Shown: positions 1 to 64,000 of the stretch, one piece after another
How positions within the stretch are numbered: position 1 is the first letter of the stretch
How the letters are laid out: each line of letters opens with the position of its first letter
Source of the DNA: Bacteroidota bacterium
GTDB lineage: Bacteria > Bacteroidota > Bacteroidia > Bacteroidales > FEN-979
Length of the DNA stretch: 64,000 nt
Assembly: GCA_026391795.1 (NCBI GenBank)
Contig: JAPLDI010000047.1
Location: 1-64,000, forward strand
Direction of reading: 5' to 3'
Notes under the pieces: generated by a model
The model's database searches: none
What the model was told of the DNA's origin: nothing
Seen by the model: only the letters and a program-made list of their open reading frames with translations
Translations under genes and position numbers: made by a program

Positions 1-41
1 ATGCTGGATGTTAGAACTTATAAAATTAATAATACTTTATG

Positions 42-151
42 AACTTTACAAACTTTACAAACTTTACAAACTTTACAAACTTTACAAACTTTACAAACTT
101 TACAAACTTTACAAACTTTACAAACTTTACAAACTTTACAAACTTTACAAA
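42..151. repeat. 9-bp tandem repeat (AACTTTACA)n at the methyltransferase stop codon
   Basis: Twelve perfect head-to-tail copies of AACTTTACA run from 42 to 149, followed by a partial copy that ends at the minus-strand stop codon (152-154) of the methyltransferase gene. On the sense strand of that gene the unit reads TTTGTAAAG. Two degenerate copies of the same unit fill the gap upstream of the same gene (907-928). The perfection suggests recent slippage expansion. There is no unique spacer, so it is not CRISPR. Confidence 0.95.
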
Positions 152-904
152 CTACTTCCTGCAGACCACAACAAATTCCTTTGACGTTGCCGATAATGGA
201 TTTTCGTGATAATCACCGAAAATTGACCAGGAATTGAATTTCGATTGTTGCAGAAGGTATTCGAGTTCATAGCGGAAAAAGAAACGAAGCTCCGAGTTCC
301 AGGTCTCCGAGAAATTCAGTTTTCCATCATTCCAGTCAAATCGCATGGTGAGATGGTTGATCTGGCTGATCATATCGCTGTGCGAAGTGACAAACCTTCG
401 AACGAAATTACCCGGTGTATATTCCCCTTCAAAATCCATCACTTCGTTCATGCCGGAAGAGAGCAGTGCGGGGTTTGGGATGTACAGATCGAAGATGAAG
501 CTCCCACCTTCCAAAAGCTGATCATAAACGTGGTTCAGTGCAATGAGCTGGTCGACCGTGTTTGCAAGGTGCATGAAAACACGGAAGGGTGCCAGTACAA
601 GTATAAAACGGAAACCAGTGTCGAAATTCCGGATATCCTGCAGGCCCACCCTGCTCTTTTCTGTTTCACCGAGCCGGGCATTGAGTACATCCAGCATTGC
701 CGGGCTGATGTCTATACCATAAATATCGGCACCTTGTTTCAAGGCTTCCAGGAAGAACCTGCCTGTGCCTGTGCCTACCTCCATCACGGGACCCTTTGCA
801 CTCTTTATCCTCGAAAGAAAGAAGTCAGTATCAATATCCGGCCGGATCTTTGAATAGATCAGATCATAAAACCTGGCAAAACAGGAAGGGTAAGGGGAGT
901 CCAT
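152..904 (-). CDS. Class I SAM-dependent methyltransferase
   Basis: 250-residue soluble protein with a Rossmann-type methyltransferase fold. The N-terminus (CFARFYDLIYS) is typical of small-molecule methyltransferases. Motif I is VMEVGTGTGRF around residues 40-50, followed by the acidic motif II loop YGIDIS and a motif IV-like stretch (LVLAPFRVFMHL) around residue 105. It would transfer a methyl group from S-adenosylmethionine, but the acceptor cannot be told; DUF-level family members act on small metabolites or quinone-like compounds. The start ATG is 24 bp from the stop of the upstream TPR gene on the same strand, so the two are probably cotranscribed. The stop codon abuts a 9-bp tandem array. 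Substrate unknown; fold assignment secure. Confidence 0.85.
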   Translation of the reverse strand: MDSPYPSCFARFYDLIYSKIRPDIDTDFFLSRIKSAKGPVMEVGTGTGRFFLEALKQGADIYGIDISPAMLDVLNARLGETEKSRVGLQDIRNFDTGFRFILVLAPFRVFMHLANTVDQLIALNHVYDQLLEGGSFIFDLYIPNPALLSSGMNEVMDFEGEYTPGNFVRRFVTSHSDMISQINHLTMRFDWNDGKLNFSETWNSELRFFFRYELEYLLQQSKFNSWSIFGDYHENPLSATSKEFVVVCRK

Positions 905-906
905 AT

Positions 907-928
907 GAACTTTACAGACTTTACAAAC
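907..928. repeat. Degenerate copies of the TTTGTAAAG unit between two genes
   Basis: The 24-bp gap between the TPR gene stop (929-931) and the methyltransferase start (904) consists on the minus strand of TTTGTAAAG followed by TCTGTAAAG, the same unit that forms the perfect array at 42-151, in the same orientation relative to transcription. Confidence 0.8.
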
Positions 929-1204
929 TTAAACATTCAGGGCAATCACAGTAGCAATCAACCCCAATACCAGGGGGACAAGAATCAGGACCTTCGTCCT
1001 GTCCTTCCGGATCTGCTCATTACAGGCATCGATTCTTTCCAGGGCAAAAGGATCTCCGGGTTTGTAAGCTAATGCCTTTTTATAATGCTCCCTTGCTGAC
1101 CGGAACAGTTCGATTTTGATAAAATCCAGACCTCTCTGCACATAGTAACGGTATTGGATCTCCTCATGGGAGAGATTTTCTTCATTGACTTCCTGGTGTG
1201 CCAT
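929..1204 (-). CDS. Small TPR protein with C-terminal membrane anchor
   Basis: 91 residues. The middle (QRGLDFIKIELFRSAREHYK, then KALAYKPGDPFALERI) has the spacing and aromatic/Ala pattern of one to one-and-a-half tetratricopeptide repeats, and the last 20 residues (VLILVPLVLGLIATVIALNV) form a single transmembrane helix, so this is a tail-anchored protein with a cytoplasmic TPR. TPRs are protein-interaction modules; no partner is evident. It lies 24 bp upstream of the methyltransferase and on the same strand. A hairpin plus T-run that ends the preceding DUF3078 gene sits in its leader. I recognise the fold but not a named family. Confidence 0.7.
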   Translation of the reverse strand: MAHQEVNEENLSHEEIQYRYYVQRGLDFIKIELFRSAREHYKKALAYKPGDPFALERIDACNEQIRKDRTKVLILVPLVLGLIATVIALNV

Positions 1205-1221
1205 GGGTTTCAGTTTATATT

Positions 1222-1252
1222 TTAAAAAGGGCTTTGAAGGTCCTCAAAGCCC
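1222..1252 (-). terminator. Rho-independent terminator after the DUF3078 gene
   Basis: On the minus strand GGGCTTTGA-GGACCT-TCAAAGCCC forms a 9-bp perfect stem and is followed directly by TTTTTAAAA. It lies 37 bases past the DUF3078 stop codon. One of the few textbook terminators in the window. Confidence 0.85.
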
Positions 1253-1288
1253 AAAATTACAATTTCTTTGGTTAATTGGAAAGGGGTT

Positions 1289-2230
1289 TTATTTAAAATT
1301 ATAGGTCAAACCGATCCCGAACAACTCCTTGAACTGGGTTCGCGGCCCGGGCTCACTTGTTGGAGTTGTCTTTATCTTGATATGGTCATCATAGATGAGC
1401 TGGGTTGCGATGGAAGCTGCCAGCCACTTGTTGACTTTCAAAGTCAGCAGCAGGCTCCAGTTGACGTCCACATTCCCGAAATTCTCGATATAATCTGAAA
1501 AAAGCTCAAGTGTGGTAGCCAGATTGATCGTTTTCGAAAGGTCCTTGTTAAAGTCCGCCCTTACATAAGGTCCAAACTCCGCATGCATCTTTTTACCTTT
1601 ATCAACCCCGAATGCTCCTGAATCAGAAAGTTTTTTATCCAGGACGAAGGTAAATCTCCCGGAAGAGGGCGACATGTACAGGTAAAAATACTTGACTGGG
1701 GCATAGGTTATGCCTAAGCCTGCAACCAGGTATCCCGGCGCCATGAAATTGGAAATGACCGTGCTGTCGTCAGGATAATTATACCCGGCACTGAATTGAG
1801 TACGTAAGTTGACCAGGACTGTGAGAAGCCATTTATAATCCTTTGAGATGACATATCCATAGGCTGTGGTCAGTTCTATTTTATCATTTGATTTTGTGAA
1901 TTTTGCGTCATTGCCTTTTCCCTGGATATTAAATCCATATCCTAGATCGAGCGTATTTCCCCATGCATGTTTTCCTTTTTTGTAGTTGGCTTTAAGATTA
2001 AAGAAGGTCACAAGGCCCAGGGAGTTTTCCCCGCCGGCTGACCAGTTTGAGAAGGCCGCCTGGGTGAAATTCAGGGAGCCGCTTCCTTCAATGTACCAGG
2101 CTTTGGCTGAATCGGCTTTTATCTCTGCTACAGCATCCTTGGCTTTTGCAGTTTTTACTAATTCCTTATCCTGGCTCATTACGAATCCGGAAAGGAAGAT
2201 CAGGAGTGTGAAAAGTATCAGTTTTTTCAT
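1289..2230 (-). CDS. DUF3078 outer-membrane-type protein
   Basis: 313 residues with a Sec signal peptide (MKKLILFTLLIFLSGFVMSQ, cleavage near residue 20). The mature part opens with GSGSLNFTQAAFSNWSAGGE, the hallmark of DUF3078, a Bacteroidota family, and continues as alternating polar/aromatic strands (for example YKKGKHAWGNTLDLGYGF, KVNKWLAASIATQLIYDD) ending in TYNFK, a typical C-terminal aromatic beta-signal. It is therefore probably a small outer-membrane beta-barrel. No substrate is known to me. Own terminator downstream (1222-1252). The upstream gap to mscL (2231-2331) contains word-like repeats and no clear promoter, so readthrough from mscL is possible. Confidence 0.85.
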   Translation of the reverse strand: MKKLILFTLLIFLSGFVMSQDKELVKTAKAKDAVAEIKADSAKAWYIEGSGSLNFTQAAFSNWSAGGENSLGLVTFFNLKANYKKGKHAWGNTLDLGYGFNIQGKGNDAKFTKSNDKIELTTAYGYVISKDYKWLLTVLVNLRTQFSAGYNYPDDSTVISNFMAPGYLVAGLGITYAPVKYFYLYMSPSSGRFTFVLDKKLSDSGAFGVDKGKKMHAEFGPYVRADFNKDLSKTINLATTLELFSDYIENFGNVDVNWSLLLTLKVNKWLAASIATQLIYDDHIKIKTTPTSEPGPRTQFKELFGIGLTYNFK

Positions 2231-2235
2231 AGTAG

Positions 2236-2331
2236 GTGTATTTGTGTTTAGTTTTTGGTGTCAGGTATTAGGTATTGGGTGTTGATTTTGATTTGCTAAT
2301 TATCATCTTTTTTAACTCGCCAATTCACCAG
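2236..2331. repeat. Word-like repeats after mscL stop (TGGTGAATTGGC, AATACCTAATACC)
   Basis: Read on the minus (sense) strand, the mscL stop TAG is followed at once by CTGGTGAATTGGCGAGTT, then by CACCCAATACCTAATACCTG. The 12-mer TGGTGAATTGGC (2319-2330) is repeated exactly after the phosphatase stop at 46472-46483, and the 13-mer AATACCTAATACC (2264-2276) is repeated exactly after the phosphodiesterase gene at 28647-28659, each time in the sense orientation. Confidence 0.8.
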
Positions 2332-2760
2332 CTACTTTTTCAGCAGATCGCGGATCTCTGTGAGTAATTCCTGATCTTTCGTTGGCGGGGGAGCTGCACC
2401 CAATGCCCTGACTTTTTTTTCTTTCAACCGGGCCACAGCCTTGATGACCATAAAGATTGAGAAAGCGATGATGGAGAAGTCAACCAGCGTCTGGATAAAG
2501 TTCCCGATCCTGAGATTGACCGCTTCCTTCAGGATCTTACCTGTTGCCGGATCTGTGATCGCTTCTTTCATGGTAATGTGGATATCTGTAAAATTCATGC
2601 CCCCCAGCAACAGTCCGATCGGTGGCATAATGATATCGCTGACAAGGGAGGCGATAATTTTCCCAAAGGCTGCCCCGATGATGATACCCACTGCAAGATC
2701 GATCATGTTGCCTTTCACGGCAAAATCAGTAAATGCCCTGAATTCCTTTACTATTTTCAT
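2332..2760 (-). CDS. mscL: Large-conductance mechanosensitive channel MscL, copy 1
   Basis: 142 residues from the ATG at 2760. [10 protein letters not shown] starts like all MscL, TM1 contains [20 protein letters not shown] (the pore-lining helix), TM2 is the [14 protein letters not shown] stretch, and the charged C-terminal bundle ends TEIRDLLKK. It is a homopentameric inner-membrane valve that releases solutes on hypo-osmotic shock. A longer TTG-started reading (to 2787) is rejected because an exact -7 promoter box overlaps it. It is one of two tandem copies with near-identical TM1; this one has a slightly longer C-terminal linker ([19 protein letters not shown]). Confidence 0.95.
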
Positions 2761-2784
2761 ATCTGTATTCTTATATTTGAGAGG

Positions 2785-2792
2785 CAAAAATA
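2785..2792 (-). promoter_or_regulatory. -7 promoter box TATTTTTG for mscL copy 1
   Basis: Exact match to the Bacteroidota consensus TAnnTTTG on the minus strand, 24 nt upstream of the mscL ATG at 2760. It shows that mscL copy 1 can be transcribed independently of copy 2 and decides the start codon. Confidence 0.7.
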
Positions 2793-2880
2793 CATATATG
2801 GGAAGAAAAGAAAAACAATCTTCAATAACTTATGAAATCTTTTCGAACAATTTGTGAGAAAATGGGTAATTCACCAGTCC

Positions 2881-2953
2881 CGGAAAAGCATTTTGCTTTT
2901 TCGAGGATCCTCGAAATGTCAACAAAATTTCATTGAAATTTTGGACATTTCGG
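2881..2953 (-). terminator. Three consecutive hairpins between the mscL copies
   Basis: Immediately past the stop of mscL copy 2 (minus strand) lie a long hairpin with arms CGAAATGTC and GACATTTCG reinforced by AAAATTTC/GAAATTTT (2912-2952), a perfect 12-bp palindrome CGAGGATCCTCG (2902-2913) sharing two bases with it, and an imperfect stem CGAAAAAGC/GCTTTTCCG (2881-2903). No long T-run follows, so this may be a terminator, an mRNA-stabilising structure, or a REP-like insertion. Confidence 0.6.
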
Positions 2954-2963
2954 GATTCACCAC

Positions 2964-3383
2964 TTACTTTTTCAACAGGTCGCGGATCTCGGCAAGCAGT
3001 TCCTGGTCTTTTGTCGGTACTGGGGTTGCAGCAGGTGCTTCTGCCTTATTCCGGTTAATCCTGGACACCATTTTTACGATCATAAACACGGAGAAGGCAA
3101 TGATTGTAAAATCAACCAGCGTCTGGATGAAGTTTCCGAGTTTTAGGTTGACTGCCTCTTTGAGAATCTTTCCCGTACCCGGGTCGGTCACCGCATCTTT
3201 CATCGTGACATGAAGATCTGTAAAATTTACGCCCCCGAGCAAAAGCCCGATGGGTGGCATGATCACATCGCTTACGAGGGAAGCGATGATCTTTCCGAAA
3301 GCTGCGCCGATGATGATCCCTACGGCAAGGTCTATCATGTTGCCTTTCACGGCAAACTCTTTGAATTCCTTAACTATTTTCAT
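2964..3383 (-). CDS. mscL: Large-conductance mechanosensitive channel MscL, copy 2
   Basis: 139 residues, full length for the family. TM1 ([20 protein letters not shown]) is identical to copy 1, the periplasmic loop differs by conservative changes ([18 protein letters not shown] against [18 protein letters not shown]), and the C-terminal linker ([20 protein letters not shown]) has diverged most. The gene pair is a tandem duplication. A near-consensus -7 box (TATCTTTA, 3409-3416 on the minus strand) lies 26 nt upstream of the ATG. Three hairpins separate it from copy 1. Confidence 0.95.
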
Positions 3384-3503
3384 ATCCTGATACTTTGTTT
3401 ATACCGGGTAAAGATAAGGAAAGGGAGTAAAAAAATCAAATTTCGGATACATTGGTAATTGATTTTTCAGACGGGAATCGGGCGGTATAAAAAATATTTT
3501 TGT

Positions 3504-3511
3504 TACTTTTG
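3504..3511 (+). promoter_or_regulatory. -7 promoter box TACTTTTG for the metal-efflux operon
   Basis: Exact TAnnTTTG match, 22 nt upstream of the ATG of the small Cys-rich gene (3534). No good -33 TTTG is visible, which suits an activator-dependent promoter. It supports the start at 3534 rather than a longer upstream reading. Confidence 0.65.
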
Positions 3512-3533
3512 TAGTGAAACCGAGAAATATTCA

Positions 3534-3848
3534 ATGAAACGAGTCTTTCCATTGCTGATGGCATTCTATGTTATGGTGCTTGTTTTTGCACCCTGCGTGG
3601 ATGATGACTTTTCATTCTGTTCAAATTCACCCACAGAGATCTCTTCCTCTACAACCCCGTCTCACCAGGACCAGCATGACTGCTGCTCACCTTTTTGTAC
3701 CTGCTCCTGTTGCAGTATTCCTTTTGAGATGATGAAGCCCTTTATCATTTCTCAGAATTTCACACAACACCAAACCCTGCCGTTTTTCTTTGATCCTAAT
3801 TTTCTGTCAAGAAACGATTTTTCAATCTGGGAGCCTCCGAAAGCTTAA
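3534..3848 (+). CDS. Small secreted Cys/His-rich protein, first gene of metal-efflux operon
   Basis: 104 residues from the ATG at 3534. A signal-like N-terminus (MKRVFPLLMAFYVMVLVFAP) is followed by a cluster HDCCSPFCTCSCC with further Cys, a plausible soft-metal ligand set, and a short C-terminal tail ending WEPPKA. It sits 54 bp upstream of the CzcA/CusA-type pump and behind its own promoter box, so it is likely a periplasmic metal-binding accessory of the pump. Comparable small proteins precede efflux genes in other Bacteroidota. A second small gene in this window (40219) likewise precedes a transport operon and ends in a PPxA motif. Function beyond metal binding is inference. Confidence 0.65.
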   Translation: MKRVFPLLMAFYVMVLVFAPCVDDDFSFCSNSPTEISSSTTPSHQDQHDCCSPFCTCSCCSIPFEMMKPFIISQNFTQHQTLPFFFDPNFLSRNDFSIWEPPKA

Positions 3849-3902
3849 TCTCTTAAGCTGATTTCCTTTTTTTCAATCCGTTCATCATTAAAAGATATTG
3901 GT

Positions 3903-6900
3903 ATGATCAGTCGTGTCATTCATTTTTCAATCAACAATAAATTTGTTGTAGGGCTATTTGTGCTGGCCCTGATCGGATGGGGGATTTATTCCCTGACCCG
4001 GCTTCCCATTGATGCAATCCCTGATATCACCAACAACCAGGTTCAGATCATTTCGCTGGCACCATCCCTTGCCGTTCAGGAGGTGGAGAGTTTTATAACG
4101 GCACCGATCGAAGTTGCCGTGGCAAACATTCCTGATATCATCGAACTCAGATCAATTTCCCGTCTGGGGCTTTCGGTTGTGACTGTAGTTTTTAAGGATG
4201 ATGTGAATGTTTACTGGGCGCGACAGCAGCTTGGTGAACGACTCAAAGAGGCAGAGGATGCGATCCCCCCCGGATTGGCTAAAATTGAACTGGCGCCCAT
4301 CAGCACCGGATTGGGTGAGATTTACCAGTACCGGCTTGCTGTGGAAAAGGGGTACGAAAAAAAATTCAATCCGATGGAGTTGCGTACCCTTCAGGATTGG
4401 ATTGTCAGGCGCGAGATGCTCGGCACCCCGGGTGTTGCTGATATAAACAGTTATGGAGGATTTGTCAAACAATATGAAATTGCGGTCAACCCTGAACGTC
4501 TCAGGGGAATGAATCTGACTCTCACAGATATTTTTGTTGCATTGGAGATGAATAATGAGAATACGGGAAGCGCTTATATTGACAAAAATCCGACTGCCTA
4601 TTTTATACGCGGTATTGGTCTTGTCAAAACGCTGGAGGATATTGAGAAGATCGTTCTCAGAACAAACGCTTCCGGTATTCCCGTGCTGATCAGGGATGTT
4701 GCTACTGTTCAATATGGAAGCGCGACACGGTATGGTGCATTCGTTGTTGACACTTCAGAGGCTGTCGGGGGTGTTGTGATGATGCTGAAAGGGGCAAATG
4801 CACACGAGGTGATCGACAACGTTGAAGTTCGCATCCAATCCATCCAAAAGTCATTGCCCCGGGGCGTAACCATTGAACCCTTCCTGAACCGATCCGATCT
4901 TGTTGGCAGGGCCATCGGTACCGTCTCAAAAAATCTGATCGAAGGGGCATTGATTGTCATCTTCATCCTTGTCTTGTTACTGGGTAATATCAGGGCCGGG
5001 TTAATTGTTGCCTCGGTGATTCCTCTTTCCATGCTTTTTGCGATTTCGATGATGAACCTGTTTGGCGTATCAGGGAATCTGATGAGCCTGGGAGCCATTG
5101 ACTTCGGACTTATCGTGGACGGGGCGATCATTATCGTGGAAAGTGCGGTTCACAGGATATTCATGAGTAAGCACCACCATCCGGGAATAGCCAGGCTTTC
5201 CCAGCAGCAGATGGATGAAAATATCTTTGAATCGGCAAAACGAATGATGAGTTCTGCCACATTCGGCCAGATCATCATTCTTATCGTTTATCTTCCCATC
5301 ATGGCGTTAGTTGGCATCGAAGGGAAAATGTTCCGTCCGATGGCGCAGGTTGTGGCTTTTGCCCTGCTGGGGGCGGCCATACTCTCCCTGACCTATGTCC
5401 CAATGGCATCCGCTCTTTTTCTCAGTAAGAAAACCGAGCATACGCGAAACTTCTCTGACCGTCTGATGGATTGGATACATGCAGTTTATACTCCGTTGAT
5501 CGAATGGGTGCTGAGGCATAAAATTATCGTCTCCACTTCCGCAATCGCCTTATTCCTTTTCAGCATGTTTCTTTTCAGCCATTTAGGCGGAGAATTCATC
5601 CCCCAGCTTGAAGAGGGCGACCTGGCTTCAAGTGTGATCACTCTGCAGGGAGGATCACTGACCAATACCATTGAATCAGTGATTAAGGCAAATAAGATAT
5701 TACTGGATAATTTCCCGGAGATCAAACACACGGTTTGCAAGATAGGTTCCGGAGAGATTCCCACCGATCCTACACCGATGGAAACAGGCGACTACGTTAT
5801 TACCCTTAAAGATAAAAGCGAATGGACATCAGCGAAAACCCGCGAAGAGCTTGTAGGAAAGATGGAGGAAAAACTGGTGACCCTTGCAGGGGTTAAATTT
5901 GAATTCCAGCAGCCTATTCAAATGCGTTTTAACGAGCTGATGACGGGAGCTAAACAGGATGTTGCTGTAAAAATATTCGGGGACAACCTGACTATTTTGG
6001 CAGAAAAAGCATCGGAGATTGAAGGGATCATTCAGAAAATCGAAGGCGTTGAAGACATCAATGTGGAGAAAGTAACTGGTCTCGCACAGGTGCAGGTTGA
6101 TTTCAACCGTGACCGTCTCGCCCAATACGGGCTTTCGGTTGATGACGTGAACAAGGTGTTGAGAGCTGCTTTTGCCGGGAGTGAGGCCGGGGTGGTATAC
6201 GAAGGGGAAAAAAGATTCGCGCTGGTAGTCCGCCTTGACAAAGATTTCCGGCAAAGCCTGAATGATGTGAAAAGCATATCTGTGGCTTTGCCAAACGGAT
6301 CACAATTACCGTTGGACCAGGTTGCAGATATAACGATAAAGTCGGGTCCGGCACAGGTTTCGAGAGAAGATACCAAACGGAGGATAACAGTAGGTTTTAA
6401 TGTCCGCAACCGGGATGTTCAAAGTGTTATCGCAGAAGTGACCCGGAAGATAGACCAGCAGATCAAGCTGCCAGCCGGGAATTATGTTTCCTACGGCGGC
6501 CAGTTCCAGAACCTGGAAGCTGCCAGGGCCAGGTTATCGGTTGCCGTCCCTGTCGCCCTTCTCCTGATTTTCGTATTACTCTATTTTACTTTTCATTCTG
6601 TTAAGCAGACCTTATTGATCTTTACAGCCGTGCCGATGTCGGCAATTGGCGGTGTGTTTGCCCTCTGGATGCGTGGGATGAACTTTTCAATTTCGGCCGG
6701 GGTTGGCTTTATTGCCCTGTTTGGCGTCGCCGTACTGAACGGGATCGTACTTATAGCAGAGTTTAACCGGCTGGAGAAAGAAGGAGTAACCGATATTACC
6801 GAGCGTGTTCTTAAAGGTCTCCGGACACGTCTGCGTTCTGTTATCATTACCGGGGCTGCTCCGGCGCTTGGTTTCTTACCCATGGTCATTTCTACATCCG

Positions 6901-8291
6901 CGGGTGCTGAAGTGCAAAAACCGCTTGCAACAGTCGTTATCGGCGGACTAATCAGCGCCACCCTGCTAACCCTGATCGTTTTGCCTGTTTTTTATATCAC
7001 CTTCTCCCGGAAACTGAAGATGCCGGTCTGGTGGAGATCGATCAAGGGTGCTGCAGTCCTTCTGTTATTCTTCCTGATTACGTCATCATTCTATTCTCTG
7101 TCGGCGCAAAACCCCAGGAATGTCACACTAAACGATGCCATTCAGATCGCACTTGACAGCAACCTCTCCGTCCGGTCAGCAGTTTATTCGGCAGATGTTC
7201 AGAAAGCCCTTAAAGGGGCAGGATGGGATATCCCCAAGACGATCGTTGAAGGACAGTATGGTCAATTTAACTCGTATCAGAATGACAACAGCTTCACAGT
7301 TTCCCAGGCTTTTGCCTTTCCAACCGTTTATGTAAACCAGACAAGGCTTTCCACTGCAAATATCAAGAGTGCTGAATGGCAAAAAATGAATGCACGACTC
7401 GATATAGCCATTCAGGTAAAGCAGGTATACCTGCAGCTGGCTTACCTTCATTCGAGTCAGCGGCTTCTGGGTTATCAGGACAGTTTGTATTCCGGGTTTT
7501 TACATGCGGCGGAGCTCCGTGCGAAGACAGGTGAGACAAACCGTCTTGAGATGATTACAGCACGTACACAAAGCTTTGAAATAAAGAACCAGCTGCGGCA
7601 GGTTTCCATCGATATCGGGATCTATAACCGGAAATTGCAAACTCTTCTCAATACACGGGCTCCGGTAATCCCAACGGATACCATTCTCCACCGGCTCACT
7701 TTCGAACCGATAAAGGATAGTCTGGCCCTGAATACAAACCCTTCACTGGGACTGATCAGACAACAAGTCGAAGTTTCCCGGATCACCGGTCTTGTGGAAC
7801 GTGACCGGATGATGCCGGACCTGAGTATCGGATACTTCAGCCAGACGATTGTCGGGACCCAGGAGATTGACGGAGTGGCTCGTGATTTTGGTCTTGGACA
7901 CCGGTTTACAGGAATCCAGGCAGGGATTGCAATTCCGATCTGGTTTGGGCCTTCCGTCTCAAAGATCAAGGCAGCCAGGTTGCAGGAAAAGGTATCCAGG
8001 ACAAATGCGGATTATTATTCTGCCACCTTGTTAAGTAATTACAAATCATTGCTGGATGAGTATCTTAAGTATGCCACCAGCGTAGATTATTATGAACAGC
8101 AGGCAGTGCCTGAAGCCGAGATGATCATCAAGCAGTCTACGCAGAGCTATAAAGCCGGGGCGCTGGATTACCTTGATTACGTCATAAATCTCAACCGGGC
8201 GCTGGATATCAGGCAGAACTACCTTGAGGCACTTAATAATTACAACCAGACCATTATTAATATTGATTATACAACAGGTATAATATTTTAA
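3903..8291 (+). CDS. CzcA/CusA heavy-metal RND pump fused to a TolC-like outer-membrane factor
   Basis: 1462 residues. Residues 1 to about 1035 are a complete heavy-metal RND transporter: N-terminal helix, two large periplasmic loops, TM4 charged motif GLIVDGAIIIVES near residue 400, and the IPTDPTP signature of the HME family. From about residue 1070 an outer-membrane efflux protein follows (NVTLNDAIQIALDSN; long alpha-hairpins; ends NYNQTIINIDYTTGI). Between them, residues 1040-1069 (start MPVWWRSIKG, end SSFYSLSAQ) look exactly like a signal peptide, with an in-frame ATG at 7020. So the fusion may be cleaved, or the channel may also be made from the internal start. Such fusions occur in Bacteroidota. 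Exports divalent or monovalent metal cations using the proton gradient; the exact metal is undecided. The adaptor gene follows 12 bp downstream. Confidence 0.93.
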   Translation: MISRVIHFSINNKFVVGLFVLALIGWGIYSLTRLPIDAIPDITNNQVQIISLAPSLAVQEVESFITAPIEVAVANIPDIIELRSISRLGLSVVTVVFKDDVNVYWARQQLGERLKEAEDAIPPGLAKIELAPISTGLGEIYQYRLAVEKGYEKKFNPMELRTLQDWIVRREMLGTPGVADINSYGGFVKQYEIAVNPERLRGMNLTLTDIFVALEMNNENTGSAYIDKNPTAYFIRGIGLVKTLEDIEKIVLRTNASGIPVLIRDVATVQYGSATRYGAFVVDTSEAVGGVVMMLKGANAHEVIDNVEVRIQSIQKSLPRGVTIEPFLNRSDLVGRAIGTVSKNLIEGALIVIFILVLLLGNIRAGLIVASVIPLSMLFAISMMNLFGVSGNLMSLGAIDFGLIVDGAIIIVESAVHRIFMSKHHHPGIARLSQQQMDENIFESAKRMMSSATFGQIIILIVYLPIMALVGIEGKMFRPMAQVVAFALLGAAILSLTYVPMASALFLSKKTEHTRNFSDRLMDWIHAVYTPLIEWVLRHKIIVSTSAIALFLFSMFLFSHLGGEFIPQLEEGDLASSVITLQGGSLTNTIESVIKANKILLDNFPEIKHTVCKIGSGEIPTDPTPMETGDYVITLKDKSEWTSAKTREELVGKMEEKLVTLAGVKFEFQQPIQMRFNELMTGAKQDVAVKIFGDNLTILAEKASEIEGIIQKIEGVEDINVEKVTGLAQVQVDFNRDRLAQYGLSVDDVNKVLRAAFAGSEAGVVYEGEKRFALVVRLDKDFRQSLNDVKSISVALPNGSQLPLDQVADITIKSGPAQVSREDTKRRITVGFNVRNRDVQSVIAEVTRKIDQQIKLPAGNYVSYGGQFQNLEAARARLSVAVPVALLLIFVLLYFTFHSVKQTLLIFTAVPMSAIGGVFALWMRGMNFSISAGVGFIALFGVAVLNGIVLIAEFNRLEKEGVTDITERVLKGLRTRLRSVIITGAAPALGFLPMVISTSAGAEVQKPLATVVIGGLISATLLTLIVLPVFYITFSRKLKMPVWWRSIKGAAVLLLFFLITSSFYSLSAQNPRNVTLNDAIQIALDSNLSVRSAVYSADVQKALKGAGWDIPKTIVEGQYGQFNSYQNDNSFTVSQAFAFPTVYVNQTRLSTANIKSAEWQKMNARLDIAIQVKQVYLQLAYLHSSQRLLGYQDSLYSGFLHAAELRAKTGETNRLEMITARTQSFEIKNQLRQVSIDIGIYNRKLQTLLNTRAPVIPTDTILHRLTFEPIKDSLALNTNPSLGLIRQQVEVSRITGLVERDRMMPDLSIGYFSQTIVGTQEIDGVARDFGLGHRFTGIQAGIAIPIWFGPSVSKIKAARLQEKVSRTNADYYSATLLSNYKSLLDEYLKYATSVDYYEQQAVPEAEMIIKQSTQSYKAGALDYLDYVINLNRALDIRQNYLEALNNYNQTIINIDYTTGIIF

Positions 8292-8303
8292 TCCGTAAAC
8301 CCC

Positions 8304-9488
8304 ATGAAAAAGTATAAAATCATTATTTCATTCCTTCTGATACTTGTCACCCTCCTGGTTGTTTCCTGTAACGGAGGCAAAAAGACAAATACAGAGATCA
8401 AAGAAGCAGAGGTTCTGCCTGCAGATGTTGTGGAGCTAAGGGCCGACCAGGTTAAGCTGGCAAACATTGAAACCGGCCTTATACAAATGCGTTCACTCAG
8501 CGGCAACCTCAAAGTGAACGGCTCAGTAAGCGTATCGCCCGACAATCTTGCAACTGTCTGTATGCCATTCGGAGGTTTTGTAAAAAGCGCCAATTTGATC
8601 CCCGGCAGGGCAGTTACCAAAGGACAGACCCTCGCTATTATTGAAAACCAGGAATTTGTTGATATCCAGCAAAATTTCCTTGAAGCAAAAAGTAAACTTG
8701 AATATGCAGAGGCAGAATATAAACGGCATACAGAATTATACAAGGAAGATGTTTACTCACAGAAAAACCTGCAACAGGTCACGGCAGAGTACAACAGCCT
8801 GAAAGCCCAGGTTCATGGTCTGGAACAGAAACTTATCATGATCGGAATCAATCCTGCCGGGTTTACTGAAGACAATATCACCAGTTCTGTGGCCGTGATT
8901 TCTCCGATATCCGGTTATGTGAAGAGTGTGAATGTCAATATCGGCAAGTATGTGGCACCCACCGACGTGCTTTTTGAGATTGTGAATATCGACAAGTTGT
9001 ATCTTGAACTGAACCTGTTTGAGAAGGATGCCGATAAAGTATCGGCAGGACAAAAGATCCACTTCTTTATCAATAATGAAACCGAGCAGCACGAAGCTGT
9101 GATCTACCAGACGGGCAGATCGGTAAATGCTGATAAAACCTATAAGGTCTATGCCACTGTTGCAGGAAACTGCAAGAATGTGATTCCTGGAATGTATGTA
9201 AATGCAATCATTGAGGCCTCAACTGACAGTGTTACTGCCCTTCCGGCTGAAGCAATTGTCAGTTTTGATGATAAGGATTACATCTTTGTTTTTGATAAAA
9301 ACAAAATGGAAAAAGGGAATCAGTTTTCAGAGTATAGAATGGTAGAAGTCCATAAAGGAATTACGGATGGTGGATATACGGAAATTATTTTACCCGGAGG
9401 CTTTGATGCTAAATCATCAAGGATCGTTATCAAAGGTGCATACAACCTGCTTTCAGCCATGAAAAACTCAGGAGCAATGGCATGTTAG
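8304..9488 (+). CDS. RND efflux periplasmic adaptor (CusB/CzcB family) lipoprotein
   Basis: 394 residues with a lipoprotein signal (lipobox VVSC, Cys22). The body has the membrane-fusion-protein order: barrel-sandwich half (GFVKSANLIPGRAVTKGQTL), alpha-hairpin (residues about 115-180, coiled-coil with EYKRHTELYKEDVYSQKN), second lipoyl half (VAVISPISGYVKSVNVNIGK), beta-barrel and membrane-proximal domain. It bridges the RND pump encoded just upstream to the fused outer-membrane channel. The gene order is small Cys-rich protein, pump-channel fusion, adaptor. Its 3' end is followed by word-like repeats that form an inverted repeat with those of the convergent recQ. Confidence 0.92.
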   Translation: MKKYKIIISFLLILVTLLVVSCNGGKKTNTEIKEAEVLPADVVELRADQVKLANIETGLIQMRSLSGNLKVNGSVSVSPDNLATVCMPFGGFVKSANLIPGRAVTKGQTLAIIENQEFVDIQQNFLEAKSKLEYAEAEYKRHTELYKEDVYSQKNLQQVTAEYNSLKAQVHGLEQKLIMIGINPAGFTEDNITSSVAVISPISGYVKSVNVNIGKYVAPTDVLFEIVNIDKLYLELNLFEKDADKVSAGQKIHFFINNETEQHEAVIYQTGRSVNADKTYKVYATVAGNCKNVIPGMYVNAIIEASTDSVTALPAEAIVSFDDKDYIFVFDKNKMEKGNQFSEYRMVEVHKGITDGGYTEIILPGGFDAKSSRIVIKGAYNLLSAMKNSGAMAC

Positions 9489-9559
9489 ATCAGAAGTCGG
9501 ATGTCAGATGCCAGATGTCGGACGGCACCTTTCCGACTTCTGACCTCTGACCTCTGAAT
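9489..9559. repeat. Convergent 3' repeats with 12-bp inverted repeat (cusB-like / recQ)
   Basis: Both converging genes carry the word TCAGAAGTCGGA in their own sense orientation just after their stops (9490-9501 on plus, 9532-9543 on minus), together forming a perfect 12-bp inverted repeat with loop. Around it are further units (GATGTCAGATGCCAGATGTC; on the recQ side GTCAGAGGTCAGA). It could act as a bidirectional terminator. The 13-mer GTCAGAGGTCAGA recurs after the stop at 55691. Confidence 0.8.
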
Positions 9560-11467
9560 TTAGATGTTCTTCCAGAAGTAAAGCCGCTCCCTGTTCATTT
9601 CGATTTTCTCATTATCGAGCAGCCATTGGACGGCACGGATGACTTTGTCCTCACTTACAGTTGTGGTCACAGATACAAGTTCCTCCAAGGAACAGGGTTT
9701 TGTATTCAGCAGGGGTTTGATTTCTTTCAGGATGGAATTGAATTCAAGATCTGTCAGTTCGATCTTATTGCGCTGGATACACACGTCACATTTTCCGCAC
9801 CGGCGGGTAGTAGATTCGCCGAAATAGGCCAGCAGGAGCTGGCTTCTGCATTTATGGGTGGATTCGGCATACCTGATCATGGCCTCTATACGCTGCTGTG
9901 CACTGTCGAGACGGTCTTTATAATATTCCGGTGAGATGTGAAGGTCTTTGCTTTCCACCCTGTTTTCTGTGAAAACGATTCGGGGATTATCCGTTCGGGG
10001 AATATAATCAATGACCTGAAGTTTTGAAAGTTTCATCAGCATTTCAATGACCTTATCGGTTGTAAGGCCGGTCCGTTTTGCCACCTCTTCTTCCCGGATG
10101 GGCGAAAAGTCAGAGAAGATGCCGCTGTACGAACGCAGGAGCGTTTTTATGAAAGGGTCAAAGAACACGTTTTCCACCTGGAACCGGTAAAGCGATTCTT
10201 TATCTGTTTTAATGAAGATCCGGGACGGCGTATGAACGGCTTCACTCAATAAAAGGAAACCCTCTTTTTCAAGAAATTTCAATGCATTGAAGGCAATGAC
10301 GGGTGCGAAGTTGTAGCTTTCAGAGAAATCACCCAGGTCAAATTCGGCAAAATAATCTTTCCCGTTCCCGTAAGGGATCTTAAGGTAGTTGCACAGTGCC
10401 TGGTAGATATCCCTAATCTTCTGCAATTCGGGATAAGAGGAGGCCAGGTTCTTCCTGGCTTCCAGGATATCGGCCTGCTCATAGAGCAGGACGGCAAAGG
10501 CGGGTTTCTCATCGCGCCCGGCCCGTCCGGCTTCCTGGAAATAGGCTTCGATGCTGTCGGGCAGGTCAAGGTGGATGACAAAACGGACGTTGGGTTTATC
10601 GATTCCCATCCCGAAAGCATTCGTGGCGACGATGACCTGCCGGGTCTCTTTCATCCATGCCTTTTGATTCTTCTCACGTTCTTTCGGATCCATTCCGGCG
10701 TGGTATCCGATGGCAGGGATTCCCTGACGGGTAAGGTATTCAGCGATCTCCCGGGTTTGCCGCCGGTTCCTCACATAGATGATCCCGGCTCCTTTCACCT
10801 TTTTGATGATGTTCAGGATCCGCCTGCGTTTGTCCTCTTCTTTAAAAACGAAGTAGGTGATGTTGGTCCGTTCAAAACTTTTCCTGAAGACGCATGGTGC
10901 GCGAAAATGAAGCTTATCCTGGATGTCCGAAATAACATCAGGGGTTGCGGTTGCTGTAAGGGCAAGGATCGGTGCAGCCGGCAGAACCTCCCTGATCTCG
11001 GCGATCCTGAGATAAGGAGGGCGAAAATCGTAACCCCACTGTGATACACAATGCGATTCGTCCACTGCGATCAGGTTTACCTTCATCCGCTTCAGGGCAT
11101 CACGCAGGGTTGCGTTTGTGAGCCTTTCAGGAGAAAGATAGAGCAGTTTAATGTCGCCATACCTGCAGTTGTTAAGCACGGTTTCGATTTCGGCCGGATA
11201 CATACCCGAATGGATGGCTGCGGCCGGGATTCCTTTCTTTTTCAGATTTTCGACCTGGTCCTGCATCAGCGAAATCAGCGGAGTAACCACAAGGCAGATT
11301 CCTTCCATGGCCATAGCCGGTACCTGGAACGTGATGGATTTGCCTCCGCCGGTGGGTAAAAGCGCCAATGTGTCCCTGCCATCAAGGACCGACTGGATAA
11401 TCTCTTCCTGCAATGGCCGGAAAGAAGAATAACCCCAGTATCTCAGGAGTATTTGGTTTATGGTCAA
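9560..11467 (-). CDS. recQ: RecQ-family ATP-dependent DNA helicase
   Basis: 635 residues. Motif 0 (FRPLQEEII), Walker A PTGGGKS (38-44), DESH box (136-139) and the RecQ aromatic loop CVSQWGYDFRP are present, then motifs IV-VI (ATNAFGMGIDKPNVR, QEAGRAGRD). The RQC zinc site is formed by Cys residues in CRSQLLLAY and CGKCDVC near residue 550. The C-terminus ends after a winged-helix-like segment, with no recognisable HRDC domain, so this is a short RecQ. It unwinds 3'-5' at forks and recombination intermediates. It is 11 bp downstream of citF on the same strand, so it may be read from the citrate lyase promoter. Confidence 0.93.
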   Translation of the reverse strand: MTINQILLRYWGYSSFRPLQEEIIQSVLDGRDTLALLPTGGGKSITFQVPAMAMEGICLVVTPLISLMQDQVENLKKKGIPAAAIHSGMYPAEIETVLNNCRYGDIKLLYLSPERLTNATLRDALKRMKVNLIAVDESHCVSQWGYDFRPPYLRIAEIREVLPAAPILALTATATPDVISDIQDKLHFRAPCVFRKSFERTNITYFVFKEEDKRRRILNIIKKVKGAGIIYVRNRRQTREIAEYLTRQGIPAIGYHAGMDPKEREKNQKAWMKETRQVIVATNAFGMGIDKPNVRFVIHLDLPDSIEAYFQEAGRAGRDEKPAFAVLLYEQADILEARKNLASSYPELQKIRDIYQALCNYLKIPYGNGKDYFAEFDLGDFSESYNFAPVIAFNALKFLEKEGFLLLSEAVHTPSRIFIKTDKESLYRFQVENVFFDPFIKTLLRSYSGIFSDFSPIREEEVAKRTGLTTDKVIEMLMKLSKLQVIDYIPRTDNPRIVFTENRVESKDLHISPEYYKDRLDSAQQRIEAMIRYAESTHKCRSQLLLAYFGESTTRRCGKCDVCIQRNKIELTDLEFNSILKEIKPLLNTKPCSLEELVSVTTTVSEDKVIRAVQWLLDNEKIEMNRERLYFWKNI

Positions 11468-11478
11468 TCCGGAGCGAT

Positions 11479-13041
11479 TTAAACGATCACTCTTCTGACA
11501 GAGTCAAGCACCGTGCCGTCAACCCATTTCACAACGGCAACAATCTCATCACTGAATTTAGGCTTTTCGGGAACTCCGCAGATCTTCTCGGCCTCTGCTT
11601 TGAGTTGCTCAATTGTTTTGATGGGCAGTGCCGAGTTTTTCATCTTTTCAAGGAGATCCTTCCTCCGCGGATTTATTGCGATACCACGCTCGGTGACAAT
11701 CACATCGATCAGTTCACCGGGTCCGCACAAAGTGGTCACATTATCCAGGATCACAGGAATCCGGTCACGGAAAAGGGGAATAGGCAATATCGTGCACTTT
11801 GAGAAGAGGCAATTCTGCCATCCCCCGATGCCATGAAGGAGATAACCGTCGGAATGGGTAACGACATTGGCATTGAAATTCACATCCACCTCTGTAGCGC
11901 CAAGGATTGTCACATCCACCAGGGAGGCAAAATTCCCTTTCCCGTGATAATTGTAGGATGTGAACGGACTTGTATTTACGTGATTCGGATTTTCACGCAT
12001 CGAGCGCACACCCTCGAGGTCGAAAGTTTGACCGTCGAGGATGTATTCCGTAAGTCCTTCCTCGAGCATCTGCACCAGGTATTTATTGCTTCCGCCGCGT
12101 GCAAATCGTGCTTTCCAGCCTCGTTTGCGAAGGATGTCGGCAAAATAAATTCCGATCGACAGGGCTGTTCCGCCGGCGCCGGCCTGGAAGGAAAACCCGT
12201 CGCGGAGGATTCCGGCTTCATCACAGAATTGGGCGGTCCACTCGGCCAGCAGCAAACGGTCCGGACTCTTTGTCACTTCCGTCGTTCCGCTGATGATCTT
12301 CTCGGGAATCCCGATTTTATCCATCACCACCACATAATCCACGAGATTTCCATTGATCTGCCAGGGAATGCAGGGGAAGGACACCAGGTTGTCCGTCACG
12401 ACGATCACTTTGTCTGCATATTGGCTGTCGGCCAGAGCGAAGCCCAGCAGTCCGCAGGCCGCGGGGCCGTTCACGCCGTTTGAATTTCCGAAGGGATCAG
12501 ATGTCGGGGCGGCAATAACGGCGATGTCAATATGCACATCCCCGTCCTGAACCGCCTGGTAACGTCCGCCGTGTGAACGTAAAACACCCAGTCCTTTCAT
12601 CTTCCCGTTGGAAGTAAACCTTCCAAGGGCTCCGTTCATGCTGCCTTCAATGTGATGGATCGTGCCATCTTCGAGGTATTTTATCAGCGGCTCATGGCAG
12701 GGAAAGGAGGCGGATGGAAACCACATAAGGTTTTTTACCCCAAGTTCACTTGCAATATCAAAGATCTGGTTGGCTACAAGATCTCCGTTGCGGAAGTGAT
12801 GGTGCGTGGAAATGGTCATACCATCCTTAAGTCCCGAGCGGATCAGGGCATCTTTCAGGCTTTCAACAACTTTATTACCATCATCCGGGTAATCGGCGCA
12901 TGTGGAAATGGGTGGGGCTGCTTTTCTCCCTGTCGGCTTGAATTTCCCGACTCCCATGTAAGGAACTGCCGGCTTCCCGTTGATGACCGTAGGGACAATA
13001 CGTCCGGCTGCATTGGTTACGGGTTTGTCATACTTGCTCAT
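11479..13041 (-). CDS. citF: Citrate lyase alpha subunit (citrate CoA/ACP-transferase)
   Basis: 520 residues, usual CitF length. It opens with NAAGRIVPTVINGKPAVPY and contains the CoA-transferase-type core (DGMTISTHHHFRNGD; FSFQAGAGGTALSIGIYFAD; GEL-type segment GPGELIDVIVTERGIAINP near the C-terminus). The alpha subunit exchanges acetyl for citryl on the acyl-carrier subunit before cleavage to acetate and oxaloacetate. The gene overlaps the upstream citDE gene by 14 bp, implying translational coupling and fixed stoichiometry. No citC, citG or citX (activation and prosthetic-group genes) is in the window. Confidence 0.95.
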   Translation of the reverse strand: MSKYDKPVTNAAGRIVPTVINGKPAVPYMGVGKFKPTGRKAAPPISTCADYPDDGNKVVESLKDALIRSGLKDGMTISTHHHFRNGDLVANQIFDIASELGVKNLMWFPSASFPCHEPLIKYLEDGTIHHIEGSMNGALGRFTSNGKMKGLGVLRSHGGRYQAVQDGDVHIDIAVIAAPTSDPFGNSNGVNGPAACGLLGFALADSQYADKVIVVTDNLVSFPCIPWQINGNLVDYVVVMDKIGIPEKIISGTTEVTKSPDRLLLAEWTAQFCDEAGILRDGFSFQAGAGGTALSIGIYFADILRKRGWKARFARGGSNKYLVQMLEEGLTEYILDGQTFDLEGVRSMRENPNHVNTSPFTSYNYHGKGNFASLVDVTILGATEVDVNFNANVVTHSDGYLLHGIGGWQNCLFSKCTILPIPLFRDRIPVILDNVTTLCGPGELIDVIVTERGIAINPRRKDLLEKMKNSALPIKTIEQLKAEAEKICGVPEKPKFSDEIVAVVKWVDGTVLDSVRRVIV

Positions 13042-14248
13042 AATTTTCCCTCCAGTTTTCTGTCAGTATTCCCATCTTAACAGCCAGATTTATCGTATTC
13101 AGTGCCCGCTTTACCACAGGAGGATCGATCATCTTGGTGCCGAGTGAAACAACACCAAGTCCCTGTTCCGTTGCTTTATGATAGGCAGCCACGATTTTCT
13201 TCGCCTTCTCGATCTCCCCGGCTGATGGAGCAAAATTTTCATGGATCAGCTGGATCTGGCGAGGATGGATGCATCCCATCCCGTCAAACCCCATCGCCTT
13301 CGACATGAGTACATTCTGCTTCAATCCCTCCATATCGCCTACATCCGAGAAAACGGAATCGATGGGTTGGATCCCTGCTGCCCTGGCTGCATTTACCATC
13401 ATGCTGCGTGCGAAGAAAGATTCTTTTCCTTCTTTTGTCCGCTGTGTGCCCAGATCGGCTGTATAATCTTCAAGTCCGATGGCAATCGAAACTACATTTT
13501 CGGCAGAGCTTGCAATCGTGAAAGCATTTATAACGCCGAGTGCACTTTCGATGATCGGCATGATCCATACCGGGTTCTTCTGCTTGGTTTTTTTCCGGAT
13601 GACTTCGATCTTCTTATTGACTGCGATGACTTGATCGGCGTTCTCACATTTCGGCAGCAGGATCAGGTTAACATTGTGCGGGATTATCCAATCAAGGTCG
13701 TCGAGGCCTCTTTCTCCCTGGTTGATCCTGACCATCCGTTCAGCACCATAAAAGTCAATGCCGCGGAGCGAATTTCTGACCAGGTAGCGGGCTTCATCTT
13801 TTTTGTCGGGGGCAACCGCATCTTCAAGGTCAAGGATAATTCCATCCGGGCGATGGATCCCCGCGTTGATCATGAGACTTGGCGTGTTTCCCGGTAGGTA
13901 AAGCCGGGAGAAACGGTTGCGGTCTTTTGCCGTGACATATTGGTTCTCAGGGATCAGGTCGAGAAGATATTCCTTATCGGAAGGGACCAGTTTTTTTATG
14001 GCAGCTTCAATCCGGGCGGCCAGAACCAGGGGGAGTGCCCCCGAGTCTTCGATCTTCAGGGAAGCATGTTTGATTCCGAAGAAGTTCAGTACCTCTCCGG
14101 CGAGTTTCCGGTTCGCATTGCCAAACATAACCTCCACTTTGCTCTCCAGCAAAATTTCATGCCCTCCGCCCGCCTTCAGTTCCAATGTGATAAAACAATC
14201 CGACCGGATCGTTTTGCCTTTGTTTCCGGTTGTGATGATCTCTCCCAT
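13028..14248 (-). CDS. citE: Citrate lyase gamma-beta fusion (CitD acyl carrier + CitE lyase)
   Basis: 406 residues from the ATG at 14248. Residues 1 to about 85 align with CitD, the acyl-carrier gamma subunit: a Ser in KTIRSDCFITLE lies where the phosphoribosyl-dephospho-CoA arm is attached, followed by KVEVMFGNANRKLAGEVLNF and the DSGALPLVLAARIEAAI segment (DKGAL..LRAR in classical CitD). From about 110 on it is CitE, the citryl-lyase: RSRLYLPG-like start RFSRLYLPGNTPSLM, LDLEDAVAP, PIIESALGV, GLEDYTADLG, GMGCIHPRQI. A longer start at 14308 is disfavoured because an exact promoter box lies between the two ATGs. First gene of the lyase operon. Confidence 0.9.
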   Translation of the reverse strand: MGEIITTGNKGKTIRSDCFITLELKAGGGHEILLESKVEVMFGNANRKLAGEVLNFFGIKHASLKIEDSGALPLVLAARIEAAIKKLVPSDKEYLLDLIPENQYVTAKDRNRFSRLYLPGNTPSLMINAGIHRPDGIILDLEDAVAPDKKDEARYLVRNSLRGIDFYGAERMVRINQGERGLDDLDWIIPHNVNLILLPKCENADQVIAVNKKIEVIRKKTKQKNPVWIMPIIESALGVINAFTIASSAENVVSIAIGLEDYTADLGTQRTKEGKESFFARSMMVNAARAAGIQPIDSVFSDVGDMEGLKQNVLMSKAMGFDGMGCIHPRQIQLIHENFAPSAGEIEKAKKIVAAYHKATEQGLGVVSLGTKMIDPPVVKRALNTINLAVKMGILTENWRENYEQV

Positions 14249-14278
14249 AATGATATCAGTATTTGCAGAATCGTCCGT

Positions 14279-14286
14279 CAAAATTA
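14279..14286 (-). promoter_or_regulatory. -7 promoter box TAATTTTG for citDE-citF
   Basis: Exact TAnnTTTG on the minus strand, 30 nt upstream of the ATG at 14248 and downstream of the alternative ATG at 14308. It settles the start of the CitD-CitE fusion. Confidence 0.65.
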
Positions 14287-14330
14287 TGAAAAAGTGTTGA
14301 GAATCCATTGTTATTTGATGAAACTTGCTT

Positions 14331-14472
14331 CTGGATACTGGATGCTGGATGCTGGATGTGTGAGTGTGAGCAGGAGTGGGCAGGGGAGTGAGTGTTGGTA
14401 TTGAATAAGAACAAAACCCAATTCACACACCCACACACCCAGCATCCAGCATCCGGCATCCGGCATCCAGCA
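14331..14472. repeat. Inverted arrays of GGATGCT / GCATCC words between divergent promoters
   Basis: Left arm: CTGGATACTGGATGCTGGATGC then TGTGTGAGTGTGAG; right arm: CACACACCCACACACCC then AGCATCCAGCATCCGGCATC. The arms are an imperfect inverted repeat of about 45 bp around a roughly 50-bp centre, each arm itself being a short-period tandem array. It occupies about half of the 296-bp divergent region 14249-14544. The window also begins with ATGCTGGATG (1-10). Cruciform or hairpin potential is obvious; function unknown. Confidence 0.8.
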
Positions 14473-14514
14473 AAACATTTTTTCAACAATGATGATAATG
14501 TCAATGCTGAACGC

Positions 14515-14522
14515 TAAATTTG
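14515..14522 (+). promoter_or_regulatory. -7 promoter box TAAATTTG for the LTA-synthase-like gene
   Basis: Exact TAnnTTTG, 22 nt upstream of the ATG at 14545. Confidence 0.65.
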
Positions 14523-14544
14523 CCTGCGTTATCATATACAGGAT

Positions 14545-16491
14545 ATGGGCAAGAAATCAAAAAAAGGATTCCGGATCTATGATGGTGATGTCGTGCTGGT
14601 CACATTTCTCAGGTTGCTCGTTGTGCTGATCATCTTTTTCCTGTCAAGGGTTTGCTTCTATCTGTTCAATCTCCATTACTTCTCCAACCTGGGATTTGGC
14701 GAGGTATTGAAGTTTTTTATCATCGGGTTGCGTTTCGATATCTCAGCCATCCTCATCCTGAATTTTCCTGTCATCATATTAAACAGCCTTCCTTTTCGAT
14801 TCAGGTATCATAAGGTATACAAGGGGTTTGTCGCATTTCTGTTCTATTTTGTGAACATTGCCGGGTTGATGTCAAATTTCATCGACCTGATCTATTTCCG
14901 GTTCACATTGAAAAGGCTGACTGCCGATATTTTCTCCTATCTTTCGGTAGGCGGTGATTTTGACAAGCTGGTTCCGCAGTTTCTTCACGATTTCTGGTAC
15001 GTTCTCGTCGTCTGGGCATCGCTATCCTTCCTGATGGTCTGGCTGGCATCCCGGTTTTCTGCTGTTGCACCCAAAGGATCGTCCAAAGGGAAATCCACTC
15101 AGTACATCATCATCCATAGTTTTTTGTTTTTTTTTATCATTGCCATCACTGTGATCGGGATCCGCGGCGGCCTGCAGTTGAGGCCTATTGGAATCATCAC
15201 GGCCGGAAATTATACGCTGGCAAAAAATGTCCCCCTGCTTCTGAACACACCTTTTTCCATTGCACGCACCATCGGGCATGAACAGTTACAGACGATCACG
15301 TTTTTTCAGAAGGAAGACCAGCTGGAAAAGATCTATTCCCCTGTTCATAAAGGGCATCCGGGCTCTTTCAAAGGCCTGAACATCATGATCATCATCCTGG
15401 AAAGTTTTTCAAGAGAACATATCGGTTTCCTGAACAGTTCGCTTGAGAATGGCACGTATAAAGGGTTTACTCCTTTTCTTGACTCACTGGCCGGGACCAG
15501 TCTGATGCTTGACGGCTTTTCCAATGGTAAGACATCAATCCAGGGCATTCCTGCTGTTCTTTCAGGAGTTCCGTCGCTGATGAACGAATCCTTCATTCAA
15601 TCCAATTATGCAGCCGATAAGATCTTCAGCCTCGCCGGTCTCCTTAAAAAGGATGGATACACTTCCGCCTTTTTTCATGGAGGAACGAACGGCACAATGG
15701 GATTCGATTCATATACGAAAATAACCGGGTTCGATCATTATTTCGGAAGAAGTGAATATAACAATGATAAGGACTACGACGGGAAATGGGGGATACGGGA
15801 TGAGGAATTCCTGCAATACACAAAACGAACGATTGATGGACTTCGCCAGCCTTTCATGGCTGCATTCTTCTCTCTCTCCTCGCATCATCCCTATCATGTT
15901 CCGGATAAATACGCAGGTAAATTCAGGAAAGGGAAGCTCCCGATTCAGGAAAGCATCATGTATGCTGATTATTCGCTTGGGAAGTTTTTTATGGCTGCTG
16001 AAAAAATGCCATGGTATAAGAATACACTCTTTGTGATCACTGCCGATCATACTTCAGAAGGTTACTATCCGTATTACCAGAGCGATGCCGGTCAGTATGC
16101 AATCCCTATCCTCTTTTTCAGGCCGGGCGAAAAGCTGGAAGGAAAGAAAGGAGAAACCGCATCGCAAACAGACATCATGCCTTCCATACTCGATTACCTT
16201 AACTTCAACAGAGATTATATTGCCTTCGGCAACAGTGTGTTTGATTCAACAGTCCCCCACTTTTCCGTTCATTATATCTCTGGTATCTATTCGATGATGA
16301 AGGACGGGTTCCTGCTTGAATTCGATGGTGTTAAGTCAACAGCTTTCTTCAACCTCCGGAAGGACGAGATGCAGAAGAACAACCTGGCAGGAAAGAATCT
16401 TCCGGCCATGAAGAGCATGGAAGAGCTGCTGAAGGCTTACATCCAGCAATATAACAACCGGCTGATCGAGAACCGGATGTCAACAGAGTGA
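14545..16491 (+). CDS. LTA synthase / MdoB-like sulfatase-fold membrane enzyme
   Basis: 648 residues. The N-terminal third has about five transmembrane helices (for example LLVVLIIFFLSRVCFYLF; FLFFFIIAITVIGI). The extracytoplasmic domain is of the alkaline-phosphatase/sulfatase superfamily: NIMIIILESFSREHIG, the nucleophile region NGKTSIQ with Thr330 at the LtaS catalytic-Thr position, FFSLSSHHPYHVP, and ADHTSE near residue 500. In relatives it moves phosphoglycerol or phosphoethanolamine onto envelope glycans. Bacteroidota make no classical lipoteichoic acid, so the acceptor here is open (glycan or lipid A-like). It is followed 61 bp later by a lipid kinase that could recycle the diacylglycerol such a reaction releases. 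Confidence 0.88.
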   Translation: MGKKSKKGFRIYDGDVVLVTFLRLLVVLIIFFLSRVCFYLFNLHYFSNLGFGEVLKFFIIGLRFDISAILILNFPVIILNSLPFRFRYHKVYKGFVAFLFYFVNIAGLMSNFIDLIYFRFTLKRLTADIFSYLSVGGDFDKLVPQFLHDFWYVLVVWASLSFLMVWLASRFSAVAPKGSSKGKSTQYIIIHSFLFFFIIAITVIGIRGGLQLRPIGIITAGNYTLAKNVPLLLNTPFSIARTIGHEQLQTITFFQKEDQLEKIYSPVHKGHPGSFKGLNIMIIILESFSREHIGFLNSSLENGTYKGFTPFLDSLAGTSLMLDGFSNGKTSIQGIPAVLSGVPSLMNESFIQSNYAADKIFSLAGLLKKDGYTSAFFHGGTNGTMGFDSYTKITGFDHYFGRSEYNNDKDYDGKWGIRDEEFLQYTKRTIDGLRQPFMAAFFSLSSHHPYHVPDKYAGKFRKGKLPIQESIMYADYSLGKFFMAAEKMPWYKNTLFVITADHTSEGYYPYYQSDAGQYAIPILFFRPGEKLEGKKGETASQTDIMPSILDYLNFNRDYIAFGNSVFDSTVPHFSVHYISGIYSMMKDGFLLEFDGVKSTAFFNLRKDEMQKNNLAGKNLPAMKSMEELLKAYIQQYNNRLIENRMSTE

Positions 16492-16552
16492 AAAACAAAT
16501 GACCGACGATTGAGTGATGTTGGAGAAGTGCAGAACAAGTGTCCGATAAATT

Positions 16553-17443
16553 ATGGAAGAAACAATCCGGAAAAAGACGATCCATTTCATCATCAATCCC
16601 ATATCAGGTATCGGGAAGCAGAAGAATATTGAAGAGCTGATCCGCAATTATGCCGATGTATCTGTTTATGAATACGAGGTGAAGTACACGAAAGAGCAGG
16701 GACATGCCACTGAGCTTGCAAAGGAAGCCGTGGCTTCGGGGGTGGATGTTGTGGTTGCCGTTGGCGGCGATGGTACGGTAAATGAGATCGGTAAAGCCCT
16801 GGTGGGCTCAGATACCGCATTGGGAATCATTCCTACAGGTTCCGGGAACGGGCTTGCACGTCACCTGAAGATCCCGTTCCGGTTTGATAAGGCCATTGGT
16901 GTCATAAACCGTTGCAAGATCCGGAAGATTGATACGGCAACGATCAACGACCAGGTGTTTTTAAGTATTGCAGGGGTTGGGTATGATGCATATGTAGCAA
17001 AAAAATTCGCCACTGCACATAAAAGAGGATTCTTCTCTTACTTCAGGATCGTTTCCAATGAATATCCTGAGTACAGCCCGAGGAAATACACCATCGAAGT
17101 GGACGGAAAGATTATTACCCGCAGAGCATTGACCATAACCTTCGCCAATTCCAACCAGTTTGGAAACAACACTTCCATTGATCCTCATGCAAAGCTAGAT
17201 GATGGCCTGGTGGATGTTTGCATTGTGCGCAGGATCCCATTATGGCTGATCCCGTTTTACGTTCCCATGCTGTTTACAAAGACCTTCCACAAAACCCAGT
17301 ACATTGAGATCATCAGGGCAAAACATGCGGTCGTCACACGGAAGAAGGGGAAAACGATCCAGCTCGACGGTGATCCTTCAAAGACGGGAAAAGTGATTGA
17401 GATGAAGGTAAATCCGCTCTCATTGAACATTATCGTTCCTTAA
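16553..17443 (+). CDS. Diacylglycerol kinase-family lipid kinase (YegS/BmrU type)
   Basis: 296 residues, the family norm. The N-terminal NAD-kinase-like domain shows NPISGIGKQ (about 15), AVGGDGTVNEIGKAL (near residue 65) and IPTGSGNGLARHL; the C-terminal beta-sandwich contains ANSNQFGNN and the DDGLVDVCIV motif. It phosphorylates diacylglycerol or another lipid alcohol at the inner membrane face. Placement behind an LtaS-like phosphoglycerol transferase, as dgkB with ltaS in Gram-positives, suggests a role in recycling diacylglycerol; that link is inference. The next gene starts 8 bp on. Confidence 0.92.
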   Translation: MEETIRKKTIHFIINPISGIGKQKNIEELIRNYADVSVYEYEVKYTKEQGHATELAKEAVASGVDVVVAVGGDGTVNEIGKALVGSDTALGIIPTGSGNGLARHLKIPFRFDKAIGVINRCKIRKIDTATINDQVFLSIAGVGYDAYVAKKFATAHKRGFFSYFRIVSNEYPEYSPRKYTIEVDGKIITRRALTITFANSNQFGNNTSIDPHAKLDDGLVDVCIVRRIPLWLIPFYVPMLFTKTFHKTQYIEIIRAKHAVVTRKKGKTIQLDGDPSKTGKVIEMKVNPLSLNIIVP

Positions 17444-17451
17444 CCTTTACT

Positions 17452-18645
17452 ATGAAAACATTTCACAGCTACACCTTTACGGAAAGGTTCAGAGAACTTC
17501 TCATGGAATGGGGAGTCTCCGGGAAGATGTCAAATTACATTGCCGACTTCTTCGGGCTTTTCATAGTCTTCATTGCCTCGGTAATCTTCTATTATATCCT
17601 CCGGTTTATCATTAAACGATTTCTGAAAAGGATCGTCCTGAGGTCAAAGAGCAAATGGGATGATTACCTTTACGAGCACAAAGTGTTCACACGTCTCTGC
17701 CTGATCGTTCCCGCCCTGATCATCAATCTTTTTCTCACCTCAATCATCGCAGACTATCCCAAAGTAATTCATTTCATCCAGGTGGTGCTTGAGGTCTATA
17801 CGGCAGTCATCCTGGTAATTGTCGCCAATTCCTTTCTGAATGCAGTTTATCATATCTATGGTGATCTGGAGGTGGCCAGTTCTAAGCCTATCAAAGGGTA
17901 TGTACAAATCATGAAAATCGTTGTTTATGCGATCGCTGCCATCATCATCACTTCCATGCTGATCGGCCAGTCTCCGCTGAACCTGCTTGCCGGCCTGGGC
18001 GCTCTTTCTGCTGTTCTCCTTCTGATCTTCAAAGACCCCATTCTGGGTTTTGTAGCCGGCGTACAGCTTTCGACGAATCACATGCTGCAGATCGGCGACT
18101 GGATGAGTATGCCCGCCCGCAATGTTGACGGAACCGTCATCGACATCTCCCTGGTGATCGTCAAAGTCAGGAATTGGGATAATTCCGTAAGCACGATTCC
18201 CACGTATACCCTGATCACTGAATCGTTCCAGAACTGGAGGGACCTGATGCCTTCTGGCGGAAGACGGATCAAGCGGGCGCTGCTGCTCGACATTACGAGC
18301 ATTAAATCACTCGATAATACTTTGCTGAAGAAGCTTGTGAAATACCAGGTTCCTGAATTGATCCCGGGAAAAAGTCCGCTCGAGCAGACCAACCTAGGTC
18401 ATTTCCGGTACTTCCTCATGGACTATTTACGGCAGCACCCGGATGTTAACCAACAGATGACGATCCTGGTAAGGCAACTACAGCCGACAGAGAGCGGATT
18501 GCCGCTGGAAATCGTCGCCTATTGCATTCTTGATGACCTCGTCCTGTATGAAAGCTTCCAGTCAGGATTGTTTGAATACATTCTTTCGGTACTTCCGGAT
18601 TTTGACCTCAGGCCTTATCAGAAATCCATCACGGTCGTGCAGTGA
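17452..18645 (+). CDS. MscS-family mechanosensitive channel (YbdG-like)
   Basis: 397 residues. Four to five N-terminal helices lead to a pore helix (LLAGLGALSAVLLLIFKDPI) and the MscS beta domain (GDWMSMPARNVDGTVIDISL, then VRNWDNSVSTIPTYTLI). The C-terminal region with GGRRIKRALLLD and RYFLMDYLRQHP resembles the YbdG/MscM subgroup, which responds to mild osmotic stress. Inner membrane. Third mechanosensitive channel gene in the first 19 kb (with two mscL). Follows the lipid kinase by 8 bp and so shares its transcript. Confidence 0.92.
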   Translation: MKTFHSYTFTERFRELLMEWGVSGKMSNYIADFFGLFIVFIASVIFYYILRFIIKRFLKRIVLRSKSKWDDYLYEHKVFTRLCLIVPALIINLFLTSIIADYPKVIHFIQVVLEVYTAVILVIVANSFLNAVYHIYGDLEVASSKPIKGYVQIMKIVVYAIAAIIITSMLIGQSPLNLLAGLGALSAVLLLIFKDPILGFVAGVQLSTNHMLQIGDWMSMPARNVDGTVIDISLVIVKVRNWDNSVSTIPTYTLITESFQNWRDLMPSGGRRIKRALLLDITSIKSLDNTLLKKLVKYQVPELIPGKSPLEQTNLGHFRYFLMDYLRQHPDVNQQMTILVRQLQPTESGLPLEIVAYCILDDLVLYESFQSGLFEYILSVLPDFDLRPYQKSITVVQ

Positions 18646-18656
18646 TTTTTTATTCC

Positions 18657-18664
18657 TAATTTTG
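18657..18664 (+). promoter_or_regulatory. -7 promoter box TAATTTTG for ornithine carbamoyltransferase
   Basis: Exact TAnnTTTG, 47 nt upstream of the ATG at 18712, in the 66-bp gap after the MscS gene. Confidence 0.6.
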
Positions 18665-18711
18665 CATCATACTATCGCTTTAAGTATTCACATCTAACAA
18701 CAATCTATTTT

Positions 18712-19713
18712 ATGGCATTCAATCTCAGAAACAGGAACTTCTTAAAAGAACTGGATTTTACTCCGCGGGAACTAAAATTTTTGCTCGACCTCTCCCTTGA
18801 TCTTAAGAAAGCTAAATACGCCGGAACAGAGCAGCAGCACCTGAAGGGCAAGAACATTGCTTTGATCTTCGAAAAAGCCTCCACCCGCACCCGCTGTGCA
18901 TTTGAGGTGGCTGCACTCGACCAGGGTGCGCGCGTTACCTACCTAGGCCCGGAAGGTTCCCACATCGGGAAGAAAGAGACAATGAAAGATACGGCACGCG
19001 TACTTGGACGTATGTACGACGGTATCGAATACCGAGGTTTTGGGCAATCGATCGTTGAGGAACTCGGAAAATATGCCGGCGTGCCGGTATGGAACGGACT
19101 CACCAACGAGTTTCATCCGACCCAGATTCTTGCAGATTTTCTCACCATGATTGAACATTCTGATAAACCCTTGAACAGGATCTCCTTCTGCTATTGCGGT
19201 GATGCCCGCTTCAACATGGGGAATTCACTGATGGTTGGTGCTGCCAAGATGGGAATGGATTTCCGCGCTGCTGCCCCGAAGAAATACTGGCCGGCGAAAG
19301 AACTCATTGACCAGTGCAAAGAAATTGCCAGAGAGACCGGGGCAAAGATCCTGGTTACTGAAGATGTGAATGCCGCTGTGAAAGGTGTCGATTTTGTTTA
19401 TACCGATGTATGGGTCTCCATGGGTGAAGCCCCCAGCCTCTGGGAAGAAAGAATCAAAGAGATGATGCCTTACCAGGTGAACAAAGCCCTGATGGAAAAA
19501 ACGGGCAACCCGAAGGTGAAGTTCCTGCACTGCCTCCCGGCATTCCACAACAGCGATACAGAAGTGGGAAAGGATATCTTTACCCGTTTTGGGATCAATG
19601 GCATGGAAGTGACCGAAGAGGTTTTTGAGTCGCCTGCCTCCATCGTATTTGACGAAGCGGAAAACCGGATGCACACCATCAAAGCGGTAATGGTGGCTAC
19701 GCTCGGCGATTAA
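18712..19713 (+). CDS. argF: Ornithine carbamoyltransferase
   Basis: 333 residues. Carbamoyl-phosphate loop STRTR (57-61), FHPTQ, ornithine-binding loop VWVSMGE and the catalytic [10 protein letters not shown] (His273, Cys274) are all intact. The SMG motif marks true ornithine specificity rather than the N-acetyl or N-succinyl-ornithine enzymes many Bacteroidota use for arginine synthesis. Length and the extended N-terminus resemble ArcB as well as ArgF, so direction (arginine biosynthesis or catabolic ATP gain) cannot be decided; no other arg or arc gene is adjacent. Its 3' end overlaps the convergent ftsE by 4 bp. Confidence 0.93.
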
Positions 19714-20393
19714 CTGGATTCTCGGATGTTCCCGTCCTCGCACCTCAGGGTCCTGGCCGGGAACTTTTCAAAGAAAGTATAATTATGGGTTGCCATGAGC
19801 ACGGCACTGCCCGTTTTTGAAATATCGAACAGAAGGCTGATGATGCCTTCGGATGTTTCAGGATCAAGGTTTCCCGTCGGCTCGTCGGCAAGGATAATCT
19901 CCGGGTCATTGACAAGTGCACGGGCGATTCCCACGCGCTGTTGTTCCCCGCCCGAAAGTTTATGTGGCATTTTGTTGCCCTTGGTTTCCAGGTTGACCTT
20001 TGCCAGCACTTCGTTCATCCTGCGGTGCATATCTTTCTTATTCTTCCAGCCTGTAGCCTGCATGACGAAATAAAGATTTTCCGCAACGGTACGATCCATC
20101 AGAAGCTGGAAATCCTGGAACACGATTCCAAGCTTTCTCCGTAGAAAAGGAATTTCTTTGGTGGTAAGGGTCTTCAGGTCAAAGCCGGCAACCAAGGCAA
20201 CCCCGTTACTAACCTCAAGGTCGGCATAAAATGTCTTCAGCAGGCTGCTTTTTCCACTCCCGGTCTTGCCGATAAGATAGACAAACTCACCCTTGTCGAC
20301 CTCAAGACTCACATTGGCCAGGATGAGGTTTTCGTTCTGGTAGATGGATACTTTCTCGAATTTGATGATGGCACTGCTCTCCATGGAAGTCAT
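19710..20393 (-). CDS. ftsE: FtsE-type cell-division ABC ATPase
   Basis: 227 residues, one complete ABC nucleotide-binding domain: Walker [11 protein letters not shown]-loop VFQDFQLL, signature LSGGEQQRV, Walker [14 protein letters not shown], switch His in MATHNYTF. The short length and [10 protein letters not shown] segment fit FtsE, which with FtsX controls septal peptidoglycan hydrolases. No ftsX is present here; in Bacteroidota ftsE and ftsX are often apart. Fourth or later gene of a minus-strand run (rmuC, rlmB, GT-C protein, small protein). Start could be 9 bp further in (second ATG). Confidence 0.85.
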
Positions 20394-20434
20394 ATTGATC
20401 AGTCAAAAATAAGGAAACTTTCCGAAAAGCCCCG

Positions 20435-20650
20435 TTAAAATTCCAGTTTGCGCATTTCCCCGTAAGGAAGTTGAGAAGCAATGGCGAGGATCTCATCCTT
20501 TTTATCCAGCAGGTCACAACGGGTCAGTGCGCGGGTCGGGTTGTTCAACCGGAAATAGGCGATCAACGTGAAATTCTCATCCCTGATCTGGATGTAATCG
20601 GGAATCTTTTTCGTTCCCTGAATTCGGATGATGTTCATCGTATGTTTCAT
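20435..20650 (-). CDS. Conserved small protein of unknown function upstream of ftsE
   Basis: 71 residues (MKHTMNIIRIQGTKKIPDYI... ending YGEMRKLEF), no signal or membrane segment. Its ATG overlaps the stop of the upstream membrane-protein gene in an ATGA-type 4-bp overlap, and it is 41 bp from ftsE, both signs of a genuine coupled gene. The composition (IQIRDENFTLIAYFRLN, a beta-rich pattern) suggests a small alpha/beta protein. I do not recognise the family. Confidence 0.6.
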   Translation of the reverse strand: MKHTMNIIRIQGTKKIPDYIQIRDENFTLIAYFRLNNPTRALTRCDLLDKKDEILAIASQLPYGEMRKLEF

Positions 20651-22491
20651 TTTACAGGTATTTGTACCCCATCCAACCGGGTATAATGAACCTCATCTTT
20701 CAGAGAGATAAAATCTATCGTCAGATCATCAATAAACAGGGGAACGCTTCCTTTATTGTTGAAGAAATAGATCTTGGCGACGCTTTTTTCCGGAATGCCG
20801 CGCGGAATATAAAATGCGGTTTCAACCGGTGTCCATTGATCAGCCTGGACATAAGGCTCAAGGTAGAATGAATTGTAGCTTAGCCTTTGTTCGCCGGAGT
20901 TGACCTCCACAACGATGGAAGACCCGGATCTCTTTCCGGGCGACCACACCATCGCAGAAACCCGGATCATCCGGTTTGGTGAAATGAACATAGGTGCCAG
21001 GGTTTCGTACCTACCAACACTGTATGGATGCTTGGAAGTGATCATGGAGCAGTGTCTTCCTGAAGTTCCGAACGGGGTCCTGACCGTCCAGGGATTTTCC
21101 CAACCTTCAGGCTTTTCCATATCCGTGAAGAAGGTTTTCCTGGCGATGATTCCATCCTCCTTATAATAAAGTTTTGCCTGGGGATGAAGGCGGCAAAAAG
21201 AATCAAGGTAGATTTCACGGTTGATATCCACACCCGGAAAAACCAGGATGGAATGCTGATAGGTCTGAAAAATGTTCAATCCGGTGAAGAGAAGCAGGAC
21301 AGAAGCAAGAAGGATACGGCCGGCCTTCCCCTTCTGAAAAGAACGGAAGAGGAAAAACAGAAGGATCGCAATGAATGCGTATAGATCAATGAAGATCCGC
21401 TGCCCGCATTTGGAAGCGTAATACCACATCCACCAGCAGGAGGAAACATAGATGAAAATGACCAGAAAGGCTGTGGTCCAGAGGAAAATGGTTTTATTTT
21501 CTTTCCACAAACCCCATAAACCAAGCACTGCGATGAGGGCCACCGGCGTATAGACAAACCAGCCCCGGTTGAAGCTGAACAGGATGCTGAAAAAATGAGG
21601 ATGGAGAAAATGAAAGCGTTCATTGCCGTATTGATAAACAAACCAGTGTCCGGTGGTATGGTGCCAGAGCAGGAGGGGGAGGGAGAGGATAACCAGGAAA
21701 ACCAGGATTCCGGAGGTAAAATGGAGGATGGGGGGTTGAGGATGGAGAATGGAGGAAAGCCTGAACCGGATCCCGGGATTGGCAAGCCAGGCCATCAGCG
21801 GCACAAGAAGCAGGATCATCCCGTTGGTCGGCCTCACCAGGATAATAATCCCCAGGAGGATGGAGGAGAGGATAAAGTACTTTCCCGTCTTGCCATGAAA
21901 ATATCGGTATACCGTATAAAGGAACAAGGTGACCAGGAAAAAGGAGTAGACATGGCTCATGGAATCTTCAACCAGTGTAAAGTAGAGGATGTTTGTACCA
22001 AAAGCAATGATGAAAGTGATGAGGGAGGCGTTCATGACTGATGATCCGGCACTCATAAGCAGGATCAAAAGAAACCTGCATCCAAGCCAAAGATAGAAAA
22101 GTGCCGCGATCGAAATGGCATACTGGTAAATGAGCGAATAACCATCGGTCGGAAATCCAAACAGAAAGCTCAGAAGATGGGCAATGAGAAAGAACGGCAA
22201 CCACAGGATGGCAAGGCCGGGAAAACATTTGTTAATGGTCTTTCCAAACACCTGTGTCCTGAATTCCTTAAATACAGAATGGTCGGGCGGATAGTATTTT
22301 TCCTCGTACGACTCCACGAATTTATAGCTGAGATCATGGTAGATAAAGAATGCCGGCAGGTAAGCATAGTATCCTTTTCCGTCGCTGTTGATGGGCCGGT
22401 CCCAGGTCTCGCCGGGATGTTTGAAAAAAAGAAAGAGCAGGATATAACAGACCAGGATGAATTCAGGAGTATATTTCAGTACCTGCTTCAT
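20647..22491 (-). CDS. Polytopic GT-C-like membrane protein
   Basis: 614 residues. About ten transmembrane helices fill the N-terminal two thirds; the first periplasmic loop has acidic residues after TM1 (RPINSDGKGYYAYLPAFF), the arrangement of GT-C glycosyltransferases that use polyprenyl-phosphate sugars. The C-terminal 150 residues form a soluble beta-sandwich-like domain (carbohydrate-binding type, IRVSAMVWSPGKRSGSSIVV). Residues around 245-260 (RLSSILHPQPPILHFTSG) are encoded by a low-complexity stretch of CTCCAT/CATCC words (21719-21757). Acceptor and donor unknown. 12 bp after rlmB on the same strand. Confidence 0.6.
   Translation of the reverse strand: MKQVLKYTPEFILVCYILLFLFFKHPGETWDRPINSDGKGYYAYLPAFFIYHDLSYKFVESYEEKYYPPDHSVFKEFRTQVFGKTINKCFPGLAILWLPFFLIAHLLSFLFGFPTDGYSLIYQYAISIAALFYLWLGCRFLLILLMSAGSSVMNASLITFIIAFGTNILYFTLVEDSMSHVYSFFLVTLFLYTVYRYFHGKTGKYFILSSILLGIIILVRPTNGMILLLVPLMAWLANPGIRFRLSSILHPQPPILHFTSGILVFLVILSLPLLLWHHTTGHWFVYQYGNERFHFLHPHFFSILFSFNRGWFVYTPVALIAVLGLWGLWKENKTIFLWTTAFLVIFIYVSSCWWMWYYASKCGQRIFIDLYAFIAILLFFLFRSFQKGKAGRILLASVLLLFTGLNIFQTYQHSILVFPGVDINREIYLDSFCRLHPQAKLYYKEDGIIARKTFFTDMEKPEGWENPWTVRTPFGTSGRHCSMITSKHPYSVGRYETLAPMFISPNRMIRVSAMVWSPGKRSGSSIVVEVNSGEQRLSYNSFYLEPYVQADQWTPVETAFYIPRGIPEKSVAKIYFFNNKGSVPLFIDDLTIDFISLKDEVHYTRLDGVQIPVK
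21719..21757. repeat. In-frame word-like repeat inside the GT-C-like gene
   Basis: On the minus strand CCTCCATTCTCCATCCTCAA then CCCCCCATCCTCCATTTTAC: four or more variants of CTCCATYCT. It resembles the intergenic word arrays elsewhere in the window but lies inside an open reading frame without breaking it, in a loop between two helices. Confidence 0.65.
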
Positions 22492-22503
22492 GTGCGATCG
22501 TGT

Positions 22504-23238
22504 TTACTTCCGCTGACGCAGAACCTCATAGAGTATTACACCCGCTGCAACTGAAACATTCAGCGACTGGATTTCACCCAGGATCGGGATCTGGATCAGT
22601 TCGTCAGCAATGCCCAGAAGTTCTGCCGAGATCCCGCTCTCTTCCGAACCGAGGATCAGTGCCATCGGCTTTGTCATGTCTACTTCGGTATAATCGGAAT
22701 TTGCTTTTTCAGTCGCCGCAATGATGTGCAGGCCGCTGTTTTTCAGGAAGGTAATGGATTCCCTGACCGAATGGTAGCGGCATACCGGGATCTTGAAGAG
22801 GGCGCCGGCAGAGGTTTTAATGGCATCCTGGTTGATCTGTGCAGATCCTTTTTCCGGAAGCAGGATGGCATCCACTCCGGTACATTCAGCAGTCCGTGCA
22901 ATGGCTCCAAGGTTTCGCACATCCGTGATGTGATCGAGCACCAGCACCAGCGGCACCTTGCCCTGTTCGTAGACAGTCGGAAGGATCGCCTCAATTTTCT
23001 GGTAGGTGATTTCAGAGACCGTAGCAACAACACCCTGATGGTTTTGCCGTGTCATCCGGTCCAGCTTTTCCAGCGGAACAAATTGTATCGGGATCTCCAG
23101 CTCCTTGATCAGCGAATGAAGCTGCTGAAATCCTTCCCCTCTTAATCCTTTCTGGATCAATACTTTTTCAATCTCTTTACCCGACTTCAGCGCTTCCACC
23201 ACCGGGCGTATGCCGTAAATAAAATTTTCTTTTTTCAA
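22504..23238 (-). CDS. rlmB: 23S rRNA 2'-O-ribose methyltransferase RlmB (TrmH/SpoU family)
   Basis: About 244 residues from the TTG at 23238. SpoU N-terminal substrate-binding domain (ENFIYGIRPVVEALKSG) and SPOUT knot motifs: motif 1 DHITDVRNLGAIARTAE, motif 2 ALILGSEESGIS, motif 3 IPILGEIQSLNVSVAAGVIL. It methylates G2251 (E. coli numbering) of 23S rRNA or another structured RNA. There is no ATG near the expected start. A longer GTG start (23277) would add thirteen residues encoded inside the CGCGTNA repeat, so I prefer the TTG that gives the family-typical N-terminus. Confidence 0.9.
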   Translation of the reverse strand: MKKENFIYGIRPVVEALKSGKEIEKVLIQKGLRGEGFQQLHSLIKELEIPIQFVPLEKLDRMTRQNHQGVVATVSEITYQKIEAILPTVYEQGKVPLVLVLDHITDVRNLGAIARTAECTGVDAILLPEKGSAQINQDAIKTSAGALFKIPVCRYHSVRESITFLKNSGLHIIAATEKANSDYTEVDMTKPMALILGSEESGISAELLGIADELIQIPILGEIQSLNVSVAAGVILYEVLRQRK

Positions 23239-23262
23239 TGGCGTTGTATAAGTGATTCTTTT

Positions 23263-23293
23263 CGCGTGACGCGTCACGCGTTACGCGTTACGA
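23263..23293. repeat. Four CGCGTNA heptamers starting at the rmuC stop codon
   Basis: CGCGTGA-CGCGTCA-CGCGTTA-CGCGTTA-CG with period 7. It contains ACGCGT three times. On the sense (minus) strand the rmuC stop TAA is itself the first part of the array (TAACGCGTAACGCG). It separates rmuC from rlmB. Confidence 0.85.
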
Positions 23294-24646
23294 CTCGTCT
23301 TCATTATTTTCTGACTTTTCCAGTAGATTTTTAGGTAGTTTCTTTTCCGATTTCACACCCAGTTCCCGGATCTTTTCCGCCCTTCGGATGAGGTTCCCCT
23401 TTCCGGTAGCCAGTTTGTTCATGGCATCGTCATAACTGCTGCGCGTGGAGTTGATCTTTTTACCAATATCTTCAAGGTCGTCGACAAAGCCTTTGAATTT
23501 GTCAAAAAGTTCACCGCTTTGCCTGGATATCTCAAGTGCATTTTTATTCTGGTACTCTACGCGCCAGAGATTGGCGATCATCTTCAGAGATGCGATGAGG
23601 TTGGTCGGGCTGATGAGCAGGATCCTGCGGTCGTAGGCATAACTCCAGAGGTTGGGATCATTTTGTACTGCCAGCATGTATGCCGGCTCGATCGGGAGGA
23701 ACATCATCACGAAATCAAGGGTCTTAATCTGGTAGAGGTCCTGGTAGTTTTTGCTGCTCAGGTCATTCACGTGGTTACGGATCGCCTGCAGGTGCTCCCG
23801 GATCGCAGCATCCTGTTCCTCCTTTATATCTGATGAGGCATACCGTTCATATGCGTTCAACGACACCTTCGAGTCGATGATCACGCTCCGTTCACCCGGG
23901 TAAACCACAACAACGTCAGGCTGTAGCCTTTTCCCATCTTCATTGGTGAAAGATTGCTGGACGAAATATTCCCGGTCTTTCACAAGTCCTGATTTTTCAA
24001 GGATGCTTTCCAGGATGATCTCACCCCAGTTACCCCTTGTCTTTGACTGTCCTTTCAAAGCCTGTGTGAGGTTACTGGCTTCCTGGCTGACCTGCTGGTT
24101 AAGTTCAGCCAGTCGTTTGATCTCCTTTGCAAGGGAAAAGCGCTCGTTGGATTCTTTCTGGTAGGCTTCTTCCACCTTTTTTTCAAAACTGAGGATCTTT
24201 TCCCCTAGCGGTTTCAGGATCTCCTCCAGTTTTGTTTTGTTCTGATCTGTAAATTTCTGTGTTTTCTCTTCGAGGATCTCGTTTGCAAGATTCTTGAATG
24301 CCGCACGCAGCTTTTCCTCGGCCGTTTCGATCTCGGTTTGCTTTGTCCTGAGGTCTTCAGTCAACCTGCGTTTCTCAGTGTCCAGCGCGGAAACCTGGCT
24401 GCTGAGGCTGACGATAAGATCTTCCTTTTGCTTTAATGTTTTGGCGGCTTGCTGCGATTGCTCCTCCAGCATGTTTGCCCTGCCCTCGGCATTGCTTTTA
24501 TCGGCTGCAAGGGCCTCGGCCCGTTTTCTGAGTTCATCAATTTCAACATCATTCCCTTTTCCCTGTTTCCGGTTGATCTTGAGAAGAATAAAAACAAGCC
24601 CAAGGAGAATGATGATGCTAATGCTGATCTGCAAAACACTGGACAT
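23288..24646 (-). CDS. rmuC: DNA recombination protein RmuC
   Basis: 452 residues: one N-terminal transmembrane helix (ISISIIILLGLVFILLKI), a long coiled coil (about residues 30-190, KRAEALAADKSNAEGRANML and onward), then the RmuC nuclease-like domain with GNWGEIILESILEKSGL, QPDVVVVYPG, VIIDSKVSLNAYERY and YDRRILLISPTNLIASL. The VIIDSK element matches a PD-(D/E)xK-like core. RmuC restrains DNA inversions and affects recombination between short inverted repeats, which is notable in a genome so rich in such repeats. Lies 23 bp after a lipoprotein gene. Ends inside a 7-bp repeat array. Confidence 0.93.
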   Translation of the reverse strand: MSSVLQISISIIILLGLVFILLKINRKQGKGNDVEIDELRKRAEALAADKSNAEGRANMLEEQSQQAAKTLKQKEDLIVSLSSQVSALDTEKRRLTEDLRTKQTEIETAEEKLRAAFKNLANEILEEKTQKFTDQNKTKLEEILKPLGEKILSFEKKVEEAYQKESNERFSLAKEIKRLAELNQQVSQEASNLTQALKGQSKTRGNWGEIILESILEKSGLVKDREYFVQQSFTNEDGKRLQPDVVVVYPGERSVIIDSKVSLNAYERYASSDIKEEQDAAIREHLQAIRNHVNDLSSKNYQDLYQIKTLDFVMMFLPIEPAYMLAVQNDPNLWSYAYDRRILLISPTNLIASLKMIANLWRVEYQNKNALEISRQSGELFDKFKGFVDDLEDIGKKINSTRSSYDDAMNKLATGKGNLIRRAEKIRELGVKSEKKLPKNLLEKSENNEDES

Positions 24647-24669
24647 AGGACGCGGTTTTGATATTTATA

Positions 24670-25242
24670 TCAGGGTACGATGGATTGGCAATCAGCCCAA
24701 TTAGCCATCCGGCAAACCAGGATGTCGCCATGGCCTTTGTAGAAATTCACATGGTTTGTAGCCGAGAAGCTGTAGTAGAGGCGATAGATCCCATCCGGGA
24801 AAAGGGTTGCATCGTCTAAAAATTCTCCTGTCTCAAAGTTGCCGGTCCATTTGATAGACTCGGTAATGAGGCGGTTGAAATTCTTATCCACGATTGCGGT
24901 TTTCAGTTTCATCCTTCCCGGTAACTGGAAATGCAGGAATAAATTTCCAGTTGTCGGGTTTGGAAATGCGATAACTTCGCTGTGATAGGTGGAGGTGTCG
25001 ATATAGGTTCCATCCAGGTTGACAGAGTCGGGGAAATTCAATACAGCAGTTTCCTGGGATGTCCAGCTGGCATCGTATGACCAGTCACCGTCCTCTGTGC
25101 CCCACACGCCGAGGTGGTCGCCGAACCCGCTGGTCACAACAATTCCCCTGAAGACTTTCAGGGGAGAACCTGTGTTTTCTTTATCCTTGCTACAGGAGGC
25201 GAAAAAAATAAGTACCGAAACAAAAACGATTAACTTTTTCAT
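24670..25242 (-). CDS. Putative lipoprotein with GxWGTEDGDW motif
   Basis: 190 residues. Lipoprotein signal MKKLIVFVSVLIFFASC with Cys17. Mature part: FRGIVVTSGFGDHLGVWGTE-DGDW, NFPDSVNLDGTYIDTSTY, then AFPNPTTGNLFLHFQLPG, which looks like the start of a T9SS-sorting-type beta-sandwich placed in mid-protein, and a C-terminal strand region ending ADCQSIVP. I do not recognise a named family. A frameshifted relative lies directly upstream (25446-25889), so the two are a tandem duplication. Probably surface or periplasmic; role unknown. Confidence 0.65.
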   Translation of the reverse strand: MKKLIVFVSVLIFFASCSKDKENTGSPLKVFRGIVVTSGFGDHLGVWGTEDGDWSYDASWTSQETAVLNFPDSVNLDGTYIDTSTYHSEVIAFPNPTTGNLFLHFQLPGRMKLKTAIVDKNFNRLITESIKWTGNFETGEFLDDATLFPDGIYRLYYSFSATNHVNFYKGHGDILVCRMANWADCQSIVP

Positions 25243-25445
25243 AGTACCGGATGGCCTGGCATTTCTTTTTCAAAGATCGGGATTTTCGGGGATTGGTGAT
25301 AAATTCTTTTGCATTTTTTGCTTTTTCACTTTATAACACTATGATTCTGTTAACCTGCTCCCCGAGCATCTGTATTTTGCTCTCCCCAGCCAGCTTTTCA
25401 GCGTATCGGGTTGCTGCTTGGTGTTTTCCGGCTTCCAATTTATAA

Positions 25446-25889
25446 TTACCGTTCATTCCGGAAACACTGTTCAACTTCAGCCAGATGAGAATCAATGCGA
25501 AATTTACTGCCCTCCAGAGACGAGATGAATAATTTCAATGATAAGTGCAAACTTGATTGTTGTTTTGCACTACGGGGAAAGTTATTGAACATATTTCTCG
25601 CAATACTGGATTCCGGGCCCGATGTTCCACACGGTGGTATCTTCAACAAATGTTCCATCCAGACTGACGGTATCCGGGAAGCTCTGGATTTCATTTTCAG
25701 AGGCAGACCATTTTGAATCCGTTCTCCAGTCACCGTCGTCGGTTCCCCAGGTTCCCATTTCCTGTCCGACCTCATTGATCACGACGATGCCTTTGAAATG
25801 GTGAGCCTGGGTCAAGCCTTGATTGTCCGTGTTTTTTTACAACCTGCAAGGAGTGTCAAAACACAAATGGCGATGCAAAGATGTTTCAT
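25446..25889 (-). pseudogene. Frameshifted paralogue of the downstream lipoprotein
   Basis: An ATG at 25889 encodes a lipoprotein signal MKHLCIAICVLTLLAGCKK, but a run of seven A (T7 at 25832-25838 on the plus strand) puts the frame out and leads to a TGA. One more A would give CKKNTDNQGLTQ running straight into FKGIVVINEVGQEMGTWGTD-DGDW, SFPDTVSLDGTFVEDTTVW, closely matching the intact gene at 24670-25242. A second frame change near 25590 separates this from NNFPRSAKQQSSLHLSLKLF (compare IAFPNPTTGNLFLHFQLP). The reading then ends early. Decay is the simplest view; the homopolymer also permits phase variation or a sequencing error at the first site. A further short open stretch (MNGNYKLEAGKHQAATRYAE, about 25322-25462) may be another gene remnant. 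Confidence 0.7.
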
Positions 25890-26025
25890 TAGTGGATTTT
25901 CTGATGGTTTCCAATTGATCTTCAAATGTCGTTTGTTGTTTTAGGTGGCAGGAGTACTTTTTTTCTGTACGGAAAAGGGTTGAACGTAGAACAACCCCCA
26001 AGAATTTGTCAGTTATCAATATCAC

Positions 26026-26404
26026 GCGAATTAAGAAATGTTGAAAAATATTTCATGAAGTTATCAAAATTGAGGAATTGTTGTATTTTTACACTGTAAA
26101 GAACTTATCGAAAGTTGTTCCTTACAGCTACATAGTTAATTGGTTTACATGCGAGGTGCCGTTTTACATTGGCATTAAAATTTCTTAAGCCGGATTCCGG
26201 ACTCTTTGGTATTTAGGGTTTGTATATTCGGATTGACCATAGGGCTATCGATATCTCAGGATGAGAAAGGGTCTACGGGTTGGAAGGGAGAAATAGGTCC
26301 CTGGTGGAAAGAACATAGGTGCAAATATTCATTGACCGTGAATAGATTTCCTTTCAGGAAAGAATGTGAGTTGATTTTTACGAATCTTAACAACAACCAT
26401 TCTT
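26026..26404. other. 379-bp non-coding region upstream of the fn3/DUF1566 gene
   Basis: AT-rich in its first part (26026-26100) with several TTTTTA/TTG-type stretches, then mixed composition. No exact TAnnTTTG box, no convincing open frame, no hairpin terminator, and no tRNA-like fold seen. It presumably holds the promoter and leader of the gene at 26405. Confidence 0.4.
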
Positions 26405-27901
26405 ATGAAAGTGAAATTAGTGTTTTTAACTGGCTTGATGCTGGTTCTGTTCTCTGCCCGATCAATGGGCCAAGTGGGAATCAACGACAATTCCAGCCTT
26501 CCCGATAATTCGGCAATGCTGGATGTGCATTCCTCCAGTAAGGGTATGCTGATACCCCGTGTTGCGCTTACTGGCAAAAATGATGTAACCACGATTTCAT
26601 CTCCTGCAATGAGTTTGCTAATCTACAACACCGCCACTGCAGGTACTCCACCCAACAGTGTAAAACCGGGTTTCTATTACTCAAACGGTTCCGGTTCCTG
26701 GATTTCATTAGCACTATCGCCGGGTACAACTGTTGGTGATATGTTGATCTGGGATGGGTCTCAATGGACGATTTTACCACCTGGAGGAAATGGAATGGTA
26801 CTGGGAATGCGGGCTGGAGTTCCTACTTGGGGATTTTTTCCAGGCATCCCCGACCTGGTAACGACTGATCCGGGAAGTAACATATTGGCTTTTTCTGCCA
26901 CAAGCGGAGGTACTTGCAGCGATGGTGGTGCACTCATTATTTCTAAAGGTGTATGCTGGAGCCTCTCTCCAAATCCTACAACTTCCGACAGCAAAACCAA
27001 TGAAGGACCAGGAGAAGGTACTTTTACAAGCAGCCTGACCGGATTGACATTTTCCACAACCTACCATGTGCGGGCTTATGCCACTAACAGCGTGGGAACA
27101 AGCTATGGGAGTGATATCACATTTACCACCCGGAACGGGGTTGCTTCTTTAACGACCATCGCTGCGACAAATGGTCCTGCTGGTTGGACAATCGTTGCTT
27201 CCAGCGGGGGTAATATTACAGACAACGGCGGAACTCAGATAACAGCAAGGGGTATATGCTGGAGCACTTCCCACAACCCGACAACTGCTAATAATAAAAC
27301 AATAGATGGAAGTGGAAACGGAACATTCACAAGCAATCTCACCGCCCTGACTGCAAGTACAGTTTATTATGTTAGGGCGTATGCAACAAATGTACTGCTG
27401 ACCACCTATGGCAATGAGATCACTTTCACATCATGGCCATTCGTTCTCGGTGACAGTTATGCCGGTGGACTAATTATTTATCTCGACGGAACTGGGATCC
27501 ATGGATATGTATGTGCCACAACCGATCAGAGCACGGGAGCAGTTTGGGGTTGTTATGGTACCGACCTTGCGGGTGCTCAGGGAACAGCAGTTGGAACAGG
27601 GAACCAAAATACCCTTGATATTATTAACGGATGTGGCACAGCGGGAATTGCTGCCAGGTTATGCAGTGACCTGGTACTGAATGGATATGACGATTGGTTT
27701 TTGCCATCAAAAGCTGAGATCGAGTTAATGTATACATTAAGTACGCACAGTCTGGGAGGATTTTCATCTGTATACTATTGGACTTCCAGCGAGTATGACT
27801 TCACATACGGAACCAGGAGGGGCTTCTGGTCTGGTGGCGAATATTACGCCTACATCAGTAAAAATAATGCATATTATGTGCGTGCTATGCGAGCGTTTTA
27901 A
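26405..27901 (+). CDS. Secreted protein: tail-fibre-like N-terminus, two fn3-like repeats, DUF1566 domain
   Basis: 498 residues with a signal peptide (cleavage after SMGQ, about residue 23). The segment VGINDNSSLPDNSAMLDVHS-SSKGMLIPRV is the standard opening of Bacteroidota tail-fibre/FISUMP-type surface proteins. Two fibronectin-III-like repeats follow (about 165-245 and 250-345): each has GGxxITxxGxCWS, NPTTxxxKT and YxVRAYATN. The last 145 residues are DUF1566/Lcl: GGLIIYLDGTG, DWFLPSKAEIELMY, YYWTSSE, and a C-terminal VRAMRAF. Extracellular adhesion or carbohydrate binding is the usual guess. No T9SS tail. Single-gene unit with its own terminator (27960-27991). Confidence 0.8.
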   Translation: MKVKLVFLTGLMLVLFSARSMGQVGINDNSSLPDNSAMLDVHSSSKGMLIPRVALTGKNDVTTISSPAMSLLIYNTATAGTPPNSVKPGFYYSNGSGSWISLALSPGTTVGDMLIWDGSQWTILPPGGNGMVLGMRAGVPTWGFFPGIPDLVTTDPGSNILAFSATSGGTCSDGGALIISKGVCWSLSPNPTTSDSKTNEGPGEGTFTSSLTGLTFSTTYHVRAYATNSVGTSYGSDITFTTRNGVASLTTIAATNGPAGWTIVASSGGNITDNGGTQITARGICWSTSHNPTTANNKTIDGSGNGTFTSNLTALTASTVYYVRAYATNVLLTTYGNEITFTSWPFVLGDSYAGGLIIYLDGTGIHGYVCATTDQSTGAVWGCYGTDLAGAQGTAVGTGNQNTLDIINGCGTAGIAARLCSDLVLNGYDDWFLPSKAEIELMYTLSTHSLGGFSSVYYWTSSEYDFTYGTRRGFWSGGEYYAYISKNNAYYVRAMRAF

Positions 27902-27959
27902 CAATTTTCCTGTTTCCCGAGTCTGCTGATTCACTTTCTAAACATGTGAAACTGGAATT

Positions 27960-27991
27960 AAACACCCAGATTTTTGATGGGTGTTTTTTTT
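27960..27991 (+). terminator. Rho-independent terminator
   Basis: AACACCC-A-gatttttga-T-GGGTGTT followed by a run of nine T: strong stem-loop with U-tract, about 60 bases after the stop of the fn3/DUF1566 gene. Confidence 0.9.
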
Positions 27992-28114
27992 TACAACATG
28001 ATCATCATGGAATTCTGAATATAGGGATGAAAGTTTCAACAAATAATGTGACCTTTACATTATTATTTACCTGCTATTTATTTTTCATTTTTAATTCTTC
28101 ATTTTTTATTCTTT

Positions 28115-28609
28115 ATGACCCGGATCGGCATTCTCTCAGATACTCATTCGTTCATACACCCCAGGGTTTATGAGTTTTTTAAGGATTGTGATGAAATCTG
28201 GCATGCAGGCGATATCGGGAATCACCAGTCGGCAGAAGAACTGCTTAAGTTCAAACCATTGCGTGCCGTTTATGGCAATATCGATGGCGGTGAACTTAGG
28301 AAGATGTTCCCCATTGAACTTGTCTTCAATGTTGAAAAAGTGAAAGTGGTGATGACACACATTGGCGGATACCCGGGACGGTATGAAAAAACAGCAAGGG
28401 AACTGATCATCAGAGAAAAACCCCGGTTATTTGTCACCGGCCATTCCCATATCCTGAAGGTGATGTTCGATAAAAAACACCAGTTGCTCTTTATCAATCC
28501 CGGTGCAGGAGGGAAATATGGTTTTCATAAATCCATCACAATGATTAGATTTGTGGTGGATGGCGATCAGATGAAAGATCTCGAGGTCCTGGATATTCCA
28601 AGAAACTGA
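28115..28609 (+). CDS. YfcE/MJ0936-family metallophosphodiesterase
   Basis: 164 residues. Calcineurin-like metal ligands are complete: SDTH (Asp9, His11), HAGDIGN, GNID, THIGGYPG and GHSH. Such small phosphoesterases hydrolyse phosphodiesters such as bis-pNPP or cyclic nucleotides in vitro; the natural substrate here is unknown. Cytoplasmic. It is followed at 63 bp by addB on the same strand, separated by word-like repeats. Confidence 0.9.
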   Translation: MTRIGILSDTHSFIHPRVYEFFKDCDEIWHAGDIGNHQSAEELLKFKPLRAVYGNIDGGELRKMFPIELVFNVEKVKVVMTHIGGYPGRYEKTARELIIREKPRLFVTGHSHILKVMFDKKHQLLFINPGAGGKYGFHKSITMIRFVVDGDQMKDLEVLDIPRN

Positions 28610-28611
28610 GA

Positions 28612-28672
28612 AGGCGGGAACATTGAACAACGAACAACGATTAGCGAATACCTAATACCCAATACCCCTTAA
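28612..28672. repeat. Word-like repeats after phosphodiesterase stop
   Basis: GAACAACGAACAACGATTAG then AATACCTAATACCCAATACC on the plus (sense) strand. The 13-mer AATACCTAATACC (28647-28659) is identical to that after mscL (2264-2276, minus strand), again on the sense strand; CCTAATACC also occurs after grpE. Confidence 0.75.
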
Positions 28673-31564
28673 ATGACGAATTTTCTTGAGAAAACGGCAA
28701 ACCATCTTTACAAGACATACGGCGAAAAGATCTCCGATCTCTGCATTGTGGTTCCCAACCGCCGGGCGGGGCTTTTTCTTCAGAAATATCTTGGAAATAC
28801 TGTTGGGAAAACGATCTGGTCACCGGCCATTTTTTCCATCGAGGATTTTCTTGTCAACCTTTCCGGACTTCGCATTTGCGATCCCACGCAGGTTCTGTTT
28901 GAATTGTATGAGATCCACAAAAAACAGGAAGGGAAAAATGCCCAACCCTTCGACGAATTCACCAGTTGGGCGCAGCAGTTGCTCGGCGATTTCAACGAGA
29001 TTGACAGCTACCTGGTGGATGCCAAGGAACTTTTCAGCTTCCTGAATGAAGCCAAAGCGCTTTCGGTCTGGAATCTCGACAACCAGCCTCTCACAGATTT
29101 TGAAAAGAAGTACCTGCGGTTTTTCAATTCTCTTTACACCTATCATGAACAGCTGGGTTCCCGGCTGCTTGCCTCCAACCTTGCTTATCCCGGACTTCTC
29201 TTCCGCAAGACGGCAGAACAGATCGGGAAACTTCAGGAAAAGATTGCCTGGGAGAAAATTATCTTTGCCGGGTTTAATGCCCTGACAAAAGCTGAGGAGA
29301 ATATCATCGACACCCTGGTCTCCCTCGGTAAAACGGAAATGCTCTGGGATGCTGATTCATACTACCTGGAGGATGAAAAACAGGAAGCCGGGTTCTTCCT
29401 CAGGATGTGGAAACGGAAATGGAAGAATCAGCCCTTCAACTGGATTGAAAAAGATTTTGCTACATCGTCGGTAAAAATTAAGATCATCGGGGTCCCATAT
29501 CATGTGGGACAGGCAAAACTCTGCGGAGAACTGTTGACCGGTCAGATGCTGAATGAGCACCCGGTTGAGAGTACTGCTGTGGTGATGATGGATGAACAGC
29601 TCATTCTTCCTGTATTAAACTCGCTTCCACCCACCGTGAAGGATCTTAACATCACCATGGGACTACCCCTGCGACAAACTCCGGTTTATGATCTCTTCGA
29701 CACGATCTTCAGGATGCACGAGAATATCTCCCGTTTCGAAAAACAAGGATCTGCAGGAACTGAAAAATTTTATTACCGCGACATCCTGAAGGTGCTTCAG
29801 CATCCCTATGCGTCGCGGATGGCGGGGAAATTGCTGAAGGGAAACGCCTTCATCCTCGAAGAGCTTGTTTCTGACATACGTTCCGGGAACCGCGTTTTTC
29901 TGGGGAAAGAGGAGCTGATCCGGTCGGGGACAGGAATCTTTTCCGGGAGCCTTGGTTTCCTGGAACCGGTTTTCGACTCGTGGCAGGACCCTGCCAGAAC
30001 CATTGAATGCCTCAGAAAAGTCATCGCGAATCTGCGTGATGGATTTATTTCCGGAAATAATGAAAAAGAGTCACGATCTGTTCAAATTGAAGTTGAATTC
30101 CTGTATGCCTTTTCCAGGATCATCTTTCGCCTCTCAACCCTCTTTGAAAAATACGATGCCATAAAGAATCTGAAGGTATTTCATTCCCTTTTCAACCAGC
30201 TTGCCGGGTTTACCTCCCTGCCATTCTATGGTGAACCTCTGCGTGGGCTGCAGATGATGGGAATGCTGGAAACACGTACCCTCGATTTTGACAACCTGAT
30301 CCTTCTCTCTGTAAATGAAGACCTGATTCCCAGTGGAAAAACTAACCAGTCGTTCATTCCCTTCGATATCCGCCGTCATTTTCGCCTTCCGACCTATCAG
30401 CATAAAAATGCAATCTATGCATATCATTTTTACCGCCTGATCCAGAGGGCAAAACAGGTATACATGCTTTATAATACCGAGAGTGATGAGATGGGTGGCG
30501 GCGAAAAAAGCAGGTTTATCACACAGATTCTTCAGGAATTAAGGAAATACAATCCTGCTATTACCATTGAGGAAGAAATCCTTGTGACTTCACCCCTGAA
30601 AGCCTCATTCATGCCGGAGATCGTGATTCCAAAGAACGGTGAAGTTGCAGAGATGCTCCGGAAAAAAGCTGAAACGGGATTTTCCCCGACCTCTCTGAAC
30701 AACTATATTCAGTGCACCCTGAAGTTCTATATGCAGGAACTCCTTGGAATCCGGGAAGAGAAGGAGGTGGAAGAAACCATCGATTCACAGGTGCTTGGTC
30801 TTGCAATCCATGAAACCCTTGAGAAACTCTACCAGCCATTCAAGGAGATTGTATTGACGGAAGATGCCATCGGACAGATGCTTTCTCTTTACCTGCCGAC
30901 GCTCGATAAAGCATTTCAAAAGAAATTCAAAGGATCCGATGTGGCCTACGGCAAGAACCTGCTGCTGGTAAAAGTTGCCGGAATTCTTGTCCGGAAATTT
31001 CTTGAGAAAGAGAAAGAATTGCTTGCAGATCTCAGGAATGACGGAAAAGATATCATTGTTTCCTTCCTGGAGAAACCGGTAGCTGCAAAAATCGATATTG
31101 CAATCGGTGATCAGTCCCTGGAAGTGAAAATCAAGGGATTTATCGACCGGATCGATAAAATCGGGGAGGAGTGGAGGATCATCGATTATAAAACCGGCAG
31201 TGTCTCGCCATCATCACTGAAGTTTGAAGACTGGAAAAGGCTCAGGGAGGATTCCGACCTTTCAAAAATTGTTCAGCTTTATATGTATGCACTTCTGTTC
31301 CGGAAAGGCAGAAATGAAAAACCGGTAAAGATCAGGGCAGGAATCCTGTCCCTGAAAAATCTGAATGAGGGATTTATGCAGGTCCCGTCGCTTGTCTCAA
31401 CAGAAAAAAATGACACTCTGATCAGGGATGATGATCTTTCTGCATTTGAAAGGATCCTGAAAGATATACTTGCTGAGGTTTACGATCTTTCCATTCCGTT
31501 CCGGCAGACAGAAGATGTTAAACGATGCCAGTATTGCGATTTCGTCAATCTTTGCGACCGTTGA
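28673..31564 (+). CDS. addB: AddB-like PD-(D/E)XK nuclease/inactivated helicase subunit
   Basis: 963 residues. The N-terminus (IVVPNRRAGLFLQKYL) and the middle (LLSVNEDLIPSGKTNQSFIP, HFYRLIQRAKQVYMLYNTES) are typical of AddB/RexB, whose helicase domain lacks Walker A. The C-terminal RecB-type nuclease contains HETLEKLY, GFIDRIDKI and IIDYKTG, flanked by four Cys (C in YIQCTLKFY, then CQYCDFVNLC) that bind an Fe-S cluster in AddB. With AddA it resects double-strand breaks. No addA is adjacent. Its last 20 bp overlap the convergent Memo/AMMECR1 gene. Confidence 0.88.
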   Translation: MTNFLEKTANHLYKTYGEKISDLCIVVPNRRAGLFLQKYLGNTVGKTIWSPAIFSIEDFLVNLSGLRICDPTQVLFELYEIHKKQEGKNAQPFDEFTSWAQQLLGDFNEIDSYLVDAKELFSFLNEAKALSVWNLDNQPLTDFEKKYLRFFNSLYTYHEQLGSRLLASNLAYPGLLFRKTAEQIGKLQEKIAWEKIIFAGFNALTKAEENIIDTLVSLGKTEMLWDADSYYLEDEKQEAGFFLRMWKRKWKNQPFNWIEKDFATSSVKIKIIGVPYHVGQAKLCGELLTGQMLNEHPVESTAVVMMDEQLILPVLNSLPPTVKDLNITMGLPLRQTPVYDLFDTIFRMHENISRFEKQGSAGTEKFYYRDILKVLQHPYASRMAGKLLKGNAFILEELVSDIRSGNRVFLGKEELIRSGTGIFSGSLGFLEPVFDSWQDPARTIECLRKVIANLRDGFISGNNEKESRSVQIEVEFLYAFSRIIFRLSTLFEKYDAIKNLKVFHSLFNQLAGFTSLPFYGEPLRGLQMMGMLETRTLDFDNLILLSVNEDLIPSGKTNQSFIPFDIRRHFRLPTYQHKNAIYAYHFYRLIQRAKQVYMLYNTESDEMGGGEKSRFITQILQELRKYNPAITIEEEILVTSPLKASFMPEIVIPKNGEVAEMLRKKAETGFSPTSLNNYIQCTLKFYMQELLGIREEKEVEETIDSQVLGLAIHETLEKLYQPFKEIVLTEDAIGQMLSLYLPTLDKAFQKKFKGSDVAYGKNLLLVKVAGILVRKFLEKEKELLADLRNDGKDIIVSFLEKPVAAKIDIAIGDQSLEVKIKGFIDRIDKIGEEWRIIDYKTGSVSPSSLKFEDWKRLREDSDLSKIVQLYMYALLFRKGRNEKPVKIRAGILSLKNLNEGFMQVPSLVSTEKNDTLIRDDDLSAFERILKDILAEVYDLSIPFRQTEDVKRCQYCDFVNLCDR

Positions 31565-33083
31565 TATCCTCCTCTGAGAAAACAACCGCTTCATAAATAT
31601 AAATATCCGCACCCTTCCAGCCGTTCCAATCAAGTCCGGCTTTATCGCGTGCACAATGCCCCAGGAATTCCTCTTTGTTCCAGCCTGTTTCGGTGGCTAC
31701 CTGCGGAAGGAATGTCCCGGAACTGTATCCTTTTTTAATATAAATTCCGTGTTTTCCCAGGATGATCTCATCAATAGAGCTGATCTTTTTCATAGGTGAA
31801 AGAACAGAAATCTCAATCGAGATCTTGTTGATCTCCCCGGGATCGACCGGGGAGAAACGATTGTCCTGAGTGGAAGAAGCGATGGCCATTTGTTGCACAA
31901 CCTGGTAGAGCGGTTCTTCTGCGGTAAAACGGCCAATGCATCCCCGCAGGGAACCCCCTTCCTTCAGGGTGACGAAGGCCCCGGAAGAGGTTCTCAGTAT
32001 TTCAGAGAAGCCTGACGGATCAATGGATGGGGTTTTATTGCTACGGATATATTGTTCGATCGTGGTCCGGGCGATCTTTAAAAGTTCTTTTTTATCTTTC
32101 TTGCTGAGATTAAATCCGGGGGAAGGAGCAGGAGGCGCAACTGTTTTTGCGGCAATGATTGACCAGTACCCGACAACCTGGCTTTTGTCCTTGTATTTTG
32201 AGTCACCGGAGTTCTGATAGTGAACCGCTTTCATCGTTACGGCCGGATCATTCTCAGTCATATACAGAAGTGTAAGAACTGAAGTCCATCCGCACAAACT
32301 GGTAGCCAGGTTCGGCACATTTTTTTCATCATTCTCCTTCAGGACCTTGAGCAGGTTGTCAGGCTGGTTGGTCAGAATGGCATCACAGGTGCTCTTATCA
32401 ACAGTCAGGGCGTCGTTGTAGGGCGGATAGTGTGAGAAATCGCTGCTGATTACAAAAAGATTGTTCCCGCCGAGGTAAGGTTTCAGGGCTTTTGCGATCT
32501 TCCTGCACGACTCGGCCGATTGTGTTCCGAGAACAATGGGGACCAGGTTAAAACTGTTCTTCAGATAATACTGCAGGAACGGAAGCTGCACCTCGATGCT
32601 GTGTTCCTTCCGATCGGCTTCAGGGTTGTAGGAGAAAACCGCATTCTCCCTGATCAGCTTATTCGCAAGGTCAACATTTACCTTTACTTTTCCAAGCGGC
32701 GTCTGATAGTCGCCAATGTTGTAGATGGATGCCCCCATGAAGGATACATGATGGCTTGATCCGATGATGAATATATTGTCATATTGTTTGTCGGGACTCA
32801 GCTGGTTGTAACTGCTGGCGGCCACCGTCCCGGAGAACACATATCCGGCATGCGGGCAGATGACCGCGATGACAGTTTTTCTTAGTGCCGGAGGTTTTGC
32901 ATCTGAGAACAGCTCTCCGAGCAGCGTCCTGAGCTCTGCAGGATCGGAGGGATAAAAACTGCCTGCAACGGCCATCGGCCTGTCGACAGATTCCCGGGTG
33001 GTTTTCTGGTCTTGCGAGCGGCATCCCGGTGTGACAAAGAAGAAGAGGAATAACAGCCAGAACCAGGAATGAGACTTCTGCAT
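31545..33083 (-). CDS. amrB: AmmeMemoRadiSam proteins B and A fused (Memo + AMMECR1), lipoprotein
   Basis: 512 residues from the ATG at 33083. N-terminal lipoprotein signal with lipobox TPGC (Cys21). Residues about 35-310 are a Memo-like domain: MAVAGSFYPSDPAEL, CPHAGYVFSG, GSSHHVSF, EHSIEVQLPFL, SSDFSHYPPY, SLCGWTSV (metal-ligand-type His and Cys retained). After a Pro-rich linker (TVAPPAPSPG), residues about 330-512 are AMMECR1: LRGCIGRF, DNRFSPVDPGE, PQVATETGWN. These two families co-occur with a radical SAM enzyme, encoded here at 35319. The reaction is not known to me. The lipid anchor places this fusion outside the cytoplasm. A longer start at 33113 is less likely as it would spoil the signal. 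Confidence 0.88.
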   Translation of the reverse strand: MQKSHSWFWLLFLFFFVTPGCRSQDQKTTRESVDRPMAVAGSFYPSDPAELRTLLGELFSDAKPPALRKTVIAVICPHAGYVFSGTVAASSYNQLSPDKQYDNIFIIGSSHHVSFMGASIYNIGDYQTPLGKVKVNVDLANKLIRENAVFSYNPEADRKEHSIEVQLPFLQYYLKNSFNLVPIVLGTQSAESCRKIAKALKPYLGGNNLFVISSDFSHYPPYNDALTVDKSTCDAILTNQPDNLLKVLKENDEKNVPNLATSLCGWTSVLTLLYMTENDPAVTMKAVHYQNSGDSKYKDKSQVVGYWSIIAAKTVAPPAPSPGFNLSKKDKKELLKIARTTIEQYIRSNKTPSIDPSGFSEILRTSSGAFVTLKEGGSLRGCIGRFTAEEPLYQVVQQMAIASSTQDNRFSPVDPGEINKISIEISVLSPMKKISSIDEIILGKHGIYIKKGYSSGTFLPQVATETGWNKEEFLGHCARDKAGLDWNGWKGADIYIYEAVVFSEEDINGRKD

Positions 33084-33091
33084 ATTTTTTC

Positions 33092-33099
33092 TAAATTTG
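33092..33099 (+). promoter_or_regulatory. -7 promoter box TAAATTTG for the spermidine-synthase-like gene
   Basis: Exact TAnnTTTG, 23 nt before the ATG at 33123, inside the 39-bp gap separating it from the divergent Memo/AMMECR1 gene. Both divergent promoters must overlap here or reach into coding sequence, so the two transcripts may be regulated together. Confidence 0.65.
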
Positions 33100-33122
33100 G
33101 TACTTCTCAACAAAGTTAATGC

Positions 33123-35261
33123 ATGACGGTCAGATTTGAAAATACAATCCGGATTTCTTTATTTACCCTTGGCTTTTCTGCTCTTGCCACCCAGGTATTT
33201 CTTATCCGTGAATGTTTTTCTGTCTTTAATGGCAATGAACTCGTTATCGGAATCGTCATGGCGAACTGGATGCTGCTAACCGGCGCAGGAGCCTACATTG
33301 CAAGGTTCTATTGCAGGATGAAAGGGCGGCTCACCTTTCTTCTCTTTCTGCAATTCCTCTTTTCCATTCTGCCAATACTGATGTTGCTGAAACTGGATCT
33401 GTGGAAAGCAGATTCACTTCCTGCAGGAACAATTCCCGGACTTATTCCGGTTATCCGATCCATGCTCCTCTTCCAGCTGCCTTTCTGCCTGCTCAATGGT
33501 TTTCTCTTTGTGGCTTTTGTTTATGAATTGTCGGAGGTTAGAATGAAAAATGCACTCTCCGTCTCTTATACCCTCGAAACCGTGGGAGGAATGGTCGCCG
33601 GGATCCTGGTGAATGTTTTTATCCTGACCTTCTCCGGCATATATACCGGACTTCATGCTGTCCTGTTTATCAACCTGATGGTCTGCATGCTTTTTTGTTT
33701 GACCAGTGCCAGCCGATTGCAGAAATTCATCATGCTCCCGGTATCTCTTCTTTTTATGGTTGTCCCTTTTTTTGCAGATCTCGACGCCTACACAGTTAAA
33801 CTGTTTTATCCGGATCAGCAAGTGATTTATCACAAATACACTCCATATGGAAAGCTGGATGTGACCATGAATGCCCGGCAGCTGAATTATTTTGAGAACG
33901 GGTTGCTGCTCTTCTCTTCCAGGAACGAAATTGGAAACGAAGAATCCGTTCATTTTGCAATGGCTCAGCATCCGAATCCTGAAACAATCTTAGTGGTTTC
34001 AGGCGGGATATCCGGAACACTGACGGAAATTCTGAAATACAACCCCGCCAGGATCGATTATGTAGAACTTGATCCTGCAATAACCGATATCGGACGAAAG
34101 TATTCAAAGATTCTGGATAATAAAAGGATTCATGTCATCCATGCCGATGCCCGTCGTTTTATACGTCATTCCAATGAAAAATACGATGTGGTGCTGATCA
34201 ACTTGCCGGAGCCCTTGTCATTGCTCATCAACCGTTATTATTCCCGGGAATTTCTTGTTGACCTGAAAAAGGTGCTGAACCCGGGGGGCGTCATTTGCGA
34301 AAGTTTGCCCGCCAGTTCCGATTATATGAGTAAAAAAGCAGCCGCTACAAACTCCACTCTGGTTCAAACCCTGAAAACCCGGTTCCGTATTGTGATGATC
34401 CTGCCGGGGCAGAGAAATTATTTTCTCGCTTCCGACAGCGCACTTTCCTCTGATATTCCTGACCTGATCAGGCAGCGAGGTATTTCAACAGTATATGTGA
34501 ATCCCTGGTACCTGGATGTAAATTCCCTGAAAGAACGATCGGAATATATCCATTCACACCTCAATACGACCGCAGAAGTGAACAGCGATTTCAGGCCACT
34601 GGCGTTCTTTCTGCAGATGAGATACTGGAATTCCATGTTCGAATGGAGTTTGCCTGTATCGCTGATTTTCATCCTGGTTTTGCTGGTTGTGATCGTTTTT
34701 ACCTTGAACAGGATAACCGTCGGGCTCTTCACGGGTGGTTTTACAGCCTCATCTCTCCAGTTGATGATCCTGGTTTCTTTCCAGGTTATCTATGGATATG
34801 TTTTTCTGGCCACGGGGATCATTCTTGCTTTGTTCATGGCTGGACTTGCTGCGGGTGCCTTTTCGTTTCCCCGGTTGATTCCGGTTCCTTCCGAAAAAGA
34901 TTACCTTCGTGTACAGTTCACACTGGCCTTCTATTCGCTCGGTTTCCCATTTGTCATCCTGGCTCTTAACCTGCCTGGATTTTCAGAATTTCTGGTCCGG
35001 ATCATTTTCATTTTCTTGATAATTTCTCTCTCCTTTATTATCGGACTGGAGTTTTCGCTTGCATCAGCCCTCGGTCGCCGGGGGATTACCGAAAAGGTCT
35101 CTTCCGGTTATTCTGCCGACCTCTTCGGATCCGCTTTTGGGGCCATCGCAACAATCCTGCTTCTGCTCCCTTTTCTCGGGATGGTAAATTCCTGCCTGGT
35201 AATAGCATTGATGAATCTTTTCAGTGCAGGATTTCTTTTTTTAAGGCCAAAAATATTGTAA
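33123..35261 (+). CDS. Polytopic membrane protein with spermidine-synthase-like methyltransferase-fold domain
   Basis: 712 residues. Seven or so N-terminal helices (SLFTLGFSALATQVFLIREC; MANWMLLTGAGAYIARF), a central Rossmann domain of the spermidine synthase family (residues about 225-450: ILVVSGGISGTLTEILKY, VELDPAI, HADARRFI, DVVLINLPEP), then about seven further helices. In true SpeE the second motif is GGGDG; here it is SGGISG, and the aminopropyl-transfer acidic residues are not obviously kept, so polyamine synthesis is doubtful. It lies inside the AmmeMemoRadiSam locus, 57 bp upstream of the radical SAM gene, and is probably a membrane component of that system (inference). Confidence 0.8.
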   Translation: MTVRFENTIRISLFTLGFSALATQVFLIRECFSVFNGNELVIGIVMANWMLLTGAGAYIARFYCRMKGRLTFLLFLQFLFSILPILMLLKLDLWKADSLPAGTIPGLIPVIRSMLLFQLPFCLLNGFLFVAFVYELSEVRMKNALSVSYTLETVGGMVAGILVNVFILTFSGIYTGLHAVLFINLMVCMLFCLTSASRLQKFIMLPVSLLFMVVPFFADLDAYTVKLFYPDQQVIYHKYTPYGKLDVTMNARQLNYFENGLLLFSSRNEIGNEESVHFAMAQHPNPETILVVSGGISGTLTEILKYNPARIDYVELDPAITDIGRKYSKILDNKRIHVIHADARRFIRHSNEKYDVVLINLPEPLSLLINRYYSREFLVDLKKVLNPGGVICESLPASSDYMSKKAAATNSTLVQTLKTRFRIVMILPGQRNYFLASDSALSSDIPDLIRQRGISTVYVNPWYLDVNSLKERSEYIHSHLNTTAEVNSDFRPLAFFLQMRYWNSMFEWSLPVSLIFILVLLVVIVFTLNRITVGLFTGGFTASSLQLMILVSFQVIYGYVFLATGIILALFMAGLAAGAFSFPRLIPVPSEKDYLRVQFTLAFYSLGFPFVILALNLPGFSEFLVRIIFIFLIISLSFIIGLEFSLASALGRRGITEKVSSGYSADLFGSAFGAIATILLLLPFLGMVNSCLVIALMNLFSAGFLFLRPKIL

Positions 35262-35318
35262 TTTTATAGAGTATTTTCGGGATGTGGATTAAAAAATACC
35301 TCCCTGTTTATTCGAAGG

Positions 35319-36482
35319 ATGGCAAGAAAGATATCGAAACGGGATTTTTTACGCCTCAGTGTTTTGGGACTTGGTGCTGCTGCCGCTGGTACCGGGACGG
35401 CCAGGGCCCTGGCGAAAGGGATGATCAACAAAGGAGGAAATGCCCTCACCGGCTCCCCGGATGACCTTTCAAAATATACCCGTGAAACGCCATATTCCAT
35501 TCAGATGGCACGAGGGGTGAAGTGCCAGATCTGCCCGAACAACTGCATTCTGAAAGAAGGTCAGGACAGCCTCTGCCGGACTCATGTTGTCAGGGACGGG
35601 AAACTGTATACCATCGCTTATGGAAATCCCTGCTCTGTACATGTCGATCCTATCGAGAAAAAACCATTGTTCCATTTTCTTCCCTCTACCCGGAGCTTTT
35701 CAATAGCCACAGCCGGCTGTACAATAGCCTGCCTGAACTGCCAGAACTGGGAGATATCCCAGGAAAGTCCAAGAAACACATCAAACTTTGACCTTATGCC
35801 TGTTAAGGTTATGGAACAGGCTGTCCAGAGCGGCTGCAGGTCGGTAGCTTATACGTATTCAGAACCCGTGGCATTCTATGAGTACACCTTTGATACGGCG
35901 AGATTCGTCCGGGCGAGGGGGTTGAAAAACGTGTTGATCTCCAACGGCTTTATCAATGAAAAGCCGTTACGCGACCTTTGCAAATACATCGATGCGGCCA
36001 ATATAAACCTGAAGTCATTCAGTGAGGAAATTTACGCGAAACTGAATGGCGGTTCGTTACAACCCGTGCTGAATACATTGAAGATTCTCAGGGAAGAAGG
36101 GGTCTGGCTGGAGATCACCAACCTGGTTGTTCCCGGGTGGACCGACAAGCCAGACATGATCACGCAGATGTGTGAGTGGCTTGCAAAGAGCGGTTTCGGG
36201 GATACACCCTTGCATTTCAGCCGTTTTTTTCCGCTGTACAAACTGAAAGATCTTCCCTATACCCCGCTGGATATCCTTGAACGTGCAAGGGAAATTGCTA
36301 TAAAGGCCGGGATCAGGTATGTTTATATCGGTAATGTTCCGGGATCTCCGGCAGAAAACACTTACTGCCCGGAATGTAAGAAGGTAATTGTAGAGAGAAA
36401 GGGATTCTCAATCCTTAACAATAACATCAGCAATTCCGCGTGTAAATTCTGTTCGGCAAAAATTGCCGGGGTGTGGAGTTAA
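35319..36482 (+). CDS. amrS: AmmeMemoRadiSam radical SAM enzyme with Tat-like signal
   Basis: 387 residues. Radical SAM cluster motif CTIACLNC (Cys134, 138, 141). Additional Cys groups flank it: CQICPNNC with Cys86 upstream, and CPECKK...CKFC at the C-terminus, probably for further metal sites. The family is the PflA-related AmmeMemoRadiSam enzyme. Unusually, the first 33 residues (ISKRDFLRLSVLGLGAAAAG, then ARALA) form a twin-arginine-type signal with KR in place of RR. Export of a radical SAM enzyme would be remarkable because S-adenosylmethionine is cytosolic, but its partner is a lipoprotein. Overlaps the convergent nuclease gene by 4 bp. Confidence 0.88.
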   Translation: MARKISKRDFLRLSVLGLGAAAAGTGTARALAKGMINKGGNALTGSPDDLSKYTRETPYSIQMARGVKCQICPNNCILKEGQDSLCRTHVVRDGKLYTIAYGNPCSVHVDPIEKKPLFHFLPSTRSFSIATAGCTIACLNCQNWEISQESPRNTSNFDLMPVKVMEQAVQSGCRSVAYTYSEPVAFYEYTFDTARFVRARGLKNVLISNGFINEKPLRDLCKYIDAANINLKSFSEEIYAKLNGGSLQPVLNTLKILREEGVWLEITNLVVPGWTDKPDMITQMCEWLAKSGFGDTPLHFSRFFPLYKLKDLPYTPLDILERAREIAIKAGIRYVYIGNVPGSPAENTYCPECKKVIVERKGFSILNNNISNSACKFCSAKIAGVWS

Positions 36483-37585
36483 GGTCCTTCTGCTTCCCTG
36501 TTTTTCCAGATATCCAGATAGATTGGCAGATGATCTGAGAAGCCGCCTGTATAGCGGGGCCCGGCATAAGTGCGTACAGGTCTTCCTCCCATGAACCGTT
36601 CATCGTCTTCCATCAGGAAAGCAGCATGAAAGATATGAACGGCTTCACGTGAAGTTTGTAAACTCTTCCGCTTAAGAAAAAAATTCCCTGTGACCATAAA
36701 TTGGTCAAGAATGGCCCACTTTCCCTGAAATTTATGCGTGCCTTCATTTGGATTATGGTTCAATGGCAACATCAGGTTTACAAGGCCTGACGCTCTGGTC
36801 TGGTCTGAAAGTCCTGCTGCACCAAGCACCCTGGCAATCGCCGGCTGGTCGGGTTCATCATTGAAATCGCCCATGATGATGATTTGCGGATCAGCCTGAT
36901 TTTGCTGAAGCGTATCCAGGACCGAACGGAGTTTTTGTGCTGCAATCTTTCTTTTCGGAACACTTTCTGCGAAACCTCCTCTTCGGGAAGGCCAGTGGTT
37001 AACGAAAAGATGGAGGGTGTCACCGGTAAAGAGGATGCCTTTGACGTAGAGGATATCCCGGGTGTGAATCAACGAATCAAAAGGAAACTGAATGCGGATG
37101 CTTCGCGAGTATTCAATCCTGAATAGATCCGGACGATACAGGATTGCTACATCAATTCCCCGGGCATCTTCCGATTCGAAATGAATGAAACGGTATTTGT
37201 ACTTTTTCAGCGGTGTTTCATAGATCATTTTATTAAGCACATACCGGTTCTCTACCTCACACATCCCGATGATCGCAGGGGGTTCCCATTCCCCGATGGC
37301 CATGAAGGTTTTTGCCAAGTGATTCAGCTTCTGAAGGAACCTGCCGAAGGTCCATCTTTTAATCCCTTTCGGAGTGAACTCTTCATCCAGTTTTGTTGTG
37401 TCATCGAAAGGATCATAAAGGTTTTCAAGATTGTAGAATACGACTCTGACAAATTGGCGTTTTTTTACCAAGGTTTCGGGATTGGCATGGTTTTCGGAAA
37501 GGTCCGGATCCTGCCTTCCGGTTGTTTTCTGTCCAAAAAAAAAGACAGGGAACAGGAGAAAAGCAAGAGTAATAAATGTTCTCAT
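36479..37585 (-). CDS. Secreted endonuclease/exonuclease/phosphatase (EEP) family protein
   Basis: 368 residues with a signal peptide (MRTFITLAFLLFPVFFFGQ). EEP/DNase I-fold motifs: FYNLENLYDPFDD, IIGMCEVENR (metal-binding Glu), VNHWPSR, IIMGDFNDEPDQ and the C-terminal SDHLPIYLDI (catalytic Asp-His). Likely an extracytoplasmic nuclease or phosphodiesterase, perhaps for nutrient scavenging. Shares a 4-bp convergent overlap with the radical SAM gene. No exact promoter box seen upstream. Confidence 0.88.
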   Translation of the reverse strand: MRTFITLAFLLFPVFFFGQKTTGRQDPDLSENHANPETLVKKRQFVRVVFYNLENLYDPFDDTTKLDEEFTPKGIKRWTFGRFLQKLNHLAKTFMAIGEWEPPAIIGMCEVENRYVLNKMIYETPLKKYKYRFIHFESEDARGIDVAILYRPDLFRIEYSRSIRIQFPFDSLIHTRDILYVKGILFTGDTLHLFVNHWPSRRGGFAESVPKRKIAAQKLRSVLDTLQQNQADPQIIIMGDFNDEPDQPAIARVLGAAGLSDQTRASGLVNLMLPLNHNPNEGTHKFQGKWAILDQFMVTGNFFLKRKSLQTSREAVHIFHAAFLMEDDERFMGGRPVRTYAGPRYTGGFSDHLPIYLDIWKNREAEGP

Positions 37586-37723
37586 AAGGACTCTATTTAT
37601 ATGGATTATAAAGAGATGGCAGGATTTTAGGGAAAGCGGGATTCCCCTAACCTTGAAATGACATTCCTGCTCTTAATCGGCCAGAAGGAAAAAAGTAATC
37701 CGGATGTGCCGGTAAAGAAGCGA

Positions 37724-37745
37724 AATGTTAACAAAATTTAACATT
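37724..37745. promoter_or_regulatory. Inverted repeat AATGTTAA-N6-TTAACATT upstream of degP
   Basis: Perfect 8-bp arms with a 6-nt AT centre, about 75 nt upstream of the degP ATG in a 233-bp gap without other features. Size and symmetry fit a dimeric regulator site; a small AT-rich hairpin is the alternative. No exact TAnnTTTG box is near, consistent with a regulated or stress-type promoter. Confidence 0.35.
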
Positions 37746-37818
37746 GAAAGATTATACTATTAAAAAATACGAACCGTTTTCAGATCAACATTAATCAACC
37801 TAAAAAAGAAGAAACAGT

Positions 37819-39246
37819 ATGAAACGTTTGATTGGTCTTTTTCTGGTAGCAGTGGCCGGTGGTGCTGTTGCCTTAGGCGCTTATAAATTGATGGAACAGA
37901 AACGTCCTCTTTACACTTCAGCAGTGCAACAATCACTCCCGCTCAGGCCGGTGAATTATATTCCGGGTGCAGCATTCGATCAGCCCGATTTTGAAATGGC
38001 AGCGTCCATTTCGGTCCATGCGGTTGTTCATATCAAAACTGAATTCCAGAGGAAAAGCAATGTATATGATGATTTTTTTAATCTATTCAACTTCGGACAA
38101 GGTATGCCCAACCAGGCGATTGAAGCCATGGGGTCAGGCGTGATCGTGGATCCGGAGGGATATATTGTTACCAATAACCATGTCGTTCAGGATGCAGATA
38201 ATATTATCGTTACCCTGAATGACAAACGTGTTTTTAAAGCCACCATCGTCGGTGCTGATGCAAGTACAGATCTGGCTTTGATCAAGATCGAGGAGAAGAA
38301 CCTGCCTTTCCTTTCATACGGAAACTCTGATGATGTAAGGATCGGAGAATGGGTGCTCGCAGTTGGGAATCCGTTCAACCTCACATCTACCGTCACCGCC
38401 GGAATTGTCAGTGCCAAAGCCAGGGATATTAACATTCTCGGCTCTCAGGGATCTGTTGAATCGTTTATCCAGACTGACGCTGCCGTAAATCCTGGCAATA
38501 GCGGAGGTGCCCTCGTCAACCTGAAAGGACAACTCATCGGCATCAACGCTGCCATTGCTTCCGGAACCGGAAACTATGTGGGTTATTCATTCGCAATTCC
38601 TGCTAACATCGTAAAAAAAGTGGTGGGTGACTTCATGAAGTTCGGGAAGATCCAGCGCGGCTATCTCGGCATCAGGTACAGGGAGATTGACGACCAGTTT
38701 GCAAGAGACAAAGATCTTCCATCCGTAAAAGGTGTTTATGTTCAGGAGGTTGTGGAAGGCGGAGCCGCCGAAAAAGCGGGCATGAAAAAAGGAGATGTCA
38801 TCCTTCAGATGCAGGGGTTGCCCGTTAACAGCGGATCCGAACTCCAGGAGATCATCACGCAGCATAATCCTGGCGATAAAATCGCCCTGTCGGTTTTCCG
38901 GGACGGAAATCAGGTGGATCTGTCACTGACGCTTCTGAACGAAAATGAAAATCTGGCATACACCAAAGATAACCAGATCATTATCCATGGTGCTACCTTT
39001 CAGCATATCACCGATAGCGAGAAACAACGGTATACGATCAACGACGGATACAAGATCGTTCATCTCGATAACGGTTTGCTGAGAAACAGCGGTATCAGGG
39101 AGGGTTTTATAATAACAGCAATAGACAAACAACCAGTCCATTCTACGCAGGATCTGAAAGAGGCATTTACTTCCCGAAAAGGAGGGGTGCTCGTTGAAGG
39201 GGTTTACCCGAACGGTATGAGGGCGTATTATGGCATAGGACTATAG
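37819..39246 (+). CDS. degP: DegP/HtrA-family periplasmic serine protease
   Basis: 475 residues. N-terminal signal or signal anchor (LIGLFLVAVAGGAVALGAYK). Trypsin-like triad His121 (TNNHVVQ), Asp151 (STDLALIK), Ser228 (NPGNSGGALV). Two PDZ domains follow: the first with GYLGIRYREI and GAAEKAGMKKGDVIL, the second, more diverged, with GLLRNSGIREGFIITAID. It degrades or refolds damaged envelope proteins. The gene is 12 bp upstream of rpoD on the same strand, so envelope-protease and primary sigma factor expression are linked. Confidence 0.93.
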   Translation: MKRLIGLFLVAVAGGAVALGAYKLMEQKRPLYTSAVQQSLPLRPVNYIPGAAFDQPDFEMAASISVHAVVHIKTEFQRKSNVYDDFFNLFNFGQGMPNQAIEAMGSGVIVDPEGYIVTNNHVVQDADNIIVTLNDKRVFKATIVGADASTDLALIKIEEKNLPFLSYGNSDDVRIGEWVLAVGNPFNLTSTVTAGIVSAKARDINILGSQGSVESFIQTDAAVNPGNSGGALVNLKGQLIGINAAIASGTGNYVGYSFAIPANIVKKVVGDFMKFGKIQRGYLGIRYREIDDQFARDKDLPSVKGVYVQEVVEGGAAEKAGMKKGDVILQMQGLPVNSGSELQEIITQHNPGDKIALSVFRDGNQVDLSLTLLNENENLAYTKDNQIIIHGATFQHITDSEKQRYTINDGYKIVHLDNGLLRNSGIREGFIITAIDKQPVHSTQDLKEAFTSRKGGVLVEGVYPNGMRAYYGIGL

Positions 39247-39258
39247 GAGTGAACCATA

Positions 39259-40122
39259 ATGAGACAATTAAAAATATCCAAATCAATAACAAACCGGGAA
39301 ACCGCCTCGCTTGACAAGTACCTTCAGGATATCGGGAAGGAAGAGTTGATCACCACCGATGAAGAAGTACAGCTTGCCCAGCGGATCCGGGCCGGTGACC
39401 AGAAGGCACTGGAGAAACTGTGCAAGGCAAACCTTCGGTTTGTTGTATCGGTTGCCAAGCAGTACCAGAACCAGGGACTCAGCCTGCCTGACCTGATCAA
39501 TGAAGGAAACCTGGGGCTGATCAAGGCGGCACGCCGTTTTGACGAAACCCGCGGATTCAAATTTATTTCCTATGCGGTCTGGTGGATCCGCCAATCGATC
39601 CTGCAGGCCCTGGCCGAACAATCCCGGATCGTCAGGCTTCCTTTGAACCAGGTAGGTTCCCTGAGCAAGATGAACAAAGTTTCATCACGCCTGGAGCAGC
39701 GTTTCGAAAGACCACCTTCTGCGGACGAGATCGCTACCGAGATGGAGGTTACGCAACATAAGGTGGAGGAGACAATGAGGATCTCCACACGGACCATCTC
39801 AATGGATGCACCGCTCGATCAGGACGATGACCTCAGGTTTCTTGATGTCTTTGTATCGGAGGATGCACCGGGTACGGATGAAGACCTGATCAGGGAATCG
39901 CTGGCAAGGGAAGTACAACGCTCGCTTTCCACGCTTGCGGAGAAGGAGCGGGAGATTATCAACCTGTTTTACGGGATTGGGGTTCCGCACAATTACACCC
40001 TTGAAGAGATCGGCGATATGTTCGATCTGACCAGGGAGAGAGTGCGTCAGATCAAAGAAAAAGCCCTGAGAAGACTGAAACATTCTTCACGGAGCAAACT
40101 GCTGAAAGCATACCTGGGCTGA
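39259..40122 (+). CDS. rpoD: Primary RNA polymerase sigma factor
   Basis: 287 residues, the short form found in Bacteroidota with region 1.1 missing. Region 1.2 [16 protein letters not shown], region 2 ([51 protein letters not shown]), region 3 and region 4.2 ([20 protein letters not shown]) are complete. It recognises TTTG/TAnnTTTG promoters, which match the boxes found across the window. Unusual direct coupling to a DegP-type protease gene just upstream. Confidence 0.96.
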
Positions 40123-40165
40123 CAGTTATTGGTTTCCGGGTCCTTGCAGATTTTTTTAATTTTTT

Positions 40166-40196
40166 CATTTGTCAAATGGAAATATTGATATATTTG
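40166..40196 (+). promoter_or_regulatory. Promoter with palindromic operator for the HmuY/TonB operon
   Basis: Exact -7 box TATATTTG (40189-40196) with a -33 TTTG (40168-40171) 17 nt upstream. The -33 element is embedded in a perfect palindrome CATTTG-T-CAAATG (40166-40178), a plausible repressor site (iron- or haem-responsive by context, which is inference). The first ATG follows at 40219. Confidence 0.6.
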
Positions 40197-40218
40197 CACC
40201 GTTAATTATTTAACACAG

Positions 40219-40575
40219 ATGACCCGTAAATCCATTTTGCGCAAACTGATCTTCTTCCCCTTGACGATCGCTGCTTTCCTGCTTTGTACGGGTTCATTGA
40301 TTAATTTCCATCAGTATCGGATCTGGCACCGGCCGCTCATCCTTGAGTTCGTAGCATACAAACGCGACAGTGAGAAAACAGCGGGACAGTTCGGGGTGAA
40401 GGATTTTGCCCATCCCAATCCGGTACATTTTATTTCACTGGATGCAATCTTTTCTTCCTTTGTGGAATTCCCTGCTTGTTCGGTCAGGTTTTCTCCGGTT
40501 TTAACATTTTCCTCACGTATACCTGAATTGCTGAGGCATGGGATCCATGGCCTCCGTGCGCCTCCTCTTGCCTGA
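40219..40575 (+). CDS. Small membrane/secreted protein, first gene of HmuY/TonB locus
   Basis: 118 residues. One N-terminal hydrophobic helix (LIFFPLTIAAFLLCTGSLI) acts as anchor or signal. The rest (HPNPVHFISLDAIFSSFVEF; SSRIPELLRHGIHGL) has no motif I know and ends APPLA, like the PPKA end of the small Cys-rich protein ahead of the metal pump. It lies 22 nt from an exact promoter box with palindromic operator and 159 bp ahead of the HmuY-like gene. Probably an accessory of the uptake locus; function unknown. Confidence 0.55.
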   Translation: MTRKSILRKLIFFPLTIAAFLLCTGSLINFHQYRIWHRPLILEFVAYKRDSEKTAGQFGVKDFAHPNPVHFISLDAIFSSFVEFPACSVRFSPVLTFSSRIPELLRHGIHGLRAPPLA

Positions 40576-40734
40576 ATTGATCCTTCCTTTTCTTCTCCCG
40601 GAAGGAGATTCCCTGTATTTTGATAAATCCGTTATACCCAGTCAGGGTTGAACATGTAATAATTGGATTTTTCAAATACCGGGATCATCTGGCATTTTCA
40701 CCACATTTATTCTTTCTAAAATATTCAACAGTAA

Positions 40735-42000
40735 ATGAAAAAAGTATATATCGTTATCGTTGCGGGACTTATTTTATCAGGGGCATTTACTTTCGGTCCT
40801 GCCCTTCATGCACAGGTTGTTTTAAAAACCGACAGTATCACGATGGGGCAATATTATGCCAATGAGATTTATTACAGCATGAAGAATGGGGAAGTTTCTT
40901 CCTATGCAAGAAATTCATGGGACATCGCTTTCCGGACAACCATCCGGAGTTCAAGCATTCTTACCAATGACGGTTACAGCGTGATCTTATGGTCCTATCC
41001 CAAAGCCGATACTGCCGGCTGGGCTTCAGTTGATACCAGCGGACTGTATACCTGGACCCCGATGTACAACGATCCCGGAGATTGGGAAAATGGCGCATTC
41101 AGCAGGAATGCCACCGGGCATCCTGACTATGGCTGGGGCAGGTACAACGACCAGACCCACGATGTAGTGGGTGATTCAATCTTTATCATCAAACTGCGGA
41201 ATGGCAGTTTCAGAAAACTTGAGATCATCCGGAAAAATTCAGTAAACAATATTTATTATTTCCGCTTCGCCAAACTGGATGGAACCGGCCAGCAGGATCT
41301 TTCCCTTAACTGCAACACTTATCTGGCCAGGGAATTTGTCGGATACTCAATAGAAACCAATGAGGTGGTGGAATACCAGCCGAACAAGACCGATTGGGAC
41401 ATCCTGTTTACAAAATACATGTCCATTCAGCACAATGGCCAGCCTTATGCAGTAACCGGCGTGCTGAATCGGGACGGAGTAAAATCCAAAACGTTTTATC
41501 CGGTCTCACTTGATTATGTCGACTTTACCCGGGGGACCTGGGATTCAACCCGTTCTGCGATCGGCTGGGAATGGAAATATATAGATACCAATTATGTATA
41601 TCATATAAAAGATTCAACGGTATATTTTGTAAAATCCTCAAACGGGGAAGTCGTCAAACTTGTCTTCTCGAAATTTGCAGGAAGCAGTACCGGGCTTATC
41701 GTTTTTAAAACCGGAAAGGTTCCGGGACTTGGAATTCCTGTGAATCAGAATTCCGGTGAGATTTCTGTTTATCCAAACCCGGCAACTGACCTTGTTCATG
41801 TCACCTTTACACGCACCTCCGTTGAACCGTCAATCCTGGAACTGACAGATATTTCAGGCAGATTAGTAGAGAAGAGACTGGTAAATACGGATTCCGGAAT
41901 GGTATTGCTCAATGTCTCCGGACTTGGAAGCGGAATCTACATAATTAAGCTATCATCGCCCGAAGGAAGTGTCATCCGGAAAATCATGATAAGCCGCTAA
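40735..42000 (+). CDS. HmuY-like protein with C-terminal T9SS sorting domain
   Basis: 421 residues. Signal peptide ending ALHAQ. Two HmuY-type lobes: YYSMKNGEVSSYARNSWDIA near residue 45 and YSIETNEVVEYQPNKTDWDI near residue 210; the WDIxF core is typical of the haem-binding HmuY family. The last 80 residues are a type A T9SS signal (ISVYPNPATDLVHVTF, GIYIIKLSSPEGSVIRKIM), so the protein should be exported to the cell surface or medium. Its stop overlaps the receptor's ATG by one base (TAATG). Likely a secreted haem or metal carrier feeding the receptor; ligand not proven. Confidence 0.82.
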   Translation: MKKVYIVIVAGLILSGAFTFGPALHAQVVLKTDSITMGQYYANEIYYSMKNGEVSSYARNSWDIAFRTTIRSSSILTNDGYSVILWSYPKADTAGWASVDTSGLYTWTPMYNDPGDWENGAFSRNATGHPDYGWGRYNDQTHDVVGDSIFIIKLRNGSFRKLEIIRKNSVNNIYYFRFAKLDGTGQQDLSLNCNTYLAREFVGYSIETNEVVEYQPNKTDWDILFTKYMSIQHNGQPYAVTGVLNRDGVKSKTFYPVSLDYVDFTRGTWDSTRSAIGWEWKYIDTNYVYHIKDSTVYFVKSSNGEVVKLVFSKFAGSSTGLIVFKTGKVPGLGIPVNQNSGEISVYPNPATDLVHVTFTRTSVEPSILELTDISGRLVEKRLVNTDSGMVLLNVSGLGSGIYIIKLSSPEGSVIRKIMISR

Positions 42001-44246
42001 TGGGCATTAAAAAAATTAGATTTCACAAATTTGGTTTGGTTTGGTTTGTCTTGTTGGTTTGTCTGACCGTAGGCTCTTCCTACGGTCAGCGCCAGCAGGC
42101 TTTCATTCATGTAACCGATCAGAAGAGCCATGAACCGGTTGCTTTTGCCCATGTCTGCTTTGAAGGGATTAAGCACGGTACACCCCGATATGGATTAACA
42201 TCCATCGATGGAAAGATCAGCAACGACATTACTGAAACGTCGAAGATTGCAGTTTCCTATATGGGTTACGTCACTTACCGCGACTCGATCCGCCCCGGTC
42301 AGACTCTTGAAATTGTTTTAAGACCAGCGATTGTAAACATGGATGAGGTGGTGGTCACCGGGCAATATTCTCCCGAAAAAGTCGATAAATCAATCTACCG
42401 GATTGAAGTGATCAGCAGCCGGATGATTGAAATGAAAGGCGCCACAAACATGGGTGAATTGCTGAAAGATCAATCCAACATGAGGGTTTCACAAGACGGG
42501 GTACTGGGAACAAGCCTCACAATCCAGGGATTATCGGGGGAGAATGTTAAATTTCTGCAGGATGGCGTTCCGCTTATCGGCCGGATGAATGGAAATTTTG
42601 ACCTCAACCAGCTCAACCTTAATAATGTGGATCACGTAGAAATCCTGGAAGGACCAATGTCGGTCATTTATGGAAGCAATGCAATGGCAGGTGTGGTCAA
42701 CATTATTACCAGGGAAAACAAATCATCCCGGTTTTCAGCCACTGCAGATGGGTACTATGAATCTGTCGGCGTTTACAATGTGGATGCAGCGGTTTCTGGA
42801 AATGAAAAAAAACATGGTTTTTATCTCGATGGCGGAAGAAATTTTTTCCAGGGGTATTCCTATGTTGACAGCAGCCGGGTGCAGACCTTCAAGCCCCGGC
42901 GTCAATATTTTTTTGACGGTTATTATGCCTTTACCGGGGAAGTCATGAAACTTAAATTTTCAGGTGATTACTTCAATGAATTGCTTGAAGACAAGGGTGC
43001 TTTGATGCCTGCATATTATGAAACAGCGTTGGATTCCTATTTTACTACCGTGCGCTACAATGGCAGGATGGACGCCGTCTTTACATTACCCCGGAGCCAC
43101 TCTGTCAACCTTCTTGTTTCTTATTCCGACTATTCCCGAATCAAGAGTACTTACTTCAAGGACCTTACCACGCTGACACAAAACCTCGTGGAGACGGTCT
43201 CTGCCAATGACACTTCCCGGATCCAGTCGTGGATTGCCAGGGGAACCTATGCGAATACCAACAGCCAGAAAAAGCTCAATTACCAGGCAGGGTTTGACCT
43301 GAATGTTGAGACAGGCACAGGAAAACGGATCCAGGATTACCGGCAGCAGATCGGTGATTATGCCGGCTTTCTGAGTCTCAAATGGGATCCGGTGAAGACA
43401 CTCTCCATTCAGCCGGGTCTGAGACTCATCTATAATACGAAATACCAGGCTCCCCTTGTTTATGCTCTGAGCACCAAATGGACTATCGTCAAAGATCTGG
43501 ACTTCAGGCTCTCTTTTTCACGGGGCTTCAGGGCTCCTGACCTTAAGGAACTCTATCTCTCCTTTAAGGACATCAATCATGACATCCAGGGGAATCCTGA
43601 ACTGAAGGCGGAAAAATCCTATAATGTTAATCTGAGCCTCAACTGGAATACCGAGAAGAGAAAATCCTCCTGGTCTCTCCAAACGATTGGGTTCTATAAC
43701 AACATTGAGAATGTAATTCTTCTTGCCAGCATCAAGGGCCTTCAATACCAGTATGTGAATCTCGCAAAATACCAGACGACCGGTGTCCAGCTGGACGGAT
43801 CCTGGAGTTTGTTTCCTTCCTTACGGATCCAGGCAGGGATTGCAGAGACGGGCGTCGCAGGTTCAACGAGCAGTACCGATAATTCAAACCGTTTTATTTT
43901 TGCAACGGATGTCACCCTGTCCGGATTCTACCGGATTCCGAAACCGGATATCACTTTTTCCCTGTTTTATAAGTATACGGGTAAAACTCCCCAGTTTGCG
44001 CTCGATGGTGAGAATGTCAGTATCGGTTATATTGATCCTTACAACACGATGGATCTTACCGCCGCGAAGGGTTTCTGGAAGCAACGGATAAGGATTTCCA
44101 CCGGGGTGAAAAATATCTTCGATGTAAAGTCGGTTCCCTCAACAGGTGTCATGGGTACACATGGAAGCGGCGGTGATGCATCCAACATTAGCTGGGGGAG
44201 AACGTTCTTCCTGCGTCTTTCACTTGTCATTAATAAATACAAATGA
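42000..44246 (+). CDS. TonB-dependent outer-membrane receptor
   Basis: 748 residues. Signal peptide (ends SSYGQ), an 85-residue carboxypeptidase-regulatory-like N-terminal domain (HVTDQKSHEPVAFAHVCFEG), plug domain (MDEVVVTGQYS, GLSGENVKFLQDGVPLIG, EGPMSVIYGSNAMAGVVNII) and a 22-strand barrel ending TFFLRLSLVINKYK with terminal aromatic strand. Size and neighbours resemble HmuR-type haem receptors rather than SusC. It is translationally coupled to HmuY-like genes on both sides (1-bp overlap upstream, ATGA 4-bp overlap downstream), so receptor and carriers are one operon. Confidence 0.93.
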   Translation: MGIKKIRFHKFGLVWFVLLVCLTVGSSYGQRQQAFIHVTDQKSHEPVAFAHVCFEGIKHGTPRYGLTSIDGKISNDITETSKIAVSYMGYVTYRDSIRPGQTLEIVLRPAIVNMDEVVVTGQYSPEKVDKSIYRIEVISSRMIEMKGATNMGELLKDQSNMRVSQDGVLGTSLTIQGLSGENVKFLQDGVPLIGRMNGNFDLNQLNLNNVDHVEILEGPMSVIYGSNAMAGVVNIITRENKSSRFSATADGYYESVGVYNVDAAVSGNEKKHGFYLDGGRNFFQGYSYVDSSRVQTFKPRRQYFFDGYYAFTGEVMKLKFSGDYFNELLEDKGALMPAYYETALDSYFTTVRYNGRMDAVFTLPRSHSVNLLVSYSDYSRIKSTYFKDLTTLTQNLVETVSANDTSRIQSWIARGTYANTNSQKKLNYQAGFDLNVETGTGKRIQDYRQQIGDYAGFLSLKWDPVKTLSIQPGLRLIYNTKYQAPLVYALSTKWTIVKDLDFRLSFSRGFRAPDLKELYLSFKDINHDIQGNPELKAEKSYNVNLSLNWNTEKRKSSWSLQTIGFYNNIENVILLASIKGLQYQYVNLAKYQTTGVQLDGSWSLFPSLRIQAGIAETGVAGSTSSTDNSNRFIFATDVTLSGFYRIPKPDITFSLFYKYTGKTPQFALDGENVSIGYIDPYNTMDLTAAKGFWKQRIRISTGVKNIFDVKSVPSTGVMGTHGSGGDASNISWGRTFFLRLSLVINKYK

Positions 44247-45247
44247 GTACCCTCCGGATTATTTCTTTGATCATCCTGTCACTCGCTCTCCATTCCTGCT
44301 TCAAGAAGGATGAAGCGGTCCCGGTACATCCCCGTGGGCCTGTAAAGACGGATACCATCGCCATGACCGATACCTATAAGTACCAGGTCTATTTCGATCT
44401 TGCATCCGGAACAACCGTCAGCACGAACATACGAACAGCCAGTGACCTTGGATTTGAAGGTTCTGAAGAGGGATGGAAAATTATCCTGAATACTTCTGAT
44501 TTTATGAAGGTTGCCGACCTGGGCCTCATTCCTTTCGGGCAATCGCATGACACTTCGGGGATGAAATGGAAATTTGATAAGTCGGATGGGAGCGCTGATT
44601 CACTCGCTTTCGGAAAATGGTTCAGCATTATCAATGGAGACACGGTTTCATTAAATCATGTTTATGCAGTAGACCGGGGTTTGGATAATCTTGGAATTCC
44701 GCTTGGGTTCTACCAGCTGGTTTTTGACAGCCTGAAACATGGAACCTATTATTTCCGGTCTGCCCAGCTCAGCGGGAACAATGTTCATGCAGGATCAGTA
44801 AAAAAAGATCCCTCCGTGAATTTTGTATGGTATTCGTTTTCTTCAGGTGGATCTGTGGTGAAACTGGAACCCCCGAAAAACGCATATGACCTTTTATTTA
44901 CGCAGTATACCACACTATTGTATACCTCCGTGGGAGAGGCATATCCTTACCTGGTGACGGGAGTATTGCTTAACCGCAACGGGGTTGAGGCTATAAAGGA
45001 TTCGACTCACAACTTCAGTACAGTCACCCTTCAGGATGTGATGAATACACCCCTCTCTGTTTCGCTGGATGCGATTGGATACGATTGGAAGACTTTTAAT
45101 TTTGATGCGGGCAGCTATACCGTAAGGACCAACATCTTTTATGTGATCAGGGATAAATCCGGATACTTTTACAAACTCCGGTTTGTTGCATATTATAATA
45201 ATCTGGGGGAAAAAGGTTACCCTGTAGTTGAATACCAGGCGCTATAA
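44243..45247 (+). CDS. HmuY-like surface lipoprotein
   Basis: 334 residues, lipobox ALHSC (Cys19). The second half parallels the other HmuY-like protein: YSFSSGGSVVKLEPPKNAYD then LLFTQYTT, PYLVTGVLLNRNGVEA (compare PYAVTGVLNRDGVKS) and AIGYDWKTFNF (compare AIGWEWKYID). So the operon holds two paralogues, one sent out by T9SS and one lipid-anchored, suggesting a relay from secreted carrier to surface lipoprotein to TonB receptor. Overlaps the convergent OsmC gene by 6 bp. Confidence 0.8.
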   Translation: MSTLRIISLIILSLALHSCFKKDEAVPVHPRGPVKTDTIAMTDTYKYQVYFDLASGTTVSTNIRTASDLGFEGSEEGWKIILNTSDFMKVADLGLIPFGQSHDTSGMKWKFDKSDGSADSLAFGKWFSIINGDTVSLNHVYAVDRGLDNLGIPLGFYQLVFDSLKHGTYYFRSAQLSGNNVHAGSVKKDPSVNFVWYSFSSGGSVVKLEPPKNAYDLLFTQYTTLLYTSVGEAYPYLVTGVLLNRNGVEAIKDSTHNFSTVTLQDVMNTPLSVSLDAIGYDWKTFNFDAGSYTVRTNIFYVIRDKSGYFYKLRFVAYYNNLGEKGYPVVEYQAL

Positions 45248-45658
45248 GGAATCCTGAAAGTTCATCCGGATGGTTTTTACCAGGTCGGGGTGAAGGCTTA
45301 AATAAACCGGGCATGTTTTTGCTGCATTCCAGATGATTGCCTTTTCTTTATCAGAATAGGTTTGTTGAGGGAAATCAAATTCCATAACCACTTCACCCAC
45401 TCTTCTTGGATTTTCCGCCATGATCTTGGTGATGCGGATGATGGTCTTGTCAACGTTGAATCCATGAGCCCTGGCGGCAATCCCGATGATTGTCATTGCA
45501 CAGCTTCCCAGGGATGTTGCAAGCAGATCGGTAGGGGAGAAGGCTTCTCCTTTACCCTTGTTGTCCAGCGGCGCATCCGTAATGAGGGTATTGCCTGAAC
45601 GAAGGTGAGTGGCCTGAGTCCTTAATTCACCAAGGTATATTGTTTTTGCTGTTTCCAT
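45242..45658 (-). CDS. OsmC family peroxide-reductase-like protein
   Basis: 138 residues from the ATG at 45658; upstream extension to 45820 would run through the neighbouring divergent gene and is rejected. OsmC-fold features: GEAFSPTDLLATSLGSCAMT with the first redox Cys, and a second Cys in AKTCPVYLSL, the spacing of the two-Cys thiol peroxidase pair. Small organic-hydroperoxide or redox function in the cytoplasm. Divergent from the phosphatase gene with a 52-bp gap. Confidence 0.9.
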   Translation of the reverse strand: METAKTIYLGELRTQATHLRSGNTLITDAPLDNKGKGEAFSPTDLLATSLGSCAMTIIGIAARAHGFNVDKTIIRITKIMAENPRRVGEVVMEFDFPQQTYSDKEKAIIWNAAKTCPVYLSLHPDLVKTIRMNFQDSL

Positions 45659-45695
45659 TTCGTCATCATTTACCGTTAGTAATGTAAAATTACCA

Positions 45696-45703
45696 TATTT
45701 TTG
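45696..45703 (+). promoter_or_regulatory. -7 promoter box TATTTTTG for the tyrosine phosphatase
   Basis: Exact TAnnTTTG ending only 7 nt before the ATG at 45711. Transcription would begin at or within a few bases of the start codon, predicting a nearly leaderless mRNA. Confidence 0.55.
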
Positions 45704-45710
45704 CACCCCT

Positions 45711-46469
45711 ATGAATACAAATCTGTCTGACTCCTTTATTCCGTTACTTTCCGGACAGCATAATTTCCGCGATCTTTGCGGCATCCCTTCCAGAGACGGA
45801 AGAAGGATTAAACCGGGCATACTTTTTCGCAGCGGGGATCTTCATTCGATAACGGACCAAGATGTGAACGTATTGACTCACTTAGGACTAGCCCTGATCA
45901 TCGATTTTCGTTCGCCAAGGGAATGTGCAAAACGGCCTCATCGTGAAATTCCTGGTCTTAGGGAAACAATACATCTGCCGATTTTTGATGCGCCCCGCGA
46001 CCTTGCTTCACACTATGTCGGAGAAGGCAATGAGGAAGGACTTAGTAAATTGCTGGTCGATGAGTACAAAAGGATCGTCCTGAATTATACCGTTGAATAC
46101 CGTCAGTTCTTCCATGAACTTGCACATAATCCCAATGTACCGCTGGTATTTCAATGCTCAGCCGGGAAAGACCGGACAGGTCTTGCAACAATTTTTCTCC
46201 TTACTTCACTTGGTGTTCAGAGGGAAGATATTCTCAAAGATTATTATGTGACGAATCTCTTTGCCCAGGCTCACGCCCGGGAGATCATAGGGATTCTGAA
46301 TAATAACGGGCACAACGGAGAATTGATGCGCCCCATGCTCGAAGTACGCCAGGAATACCTTGATGCTGCACTGTCAACGATCAATGAACATTATGGTAGC
46401 CTTGAAAACTATGTGTTTGTTGAATTGGCAGCCGAGCCGGATCTGCTGCAAGAGCGGTTTCTTGAGTAA
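45711..46469 (+). CDS. Tyrosine-protein phosphatase (Y_phosphatase3 family)
   Basis: 252 residues. N-terminus GQHNFRDLCGIPSRDGRRIK with RSGDLHSIT, general-acid region around LIIDFRSPRE, and P-loop FQCSAGKDRTGLAT with nucleophilic Cys and Arg (CxxGxxR). The family dephosphorylates tyrosine or lipid phosphates; in pathogens some act on phosphoinositides. Cytoplasmic, no signal. Near-leaderless transcript predicted. Stop is followed by the TGGTGAATTGGC word. Confidence 0.9.
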   Translation: MNTNLSDSFIPLLSGQHNFRDLCGIPSRDGRRIKPGILFRSGDLHSITDQDVNVLTHLGLALIIDFRSPRECAKRPHREIPGLRETIHLPIFDAPRDLASHYVGEGNEEGLSKLLVDEYKRIVLNYTVEYRQFFHELAHNPNVPLVFQCSAGKDRTGLATIFLLTSLGVQREDILKDYYVTNLFAQAHAREIIGILNNNGHNGELMRPMLEVRQEYLDAALSTINEHYGSLENYVFVELAAEPDLLQERFLE

Positions 46470-46592
46470 AGTGGTGAATTGGCAAGTCAGACTAATTCCG
46501 AATCATTCCGTTTCCGGGCCTTACCAGGGAATCAGTTTCCGTGAAAAGGGAATAAATGGGGAATTGTAATTCGTAATTCCTAATTCGTAATT
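46467..46592. repeat. Convergent 3' region with TGGTGAATTGGC and TAATTCGTAATT words
   Basis: After the phosphatase stop (TAA 46467-46469) comes AGTGGTGAATTGGCAAGTCA, sharing a 12-mer with the mscL 3' end. Near the opposing gene, TAATTCGTAATT occurs at 46567-46578 and 46581-46592 (period 14); the second copy contains that gene's stop codon (46580-46582), so its last residues ITN are encoded by the repeat. Confidence 0.8.
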
Positions 46593-48970
46593 ATTTCTAC
46601 GATTCCTTTGTCTCCATTCAATTTCACGACATCGCCGGTCTTCAGGAACTTTTTGGCTCCTTTTGCCCCGACTACTGCCGGTATCCCATATTCCCTTGCA
46701 ACAACGGCACCATGTGAAAGCGGACTTCCGATTTCTGTAATAAGTCCTGATACGATACTGAAATAGGGTGTCCATCCGATATCTGTAAAGGAAGCCACCA
46801 TGATCTCCCCGGACTGGAGCTGGGCAGCGTCATCCATCGTGTTGACGATCCTGACCCTGGCCTCAACAACCCCACTGCTGACGGGGATTCCTTTCAGCTG
46901 ACCATCAAGAATCTCTATTTCTTCCTGTTCTTCCAGCGGTTCAGGTATTCCATGACACACTTCAGTAAACTGGAGTGCCGCGGTCTGTGGAAGAAGTTCC
47001 CTGCGTTTATTTGCCTTCGCCCGCCAGGCAGGGGAATAGTCTTTGATCAGCTTCCCGATCTCTTCATGGGTCAGGTAGTAAACCTGGTCGGAGTCGTCAA
47101 GCAATCCTTCCTTTATAAGCACCTCTGCAAAGTGTTGCCAGGCCGTCCTCAATCTGTGCAAAACCTTTATGGATGCGGATTTTGTGATCTCCCGGCGTGA
47201 AACAGCGATTCGGGCATTGTTGAGGAATGATTTAATGATGATCCGCTGAAAGGGTTTTATCCCCGCAAGTATTTCCTGGACTTTTTTTGGAGTTGCGTGA
47301 AGGTGCTCACGGCCTCCTGCCTTCACCCGTGTCTGCAGCATCTGTACGAGCTGAAGCGGATTTTCTTCCCAAGGCTTTTCATGGAGTTCGGCCTCCCGAA
47401 CGCAACGGTGCCCGTGCCTTTCCAGGAAAGCTTTGTATGCACGACTGACTTCCGGGGGCGAATCCTGTACCAGCAACCGGAGTGCTTCTTCCGGTGATGC
47501 TGAAACAAAGATACCGGCAAACCTTTTCTCCGCCTGGATGAGCATTGCAAACCTTTCAAGGGATTGAACCGCATCAGCACTCTCGATGTTGGGAATATCG
47601 GTCAGCAGAAGGGTGGCGATGTGATGATCTTCAGAAGTCGGAAGACGTTTGTTGGAGGTGAGAATCCCCATCATCGCAGAATAGAGGGTGCCTGACTGCG
47701 ATGAGGCAATAATGTGGTGCCCGAATGCTTCTTTCAGCACTTCGCGGGCTTCATCCAGTGCCTGATAATCGCTTTCGATATTTCCGGTCTCAGAGATCCT
47801 GTAATTTTTGGCAAGATCGATCAGTCGCTTTACATTCTTTTTAGTCCAGCTCAGGCTGATCATCTGTTTTATAAAATGAGCAACCCGCATCGGAAAATTA
47901 GAAGTGTAAGGAAAATCAGGGATTTCGATAACCTTCCCTATCACGGCAAACTGCACATTTTCTGCTTTGTTCATCCAGACATTCCTGGGGTAGTCCATCA
48001 TGTTGGTCATGTTGATGAACAACCGGTTATAAAACATCTGGATGTAGCGGAATCCTTCGTATTTTTTGAGACTGTAAGCTCCTGCAGCCTCCGCCCATAC
48101 TGTCATTCCGTAATCAACGGCATGAAATGAGACCGAATAGGTAAGTGGTGTGACAACCCCCGGCATCATCTCTCCGATGTTGCCAAGTGTCCAGGTGTCG
48201 TTACTGTGGCCTTTCACCGTGTCCAGCTCATTGTAATGAACTTCGGGAAGGGTGGTTACAGGACGTACCTGAAGCCACTGGAGAGCCCCTTCCTGATCGA
48301 TGGCCCATTCCATGTCAACCGGGTATCCCAGGTGCTGTTCCGCTTTTTTCGACGCCTCCAGGATTTCGGTTATCTGCTCTGTAGAGAGGAGATCTCCCTG
48401 TTTCTTTACCTGGTCATTTATGTTGGATCCGCTTCTGAATATTTTATAATGGATGGCATCCTTCACTCCGCTTACAAGGTCTTCACCATGGCCTTTGACT
48501 GCATTGATGACGACCTGGTCACGTCTGCCGGTCACAGGGTCGGCAGAGAAAACAACGCCGGCCACTTTTGCATTTACCATATTCTGAAGGATGACGGAAA
48601 TCCGGAGATCCGCATCTTCCGAGAGGTTGGTCACATATTCGCGCACCCGGTGGGACCGGGTAGCCTCGATGCATTTAACAATTGCATCTTTGATTTCAGA
48701 ATAATTGTTAAGGTGAAGGAACGTTTCAAACTGCCCGGCAAAAGAGGCGCTGATGCCATCTTCACTGACGGCTGATGAACGAACTGCCTTCGGCCCCTTT
48801 CCCAGCCTGACAATGCTCTTTTCAAGTGAAGGATCATCAAGAATGTGAATATCGGGATGGATAATCACAAATGCATCGGGAACCGAAAGACCAAGATCAC
48901 TCAGGATCTTCAGTCCCCTGGCTTTTCCTCCGATATTTTCGTCAGTTATCTCGTGAATGAACCTGATCAC
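46580..48970 (-). CDS. PEP synthase / rifampicin phosphotransferase-like dikinase
   Basis: 796 residues. N-terminal ATP-grasp (PPDK_N) domain: GGKARGLKIL, AVRSSAVSEDGISASFAGQF, VVFSADPVTGRRDQVVINAV, EWAIDQEGALQWLQVRP. A helical middle domain (about 270-690) contains GVVTPLTYSVSFH. C-terminal swivelling domain with phospho-His753 in GSPLSHGAVVAREYGIPAVV. The PEP-binding barrel of true PEP synthase is absent, giving the three-domain layout of rifampicin phosphotransferase, though the middle domain may bind another substrate. It overlaps the upstream gene by 4 bp, so the two products probably act together. Confidence 0.82.
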   Translation of the reverse strand: MIRFIHEITDENIGGKARGLKILSDLGLSVPDAFVIIHPDIHILDDPSLEKSIVRLGKGPKAVRSSAVSEDGISASFAGQFETFLHLNNYSEIKDAIVKCIEATRSHRVREYVTNLSEDADLRISVILQNMVNAKVAGVVFSADPVTGRRDQVVINAVKGHGEDLVSGVKDAIHYKIFRSGSNINDQVKKQGDLLSTEQITEILEASKKAEQHLGYPVDMEWAIDQEGALQWLQVRPVTTLPEVHYNELDTVKGHSNDTWTLGNIGEMMPGVVTPLTYSVSFHAVDYGMTVWAEAAGAYSLKKYEGFRYIQMFYNRLFINMTNMMDYPRNVWMNKAENVQFAVIGKVIEIPDFPYTSNFPMRVAHFIKQMISLSWTKKNVKRLIDLAKNYRISETGNIESDYQALDEAREVLKEAFGHHIIASSQSGTLYSAMMGILTSNKRLPTSEDHHIATLLLTDIPNIESADAVQSLERFAMLIQAEKRFAGIFVSASPEEALRLLVQDSPPEVSRAYKAFLERHGHRCVREAELHEKPWEENPLQLVQMLQTRVKAGGREHLHATPKKVQEILAGIKPFQRIIIKSFLNNARIAVSRREITKSASIKVLHRLRTAWQHFAEVLIKEGLLDDSDQVYYLTHEEIGKLIKDYSPAWRAKANKRRELLPQTAALQFTEVCHGIPEPLEEQEEIEILDGQLKGIPVSSGVVEARVRIVNTMDDAAQLQSGEIMVASFTDIGWTPYFSIVSGLITEIGSPLSHGAVVAREYGIPAVVGAKGAKKFLKTGDVVKLNGDKGIVEIITN

Positions 48971-49977
48971 AGTGTGTATTTATCCGCATGAAACCCGAAC
49001 TCCACCATTCCCAGCCCCTCGACATTGTCGAATTTATAGGTTCCAATGGCTTCGAACATCAGGTATTTCTGATCCATGATGTAAGGAAAATGTCCATTAC
49101 GGAAAAATTCCATGGTGTGTTTTTTACCGCTTCTCATCTTTAATTCGATGAGAGCATTATCCGGCAATGTCTTGAGTTTTGAGACCGTTTCAAGGTCGGT
49201 GCAGTCGATCACCGCATCAATGGTGCCATCGGGTTCAACAACAAATCCTGCTGTCAGCCTGCCCAGAAAATCAAACCGGATCGTAGTCACAGTCCAGCTG
49301 TAGCCTTTATCCGATTTTCCTGTGATCCAGTAATGACGGTCCCAGGTTGTCCAGTTGCGCGAACCGAATGAATGGTCGCGTGAGCCCCACATCTTAATAT
49401 CATGTTTCACACCATCAAGAATGATGTACCCGGTCAGGTTTCCGGTTTGTTCATAATGAACCTGGTGCGTATCTTTCAACTTGAAAAAGAATTGCTTGTT
49501 CCATTTTGAAGCCGCAATGGCGTCTGCAATGAGCCTCTGGTCTGAGCTTTTCGCAAAATCATAAACTTCATGTTCTCCTGTGAACAGGAGGTTCGTTTCA
49601 CAGGAATGTTCTTTCCCGGTTTCATCGGTCACTTTTCCATCGTAAGTGATTCTCCATATCTTTCCAACCTCAACAGGTTCCCATTTCAGGTTTCCCAGCT
49701 GGAATCCTTCTCCTTCAGCACCCGGATCCTGGTGCAATCCAAAAAAACCAAGTCCGTTGAACTTAAAATCAAACCAATGCTCATGCTGGCGATCAGGTCC
49801 GCGAAAAGCCATCCTTGCAATGAATGCATTTCCTTCCTTATCTCCCCCATAAAAGTAAGAACTGTCGTTCGGAAAGGGCTGGGCAAGATCTACATGTTTC
49901 TGTTCAAGGATTTCAACAGGTAACTGGCGGCTTTTGGTCTTTTTGACCATCTGCCGGGCAATGAATCGTTTCAGCAT
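48967..49977 (-). CDS. Partner protein of the PEP-synthase-like enzyme (DUF7064-like)
   Basis: 336 residues from the ATG at 49977; a TTG-started longer reading is excluded by the promoter box at 49996-50003. No signal. Beta-rich, with MWGSRDHSFGSRNWTTWDRH, the D-H-S-x-G-x-R motif of proteins I associate with DUF7064/7065, found fused to PPDK-N/PEP-utilising domains in some animal proteins annotated as putative PEP synthase. Here it is a separate gene coupled (4-bp overlap) to such an enzyme. Might present or modify the acceptor of the phosphotransfer; function unknown. Confidence 0.6.
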   Translation of the reverse strand: MLKRFIARQMVKKTKSRQLPVEILEQKHVDLAQPFPNDSSYFYGGDKEGNAFIARMAFRGPDRQHEHWFDFKFNGLGFFGLHQDPGAEGEGFQLGNLKWEPVEVGKIWRITYDGKVTDETGKEHSCETNLLFTGEHEVYDFAKSSDQRLIADAIAASKWNKQFFFKLKDTHQVHYEQTGNLTGYIILDGVKHDIKMWGSRDHSFGSRNWTTWDRHYWITGKSDKGYSWTVTTIRFDFLGRLTAGFVVEPDGTIDAVIDCTDLETVSKLKTLPDNALIELKMRSGKKHTMEFFRNGHFPYIMDQKYLMFEAIGTYKFDNVEGLGMVEFGFHADKYTL

Positions 49978-49995
49978 GGTTTTTGTTTTAGACGG

Positions 49996-50003
49996 CAAAC
50001 TTA
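49996..50003 (-). promoter_or_regulatory. -7 promoter box TAAGTTTG for the DUF7064-like/PEP-synthase-like pair
   Basis: Exact TAnnTTTG on the minus strand, 18 nt before the ATG at 49977. Confidence 0.6.
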
Positions 50004-50095
50004 GAAAATTCTATTGAATTCAGGAGGGTAGGAAAAAGAGAAATATTATTCTATATTATGAGGCCCTGTTTTGAAATTACGAATGATGAATTATG

Positions 50096-50119
50096 TTGCT
50101 TCGCTTCGCTCGCAATGAC
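50096..50119 (-). repeat. REP-like element GTCATTGCGAGCGAAGCGAAGC
   Basis: On the minus strand GTCATTGCGAGCGAAGCGAA then GCAA. I recognise this as the GTCATTGCGAGC-type short interspersed repeat seen in many unrelated environmental bacteria. Only one copy here, in the 219-bp gap 49978-50196, which otherwise holds a promoter box (49996-50003) and weak word-like repeats (CCTGGTGAGTAAGTGAGTAC on the minus strand near 50155-50175). Confidence 0.65.
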
Positions 50120-50196
50120 AAGCCAAATATTGAGGTACAAAGCAGGAATTCTTTTGTACTCACTTACTCACCAGGTCATTCCTTCACAACCTGCTC

Positions 50197-52104
50197 TTAC
50201 ATTCCTGTCAGCTCGGCACAATCAAACCAGAGTTCCTGTCCTCCCTGATACATAACCCGGAATTCGACACCGTTATAATCTTTGTCGAGGGTTGTTTTCA
50301 GGTCAAAGTACTGGTATGAATCCCGGCGCTGGAAGTCACAGGAACGGATCGGCAAAGTTGCCAGGATTTTCTTGCCATATTCGGCGGAAATTTCCAGCAC
50401 AGCAAGAGTCCGGGTCTCGAGTCCGGGTTCCGATCTCAAACGGTACCTGACGAGAATAGTGCCGTGCTGCAGGGAGATGAAGGGGCCGAAAATAAAATGT
50501 TTCTTACGGTCATAATCCTTTGAAATAACGACTGATTTCCCCGACTCCGCCAGCGGGTCTTCAACGACAATCCCCTGGTGTTGCATCTCGTTGCAGTTGA
50601 AGGTTCGTTTGTAATAAACCCGCTCATACTGGCATAAGTAAAGGTTCCCGATGGGGATCTCGGTTCCTTTGCGGGCAAGGATATGCCCAAACTGGGTGAT
50701 TGTATCCGGGAATGTATCCATCCACCCATCCCTTGCCAGGTAAAGTTTCGGCATCCTGAAAACAGATTCGGCCAGGTAGTAGTTTCTTACCTGGCTTTTA
50801 TCGTGGGGAGTTGCAACGATATGTTTTGTATCCATACACATGCTTAAATAGGCAACCCAATAATCCGAAATAATCCCGATATCGCCCAGTTTCCTGATAT
50901 CACCCATTTCCGTCATCCGTGAGGGAACCCGCTTTGGGAAATAGAAATTGCTGAACGAGCTGATCGCGCCGCACAGGGCTACCGTGAAGAGGAGGATCAG
51001 GCGCAACTGCCTGTTATGCGAACCGGTTGCTTCCACGTAGAGCAATACGGCAATCCATACAAAGATGTATACCAGCGTAAAATACCTTCGGTTGGTCCCA
51101 TTCAGGAATACCCAGTGTGATAAAATAAGCAGAACGAATAAAACGATGCCGTTCAGAGCAAAAAAGACGAACAATTTATTGGATGAACAGAACTTCATGA
51201 AGTGGCTTCGTGTATTCGATAGCCGCAGAATCAGGGGAGTACCGGCTACAATGGCCCATGCATAGATACTTTCCATGAAATTTTCGGAGGAAAATCTAAA
51301 AACCCGCCAGAGAGACCGGAACATTATGTTCAGAGTGGCGATAATCTCTCCCGGGCGGTTGATGGCATGCGCGTAATAGTCATCGGTCCGCGTCGCCTTG
51401 TGCTTTGCATAGAGGATAAATGCAGTACCGGCAATGAACCATGCCAGTACCAACGCCGTATGAACAGATGTTTCCTTATCCTTAAAGAAGAAAAAATACC
51501 CCCTGTCTTTAAATGCCTGCCTGTATTTCCAGATTACAATCATGACCAGGATCATCAATGATACGATTGCCAGATCGGAGACCCAGATGCACAGGATCCA
51601 GGTCAGGCAGGACAGGGAGAGCCACAGCAGCTGCCAGTAAAAGGATACACCCATCTGCATCCTTTTTAAACAGTATATGGCGATAATTGTCAGACACATC
51701 TGAACTCCGAAGAGGGGCATCACCTGGTCCAGGAAATGCCAGCAGGGGAAGAACCAGACAAGTGCAAGAATGAGTTTAAGGTTACGGTTACGGAAAAAGG
51801 AAGCCATCGCAAAGAAACCAACAACCAGGATAAGGTAATGGATCAGCGAAACTGCCATTACCGGTGGAAACTTGTAAGCTTCAACCAGGATGTTTGCCAG
51901 CAAAGGGATCAGGCTTCCGCCCCTGTCCTGCCCCCAGAAATAAAGATCCGCGGGAAGGTTCAGGTCCTGCGACATGATGATGGTCACTGCCATGTCGGAA
52001 TTCAGCAGCGGAAAGTTGATCGCGGAAAAGTTGTAAAATGAGAAGAGAATGAGCAGAATGAACAGGAGATAATAGAAAAGGGAAGGTATCCGTTTAGTGT
52101 TCAT
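50197..52104 (-). CDS. Polytopic membrane protein, possible GT-C glycosyltransferase
   Basis: 635 residues. About ten or eleven transmembrane helices in residues 1-400; after TM1 a loop with LNSDMAVTIIMSQDLN and LYFWGQDRGGSLIPLL carries acidic residues where GT-C enzymes place their catalytic Asp. The C-terminal 230 residues are soluble and predicted periplasmic (YWVAYLSMCMDTKHIVATPH, FDCAELTGM end). Architecture resembles the GT-C-like protein at 20647 but without obvious sequence identity. Donor, acceptor and exact family not recognised. Confidence 0.5.
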   Translation of the reverse strand: MNTKRIPSLFYYLLFILLILFSFYNFSAINFPLLNSDMAVTIIMSQDLNLPADLYFWGQDRGGSLIPLLANILVEAYKFPPVMAVSLIHYLILVVGFFAMASFFRNRNLKLILALVWFFPCWHFLDQVMPLFGVQMCLTIIAIYCLKRMQMGVSFYWQLLWLSLSCLTWILCIWVSDLAIVSLMILVMIVIWKYRQAFKDRGYFFFFKDKETSVHTALVLAWFIAGTAFILYAKHKATRTDDYYAHAINRPGEIIATLNIMFRSLWRVFRFSSENFMESIYAWAIVAGTPLILRLSNTRSHFMKFCSSNKLFVFFALNGIVLFVLLILSHWVFLNGTNRRYFTLVYIFVWIAVLLYVEATGSHNRQLRLILLFTVALCGAISSFSNFYFPKRVPSRMTEMGDIRKLGDIGIISDYWVAYLSMCMDTKHIVATPHDKSQVRNYYLAESVFRMPKLYLARDGWMDTFPDTITQFGHILARKGTEIPIGNLYLCQYERVYYKRTFNCNEMQHQGIVVEDPLAESGKSVVISKDYDRKKHFIFGPFISLQHGTILVRYRLRSEPGLETRTLAVLEISAEYGKKILATLPIRSCDFQRRDSYQYFDLKTTLDKDYNGVEFRVMYQGGQELWFDCAELTGM

Positions 52105-52173
52105 AAGGATTCGTTAAAGGTTATATTCTGAAAAGATCAACATCGGGTTTTTGGTCAGATTGATTTTCATCCC

Positions 52174-52181
52174 CAAAATTA
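52174..52181 (-). promoter_or_regulatory. -7 promoter box TAATTTTG upstream of the GT-C-like gene
   Basis: Exact TAnnTTTG on the minus strand, 69 nt upstream of the ATG at 52104, in the 107-bp gap after the HEAT-like gene. Confidence 0.5.
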
Positions 52182-52211
52182 AAAACTAATTCCGGAAAGC
52201 AGCAGAATTAT

Positions 52212-52751
52212 TTAAGTACCTCCGATCTCCTTGTAGAGTTGTTTGAGAAGTTTCTTACCGTGTGCACGAAAGCCCGGTGTTTCTTCGTGCATTCTTAATT
52301 CAATGGAATCAACCAGCTCTTTTTTCATCTCAGGTTCCTGCTGCGAAATTTTATAAAGGACCTCCATCGAGTACATTTTCACGGCAACGGACTCACTGGA
52401 AGAGATGAGCCAGTCGAAACAAAGTGTGATCAACAGGCCGAGCTGGTCAGCGGGGAACCTTGACCGGGCCAACATCCGTAACGATTCCCTCTTCATTCCG
52501 TCGTGTGTGAAAGTTTCAAGACGGGTAACGATTTCTTCAAGGTACCGTTCCAGAAGGTCGGGCCTCTTTTCAGTGACGGTATCCGTTACCCAGGCAGCTC
52601 TGCGGCTCACAGGTTCTTCGTTTTTAAGATAAATCATGATGAGTTCATCAAACAGTTCCGGCTTCTTTAAAATAAGATCCGCAATCAGATCTGTGTTTCT
52701 CCTGGAATTCTCAACCAGCAACAATGCCTCGAGGCTTTCTTCATTCGTCAT
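52212..52751 (-). CDS. HEAT-repeat-like cytosolic protein
   Basis: 179 residues, all-helical, no signal. Regular amphipathic helix pairs (LILKKPELFDELIMIYLKNE; PVSRRAAWVTDTVTEKRPDL; GMKRESLRMLARSRFPADQL; AVKMYSMEVLYKISQQEPEM) have the spacing of HEAT or armadillo-type repeats, about four of them. Such proteins are scaffolds. The 403-bp region upstream is free of genes. No named family recognised. Confidence 0.65.
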   Translation of the reverse strand: MTNEESLEALLLVENSRRNTDLIADLILKKPELFDELIMIYLKNEEPVSRRAAWVTDTVTEKRPDLLERYLEEIVTRLETFTHDGMKRESLRMLARSRFPADQLGLLITLCFDWLISSSESVAVKMYSMEVLYKISQQEPEMKKELVDSIELRMHEETPGFRAHGKKLLKQLYKEIGGT

Positions 52752-53154
52752 TCTTCCTTCTTTGTTTTTTACTGTACTGACTATATTGTTTGCTTTTATA
52801 CCTTGATTGCCAAACAGCCTTTCGTAAGACAGAATAATTGTATGGAATAACCGTACTTGCCTGATAACTAACTTTTACTATTCAGGTGAGCTGACTTTTA
52901 TTTTTTTCAGGTTAATAGCTGCAATATGATCTTCATATTTATAAATTATCCTGTGCAATGAGCCATCAATATGCTTTTCCGGTACAGAATGATGTCGTAC
53001 ACGATCCAAAAGTAGAAAGAATATTCAATGATTTTTCAGTAATATCGTCAGTTTCTATGAAATTATGTCATACTTTTGCCCACCCGTATAAATCCGGGTT
53101 ACTTACATTGAGTAAAAATCTGTAATCCGTTTTACTTACATTTAACAAAATAGT
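52752..53154. other. 403-bp intergenic region with speA leader
   Basis: Divergent region between the HEAT-like gene and speA. The first 300 bases show no ORF, box or hairpin I can support. Near the speA end are a promoter box (53071-53078), a small hairpin ACCCG-TATAAATC-CGGGT, and a direct repeat TTACTTACATT (about 53099-53109 and 53135-53145) in the roughly 75-nt leader, which could be a regulatory leader. Confidence 0.45.
53071..53078 (+). promoter_or_regulatory. -7 promoter box TACTTTTG for speA
   Basis: Exact TAnnTTTG, 76 nt upstream of the ATG at 53155. The same octamer precedes the deoxyhypusine-synthase-like gene next door (54624) and the metal-efflux operon (3504). Confidence 0.6.
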
Positions 53155-54549
53155 ATGAAAAATAAATACATTGATCTGATCGAACAGACCTTTGAATTTC
53201 CCCAGCCTGAATTTGAAGTCCAGGATAATGAACTTTATTTTCATAAGGTTTCCCTGATGGACATCATCAAACAGTATGGTACCCCGCTCAGAATAAGTTA
53301 CCTTCCCAAGATATCTACGCAGATTCAGGGAGCAAAAAGGCTGTTTAATGTTGCAATGGCGAAGGTTGATTACCAGGGTGATTACCATTATTGTTACTGC
53401 ACAAAAAGCTCGCATTTCAATTTTGTTGTGGAAGAGGCCTTGAAGAATGAGATCAACCTTGAAACATCTTCCGCATTTGATATCCCCATCATTGAAGACC
53501 TGCACTCACGGGGATTATTCAGCAAGGACCAATACATCATCTGCAACGGCTTCAAACGGCCTTTGTACATTGAATACATTGTAAATCTTGTCAACCAGGG
53601 ATTCAAAAACACAACCCCGGTACTGGATAACCTTTTCGAACTTGATAAATATGAGAACCTGATCGGCAACAACCGTATGAAGATCGGGATCCGCATTGCA
53701 TCGGAAGAAGAGCCCAAATTCGATTTTTACACATCCCGGCTCGGGATCCGGTACAATGATATTCTTCCCTATTATGTCGATAAGATTAAGGACAACCCGA
53801 AGTTTGAACTTAAGATGCTTCATTTTTTCCTGAATACCGGGATCAAGGATACGGCCTATTACTGGAACGAATTGCACAAAAGCGTAAGTGTATACTGTGA
53901 CCTTAAGAAGATCTGTCCGGAACTGACTGCCCTGAATATCGGTGGAGGTCTGCCGATCAAAAACTCGCTTGATTTTTCCTATGACTATGAATACATGGCC
54001 GAGGAGATCATCTCGCAGATCAAGAGCATTTGCGAACGTAATGAGGTACCTGAACCGGATGTTTTTACAGAATTCGGACAATACACCGTTGGGGAAAGCG
54101 GAGCCGTCCTGTTCTCCATTATTGACCAGAAAAGGCAGAACGACAGGGAGGTCTGGAACATGATCGACAGTTCTTTCATGAACACGTTGCCTGATACCTG
54201 GGCCAGTAACCAGAAATTTATTTTACTGGCCATCAATAACTGGGATGTGGAATATGAACGCGTCTTCCTGGGTGGGCTGACCTGCGACAGTGAAGATTAT
54301 TACAATGCTGAAGGACATACCAATGCTGTTTACCTTCCGAAATTCCAGGAAAAAGTACCGCAATACATCGGGTTGTTCCATACCGGGGCTTATCAGGAGG
54401 CGATCGGCGGTTACGGCGGCATCCAGCATTGCCTGATCCCGGCACCGAAACACGTTCTTATTGACCTTGATGAGAATGATGAAGTCACTTACAAGCTTTT
54501 TTCCAAAGAACAGAGCTTTAAATCCATGCTTAAAATTCTTGGGTATTGA
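53155..54549 (+). CDS. speA: Biosynthetic arginine decarboxylase (fold III, short form)
   Basis: 464 residues, the short fold-III PLP decarboxylase found in Bacteroidota rather than the 630-residue enterobacterial SpeA. PLP lysine Lys84 lies in YHYCYCTKSSHFNF; other elements are NIGGGLPIKNSLDF (glycine loop), FTEFGQYTVGESGAV and GGLTCDSEDYYN with the C-terminal catalytic Cys. It converts arginine to agmatine, the first step to putrescine/spermidine. Next gene on the strand, with its own promoter, is a deoxyhypusine-synthase-like enzyme. No agmatinase or agmatine deiminase is in the window. Confidence 0.9.
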   Translation: MKNKYIDLIEQTFEFPQPEFEVQDNELYFHKVSLMDIIKQYGTPLRISYLPKISTQIQGAKRLFNVAMAKVDYQGDYHYCYCTKSSHFNFVVEEALKNEINLETSSAFDIPIIEDLHSRGLFSKDQYIICNGFKRPLYIEYIVNLVNQGFKNTTPVLDNLFELDKYENLIGNNRMKIGIRIASEEEPKFDFYTSRLGIRYNDILPYYVDKIKDNPKFELKMLHFFLNTGIKDTAYYWNELHKSVSVYCDLKKICPELTALNIGGGLPIKNSLDFSYDYEYMAEEIISQIKSICERNEVPEPDVFTEFGQYTVGESGAVLFSIIDQKRQNDREVWNMIDSSFMNTLPDTWASNQKFILLAINNWDVEYERVFLGGLTCDSEDYYNAEGHTNAVYLPKFQEKVPQYIGLFHTGAYQEAIGGYGGIQHCLIPAPKHVLIDLDENDEVTYKLFSKEQSFKSMLKILGY

Positions 54550-54623
54550 CCCTTTTAAAAATTCATAAATCGATCAACGATCCTCGAATTATATCCGGAA
54601 GTAAGGCTTCTGAAAAGAATTTT

Positions 54624-54631
54624 TACTTTTG
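54624..54631 (+). promoter_or_regulatory. -7 promoter box TACTTTTG for the deoxyhypusine-synthase-like gene
   Basis: Exact TAnnTTTG, 43 nt before the ATG at 54675, same octamer as the speA box. Confidence 0.6.
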
Positions 54632-54674
54632 CAGTAGTTTATAAAAGTTATTATAATAAAATCCATCCATCGAT

Positions 54675-55691
54675 ATGAAGAAAAAAGAGTTCCTGAAAAA
54701 TCCGGTCAAGCATTTTGATGTAAAGAAAATCAATGCAATACCCATCATCGATGCCATGAGGGACATGTCATTCACCTCCCGTGACACTGCCGGCGCAGCA
54801 GATATCCTGAACCGGATGATCAGGGACAAAGGATGTACAGTGTTCCTGACCATTGCCGGGAGTACCAGTGCCGGTGGTTGTATGCAGGTTTATGTCGACA
54901 TGGTCAAGAGCAACATGGTGGATGCCATCATTGCAACCGGAGCCTCAATCGTGGATATGGATTTTTTTGAGGCACTCGGGTATAAGCATTACCAGGGATC
55001 CTACAACGCCGATGATAAGCAGCTAAGGGCATTGTATATCGACAGGATTTATGATACCTACATCGATGAAGAAGAACTGCAGGCATGTGACATGACCATC
55101 GGAAAGATCGCTGATTCACTGGAGCCCAGGCCTTATTCGTCCCGGGAGTTCATCTGGGAGATGGGAAAATACCTGAAGAAAAATTCGAAGAAGAAAGATT
55201 CGCTCGTGCAGGCCTGTTATGAGCACAATGTTCCCATTTTCTGCCCGGCCTTCAGTGACAGCAGTGCGGGGTTTGGCCTCGTAAAGCACCAGTGGACCCA
55301 TCCGGAGAAACATGTTTCCATCGATTCCGTCAAGGATTTTCTCGAACTGACCCTGATCAAAATGAAAGCAAAAACATCCGGGCTCTTTATGATCGGCGGG
55401 GGAGTGCCCAAAAACTTCGTTCAGGACACGGTCATCTGCGCGGAGGTGCTCGGGAAAGAGGTTCCCATGCATAAATATGCTGTTCAGATCACCGTTGCCG
55501 ATTCACGTGATGGTGCCTGTTCCAGTTCCACACTGAAAGAGGCCTCCTCCTGGGGGAAAGTTGACACCGTTTATGAAAAGATGGTCTATGCTGAAGCCAC
55601 CTCAGTTCTGCCGTTGATTGTCAGCTATGTTTACCACAAAGGCGACTGGAAGAAGCGGAAAAAGTATGAGTGGGCGAAGATCTATAAGTAG
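54675..55691 (+). CDS. Deoxyhypusine synthase-family enzyme (polyamine aminobutyl transfer)
   Basis: 338 residues. NAD-binding Rossmann elements LTIAGSTSAGGCMQ and IIATGASIVDMDFFEALGYK, PIFCPAFSDSSAGFG, and the active-site Lys246 in IGGGVPKNF, matching the GGGxxK motif of eukaryotic and archaeal DHS where Lys forms the aminobutyl imine. Bacteria have no eIF5A to modify, so bacterial members are thought to make homospermidine or related polyamines. The neighbouring arginine decarboxylase supports a polyamine role. Substrate not decided. Its stop is followed by the GTCAGAGGTCAGA word array. Confidence 0.88.
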   Translation: MKKKEFLKNPVKHFDVKKINAIPIIDAMRDMSFTSRDTAGAADILNRMIRDKGCTVFLTIAGSTSAGGCMQVYVDMVKSNMVDAIIATGASIVDMDFFEALGYKHYQGSYNADDKQLRALYIDRIYDTYIDEEELQACDMTIGKIADSLEPRPYSSREFIWEMGKYLKKNSKKKDSLVQACYEHNVPIFCPAFSDSSAGFGLVKHQWTHPEKHVSIDSVKDFLELTLIKMKAKTSGLFMIGGGVPKNFVQDTVICAEVLGKEVPMHKYAVQITVADSRDGACSSSTLKEASSWGKVDTVYEKMVYAEATSVLPLIVSYVYHKGDWKKRKKYEWAKIYK

Positions 55692-55770
55692 CGTTCTGAA
55701 GTCAGAGGTCAGAGATCGGAAGATAGAAGATAGAAGATAGAAGATTAATTTTTACTCACCAGTTCACCAG
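55692..55770. repeat. Convergent 3' word repeats (GTCAGAGGTCAGA, GAAGATA, TGGTGAACT)
   Basis: After the plus-strand stop: GTCAGAGGTCAGA (55701-55713), identical to the recQ 3' word, then GGAAGATAGAAGATAGAAGA (period 7, AGAAGAT). Opposing gene side, on the minus strand after TAG: CTGGTGAACTGGTGAGTAAA, a variant of the TGGTGAATT word. Each is in the sense orientation of its own gene. Confidence 0.8.
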
Positions 55771-57147
55771 CTAATTGCGGTACTTCAGCCATTTCCACAG
55801 TTCCTTGTAGGTAACCTTCTTTCCGTACATCAGGATTCCTGTCCGGTATATTTTTGCAGCCATCCACGTCGTTCCGAGAAATCCGGCAACAAGCAAGGTC
55901 ATGGAAAGGATGATCTGAAAATAGGGCACACCGAATGGGATCCGGATCATCATGATAACAGGAGATGTGAAGGGGAAAATCGAAAACCAGAATGCAACCG
56001 GGCCATTAGGTTCCTGAATCACAAACTGAGCCATTACAATCGACAAAATCAGGGGCACTGTAAGCGGCACCATGAATTGCTGTGTATCCGCCTCGCTGTC
56101 GACGGCTGATCCGACAGCTGCAAAAAGAGCGGCATAAAGAAGGTATCCAAACAGGAAAAAGAAGAGGAACATCCCGATCATAACGGGGAAATCGATGGAT
56201 TCGATAGCAGCAATCACCTCATTTGTCTGTTCTGATGTAACTTTGGTTGAATCCGCGGCGTTTGGCAGCTGCATCGCTGTCATTCCGTTTGTCCTCGATT
56301 TCATTAATTGTTCGGCGGTATGGCCTGTTTTATTCTTCGAGGAAAAAGACGATGTTGCAATGGTCACAATGGTACCGGTGAGGATAACCCACAACAGGAA
56401 CTGGGTCAGTCCGACCAACCCGATACCCGCGATCTTTCCCATCATCAGCTGGAACGGTTTGACGGAGGATATGATCACTTCAATGATGCGGTTTGTCTTT
56501 TCTTCAATCACCCCGCGCATCACCTGGGAACCGAAAAGGAAAATAAAGAAGTAGATAAGGATTCCGCTGAACATCCCCAGGACCATGCTCACTTCAGGGT
56601 AACTTTTTTCCTCTTTCCCTTCATCCCCAATCTTGATTGTGCTTATATCAACACTGGCTTTTATGGAACGAAGGATGTCATCGGTTGTGAGTTTTGCGTC
56701 CTCCGACAGTTTCAGATCTCTGATCTTGGCTTCCAGCTTTAACTCCTCCACCCGTTTTCCCATTACATTTTTGATGTAACTCTTCACATTCATGTTAACC
56801 TGGCTCTTGGAATAAAGTATGGCCGAGCTGGGAAGCGATAATTCTGTTTTTGGGATGTAGAGCAGGGCATAATCGCCGCTTTTGGTGAAGGAGGATTTTG
56901 CCGAGCCGATATCGCTGACAAGGTAATGGAATTTGATGCTCTCAGAGTCTTTGAATTTTCCGTAGAAAAAACCGGTCTCATCAATCACAGATACCGATTT
57001 TATTTCGTTTGTCATCGTTGCGATGTATACCGGTACAATCATAATGGCAGCCATCAGCAATGGTCCGAGAATTGTCATAACAATAAAGGACCTTTTTCTG
57101 ACGCGGGTCAGGTATTCTCTTCGGATGATCAGGAGGATCTTATTCAT
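55771..57147 (-). CDS. ABC-2 type exporter permease (NatB-like)
   Basis: 458 residues. N-terminal RREYLTRVRKRSFIVMTILG with TM1, a large extracytoplasmic domain (about 50-190), then five or six helices in the C-terminal half (ILIYFFIFLFGSQVMRGVIE; EEKTNRIIEVIISSVKPFQL, the typical permease coupling motif). NatB/CcmB-type exporter. It overlaps the ATPase gene by 4 bp (ATGA). Exported compound unknown; family members handle sodium, antibiotics or lipids. Confidence 0.9.
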   Translation of the reverse strand: MNKILLIIRREYLTRVRKRSFIVMTILGPLLMAAIMIVPVYIATMTNEIKSVSVIDETGFFYGKFKDSESIKFHYLVSDIGSAKSSFTKSGDYALLYIPKTELSLPSSAILYSKSQVNMNVKSYIKNVMGKRVEELKLEAKIRDLKLSEDAKLTTDDILRSIKASVDISTIKIGDEGKEEKSYPEVSMVLGMFSGILIYFFIFLFGSQVMRGVIEEKTNRIIEVIISSVKPFQLMMGKIAGIGLVGLTQFLLWVILTGTIVTIATSSFSSKNKTGHTAEQLMKSRTNGMTAMQLPNAADSTKVTSEQTNEVIAAIESIDFPVMIGMFLFFFLFGYLLYAALFAAVGSAVDSEADTQQFMVPLTVPLILSIVMAQFVIQEPNGPVAFWFSIFPFTSPVIMMIRIPFGVPYFQIILSMTLLVAGFLGTTWMAAKIYRTGILMYGKKVTYKELWKWLKYRN

Positions 57148-58094
57148 ATCTTTTCGCTTGAAGAAGTGGAAGGATCGGGATGCTGACTGGTAACAGTCCG
57201 GATGAATATATCGTTCATACTTGGAATGATCTCGTTGACGGAATGTATCATTACATGAGGGATTACCTGGCGGATGAGATCATTGGGAGTTGCTTCAGCC
57301 GGGATGCGGATCCTCGCTTTGAGATGCTCATTCACAGGGTTGAGTTCCAGGCATTCAAAGGAGGAGGGCAGGAAAGTGCGCAAGTCGCCGTCAAATTTTG
57401 AAAACTGTACTTCGAAGGTGTTTGTTTTGTAAGTCTTTTTGATCTCCCACACATTTCCTTCGAGTATCTTGCGGGCATTGTTGATCAATGCGATATTGTC
57501 GCAGAGCTCTTCAACAGAAGCCATGTTGTGCGTTGAAAAGATGATGGTGGATCCTTTTTTCTGAAGCTGCAGGATCTCTTCTTTGAGAAGGTTGACGTTG
57601 ATCGGGTCAAAACCGCTGAATGGCTCATCAAAGATCAGCATCGTGGGTTCATGGATGATGGTGACGATGAACTGAACCTTCTGCTGCATTCCTTTTGAAA
57701 GTTCTTCAACCTTTCGGTTCCACCATGAGGTAATCTCAAATTTTTCGAACCAGTACTTCAGTTTGGTTAGGGCATCATGCCGGCTCAGCCCTTTCAGCTG
57801 GGTGAGGTAAAGCGCCTGTTCCCCGATTTTCATCTTCTTGTATAGTCCTCGCTCTTCGGGAAGGTAGCCGATGCTGAAGATATCGGAAGGTGTCATGGGG
57901 TTGCCCCTGAAGTAAAGTTCACCTTCATCAGGTGCCAGGATCCGGTTCACAATCCGGATAAAAGTTGTTTTTCCGGCGCCATTGGGTCCAAGAAGCCCGA
58001 AGATACTCCCTTCAGGCACATTGATATCGACCCTGTCCAGGGCTTTGTGTTGGGCAAATGTCTTAGTGACATTTTTAGCAATAAAGAGATCCAT
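57144..58094 (-). CDS. ABC-2 exporter ATP-binding protein (NatA-like)
   Basis: 316 residues. Walker A GPNGAGKTT (about 36), YLPEERGLYKKM Q-loop region, signature ELSKGMQQKVQF, Walker B MLIFDEPFSGFDP and switch His in FSTHNMASVEEL. The extra 90 residues at the C-terminus correspond to the DUF4162 domain of NatA-type ATPases. Forms the exporter with the coupled permease. Follows dnaJ at 33 bp, so could be part of a stress transcript. Confidence 0.92.
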   Translation of the reverse strand: MDLFIAKNVTKTFAQHKALDRVDINVPEGSIFGLLGPNGAGKTTFIRIVNRILAPDEGELYFRGNPMTPSDIFSIGYLPEERGLYKKMKIGEQALYLTQLKGLSRHDALTKLKYWFEKFEITSWWNRKVEELSKGMQQKVQFIVTIIHEPTMLIFDEPFSGFDPINVNLLKEEILQLQKKGSTIIFSTHNMASVEELCDNIALINNARKILEGNVWEIKKTYKTNTFEVQFSKFDGDLRTFLPSSFECLELNPVNEHLKARIRIPAEATPNDLIRQVIPHVMIHSVNEIIPSMNDIFIRTVTSQHPDPSTSSSEKI

Positions 58095-58127
58095 CGGGGT
58101 CAGTCTTATGATGAAATGGAAAGGGTA

Positions 58128-59297
58128 TTATTCGAAAATATCTTTCATCCGTGAAAAAATGTTTTTGTCACGAGCAGAAGGATTCGGCTTGAAATTCGGT
58201 GAATTGCCCAGTTTTTCCAGGGTCGCTTTTTCTTCTTTTGAGAGGTTACGGGGAATCCATACATGAATGGTGATCAGCAGGTCACCTTTGCCTTCCCACT
58301 GATTTACATTGGCCAGTCCTTTCCCTTTTAACCGGAGTACTTTTCCGCTTTGCGTTCCGGGTTCAATTTTGATTTTTGCCTTGCCATCGATCGTGGGGAT
58401 CTCCGCCGAGGTTCCGAGTGCGGCCTCGGTTATTGTAATATAATGTTCATAATGAAGGTTGTCCCCGTCTCTTATCAGGTCGGGATGTGCAATCTCCTCA
58501 ATTTGTACGAATAGGTCGCCCGGTACCCCGCTGCGGGCAGCTGCATTACCTTTCCCGTTTACAGAGAGCTGCATGCCTTCTGCAACGCCGGCAGGGATCC
58601 GGATACTGATCACCTCTTCTCCTTTAACGATACCGTTTCCGGCACAACTCTGACATTTATCGGTGATGATCTGTCCTTCGCCTCCGCATTGCGGGCAGGG
58701 AGAGGAAGTTTGCATCTGCCCAAGGAAGGTGCTTGTAACACGGGTGACAGTACCACTTCCGTGGCAGGTTGAACAGGTCTGGTAGGCACTTCCGCCTTTG
58801 GCACCTGTTCCTTTACAGGTAGTGCACTGGATGTATTTGTTGACCTTGATCTTTTTTTCAACGCCATGCGCGATCTCATCCAGCGTAAGTCTTACTTTTA
58901 CCCGCAGGTTGGAACCCCGGTTCACGGCTCTTCTTCCACGACCGCCACCTCCGAACATGGAACCAAATGAATCATCAAAGCCGCCTCCTCCGAAAATATC
59001 CCCGAAGTGACGGAATATATCATCCATGCTCATGCTGCCGCTGAAGCCGCCGCCAAAGCCTGAGGCATTATTTCCCATTCCGGCATGCCCGAACTGGTCA
59101 TACCGTTTCCGTTTCTCGGCATCGCTGAGCACCTCATAGGCTTCAGCAGCTTCCTTGAATTTTTCTTCGGCAGCTTTGTTGTCAGGATTTTTATCCGGAT
59201 GATATTTCAATGCCTGCTGACGATAAGCTTTTTTGATCTCTTCAGGAGTGGCATTTCTGGAGACTTCCAGTATTTCGTAATAATCACGTTTGGACAT
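58128..59297 (-). CDS. dnaJ: Chaperone DnaJ
   Basis: 389 residues, type I. J domain with HPD at 33-35, Gly/Phe-rich linker ([25 protein letters not shown]), four CxxCxGxG zinc modules ([32 protein letters not shown]) and the C-terminal substrate-binding domains. Stimulates DnaK ATPase and delivers unfolded clients. Downstream of grpE with a 96-bp gap; dnaK is not in the window. Confidence 0.97.
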
Positions 59298-59393
59298 CAG
59301 GTAATAGGTTCAAGGTATTAGGTTCAGGTTTCTGGTTTGGATGTCTATTTTCTCTATACTCTATTAACCATTCACCATTCACTTATCACTTTG
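59298..59393. repeat. Word-like repeats between grpE and dnaJ
   Basis: Minus (sense) strand after the grpE stop: GTGATAAGTGAATGGTGAAT, GGTTAATAGAG, then CCTGAACCTAATACC and TTGAACCTATTACCTG directly before the dnaJ ATG. CCTAATACC (59314-59322) is shared with the arrays at 2264 and 28647, same sense orientation. Confidence 0.7.
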
Positions 59394-60029
59394 TTAATTT
59401 CCAACCACCACTTTCGCATAACGGATCACCGTCCCGTTAAGGAGGTAGCCGTTCTGGATCACATCAACTACCTTGCCTTTGAGTTCAGGTTTGGGTGCCG
59501 GAATATTTGTCAGGGCCTCGTGGTAGTCGGTGTTAAATTCTTCCCCAGTTGCCTTCATCCGTTCCAGGCCCTGCTGTGAAAGAATATTTTTCAGTTTCCC
59601 ATAAATGAGGTTGATCCCGTCGAGCATGGGATTCTCTTTTTCTTCACTGGTATCCATGGCACTTAGTGCCCTTTCGAAATCGTCAAGAACCGGTAACAGG
59701 GCAGTAATGAGATCAGAAGCAGCTGTTTTGCTAAGCTCGATCCGCTCTTTTAACGACCGTTTCCTGTAATTGTCAAATTCAGAGTACAACCGGAGATACT
59801 TGTCATTCCATTGGGCGACTTCCTGTTCCATTTCCTCCACCTTGTCCTCTTTTCTGTGTTTTGATCTGAGCGTTTTTTCTTTTTTATGATCCGGGTGTTC
59901 CAGGGTTGATTCAGCAGAGGATTCTTTTTCAGGATCCAGTACAGTATCTTCCGGGTTTTCGTTGGTTTCTTTTTCTTTCCGGTTTTGAATGATCTCTTCG
60001 TTTTGATTGTTCAGTTCTTCCATTGTCAT
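59394..60029 (-). CDS. grpE: Nucleotide exchange factor GrpE
   Basis: 211 residues. A long acidic, Glu/Lys-rich N-terminal extension (about 80 residues) leads into the coiled coil (QWNDKYLRLYSEFDNYRKRS) and beta domain (GEEFNTDYHEALTNIPAPKP; VVDVIQNGYLLNGTVIRYAK VVVGN). Releases ADP from DnaK. A near-consensus box GACTTTTG sits shortly upstream. The start could be the second ATG (two codons in). Confidence 0.95.
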   Translation of the reverse strand: MTMEELNNQNEEIIQNRKEKETNENPEDTVLDPEKESSAESTLEHPDHKKEKTLRSKHRKEDKVEEMEQEVAQWNDKYLRLYSEFDNYRKRSLKERIELSKTAASDLITALLPVLDDFERALSAMDTSEEKENPMLDGINLIYGKLKNILSQQGLERMKATGEEFNTDYHEALTNIPAPKPELKGKVVDVIQNGYLLNGTVIRYAKVVVGN

Positions 60030-60079
60030 AAATTCTTCAACGTCAAAAGTCTGTTATTTTTGATTTGTCCTCTCCCATC

Positions 60080-60117
60080 AAAAAACCTGCCATGGAATTT
60101 CAGGACAAAATGGCAGG
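60080..60117 (-). terminator. Rho-independent terminator after murA
   Basis: On the minus strand CCTGCCAT - 16-nt loop - ATGGCAGG followed by TTTTTTG. The hairpin starts two bases beyond the murA stop codon. Confidence 0.85.
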
Positions 60118-60118
60118 A

Positions 60119-61423
60119 TCATATACGCTGGATGTCGGCGCCAAGGTTTCTCAGGCGGAGATCGATCTCCTGGTATCCCCGGTCGATCTGTTCAATGTTG
60201 TCGATGATGCTTGTCCCTTCAGCCGATAAAGCGGCAATGAGAAGAGCAACACCGGCCCGGATATCAGGTGAGGACATGCGGAGGCCGCGCAAGGGATATT
60301 GCCGGTCGAGGCCGATGACGGTTGCCCTGTGAGGATCGCAAAGGATGATCTTGGCTCCCATGTCGATCAGTTTATCGACAAAGAAAAGACGGCTTTCAAA
60401 CATTTTCTGGTGGATCAGGACGCTGCCCCGGGCCTGTGTCGCAACAACCAGCACGATGCTGATCAGGTCAGGCGTAAATCCCGGCCACGGTGCATCGGCA
60501 ATCGTCATGATGGATCCGTCCATAAAGGTTTCAAGTTCATAAACCTCTTTTTGGGGAATGAAGATATCGTCGCCCTGACGTATGATATCGATACCAAGCC
60601 GGCGGAATACATCGGGGATGAGTCCCAGTTGCTGGTAATTCACATTCTTGATGGTAATTGCAGAACGTGTCATTGCTGCAAGGCCGATGAAACTGCCAAC
60701 TTCGATCATGTCTGACAAAAGGGTATGCTCACAGCCTTTGAGACTTGTGACTCCTTCAATGGTCAGCAGGTTGGATCCGATGCCCTGAATTTTTGCGCCC
60801 ATGCTCGAAAGCATGGTGCAGAGCTGAAAAAGGTAAGGCTCGCAGGCAGCATTGAATATCGTGCTGGTTCCTTTTGCCAGGACTGCTGCCATGACAATGT
60901 TGGCAGTGCCGGTGACGGATGCTTCATCCAGCAGCATATAACTGCCTTTCAGCTCTTTTGCTTCGATGGTGAAAAGCTGATCGGTATGATTGTAGGTAAA
61001 TTCGGCACCCAGTTTCTGGAGGCCAAAAAAATGCGTATCAAGTCGCCTACGACCGATTTTGTCACCTCCCGGAGCATGAACGATCCCTCGTCCGAAACGT
61101 GCCAGCATCGGGCCGAGGATCATAATGGACCCGCGAAGGGCTCCGACTTTTTCCTTAAAATCAGGTGTGGAAAGATATTCCAGATCGATGTCGGAGGCTT
61201 CAAATGTATAGGAAGAGGTACCGGTTGCCGATACGTTAACCCCCAGTGATTGTAACAGTTCAATCAGTTTCAGGACATCACGGATCGCAGGTACATTGTG
61301 CAGGGTGATTTTTTCTTTGGTCAGGAGGCAGGCGCAGATGACCTGCAAAGCTTCATTTTTAGCCCCCTGAGGGAGAATTTCTCCCTGCAGCTGCTTTCCC
61401 CCCTTGATCTTGAATGAACTCAT
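60119..61423 (-). CDS. murA: UDP-N-acetylglucosamine 1-carboxyvinyltransferase MurA, Asp-type
   Basis: 434 residues. First committed step of peptidoglycan synthesis, enolpyruvyl transfer from PEP to UDP-GlcNAc. Conserved Lys22-Asn23 (GAKNEALQ), LRGSIMILGPMLARFG, DLRAGVAL-like DIRAGVALLIAAL, and the C-terminal DRGYQEIDLRLRNLGAD. The active-site loop reads HAPGGDKIGRRR: the position of the Cys alkylated by fosfomycin (Cys115 in E. coli) is Asp121, as in Mycobacterium and Chlamydia, predicting intrinsic fosfomycin resistance at the target. Overlaps the DUF4290 gene by 4 bp. Confidence 0.96.
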   Translation of the reverse strand: MSSFKIKGGKQLQGEILPQGAKNEALQVICACLLTKEKITLHNVPAIRDVLKLIELLQSLGVNVSATGTSSYTFEASDIDLEYLSTPDFKEKVGALRGSIMILGPMLARFGRGIVHAPGGDKIGRRRLDTHFFGLQKLGAEFTYNHTDQLFTIEAKELKGSYMLLDEASVTGTANIVMAAVLAKGTSTIFNAACEPYLFQLCTMLSSMGAKIQGIGSNLLTIEGVTSLKGCEHTLLSDMIEVGSFIGLAAMTRSAITIKNVNYQQLGLIPDVFRRLGIDIIRQGDDIFIPQKEVYELETFMDGSIMTIADAPWPGFTPDLISIVLVVATQARGSVLIHQKMFESRLFFVDKLIDMGAKIILCDPHRATVIGLDRQYPLRGLRMSSPDIRAGVALLIAALSAEGTSIIDNIEQIDRGYQEIDLRLRNLGADIQRI

Positions 61424-62058
61424 TGCGGTTTTTTTCTTCCTCTCTGGTTGTTGTTCTTGCCTGTATTTTTCGGTCTGAAAGGCTTGTGCGGCTTGTTGCG
61501 GGCCAGAAGATCGCTTGTTGTGGTCAGCTTGATGTCCTCATTCAGCTTAAGTTGTCCTTTTGATAACACCTTCAGATGCTCTTCAATCAGATCATCGGAT
61601 ACCGAATCACGGTTCCAGTTCAGGTATGATTTTTTTAAGTGGATCGCAATGGTCTTGACCAGGGCATCTTTTTCAGGACCCTCAGGGTATGCTGTTGCCT
61701 TTTCAATGATCATGGCAATGTTCTTCCCGTAGTGTTTGAATTCAATCTCTTTATCGTGGTATGATATCCTTGCAGGCTTTGTGCTGATGTTGAGCGGGGG
61801 AGGGGGAGGGTAGGGAGCGTCAACATCGATCTTGAAATCGGAGATGATATAAAGATGGTCCCAGAGTTTGTGTTTGTAATCCACGGTATCTTTTGCCTGG
61901 GGATGCATCTGCGCCATCACGTTGATGATGATCTTGGCTGCTTTCAGCCGCTGGTCCCTGTCTTCGATCGTGCAGGCATACTGGATCATCTCCTGGATGT
62001 TCCGGCCATATTCAGGTACGATCAGGGGTTTACGGGTGGTGTTGTATTCCATATTCAT
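61420..62058 (-). CDS. DUF4290 domain protein
   Basis: 212 residues. MEYNTTRKPLIVPEYGRNIQ and LWDHLYIISDFKIDVDAPYP are diagnostic of DUF4290, a family confined to Bacteroidota and found beside murA. Soluble, helical, with a basic low-complexity tail (KNTGKNNNQRGRKKPQ) that may bind RNA or polyanions. Coupled by a 4-bp overlap to murA and led by an exact promoter box at 62075. Role unknown but the conserved linkage hints at envelope or growth control. Confidence 0.88.
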   Translation of the reverse strand: MNMEYNTTRKPLIVPEYGRNIQEMIQYACTIEDRDQRLKAAKIIINVMAQMHPQAKDTVDYKHKLWDHLYIISDFKIDVDAPYPPPPPLNISTKPARISYHDKEIEFKHYGKNIAMIIEKATAYPEGPEKDALVKTIAIHLKKSYLNWNRDSVSDDLIEEHLKVLSKGQLKLNEDIKLTTTSDLLARNKPHKPFRPKNTGKNNNQRGRKKPQ

Positions 62059-62074
62059 GATAAGAGACTTTTTG

Positions 62075-62082
62075 CAAATATA
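62075..62082 (-). promoter_or_regulatory. -7 promoter box TATATTTG for DUF4290-murA
   Basis: Exact TAnnTTTG on the minus strand, 16 nt upstream of the DUF4290 ATG; likely the main promoter of murA. Confidence 0.65.
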
Positions 62083-62093
62083 GGTATAATTAG

Positions 62094-62215
62094 GAAATAG
62101 CGAAGTAGCGAAGTTGCGAAATGGCGAAATTGCTGTCAGGCGGACGGGTTGGACAGGTTTGACGAGCGGACAGGAGGGCAGGAGGACAAGTCAGCTTATG
62201 AGTTGTTGAGCTGAT
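62094..62215. repeat. Three successive word-like arrays upstream of DUF4290-murA
   Basis: In order: GCGAAGTAGCGAAGTTGCGA-type units of 8-9 bp (62100-62133), GGACAGG/GGCAGGAGGACA units (62140-62190) and GAGTTGTTGAGCTGATGAGT (62200-62220). Each is a short degenerate tandem of a different word. They occupy part of the 367-bp gap between the adhesin-like gene and DUF4290. Confidence 0.7.
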
Positions 62216-62224
62216 GAGTTTTAA

Positions 62225-62288
62225 ACCGCGTAGCGGTAAAATTATTCTAGCAGAGAATGATTAAATAGCTTAAAAATCCCCATAGGGG
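62225..62288. repeat. Four-hairpin REP-like element
   Basis: Within 64 bp there are four consecutive inverted repeats: ACCGC-GTA-GCGGT (62225-62237), ATTCT-agcag-AGAAT (62244-62258), TTAA-atagc-TTAA (62261-62273) and CCCC-ATA-GGGG (62278-62288). This bracketed structure looks like a composite interspersed element (BIME-like), not a terminator, since no T-run follows the GC-rich stems. I believe similar CCCC-TAT-GGGG/ACCGC-TAC-GCGGT units recur in other Bacteroidota, which I cannot verify here. Confidence 0.6.
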
Positions 62289-62425
62289 TGACATTATATT
62301 AGATGAGGTTTTAAAGTTAAATCGTTTTTCGTGTCAACAAAAGAAAGGATTGGAATGGGGAAACTGCCAGATCTTTTCAGGAATGCAGCGATGAACCGCG
62401 AGATCACATTTTACAATAACACCGA

Positions 62426-64000
62426 TCAGGGACGAAAGACTTCGATCCGGAACGTATTTGATGGCGGATCTACAGGACTGGCCGTGATGTTGGTGAATTT
62501 AGCCTCCACGATATCCGTTGCGCTGACACGTGAGTATGCAATCAAGATCCCATCGGACAAAGCATCAAGGGGATTGAAAAGGACAGCAGCACCTATGGTT
62601 GATCCAGTAACAGTAAAAGTTTCAACCCTGGAGGCCCCGGCTCCAATACTGGGAATATCCCGGATAATGCTGGTCCCGATCAACTGGGAGATTGATCCTC
62701 CATTGATAGTGATACCGGACTTTGCCTGAATAATTCCTTCGGACTCAATACCCCCGTCTTTATTGATAGTCAGGGCTTTTTTTGCTCCTTTGTTCTGGGT
62801 ATAGAATACGATGGATCCCACTTCTGAGGCATCGGTAACGTCCTCGACGTTGAATGTCATCTGCCCGTAATTGATAAGTGCATGGGCGCTGTTTTCGTGG
62901 TAGAAGGTTATATTTGACATATCCGCGCTTGGGCTGACATCATTCTGGCGCTGAAGCCTGATCATGTCCTGGGTTCCTACGGCATCCATGGCAATATGCA
63001 AGGGAGTTGAAGGTGTAAAAACATTTATGGTATTTACCCCAATGCCTAGCCGGCCATTCACGGACATTGTCTGAGGCGATGAACCAAAATCACCAAGGAT
63101 CAGGGGTTTAGTTGTACCTGAATTTGCAATGTATAATTTGTTGCTTCCGGTTTCATTAAGCCCTGCCTGGTAGCCGATAAAAATGTTATTATTTCCGGAT
63201 AGATTGGCATAACCTGCACTATCCCCTATAAATGTATTTCTTGAACCGCTAAAGTTTAAATTTCCGGCATACGACCCCAATGCGGTATTTGAACTCCCGG
63301 AAGTATTCGTAAATAATGCCTTGGTACCGATTCCAGTGCTATATGTGCCGGTAGAATTATGCATCATTGCATAACTGCCAAACGCACTGTTGTTATTACC
63401 TGATACACATTCTGACATAGTCTGGAAACCAACAGCGCTGTTGTAACTGCCGGTTGTGTTGTTTTGGAGGGTAATATGTCCTAAAGAACTATTACCCGCT
63501 CCAGTTGTGTTTTTATAAAGGGATTGAAATCCAATTACGTTATTATTGGATCCTCCGGTTGCATTTTTCATCGACTGGTAACCGATTGCTGTACTATACC
63601 CACCCCCGTCAACGGAGAACATTGCCTGGTAACCAATAGCCACATCATAGGGGCCATATGTATTTGAATAAAGGGCTTGGCTGCCAATACCAATATTTCC
63701 TTGCACATTTGTATTTGAATAAAGGGCCTGATAACCAAACGCACAATTATCATAAAAGTTTGTGGAGTAGAGCGACTGGTAACCAAAGGCCGTGTTCCGG
63801 TATCCGGTTGTGTTGTTGAAAAGTGAACGGTAGCCTGTGGCGGTATTGTTATATCCAGTGGTATTGGCGTTTAATGCATCATGACCAATTGCGGTGTTTT
63901 GAATTCCATTGGTGGTTCAGGTTGGCTGATTATTCTGAAGAGCTCCGTTTCCGATGGCCAAATTGAATCCATTCCAGGCCGTTCCTCCATTATTAAAAGA
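62426..64000 (-). pseudogene. Tail-fibre/adhesin-like protein with head repeats, interrupted and cut by the window end
   Basis: At least 525 codons on the minus strand, 5' end outside the window. The N-terminal part is about fifteen repeats of 22-26 residues of the form NTAIGYQALYSNTTGxxN, as in trimeric adhesin heads and Bacteroidota tail-fibre proteins. From about 63130 a beta-rich tail follows (NGRLGIGVNTINVFTPSTPL; SNITFYHENSAHALINYGQM; C-terminal FRIEVFRP). An in-frame TGA at 63917-63919 splits the repeats; translation is open in the same frame on both sides (ALQNNQPT before, TTNGIQNTAIG after) and no ATG follows for a long way. So it is a recent nonsense allele, a sequencing error, or a recoded stop. 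Probably surface-exposed if intact. Confidence 0.75.

Follow-up and report, generated by a model that had tools for sequence, protein, structure and literature searches.

A probable extracytoplasmic form of the AmmeMemoRadiSam system, with an MFS-like membrane protein, in a Bacteroidota bacterium

The window (the whole stretch of 64,000 nucleotides that was analyzed) contains a locus that we judge to be, on balance, an extracytoplasmic form of the AmmeMemoRadiSam system. The analysis provides sequence anatomy, conservation, co-occurrence, and predicted fold and topology; actual export, catalysis, SAM supply, and electron supply are inferred. All three AmmeMemoRadiSam families adjoin in the window, and each is over its cut-off: the Memo part scores 247.7 bits against TIGR04336 (cut-off 26), the AMMECR1 part 166.9 bits against TIGR04335 (cut-off 99), and the radical SAM enzyme 353.4 bits against TIGR04337 (cut-off 220). 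The membrane protein, for which we coined the name MFS-SpeE, matches PF01564 at 77.3 bits (cut-off 22.9). The original prediction had placed a Memo-AMMECR1 fusion, a membrane protein, and a radical SAM enzyme at the positions listed below, with a 39-bp divergent gap. Layout and fusion (a single ORF) are confirmed, and the gap is also correct, because the likely start of Memo-AMMECR1 is codon 11.

31545..33113, minus strand: Memo-AMMECR1 fusion ORF (TIGR04336 and TIGR04335 over cut-off; PF01875, PF01871)
33083 (codon 11), minus strand: likely start of Memo-AMMECR1 (the ORF is numbered from its first start)
33084..33122, strand not applicable: divergent intergenic gap, 39 bp (from coordinates)
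33123..35261, plus strand: MFS-SpeE, an MFS-like membrane protein with an inserted spermidine-synthase-like domain (AF2; VIA-align to MFS transporters and SpeE)
35319..36482, plus strand: AmmeMemoRadiSam radical SAM enzyme (TIGR04337, 353.4 bits; PF04055)

Comparisons were made with 61 relatives, 392 genomes of the phylum (in which 50 of the matching places were taken, not all), and the best 80 of 589 candidates. Most of the named records are metagenome assembled and may be misbinned.

The N terminus of the radical SAM enzyme reads SKRDFLR, then LSVLGLGAAAAG, then ARALA. The Tat-type anatomy claimed earlier (KRDFLRL, a hydrophobic stretch, and ARALA) is thereby upheld, with the second Arg, the Phe at +2, the hydrophobic stretch, and an AxA-like c-region of Tat cargo all present. 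However, the pair in the window is Lys-Arg, which does not meet the strict Arg-Arg criterion, and against the curated Tat model TIGR01409 the enzyme scores 11.3 bits, where 16.7 are required; when the whole genome was scanned with this model, the enzyme was absent from the matches. According to the accessible part of a 2019 review, TtrB is the only known native KR Tat cargo (PMC6708511). Other proteins encoded in the window's genome carry RR-type Tat signals, and several of these look like Fe-S proteins (judged by eye). TatC is encoded in 59 of the 61 relative genomes, the window's included, and is therefore useless as a discriminator.

35319..35420, plus strand: Tat-like signal (KR variant) with ARALA c-region (sequence, conservation, codon changes; under the TIGR01409 cut-off)
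35337..35354, plus strand: KRDFLR motif (both R8 and F10 present in all 18 aligned homologues)
35523..35576, plus strand: N-terminal Cys motif CxxCxxxC...C (invariant, 18 of 18)
35718..35741, plus strand: radical SAM CxxxCxxC (invariant, 18 of 18)
36366..36452, plus strand: C-terminal CxxC...CxxC ribbon (invariant, 18 of 18)

Because all 18 aligned homologues have R8 and F10 and codons 1 to 34 change mostly synonymously, this N terminus is not a false upstream start. Synonymous and nonsynonymous changes in these codons number 11 and 4 (G001), 16 and 8 (G003), 9 and 5 (G004), and 12 and 13 (G002), while linker codons 35 to 66 drift, with 8 and 13, 6 and 20, 7 and 11, and 7 and 19 in the same four comparisons. 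A start at Met35 is ruled out by the N-terminal conservation together with the codon changes, the G002 comparison being weak.

Signal classes across the homologues were assigned by our own motif and hydropathy rule, not by SignalP, to 180 enzyme rows, that is, 181 minus one duplicate (L136). This duplicate was dropped from the final locus counts and, as identical, from the tree but was kept in the search with the DsbD_2 profile, the counts of Memo residues, and the KR/RR counts. Four rows were reclassified by eye: L047 and L153 as Tat, L148 as signal-less, and L198 as a class by itself. With the two so entered, 84 of 180 rows are Tat-like, with RR in 32, KR in 51, and RK in 1; the Phe of the motif is found in 81 of them, with the caveat that the match picker favors Phe. 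A closely similar rule is satisfied by 49 of 1,145 neighboring ORFs. Another 15 of the 180 rows, from lineages other than the window's, have a cleavable-looking Sec-type signal. The curated model cannot serve as proof, since it fails for the window and exceeds its cut-off in only 3 of the 10 homologues tested (L145, L160, and L173); in the other seven, some of them RR, it is under the cut-off or silent.

In a tree of 168 of the 181 rows (domains of <300 amino acids and identical rows were excluded), the 82 Tat and 15 Sec rows all fall within one 120-row branch, which is moderately supported (SH-aLRT 85, not starred). Within it, the Sec label changes 7 times, with 2 changes forced by starred branches. 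Judged from these predicted signals, the export routes of the branch differ and their direction is common. The CxxxCxxC pattern is found in all 82 Tat and all 15 Sec domains of at least 300 amino acids, and the C-terminal ribbon, absent from 2 of the 82 and 2 of the 15, is kept in 93 of 97. Eleven genomes hold both a Tat-type and a signal-less enzyme. Homologues with no Tat-like region, which had been named in advance as grounds for refutation, do occur in seven relatives (G013, G015, G032, G034, G035, G036, and G059); all seven lack MFS-SpeE genome-wide. By the tree, six of them fall within or next to Tat forms; G035 was judged by eye. In addition, the catalytic ORF is signal-less in a subclade of six rows (L175, L177, L178, L180, L185, and L190), in four of which an overlapping upstream ORF bears an anchor or signal.

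The AF2 model of MFS-SpeE (pLDDT 92.2) has 14 TM helices, and the Lys and Arg excess of the loops lies on the inside in 60 of 60 homologues. MFS chains align across the model by VIA-align at Z 22.6 to 27.0 (SV2A, 9okg, Z 27.0 with 342 residues aligned; sialin, Z 24.8), which meets the criterion for an MFS fold; in a Pfam scan of the protein at E up to 1, an MFS model was not among the matches. The Rossmann domain matches SpeE structure 1uir at Z 27.7. Based on the model and the loop charges, we hold with high confidence that MFS-SpeE has an MFS fold with the synthase-like domain on its predicted periplasmic face. The columns that we take to be catalytic were mapped by alignment to SpeE and by the known motifs. 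The GGxD Asp (column 296) occurs in 1 of 60 homologues and the second catalytic Asp (column 360) in 7 of 60, so that by these residues the protein does not qualify as a spermidine synthase. In contrast, E315 and D342, acids on the ribose and adenine sides, are each retained in 58 of 60. The expectation of a polytopic protein with a degenerate spermidine-synthase-like domain was thus correct.

33123..33773, plus strand: TM1 to TM7, N terminus predicted cytoplasmic (AF2 helices; loop charges)
33819..34592, plus strand: spermidine-synthase-like Rossmann domain, predicted periplasmic (GGxD Asp lost; E315 and D342 kept)
34650..35243, plus strand: TM8 to TM14, the last two forming one long helix in the model (AF2 helices; loop charges)

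Nine long MFS-SpeE proteins also bear an N-terminal 3-TM domain, in which two His 14 apart are invariant (9 of 9). Pfam matches it only weakly (DUF4405 in 5 of 9, best 0.0022), its model is modest (pLDDT 76.5), and a fold search with that model gave no match at E up to 0.001; a heme-b reading of this domain is tentative.

Of the 61 relatives, 34 encode a Tat-type enzyme, and all 34 also encode MFS-SpeE; the 7 with a signal-less enzyme from the signal-bearing branch all lack it, by whole-genome search. Conversely, 34 of the 35 genomes with an MFS-SpeE match at E < 1e-100 carry a Tat-type enzyme. The original prediction had proposed this survey. Few of the losses among these relatives are independent, though, and the tree-corrected association, resting on only three independent pairs of which 2.5 point the same way, is not significant (median p 0.25). 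That test used 128 rows and excluded truncated or split rows, the L036 paralogue (a second, signal-less enzyme copy), and loci that lack MFS-SpeE and have <4 kb on either side. Among the rows excluded as truncated or split are L175, L177, L190, and L205 (cut by contig end), in which MFS-SpeE is present and the enzyme ORF is signal-less. In 17 of the 84 Tat-type rows there is no MFS-SpeE in the stretch covered, many of these having 6 to 7 kb on both sides. When 1,355 neighboring ORFs were clustered, the 22 largest clusters showed no other partner common to Tat-type enzymes beyond the local synteny of the window's family.

MFS folds carry many different substrates, and the spermidine-synthase ancestry of the domain inserted in MFS-SpeE would also suit a protein that transports or senses polyamines or another amine, unconnected with SAM supply. 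We regard this as unlikely, given that both catalytic Asp residues are nearly always missing while E315 and D342 are kept, and that all but one of the 35 genomes with a strong MFS-SpeE match also hold a Tat-type enzyme. SAM binding or handover by MFS-SpeE, as the original prediction suggested, is no more than plausible: it fits the predicted periplasmic domain and the kept nucleoside-binding acids, without binding or transport data behind it.

The fused Memo-AMMECR1 bears a signal, by our own rule, in 58 of 60 loci with a Tat-type enzyme; in the two exceptions (L046 and L152) an assembly gap or contig end lies at the signal position. The original prediction called this protein a lipoprotein. 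An export-type signal is indeed present, but VTPGC is merely lipobox-like, and the Cys is absent from that position in some relatives. In the Memo domain, H88, H121, D225, H228, and C274 are kept in 97, 97, 99, 99, and 95 of 99 domains, respectively. The ligands of human MEMO1 are given as His49, His81, and Cys244 in the available portion of PMC9477392; C274 would be the counterpart of the human Cys, matched by conservation and lying outside the structural-match alignment. The AMMECR1 domain matches archaeal structures 1zq7, 1vaj, and 1wsc. In loci with a signal-less enzyme and a fused Memo, the Memo signal is retained in 8 of 14, and therefore the compartments of enzyme and Memo can separate.

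33021..33083, minus strand: signal peptide with lipobox-like VTPGC (sequence)
32154..32981, minus strand: Memo domain; H88, H121, D225, H228, and C274 conserved (TIGR04336)
31578..32087, minus strand: AMMECR1 domain (PF01871, 173.8 bits)

Some signal-bearing enzymes show further signs of export besides the signal. Five Tat-type enzymes (L073, L074, L174, L191, and L206) have a CxxCH in the stretch that joins signal and domain; it occurs in no other row, although only 14 signal-less rows have >40 residues in the scanned region. A DsbD_2-like protein is encoded within 5 kb of 12 of the 15 Sec-type enzymes, compared with 1 of 84 Tat-type rows (a weak match, 40 bits) and none of the 69 signal-less or the 12 truncated or split ones; in L198 the DsbD_2-like part is fused to the enzyme. 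Ten of the same loci supplied the sequences for the profile used, which could therefore miss diverged carriers elsewhere. The FMN/Fer4 companion profile also matches Tat locus L199 and the truncated or split rows L129 (weakly), L175, and L177.

These observations bear on whether the N-terminal stretch might be an uncleaved membrane tether that keeps the catalytic domain cytosolic, like that of other radical SAM enzymes, with only Memo-AMMECR1 exported. The preponderance of KR over RR, the window's score under the TIGR01409 cut-off, the Memo signal that persists beside signal-less enzymes, and the six-row subclade with a signal-less catalytic ORF are all compatible with a tether. It is nevertheless improbable in view of the invariant R8 and F10, RR in 32 of 84 rows, the three homologues above the TIGR01409 cut-off, the cleavable-looking Sec signals of other lineages, the five Tat-type enzymes with CxxCH, and the DsbD_2-like neighbors of the Sec-type enzymes. 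Counted against the export model is that a Sec route for an Fe-S enzyme would need clusters built outside. Tat export of the enzyme has the support of the conserved signal, the RR forms, the TIGR01409 hits, the Sec-type kin, CxxCH, and DsbD_2, but of no experiment. We know of no SAM pool outside the cytosol, which would suit an exported enzyme without sustained radical chemistry, acting as a one-time SAM/cluster carrier or as an Fe-S/metal-binding scaffold for Memo-AMMECR1. This is still less probable, even though folded proteins pass through Tat, which proofreads its FeS cargo (PMC6708511, as far as the text was available), for the radical SAM motif is present in 97 of 97 sufficiently long signal-bearing domains, 93 of which keep the ribbon, and electron-carrier genes recur near Sec-type enzymes.

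In the preferred model of export with catalysis, the radical SAM enzyme would quite likely fold and acquire its Fe-S clusters in the cytosol before crossing by Tat; we lowered our confidence in this step slightly because TIGR01409 scored the window's enzyme under the cut-off. Memo-AMMECR1 would very likely be exported separately, probably as a lipoprotein, to the same compartment. The synthase-like domain, with its aminopropyl-transfer residues apparently lost and its nucleoside-binding acids kept, suggests that MFS-SpeE may move or hold SAM, or the by-product 5'-deoxyadenosine, for the exported enzyme; this is the role we find most likely, held only tentatively in the absence of binding data. 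Reducing power would cross the membrane through lineage-specific modules; in Sec lineages these would be DsbD_2, alone or together with FMN/Fe-S conduits, and heme perhaps supplies electrons in others. Enzyme, Memo, and AMMECR1 together would modify an unidentified substrate outside the cytosol.

The conserved export-type signal, the exported-type partner, the transporter-like neighbor, and similar relatives in several phyla therefore mean that radical chemistry may occur outside the cytoplasm. Speculatively, and with less than even confidence, we can envisage a widespread radical SAM family working there, exported by Tat with prebuilt clusters or by Sec with DsbD_2/FMN/Fe-S carriers, receiving SAM through the periplasmic SpeE-derived domain of an MFS transporter, reduced in some lineages by membrane or c-type hemes, and acting on an envelope substrate with exported Memo-AMMECR1. 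Their need for SAM and a strong reductant is the reason why radical SAM enzymes are deemed intracellular; an exported branch, if true, would imply that SAM and electrons both reach it across the membrane. The compartment and the partner proteins would also limit the possible roles of Memo and AMMECR1, two proteins of unknown function that have relatives in humans, and the homologues would offer a large natural set of KR-type Tat signals. No periplasmic radical SAM enzyme turned up in a limited literature search, which is thin evidence of absence; in the parts of the sources available, PMC10924467 mentions a radical SAM gene merely as a neighbor, and PMC7159879 cites a 2019 description of Memo-Ammecr1 systems.

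Known radical SAM enzymes draw on cytosolic SAM and reductant. The nearest solved one by sequence is the cytosolic pyruvate formate-lyase activating enzyme (3c8f, E 1.5e-10, residues 131 to 289), but the match covers neither the signal of the window's enzyme nor its N- and C-terminal Cys motifs. DsbD_2/CcdA-type carriers and FMN/Fer4 conduits adjoin or fuse with Sec-type enzymes, whereas none was found beside the window's locus. MFS-SpeE shares its Rossmann domain with SpeE and with fused MFS-spermidine synthases, but its catalytic Asp is gone in nearly all homologues, and the model for the fused proteins, NF037959, scores 32.6 bits, under its cut-off of 40. Its membrane part has the fold of SV2A and other MFS transporters, but at 11% identity, and a common fold shows no function. 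The closest likeness is to the AmmeMemoRadiSam system itself (TIGR04335/TIGR04336/TIGR04337), with the same three families in neighboring genes. In contrast to its signal-less forms, in which Memo and AMMECR1, where seen, are separate (13) or fused (15) and 0 of 67 loci have MFS-SpeE (the L036 paralogue and one duplicate set aside), the window has a fused, signal-bearing Memo-AMMECR1 and an enzyme with an export-type signal.

Checking of the open reading frames bore out the original prediction of three genes here:

31545-33113, minus strand, Memo-AMMECR1 fusion
33123-35261, plus strand, MFS-SpeE, an MFS-like membrane protein with an inserted spermidine-synthase-like domain
35319-36482, plus strand, radical SAM enzyme (TIGR04337)

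In a profile search, membership of all three AmmeMemoRadiSam families is over the curated cut-offs. The window is part of contig C38 of a 3.76-Mb genome. The genes on either side of the locus in the window (28673-31564, 36479-37585, and 37819-39246), named by eye as nuclease/helicase-like, endonuclease/exonuclease/phosphatase-like, and HtrA-like, have related neighbours in 27 to 29 of the loci that were examined.

Export of the radical SAM enzyme is a prediction from sequence, and at that level it is well supported. The N-terminus of the window's enzyme is MARKISKRDFLRLSVLGLGAAAAGTGTARALAK, in which R8 and F10 are invariant across an alignment of 18 homologues, while the linker is variable. 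Compared with the related genome G001, codons 1 to 34 have 11 synonymous and 4 non-synonymous differences, the catalytic part has 135 and 47, and the linker has 8 and 13. Codons 1 to 34 in G003 (16/8) and G004 (9/5) agree with this pattern, and those in G002 (12/13) agree more weakly. By our own motif and hydropathy rule, 180 enzyme rows in 179 loci comprise 84 that are Tat-like, 15 that are Sec-type or anchored, 1 that is fused to DsbD_2, 68 that are signal-less, and 12 that are truncated or split. Among 1145 neighbouring ORFs, 49 satisfy a closely similar Tat rule, and some of these resemble true Tat proteins.

The twin-residue pair of the Tat-like rows is RR in 32, KR in 51, and RK in 1. 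A KR pair is unusual in a Tat signal; a review (PMC6708511) lists TtrB as the sole native example known by 2019 and describes a single Arg-to-Lys change as mostly slowing export. The curated Tat model TIGR01409 (cut-off, 16.7), which is stricter than our rule, scores loci L145, L160, and L173 over its cut-off (22.4 to 23.4) and L159, L156, and L208 (14.0 to 15.2) and the window's enzyme (11.3) below it, and is silent on L054, L040, and L073. In the window's genome, which encodes TatC, this model marks seven places, five of them over the cut-off and of the RR kind; the window's radical SAM gene is not among the seven.

As to co-occurrence, among 61 relatives every one of the 34 genomes that have a Tat-type enzyme also has MFS-SpeE (in G042 on a different contig), and none of the 7 whose enzyme is a signal-less member of the signal-bearing branch described below has it (G013, G015, G032, G034, G035, G036, and G059). 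G029 has a partial MFS-SpeE match and no enzyme was found there, the only match in G052 is weaker and partial (E 9.1e-45) and was left uncounted, and a contig end interrupts G025. In G015 (L062, 8277-9347), the start of MFS-SpeE (codons 1 to 4 and the preceding sequence) is joined directly to the mature enzyme, so that a single in-frame deletion appears to have taken out the transporter and the Tat signal together. In a set of 128 rows, 72 have both signal and MFS-SpeE, 12 have the signal without MFS-SpeE, 44 have neither, and none has MFS-SpeE without the signal. This zero excludes a paralogue in L036 and four truncated or split rows (L175, L177, L190, and L205), in which MFS-SpeE is present and the enzyme ORF has no signal. 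Only three independent pairs exist among the branches, and kinship therefore explains much of the strength of the association. MFS-SpeE is missing from the fetched stretch in 17 of the 84 Tat rows, many of which have 6 to 7 kb on each side.

A tree built on 168 catalytic domains places the 82 Tat rows and the 15 Sec rows, without exception, in one branch of 120 rows (SH-aLRT 85, moderate), and the 62 signal-less rows divide into 48 outside this branch and 14 within it. Named signal-bearing members belong to records labelled Bacteroidota, Ignavibacteriota, Thermodesulfobacteriota, Omnitrophota, Planctomycetota, Acidobacteriota, Latescibacterota, Chloroflexota, Elusimicrobiota, and others. A Tat-type enzyme with MFS-SpeE is also seen in L145 and L173, on contigs labelled Aenigmatarchaeota and Altiarchaeota that are possibly misbinned. 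Eleven genomes (G010, G043, G049, G050, G060, G099, G138, G180, G319, G327, and G397) carry Tat and signal-less forms together, an argument in favour of two compartments.

Other features point to a location beyond the cytoplasm. A CxxCH motif follows the signal and precedes the catalytic domain, at a matching position, in five Tat-type enzymes (two belong to the window's phylum, and the records of the other three are labelled Chloroflexi, Latescibacterota, and "bacterium"). Attachment of c-type heme takes place outside the cytoplasm. No other enzyme row has the motif, with only 14 signal-less rows long enough there for scanning. DsbD_2 carriers adjoin 12 of the 15 Sec-type rows, in about five separate groups by tree position, compared with 1 of 84 Tat rows (a weak match) and 0 of 69 signal-less rows. 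None lies beside Sec-type L161, L202, or L203. The carrier in L166, L168, and L171 also has FMN-binding and 4Fe-4S domains, and on a Lentisphaeria contig (L198, 6140-7966) the DsbD_2 membrane domain is fused to the enzyme itself. Sec-type enzymes would cross unfolded, and in our reading the pattern matches what export demands, in that Tat cargo brings its clusters and the cysteines of Sec cargo have to be maintained in reduced form. None of these kinds of electron carrier adjoins the window's locus.

Several results do not fit, among them the Tat rows without MFS-SpeE and the lack of a carrier beside the window's locus. Of 14 fused loci with a signal-less enzyme, 8 still have a signal on Memo-AMMECR1, and a six-row subclade (starred, 96) has a catalytic ORF without a signal. 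The radical SAM gene is split in L175, L177, L178, L180, and L190, with an anchor or signal and the first strand of the enzyme encoded by a separate upstream ORF. This ORF overlaps that of the enzyme in L175, L178, L180, and L190 (by ATGA in L175, L180, and L190), and it encodes an FMN_bind plus Fer4 membrane protein in L175 and L177. The route by which enzymes of the six-row subclade would cross is unclear.

An AlphaFold2 model of MFS-SpeE (60 homologues as input; pLDDT 92.2) has seven helices, the spermidine-synthase-like domain, and then six helical segments, the last of which (655-707) is probably two helices. In fold searches, the membrane part matches the MFS transporters SV2A (9okg, Z 27.0), sialin (8dwi, Z 24.8), and XylE (4ja3, Z 24.2); for the inserted domain the match is SpeE (1uir, Z 27.7). 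Judged by loop charges, all 60 sequences have the N-terminus inside and the inserted domain outside (mean K+R, 17.2 inside and 2.9 outside; per residue, 0.184 versus 0.074); the helix limits used for this were assigned manually from hydropathy, without knowledge of the model. Of the 60 sequences, 1 has the GGxD-motif Asp and 7 have the second catalytic Asp (Asn in 30), while E315 and D342 are each retained in 58. These residues suggest a domain that binds nucleosides but does not transfer aminopropyl groups; SAM binding is inferred, with no binding data. Nine MFS-SpeE proteins (L035, L036, L039, L045, L049, L143, L147, L149, and L152) have an extra N-terminal 3-TM domain with two invariant His 14 residues apart, for which a resemblance to heme-b proteins found no support in family or fold searches.

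Memo metal-site residues are kept (H88 and H121 in 97, H228 in 99, and C274 in 95 of 99 domains). For human MEMO1, one paper (PMC9477392) gives His49, His81, and Cys244 as ligands, and its authors doubt the modelled geometry. Near six loci (L055, L059, L063, L066, L067, and L114), at a distance of some kilobases, there is another protein with weak similarity to Memo, about 365 to 388 aa long and with one hydrophobic stretch. The exported enzyme would form a 5'-deoxyadenosyl radical from SAM, which we infer could be supplied or recycled through MFS-SpeE, and Memo and AMMECR1 may act on the same, unidentified envelope substrate. A previous survey reportedly connected the Memo family with the modification of bases or isoprenoids; of these, an isoprenoid would suit the membrane setting, and no data here bear on it. 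In the literature searched, which mostly did not cover subscription sources, we found no description of the exported branch, its MFS-SpeE partner, or the recurring electron carriers; the AmmeMemoRadiSam families themselves are already known.
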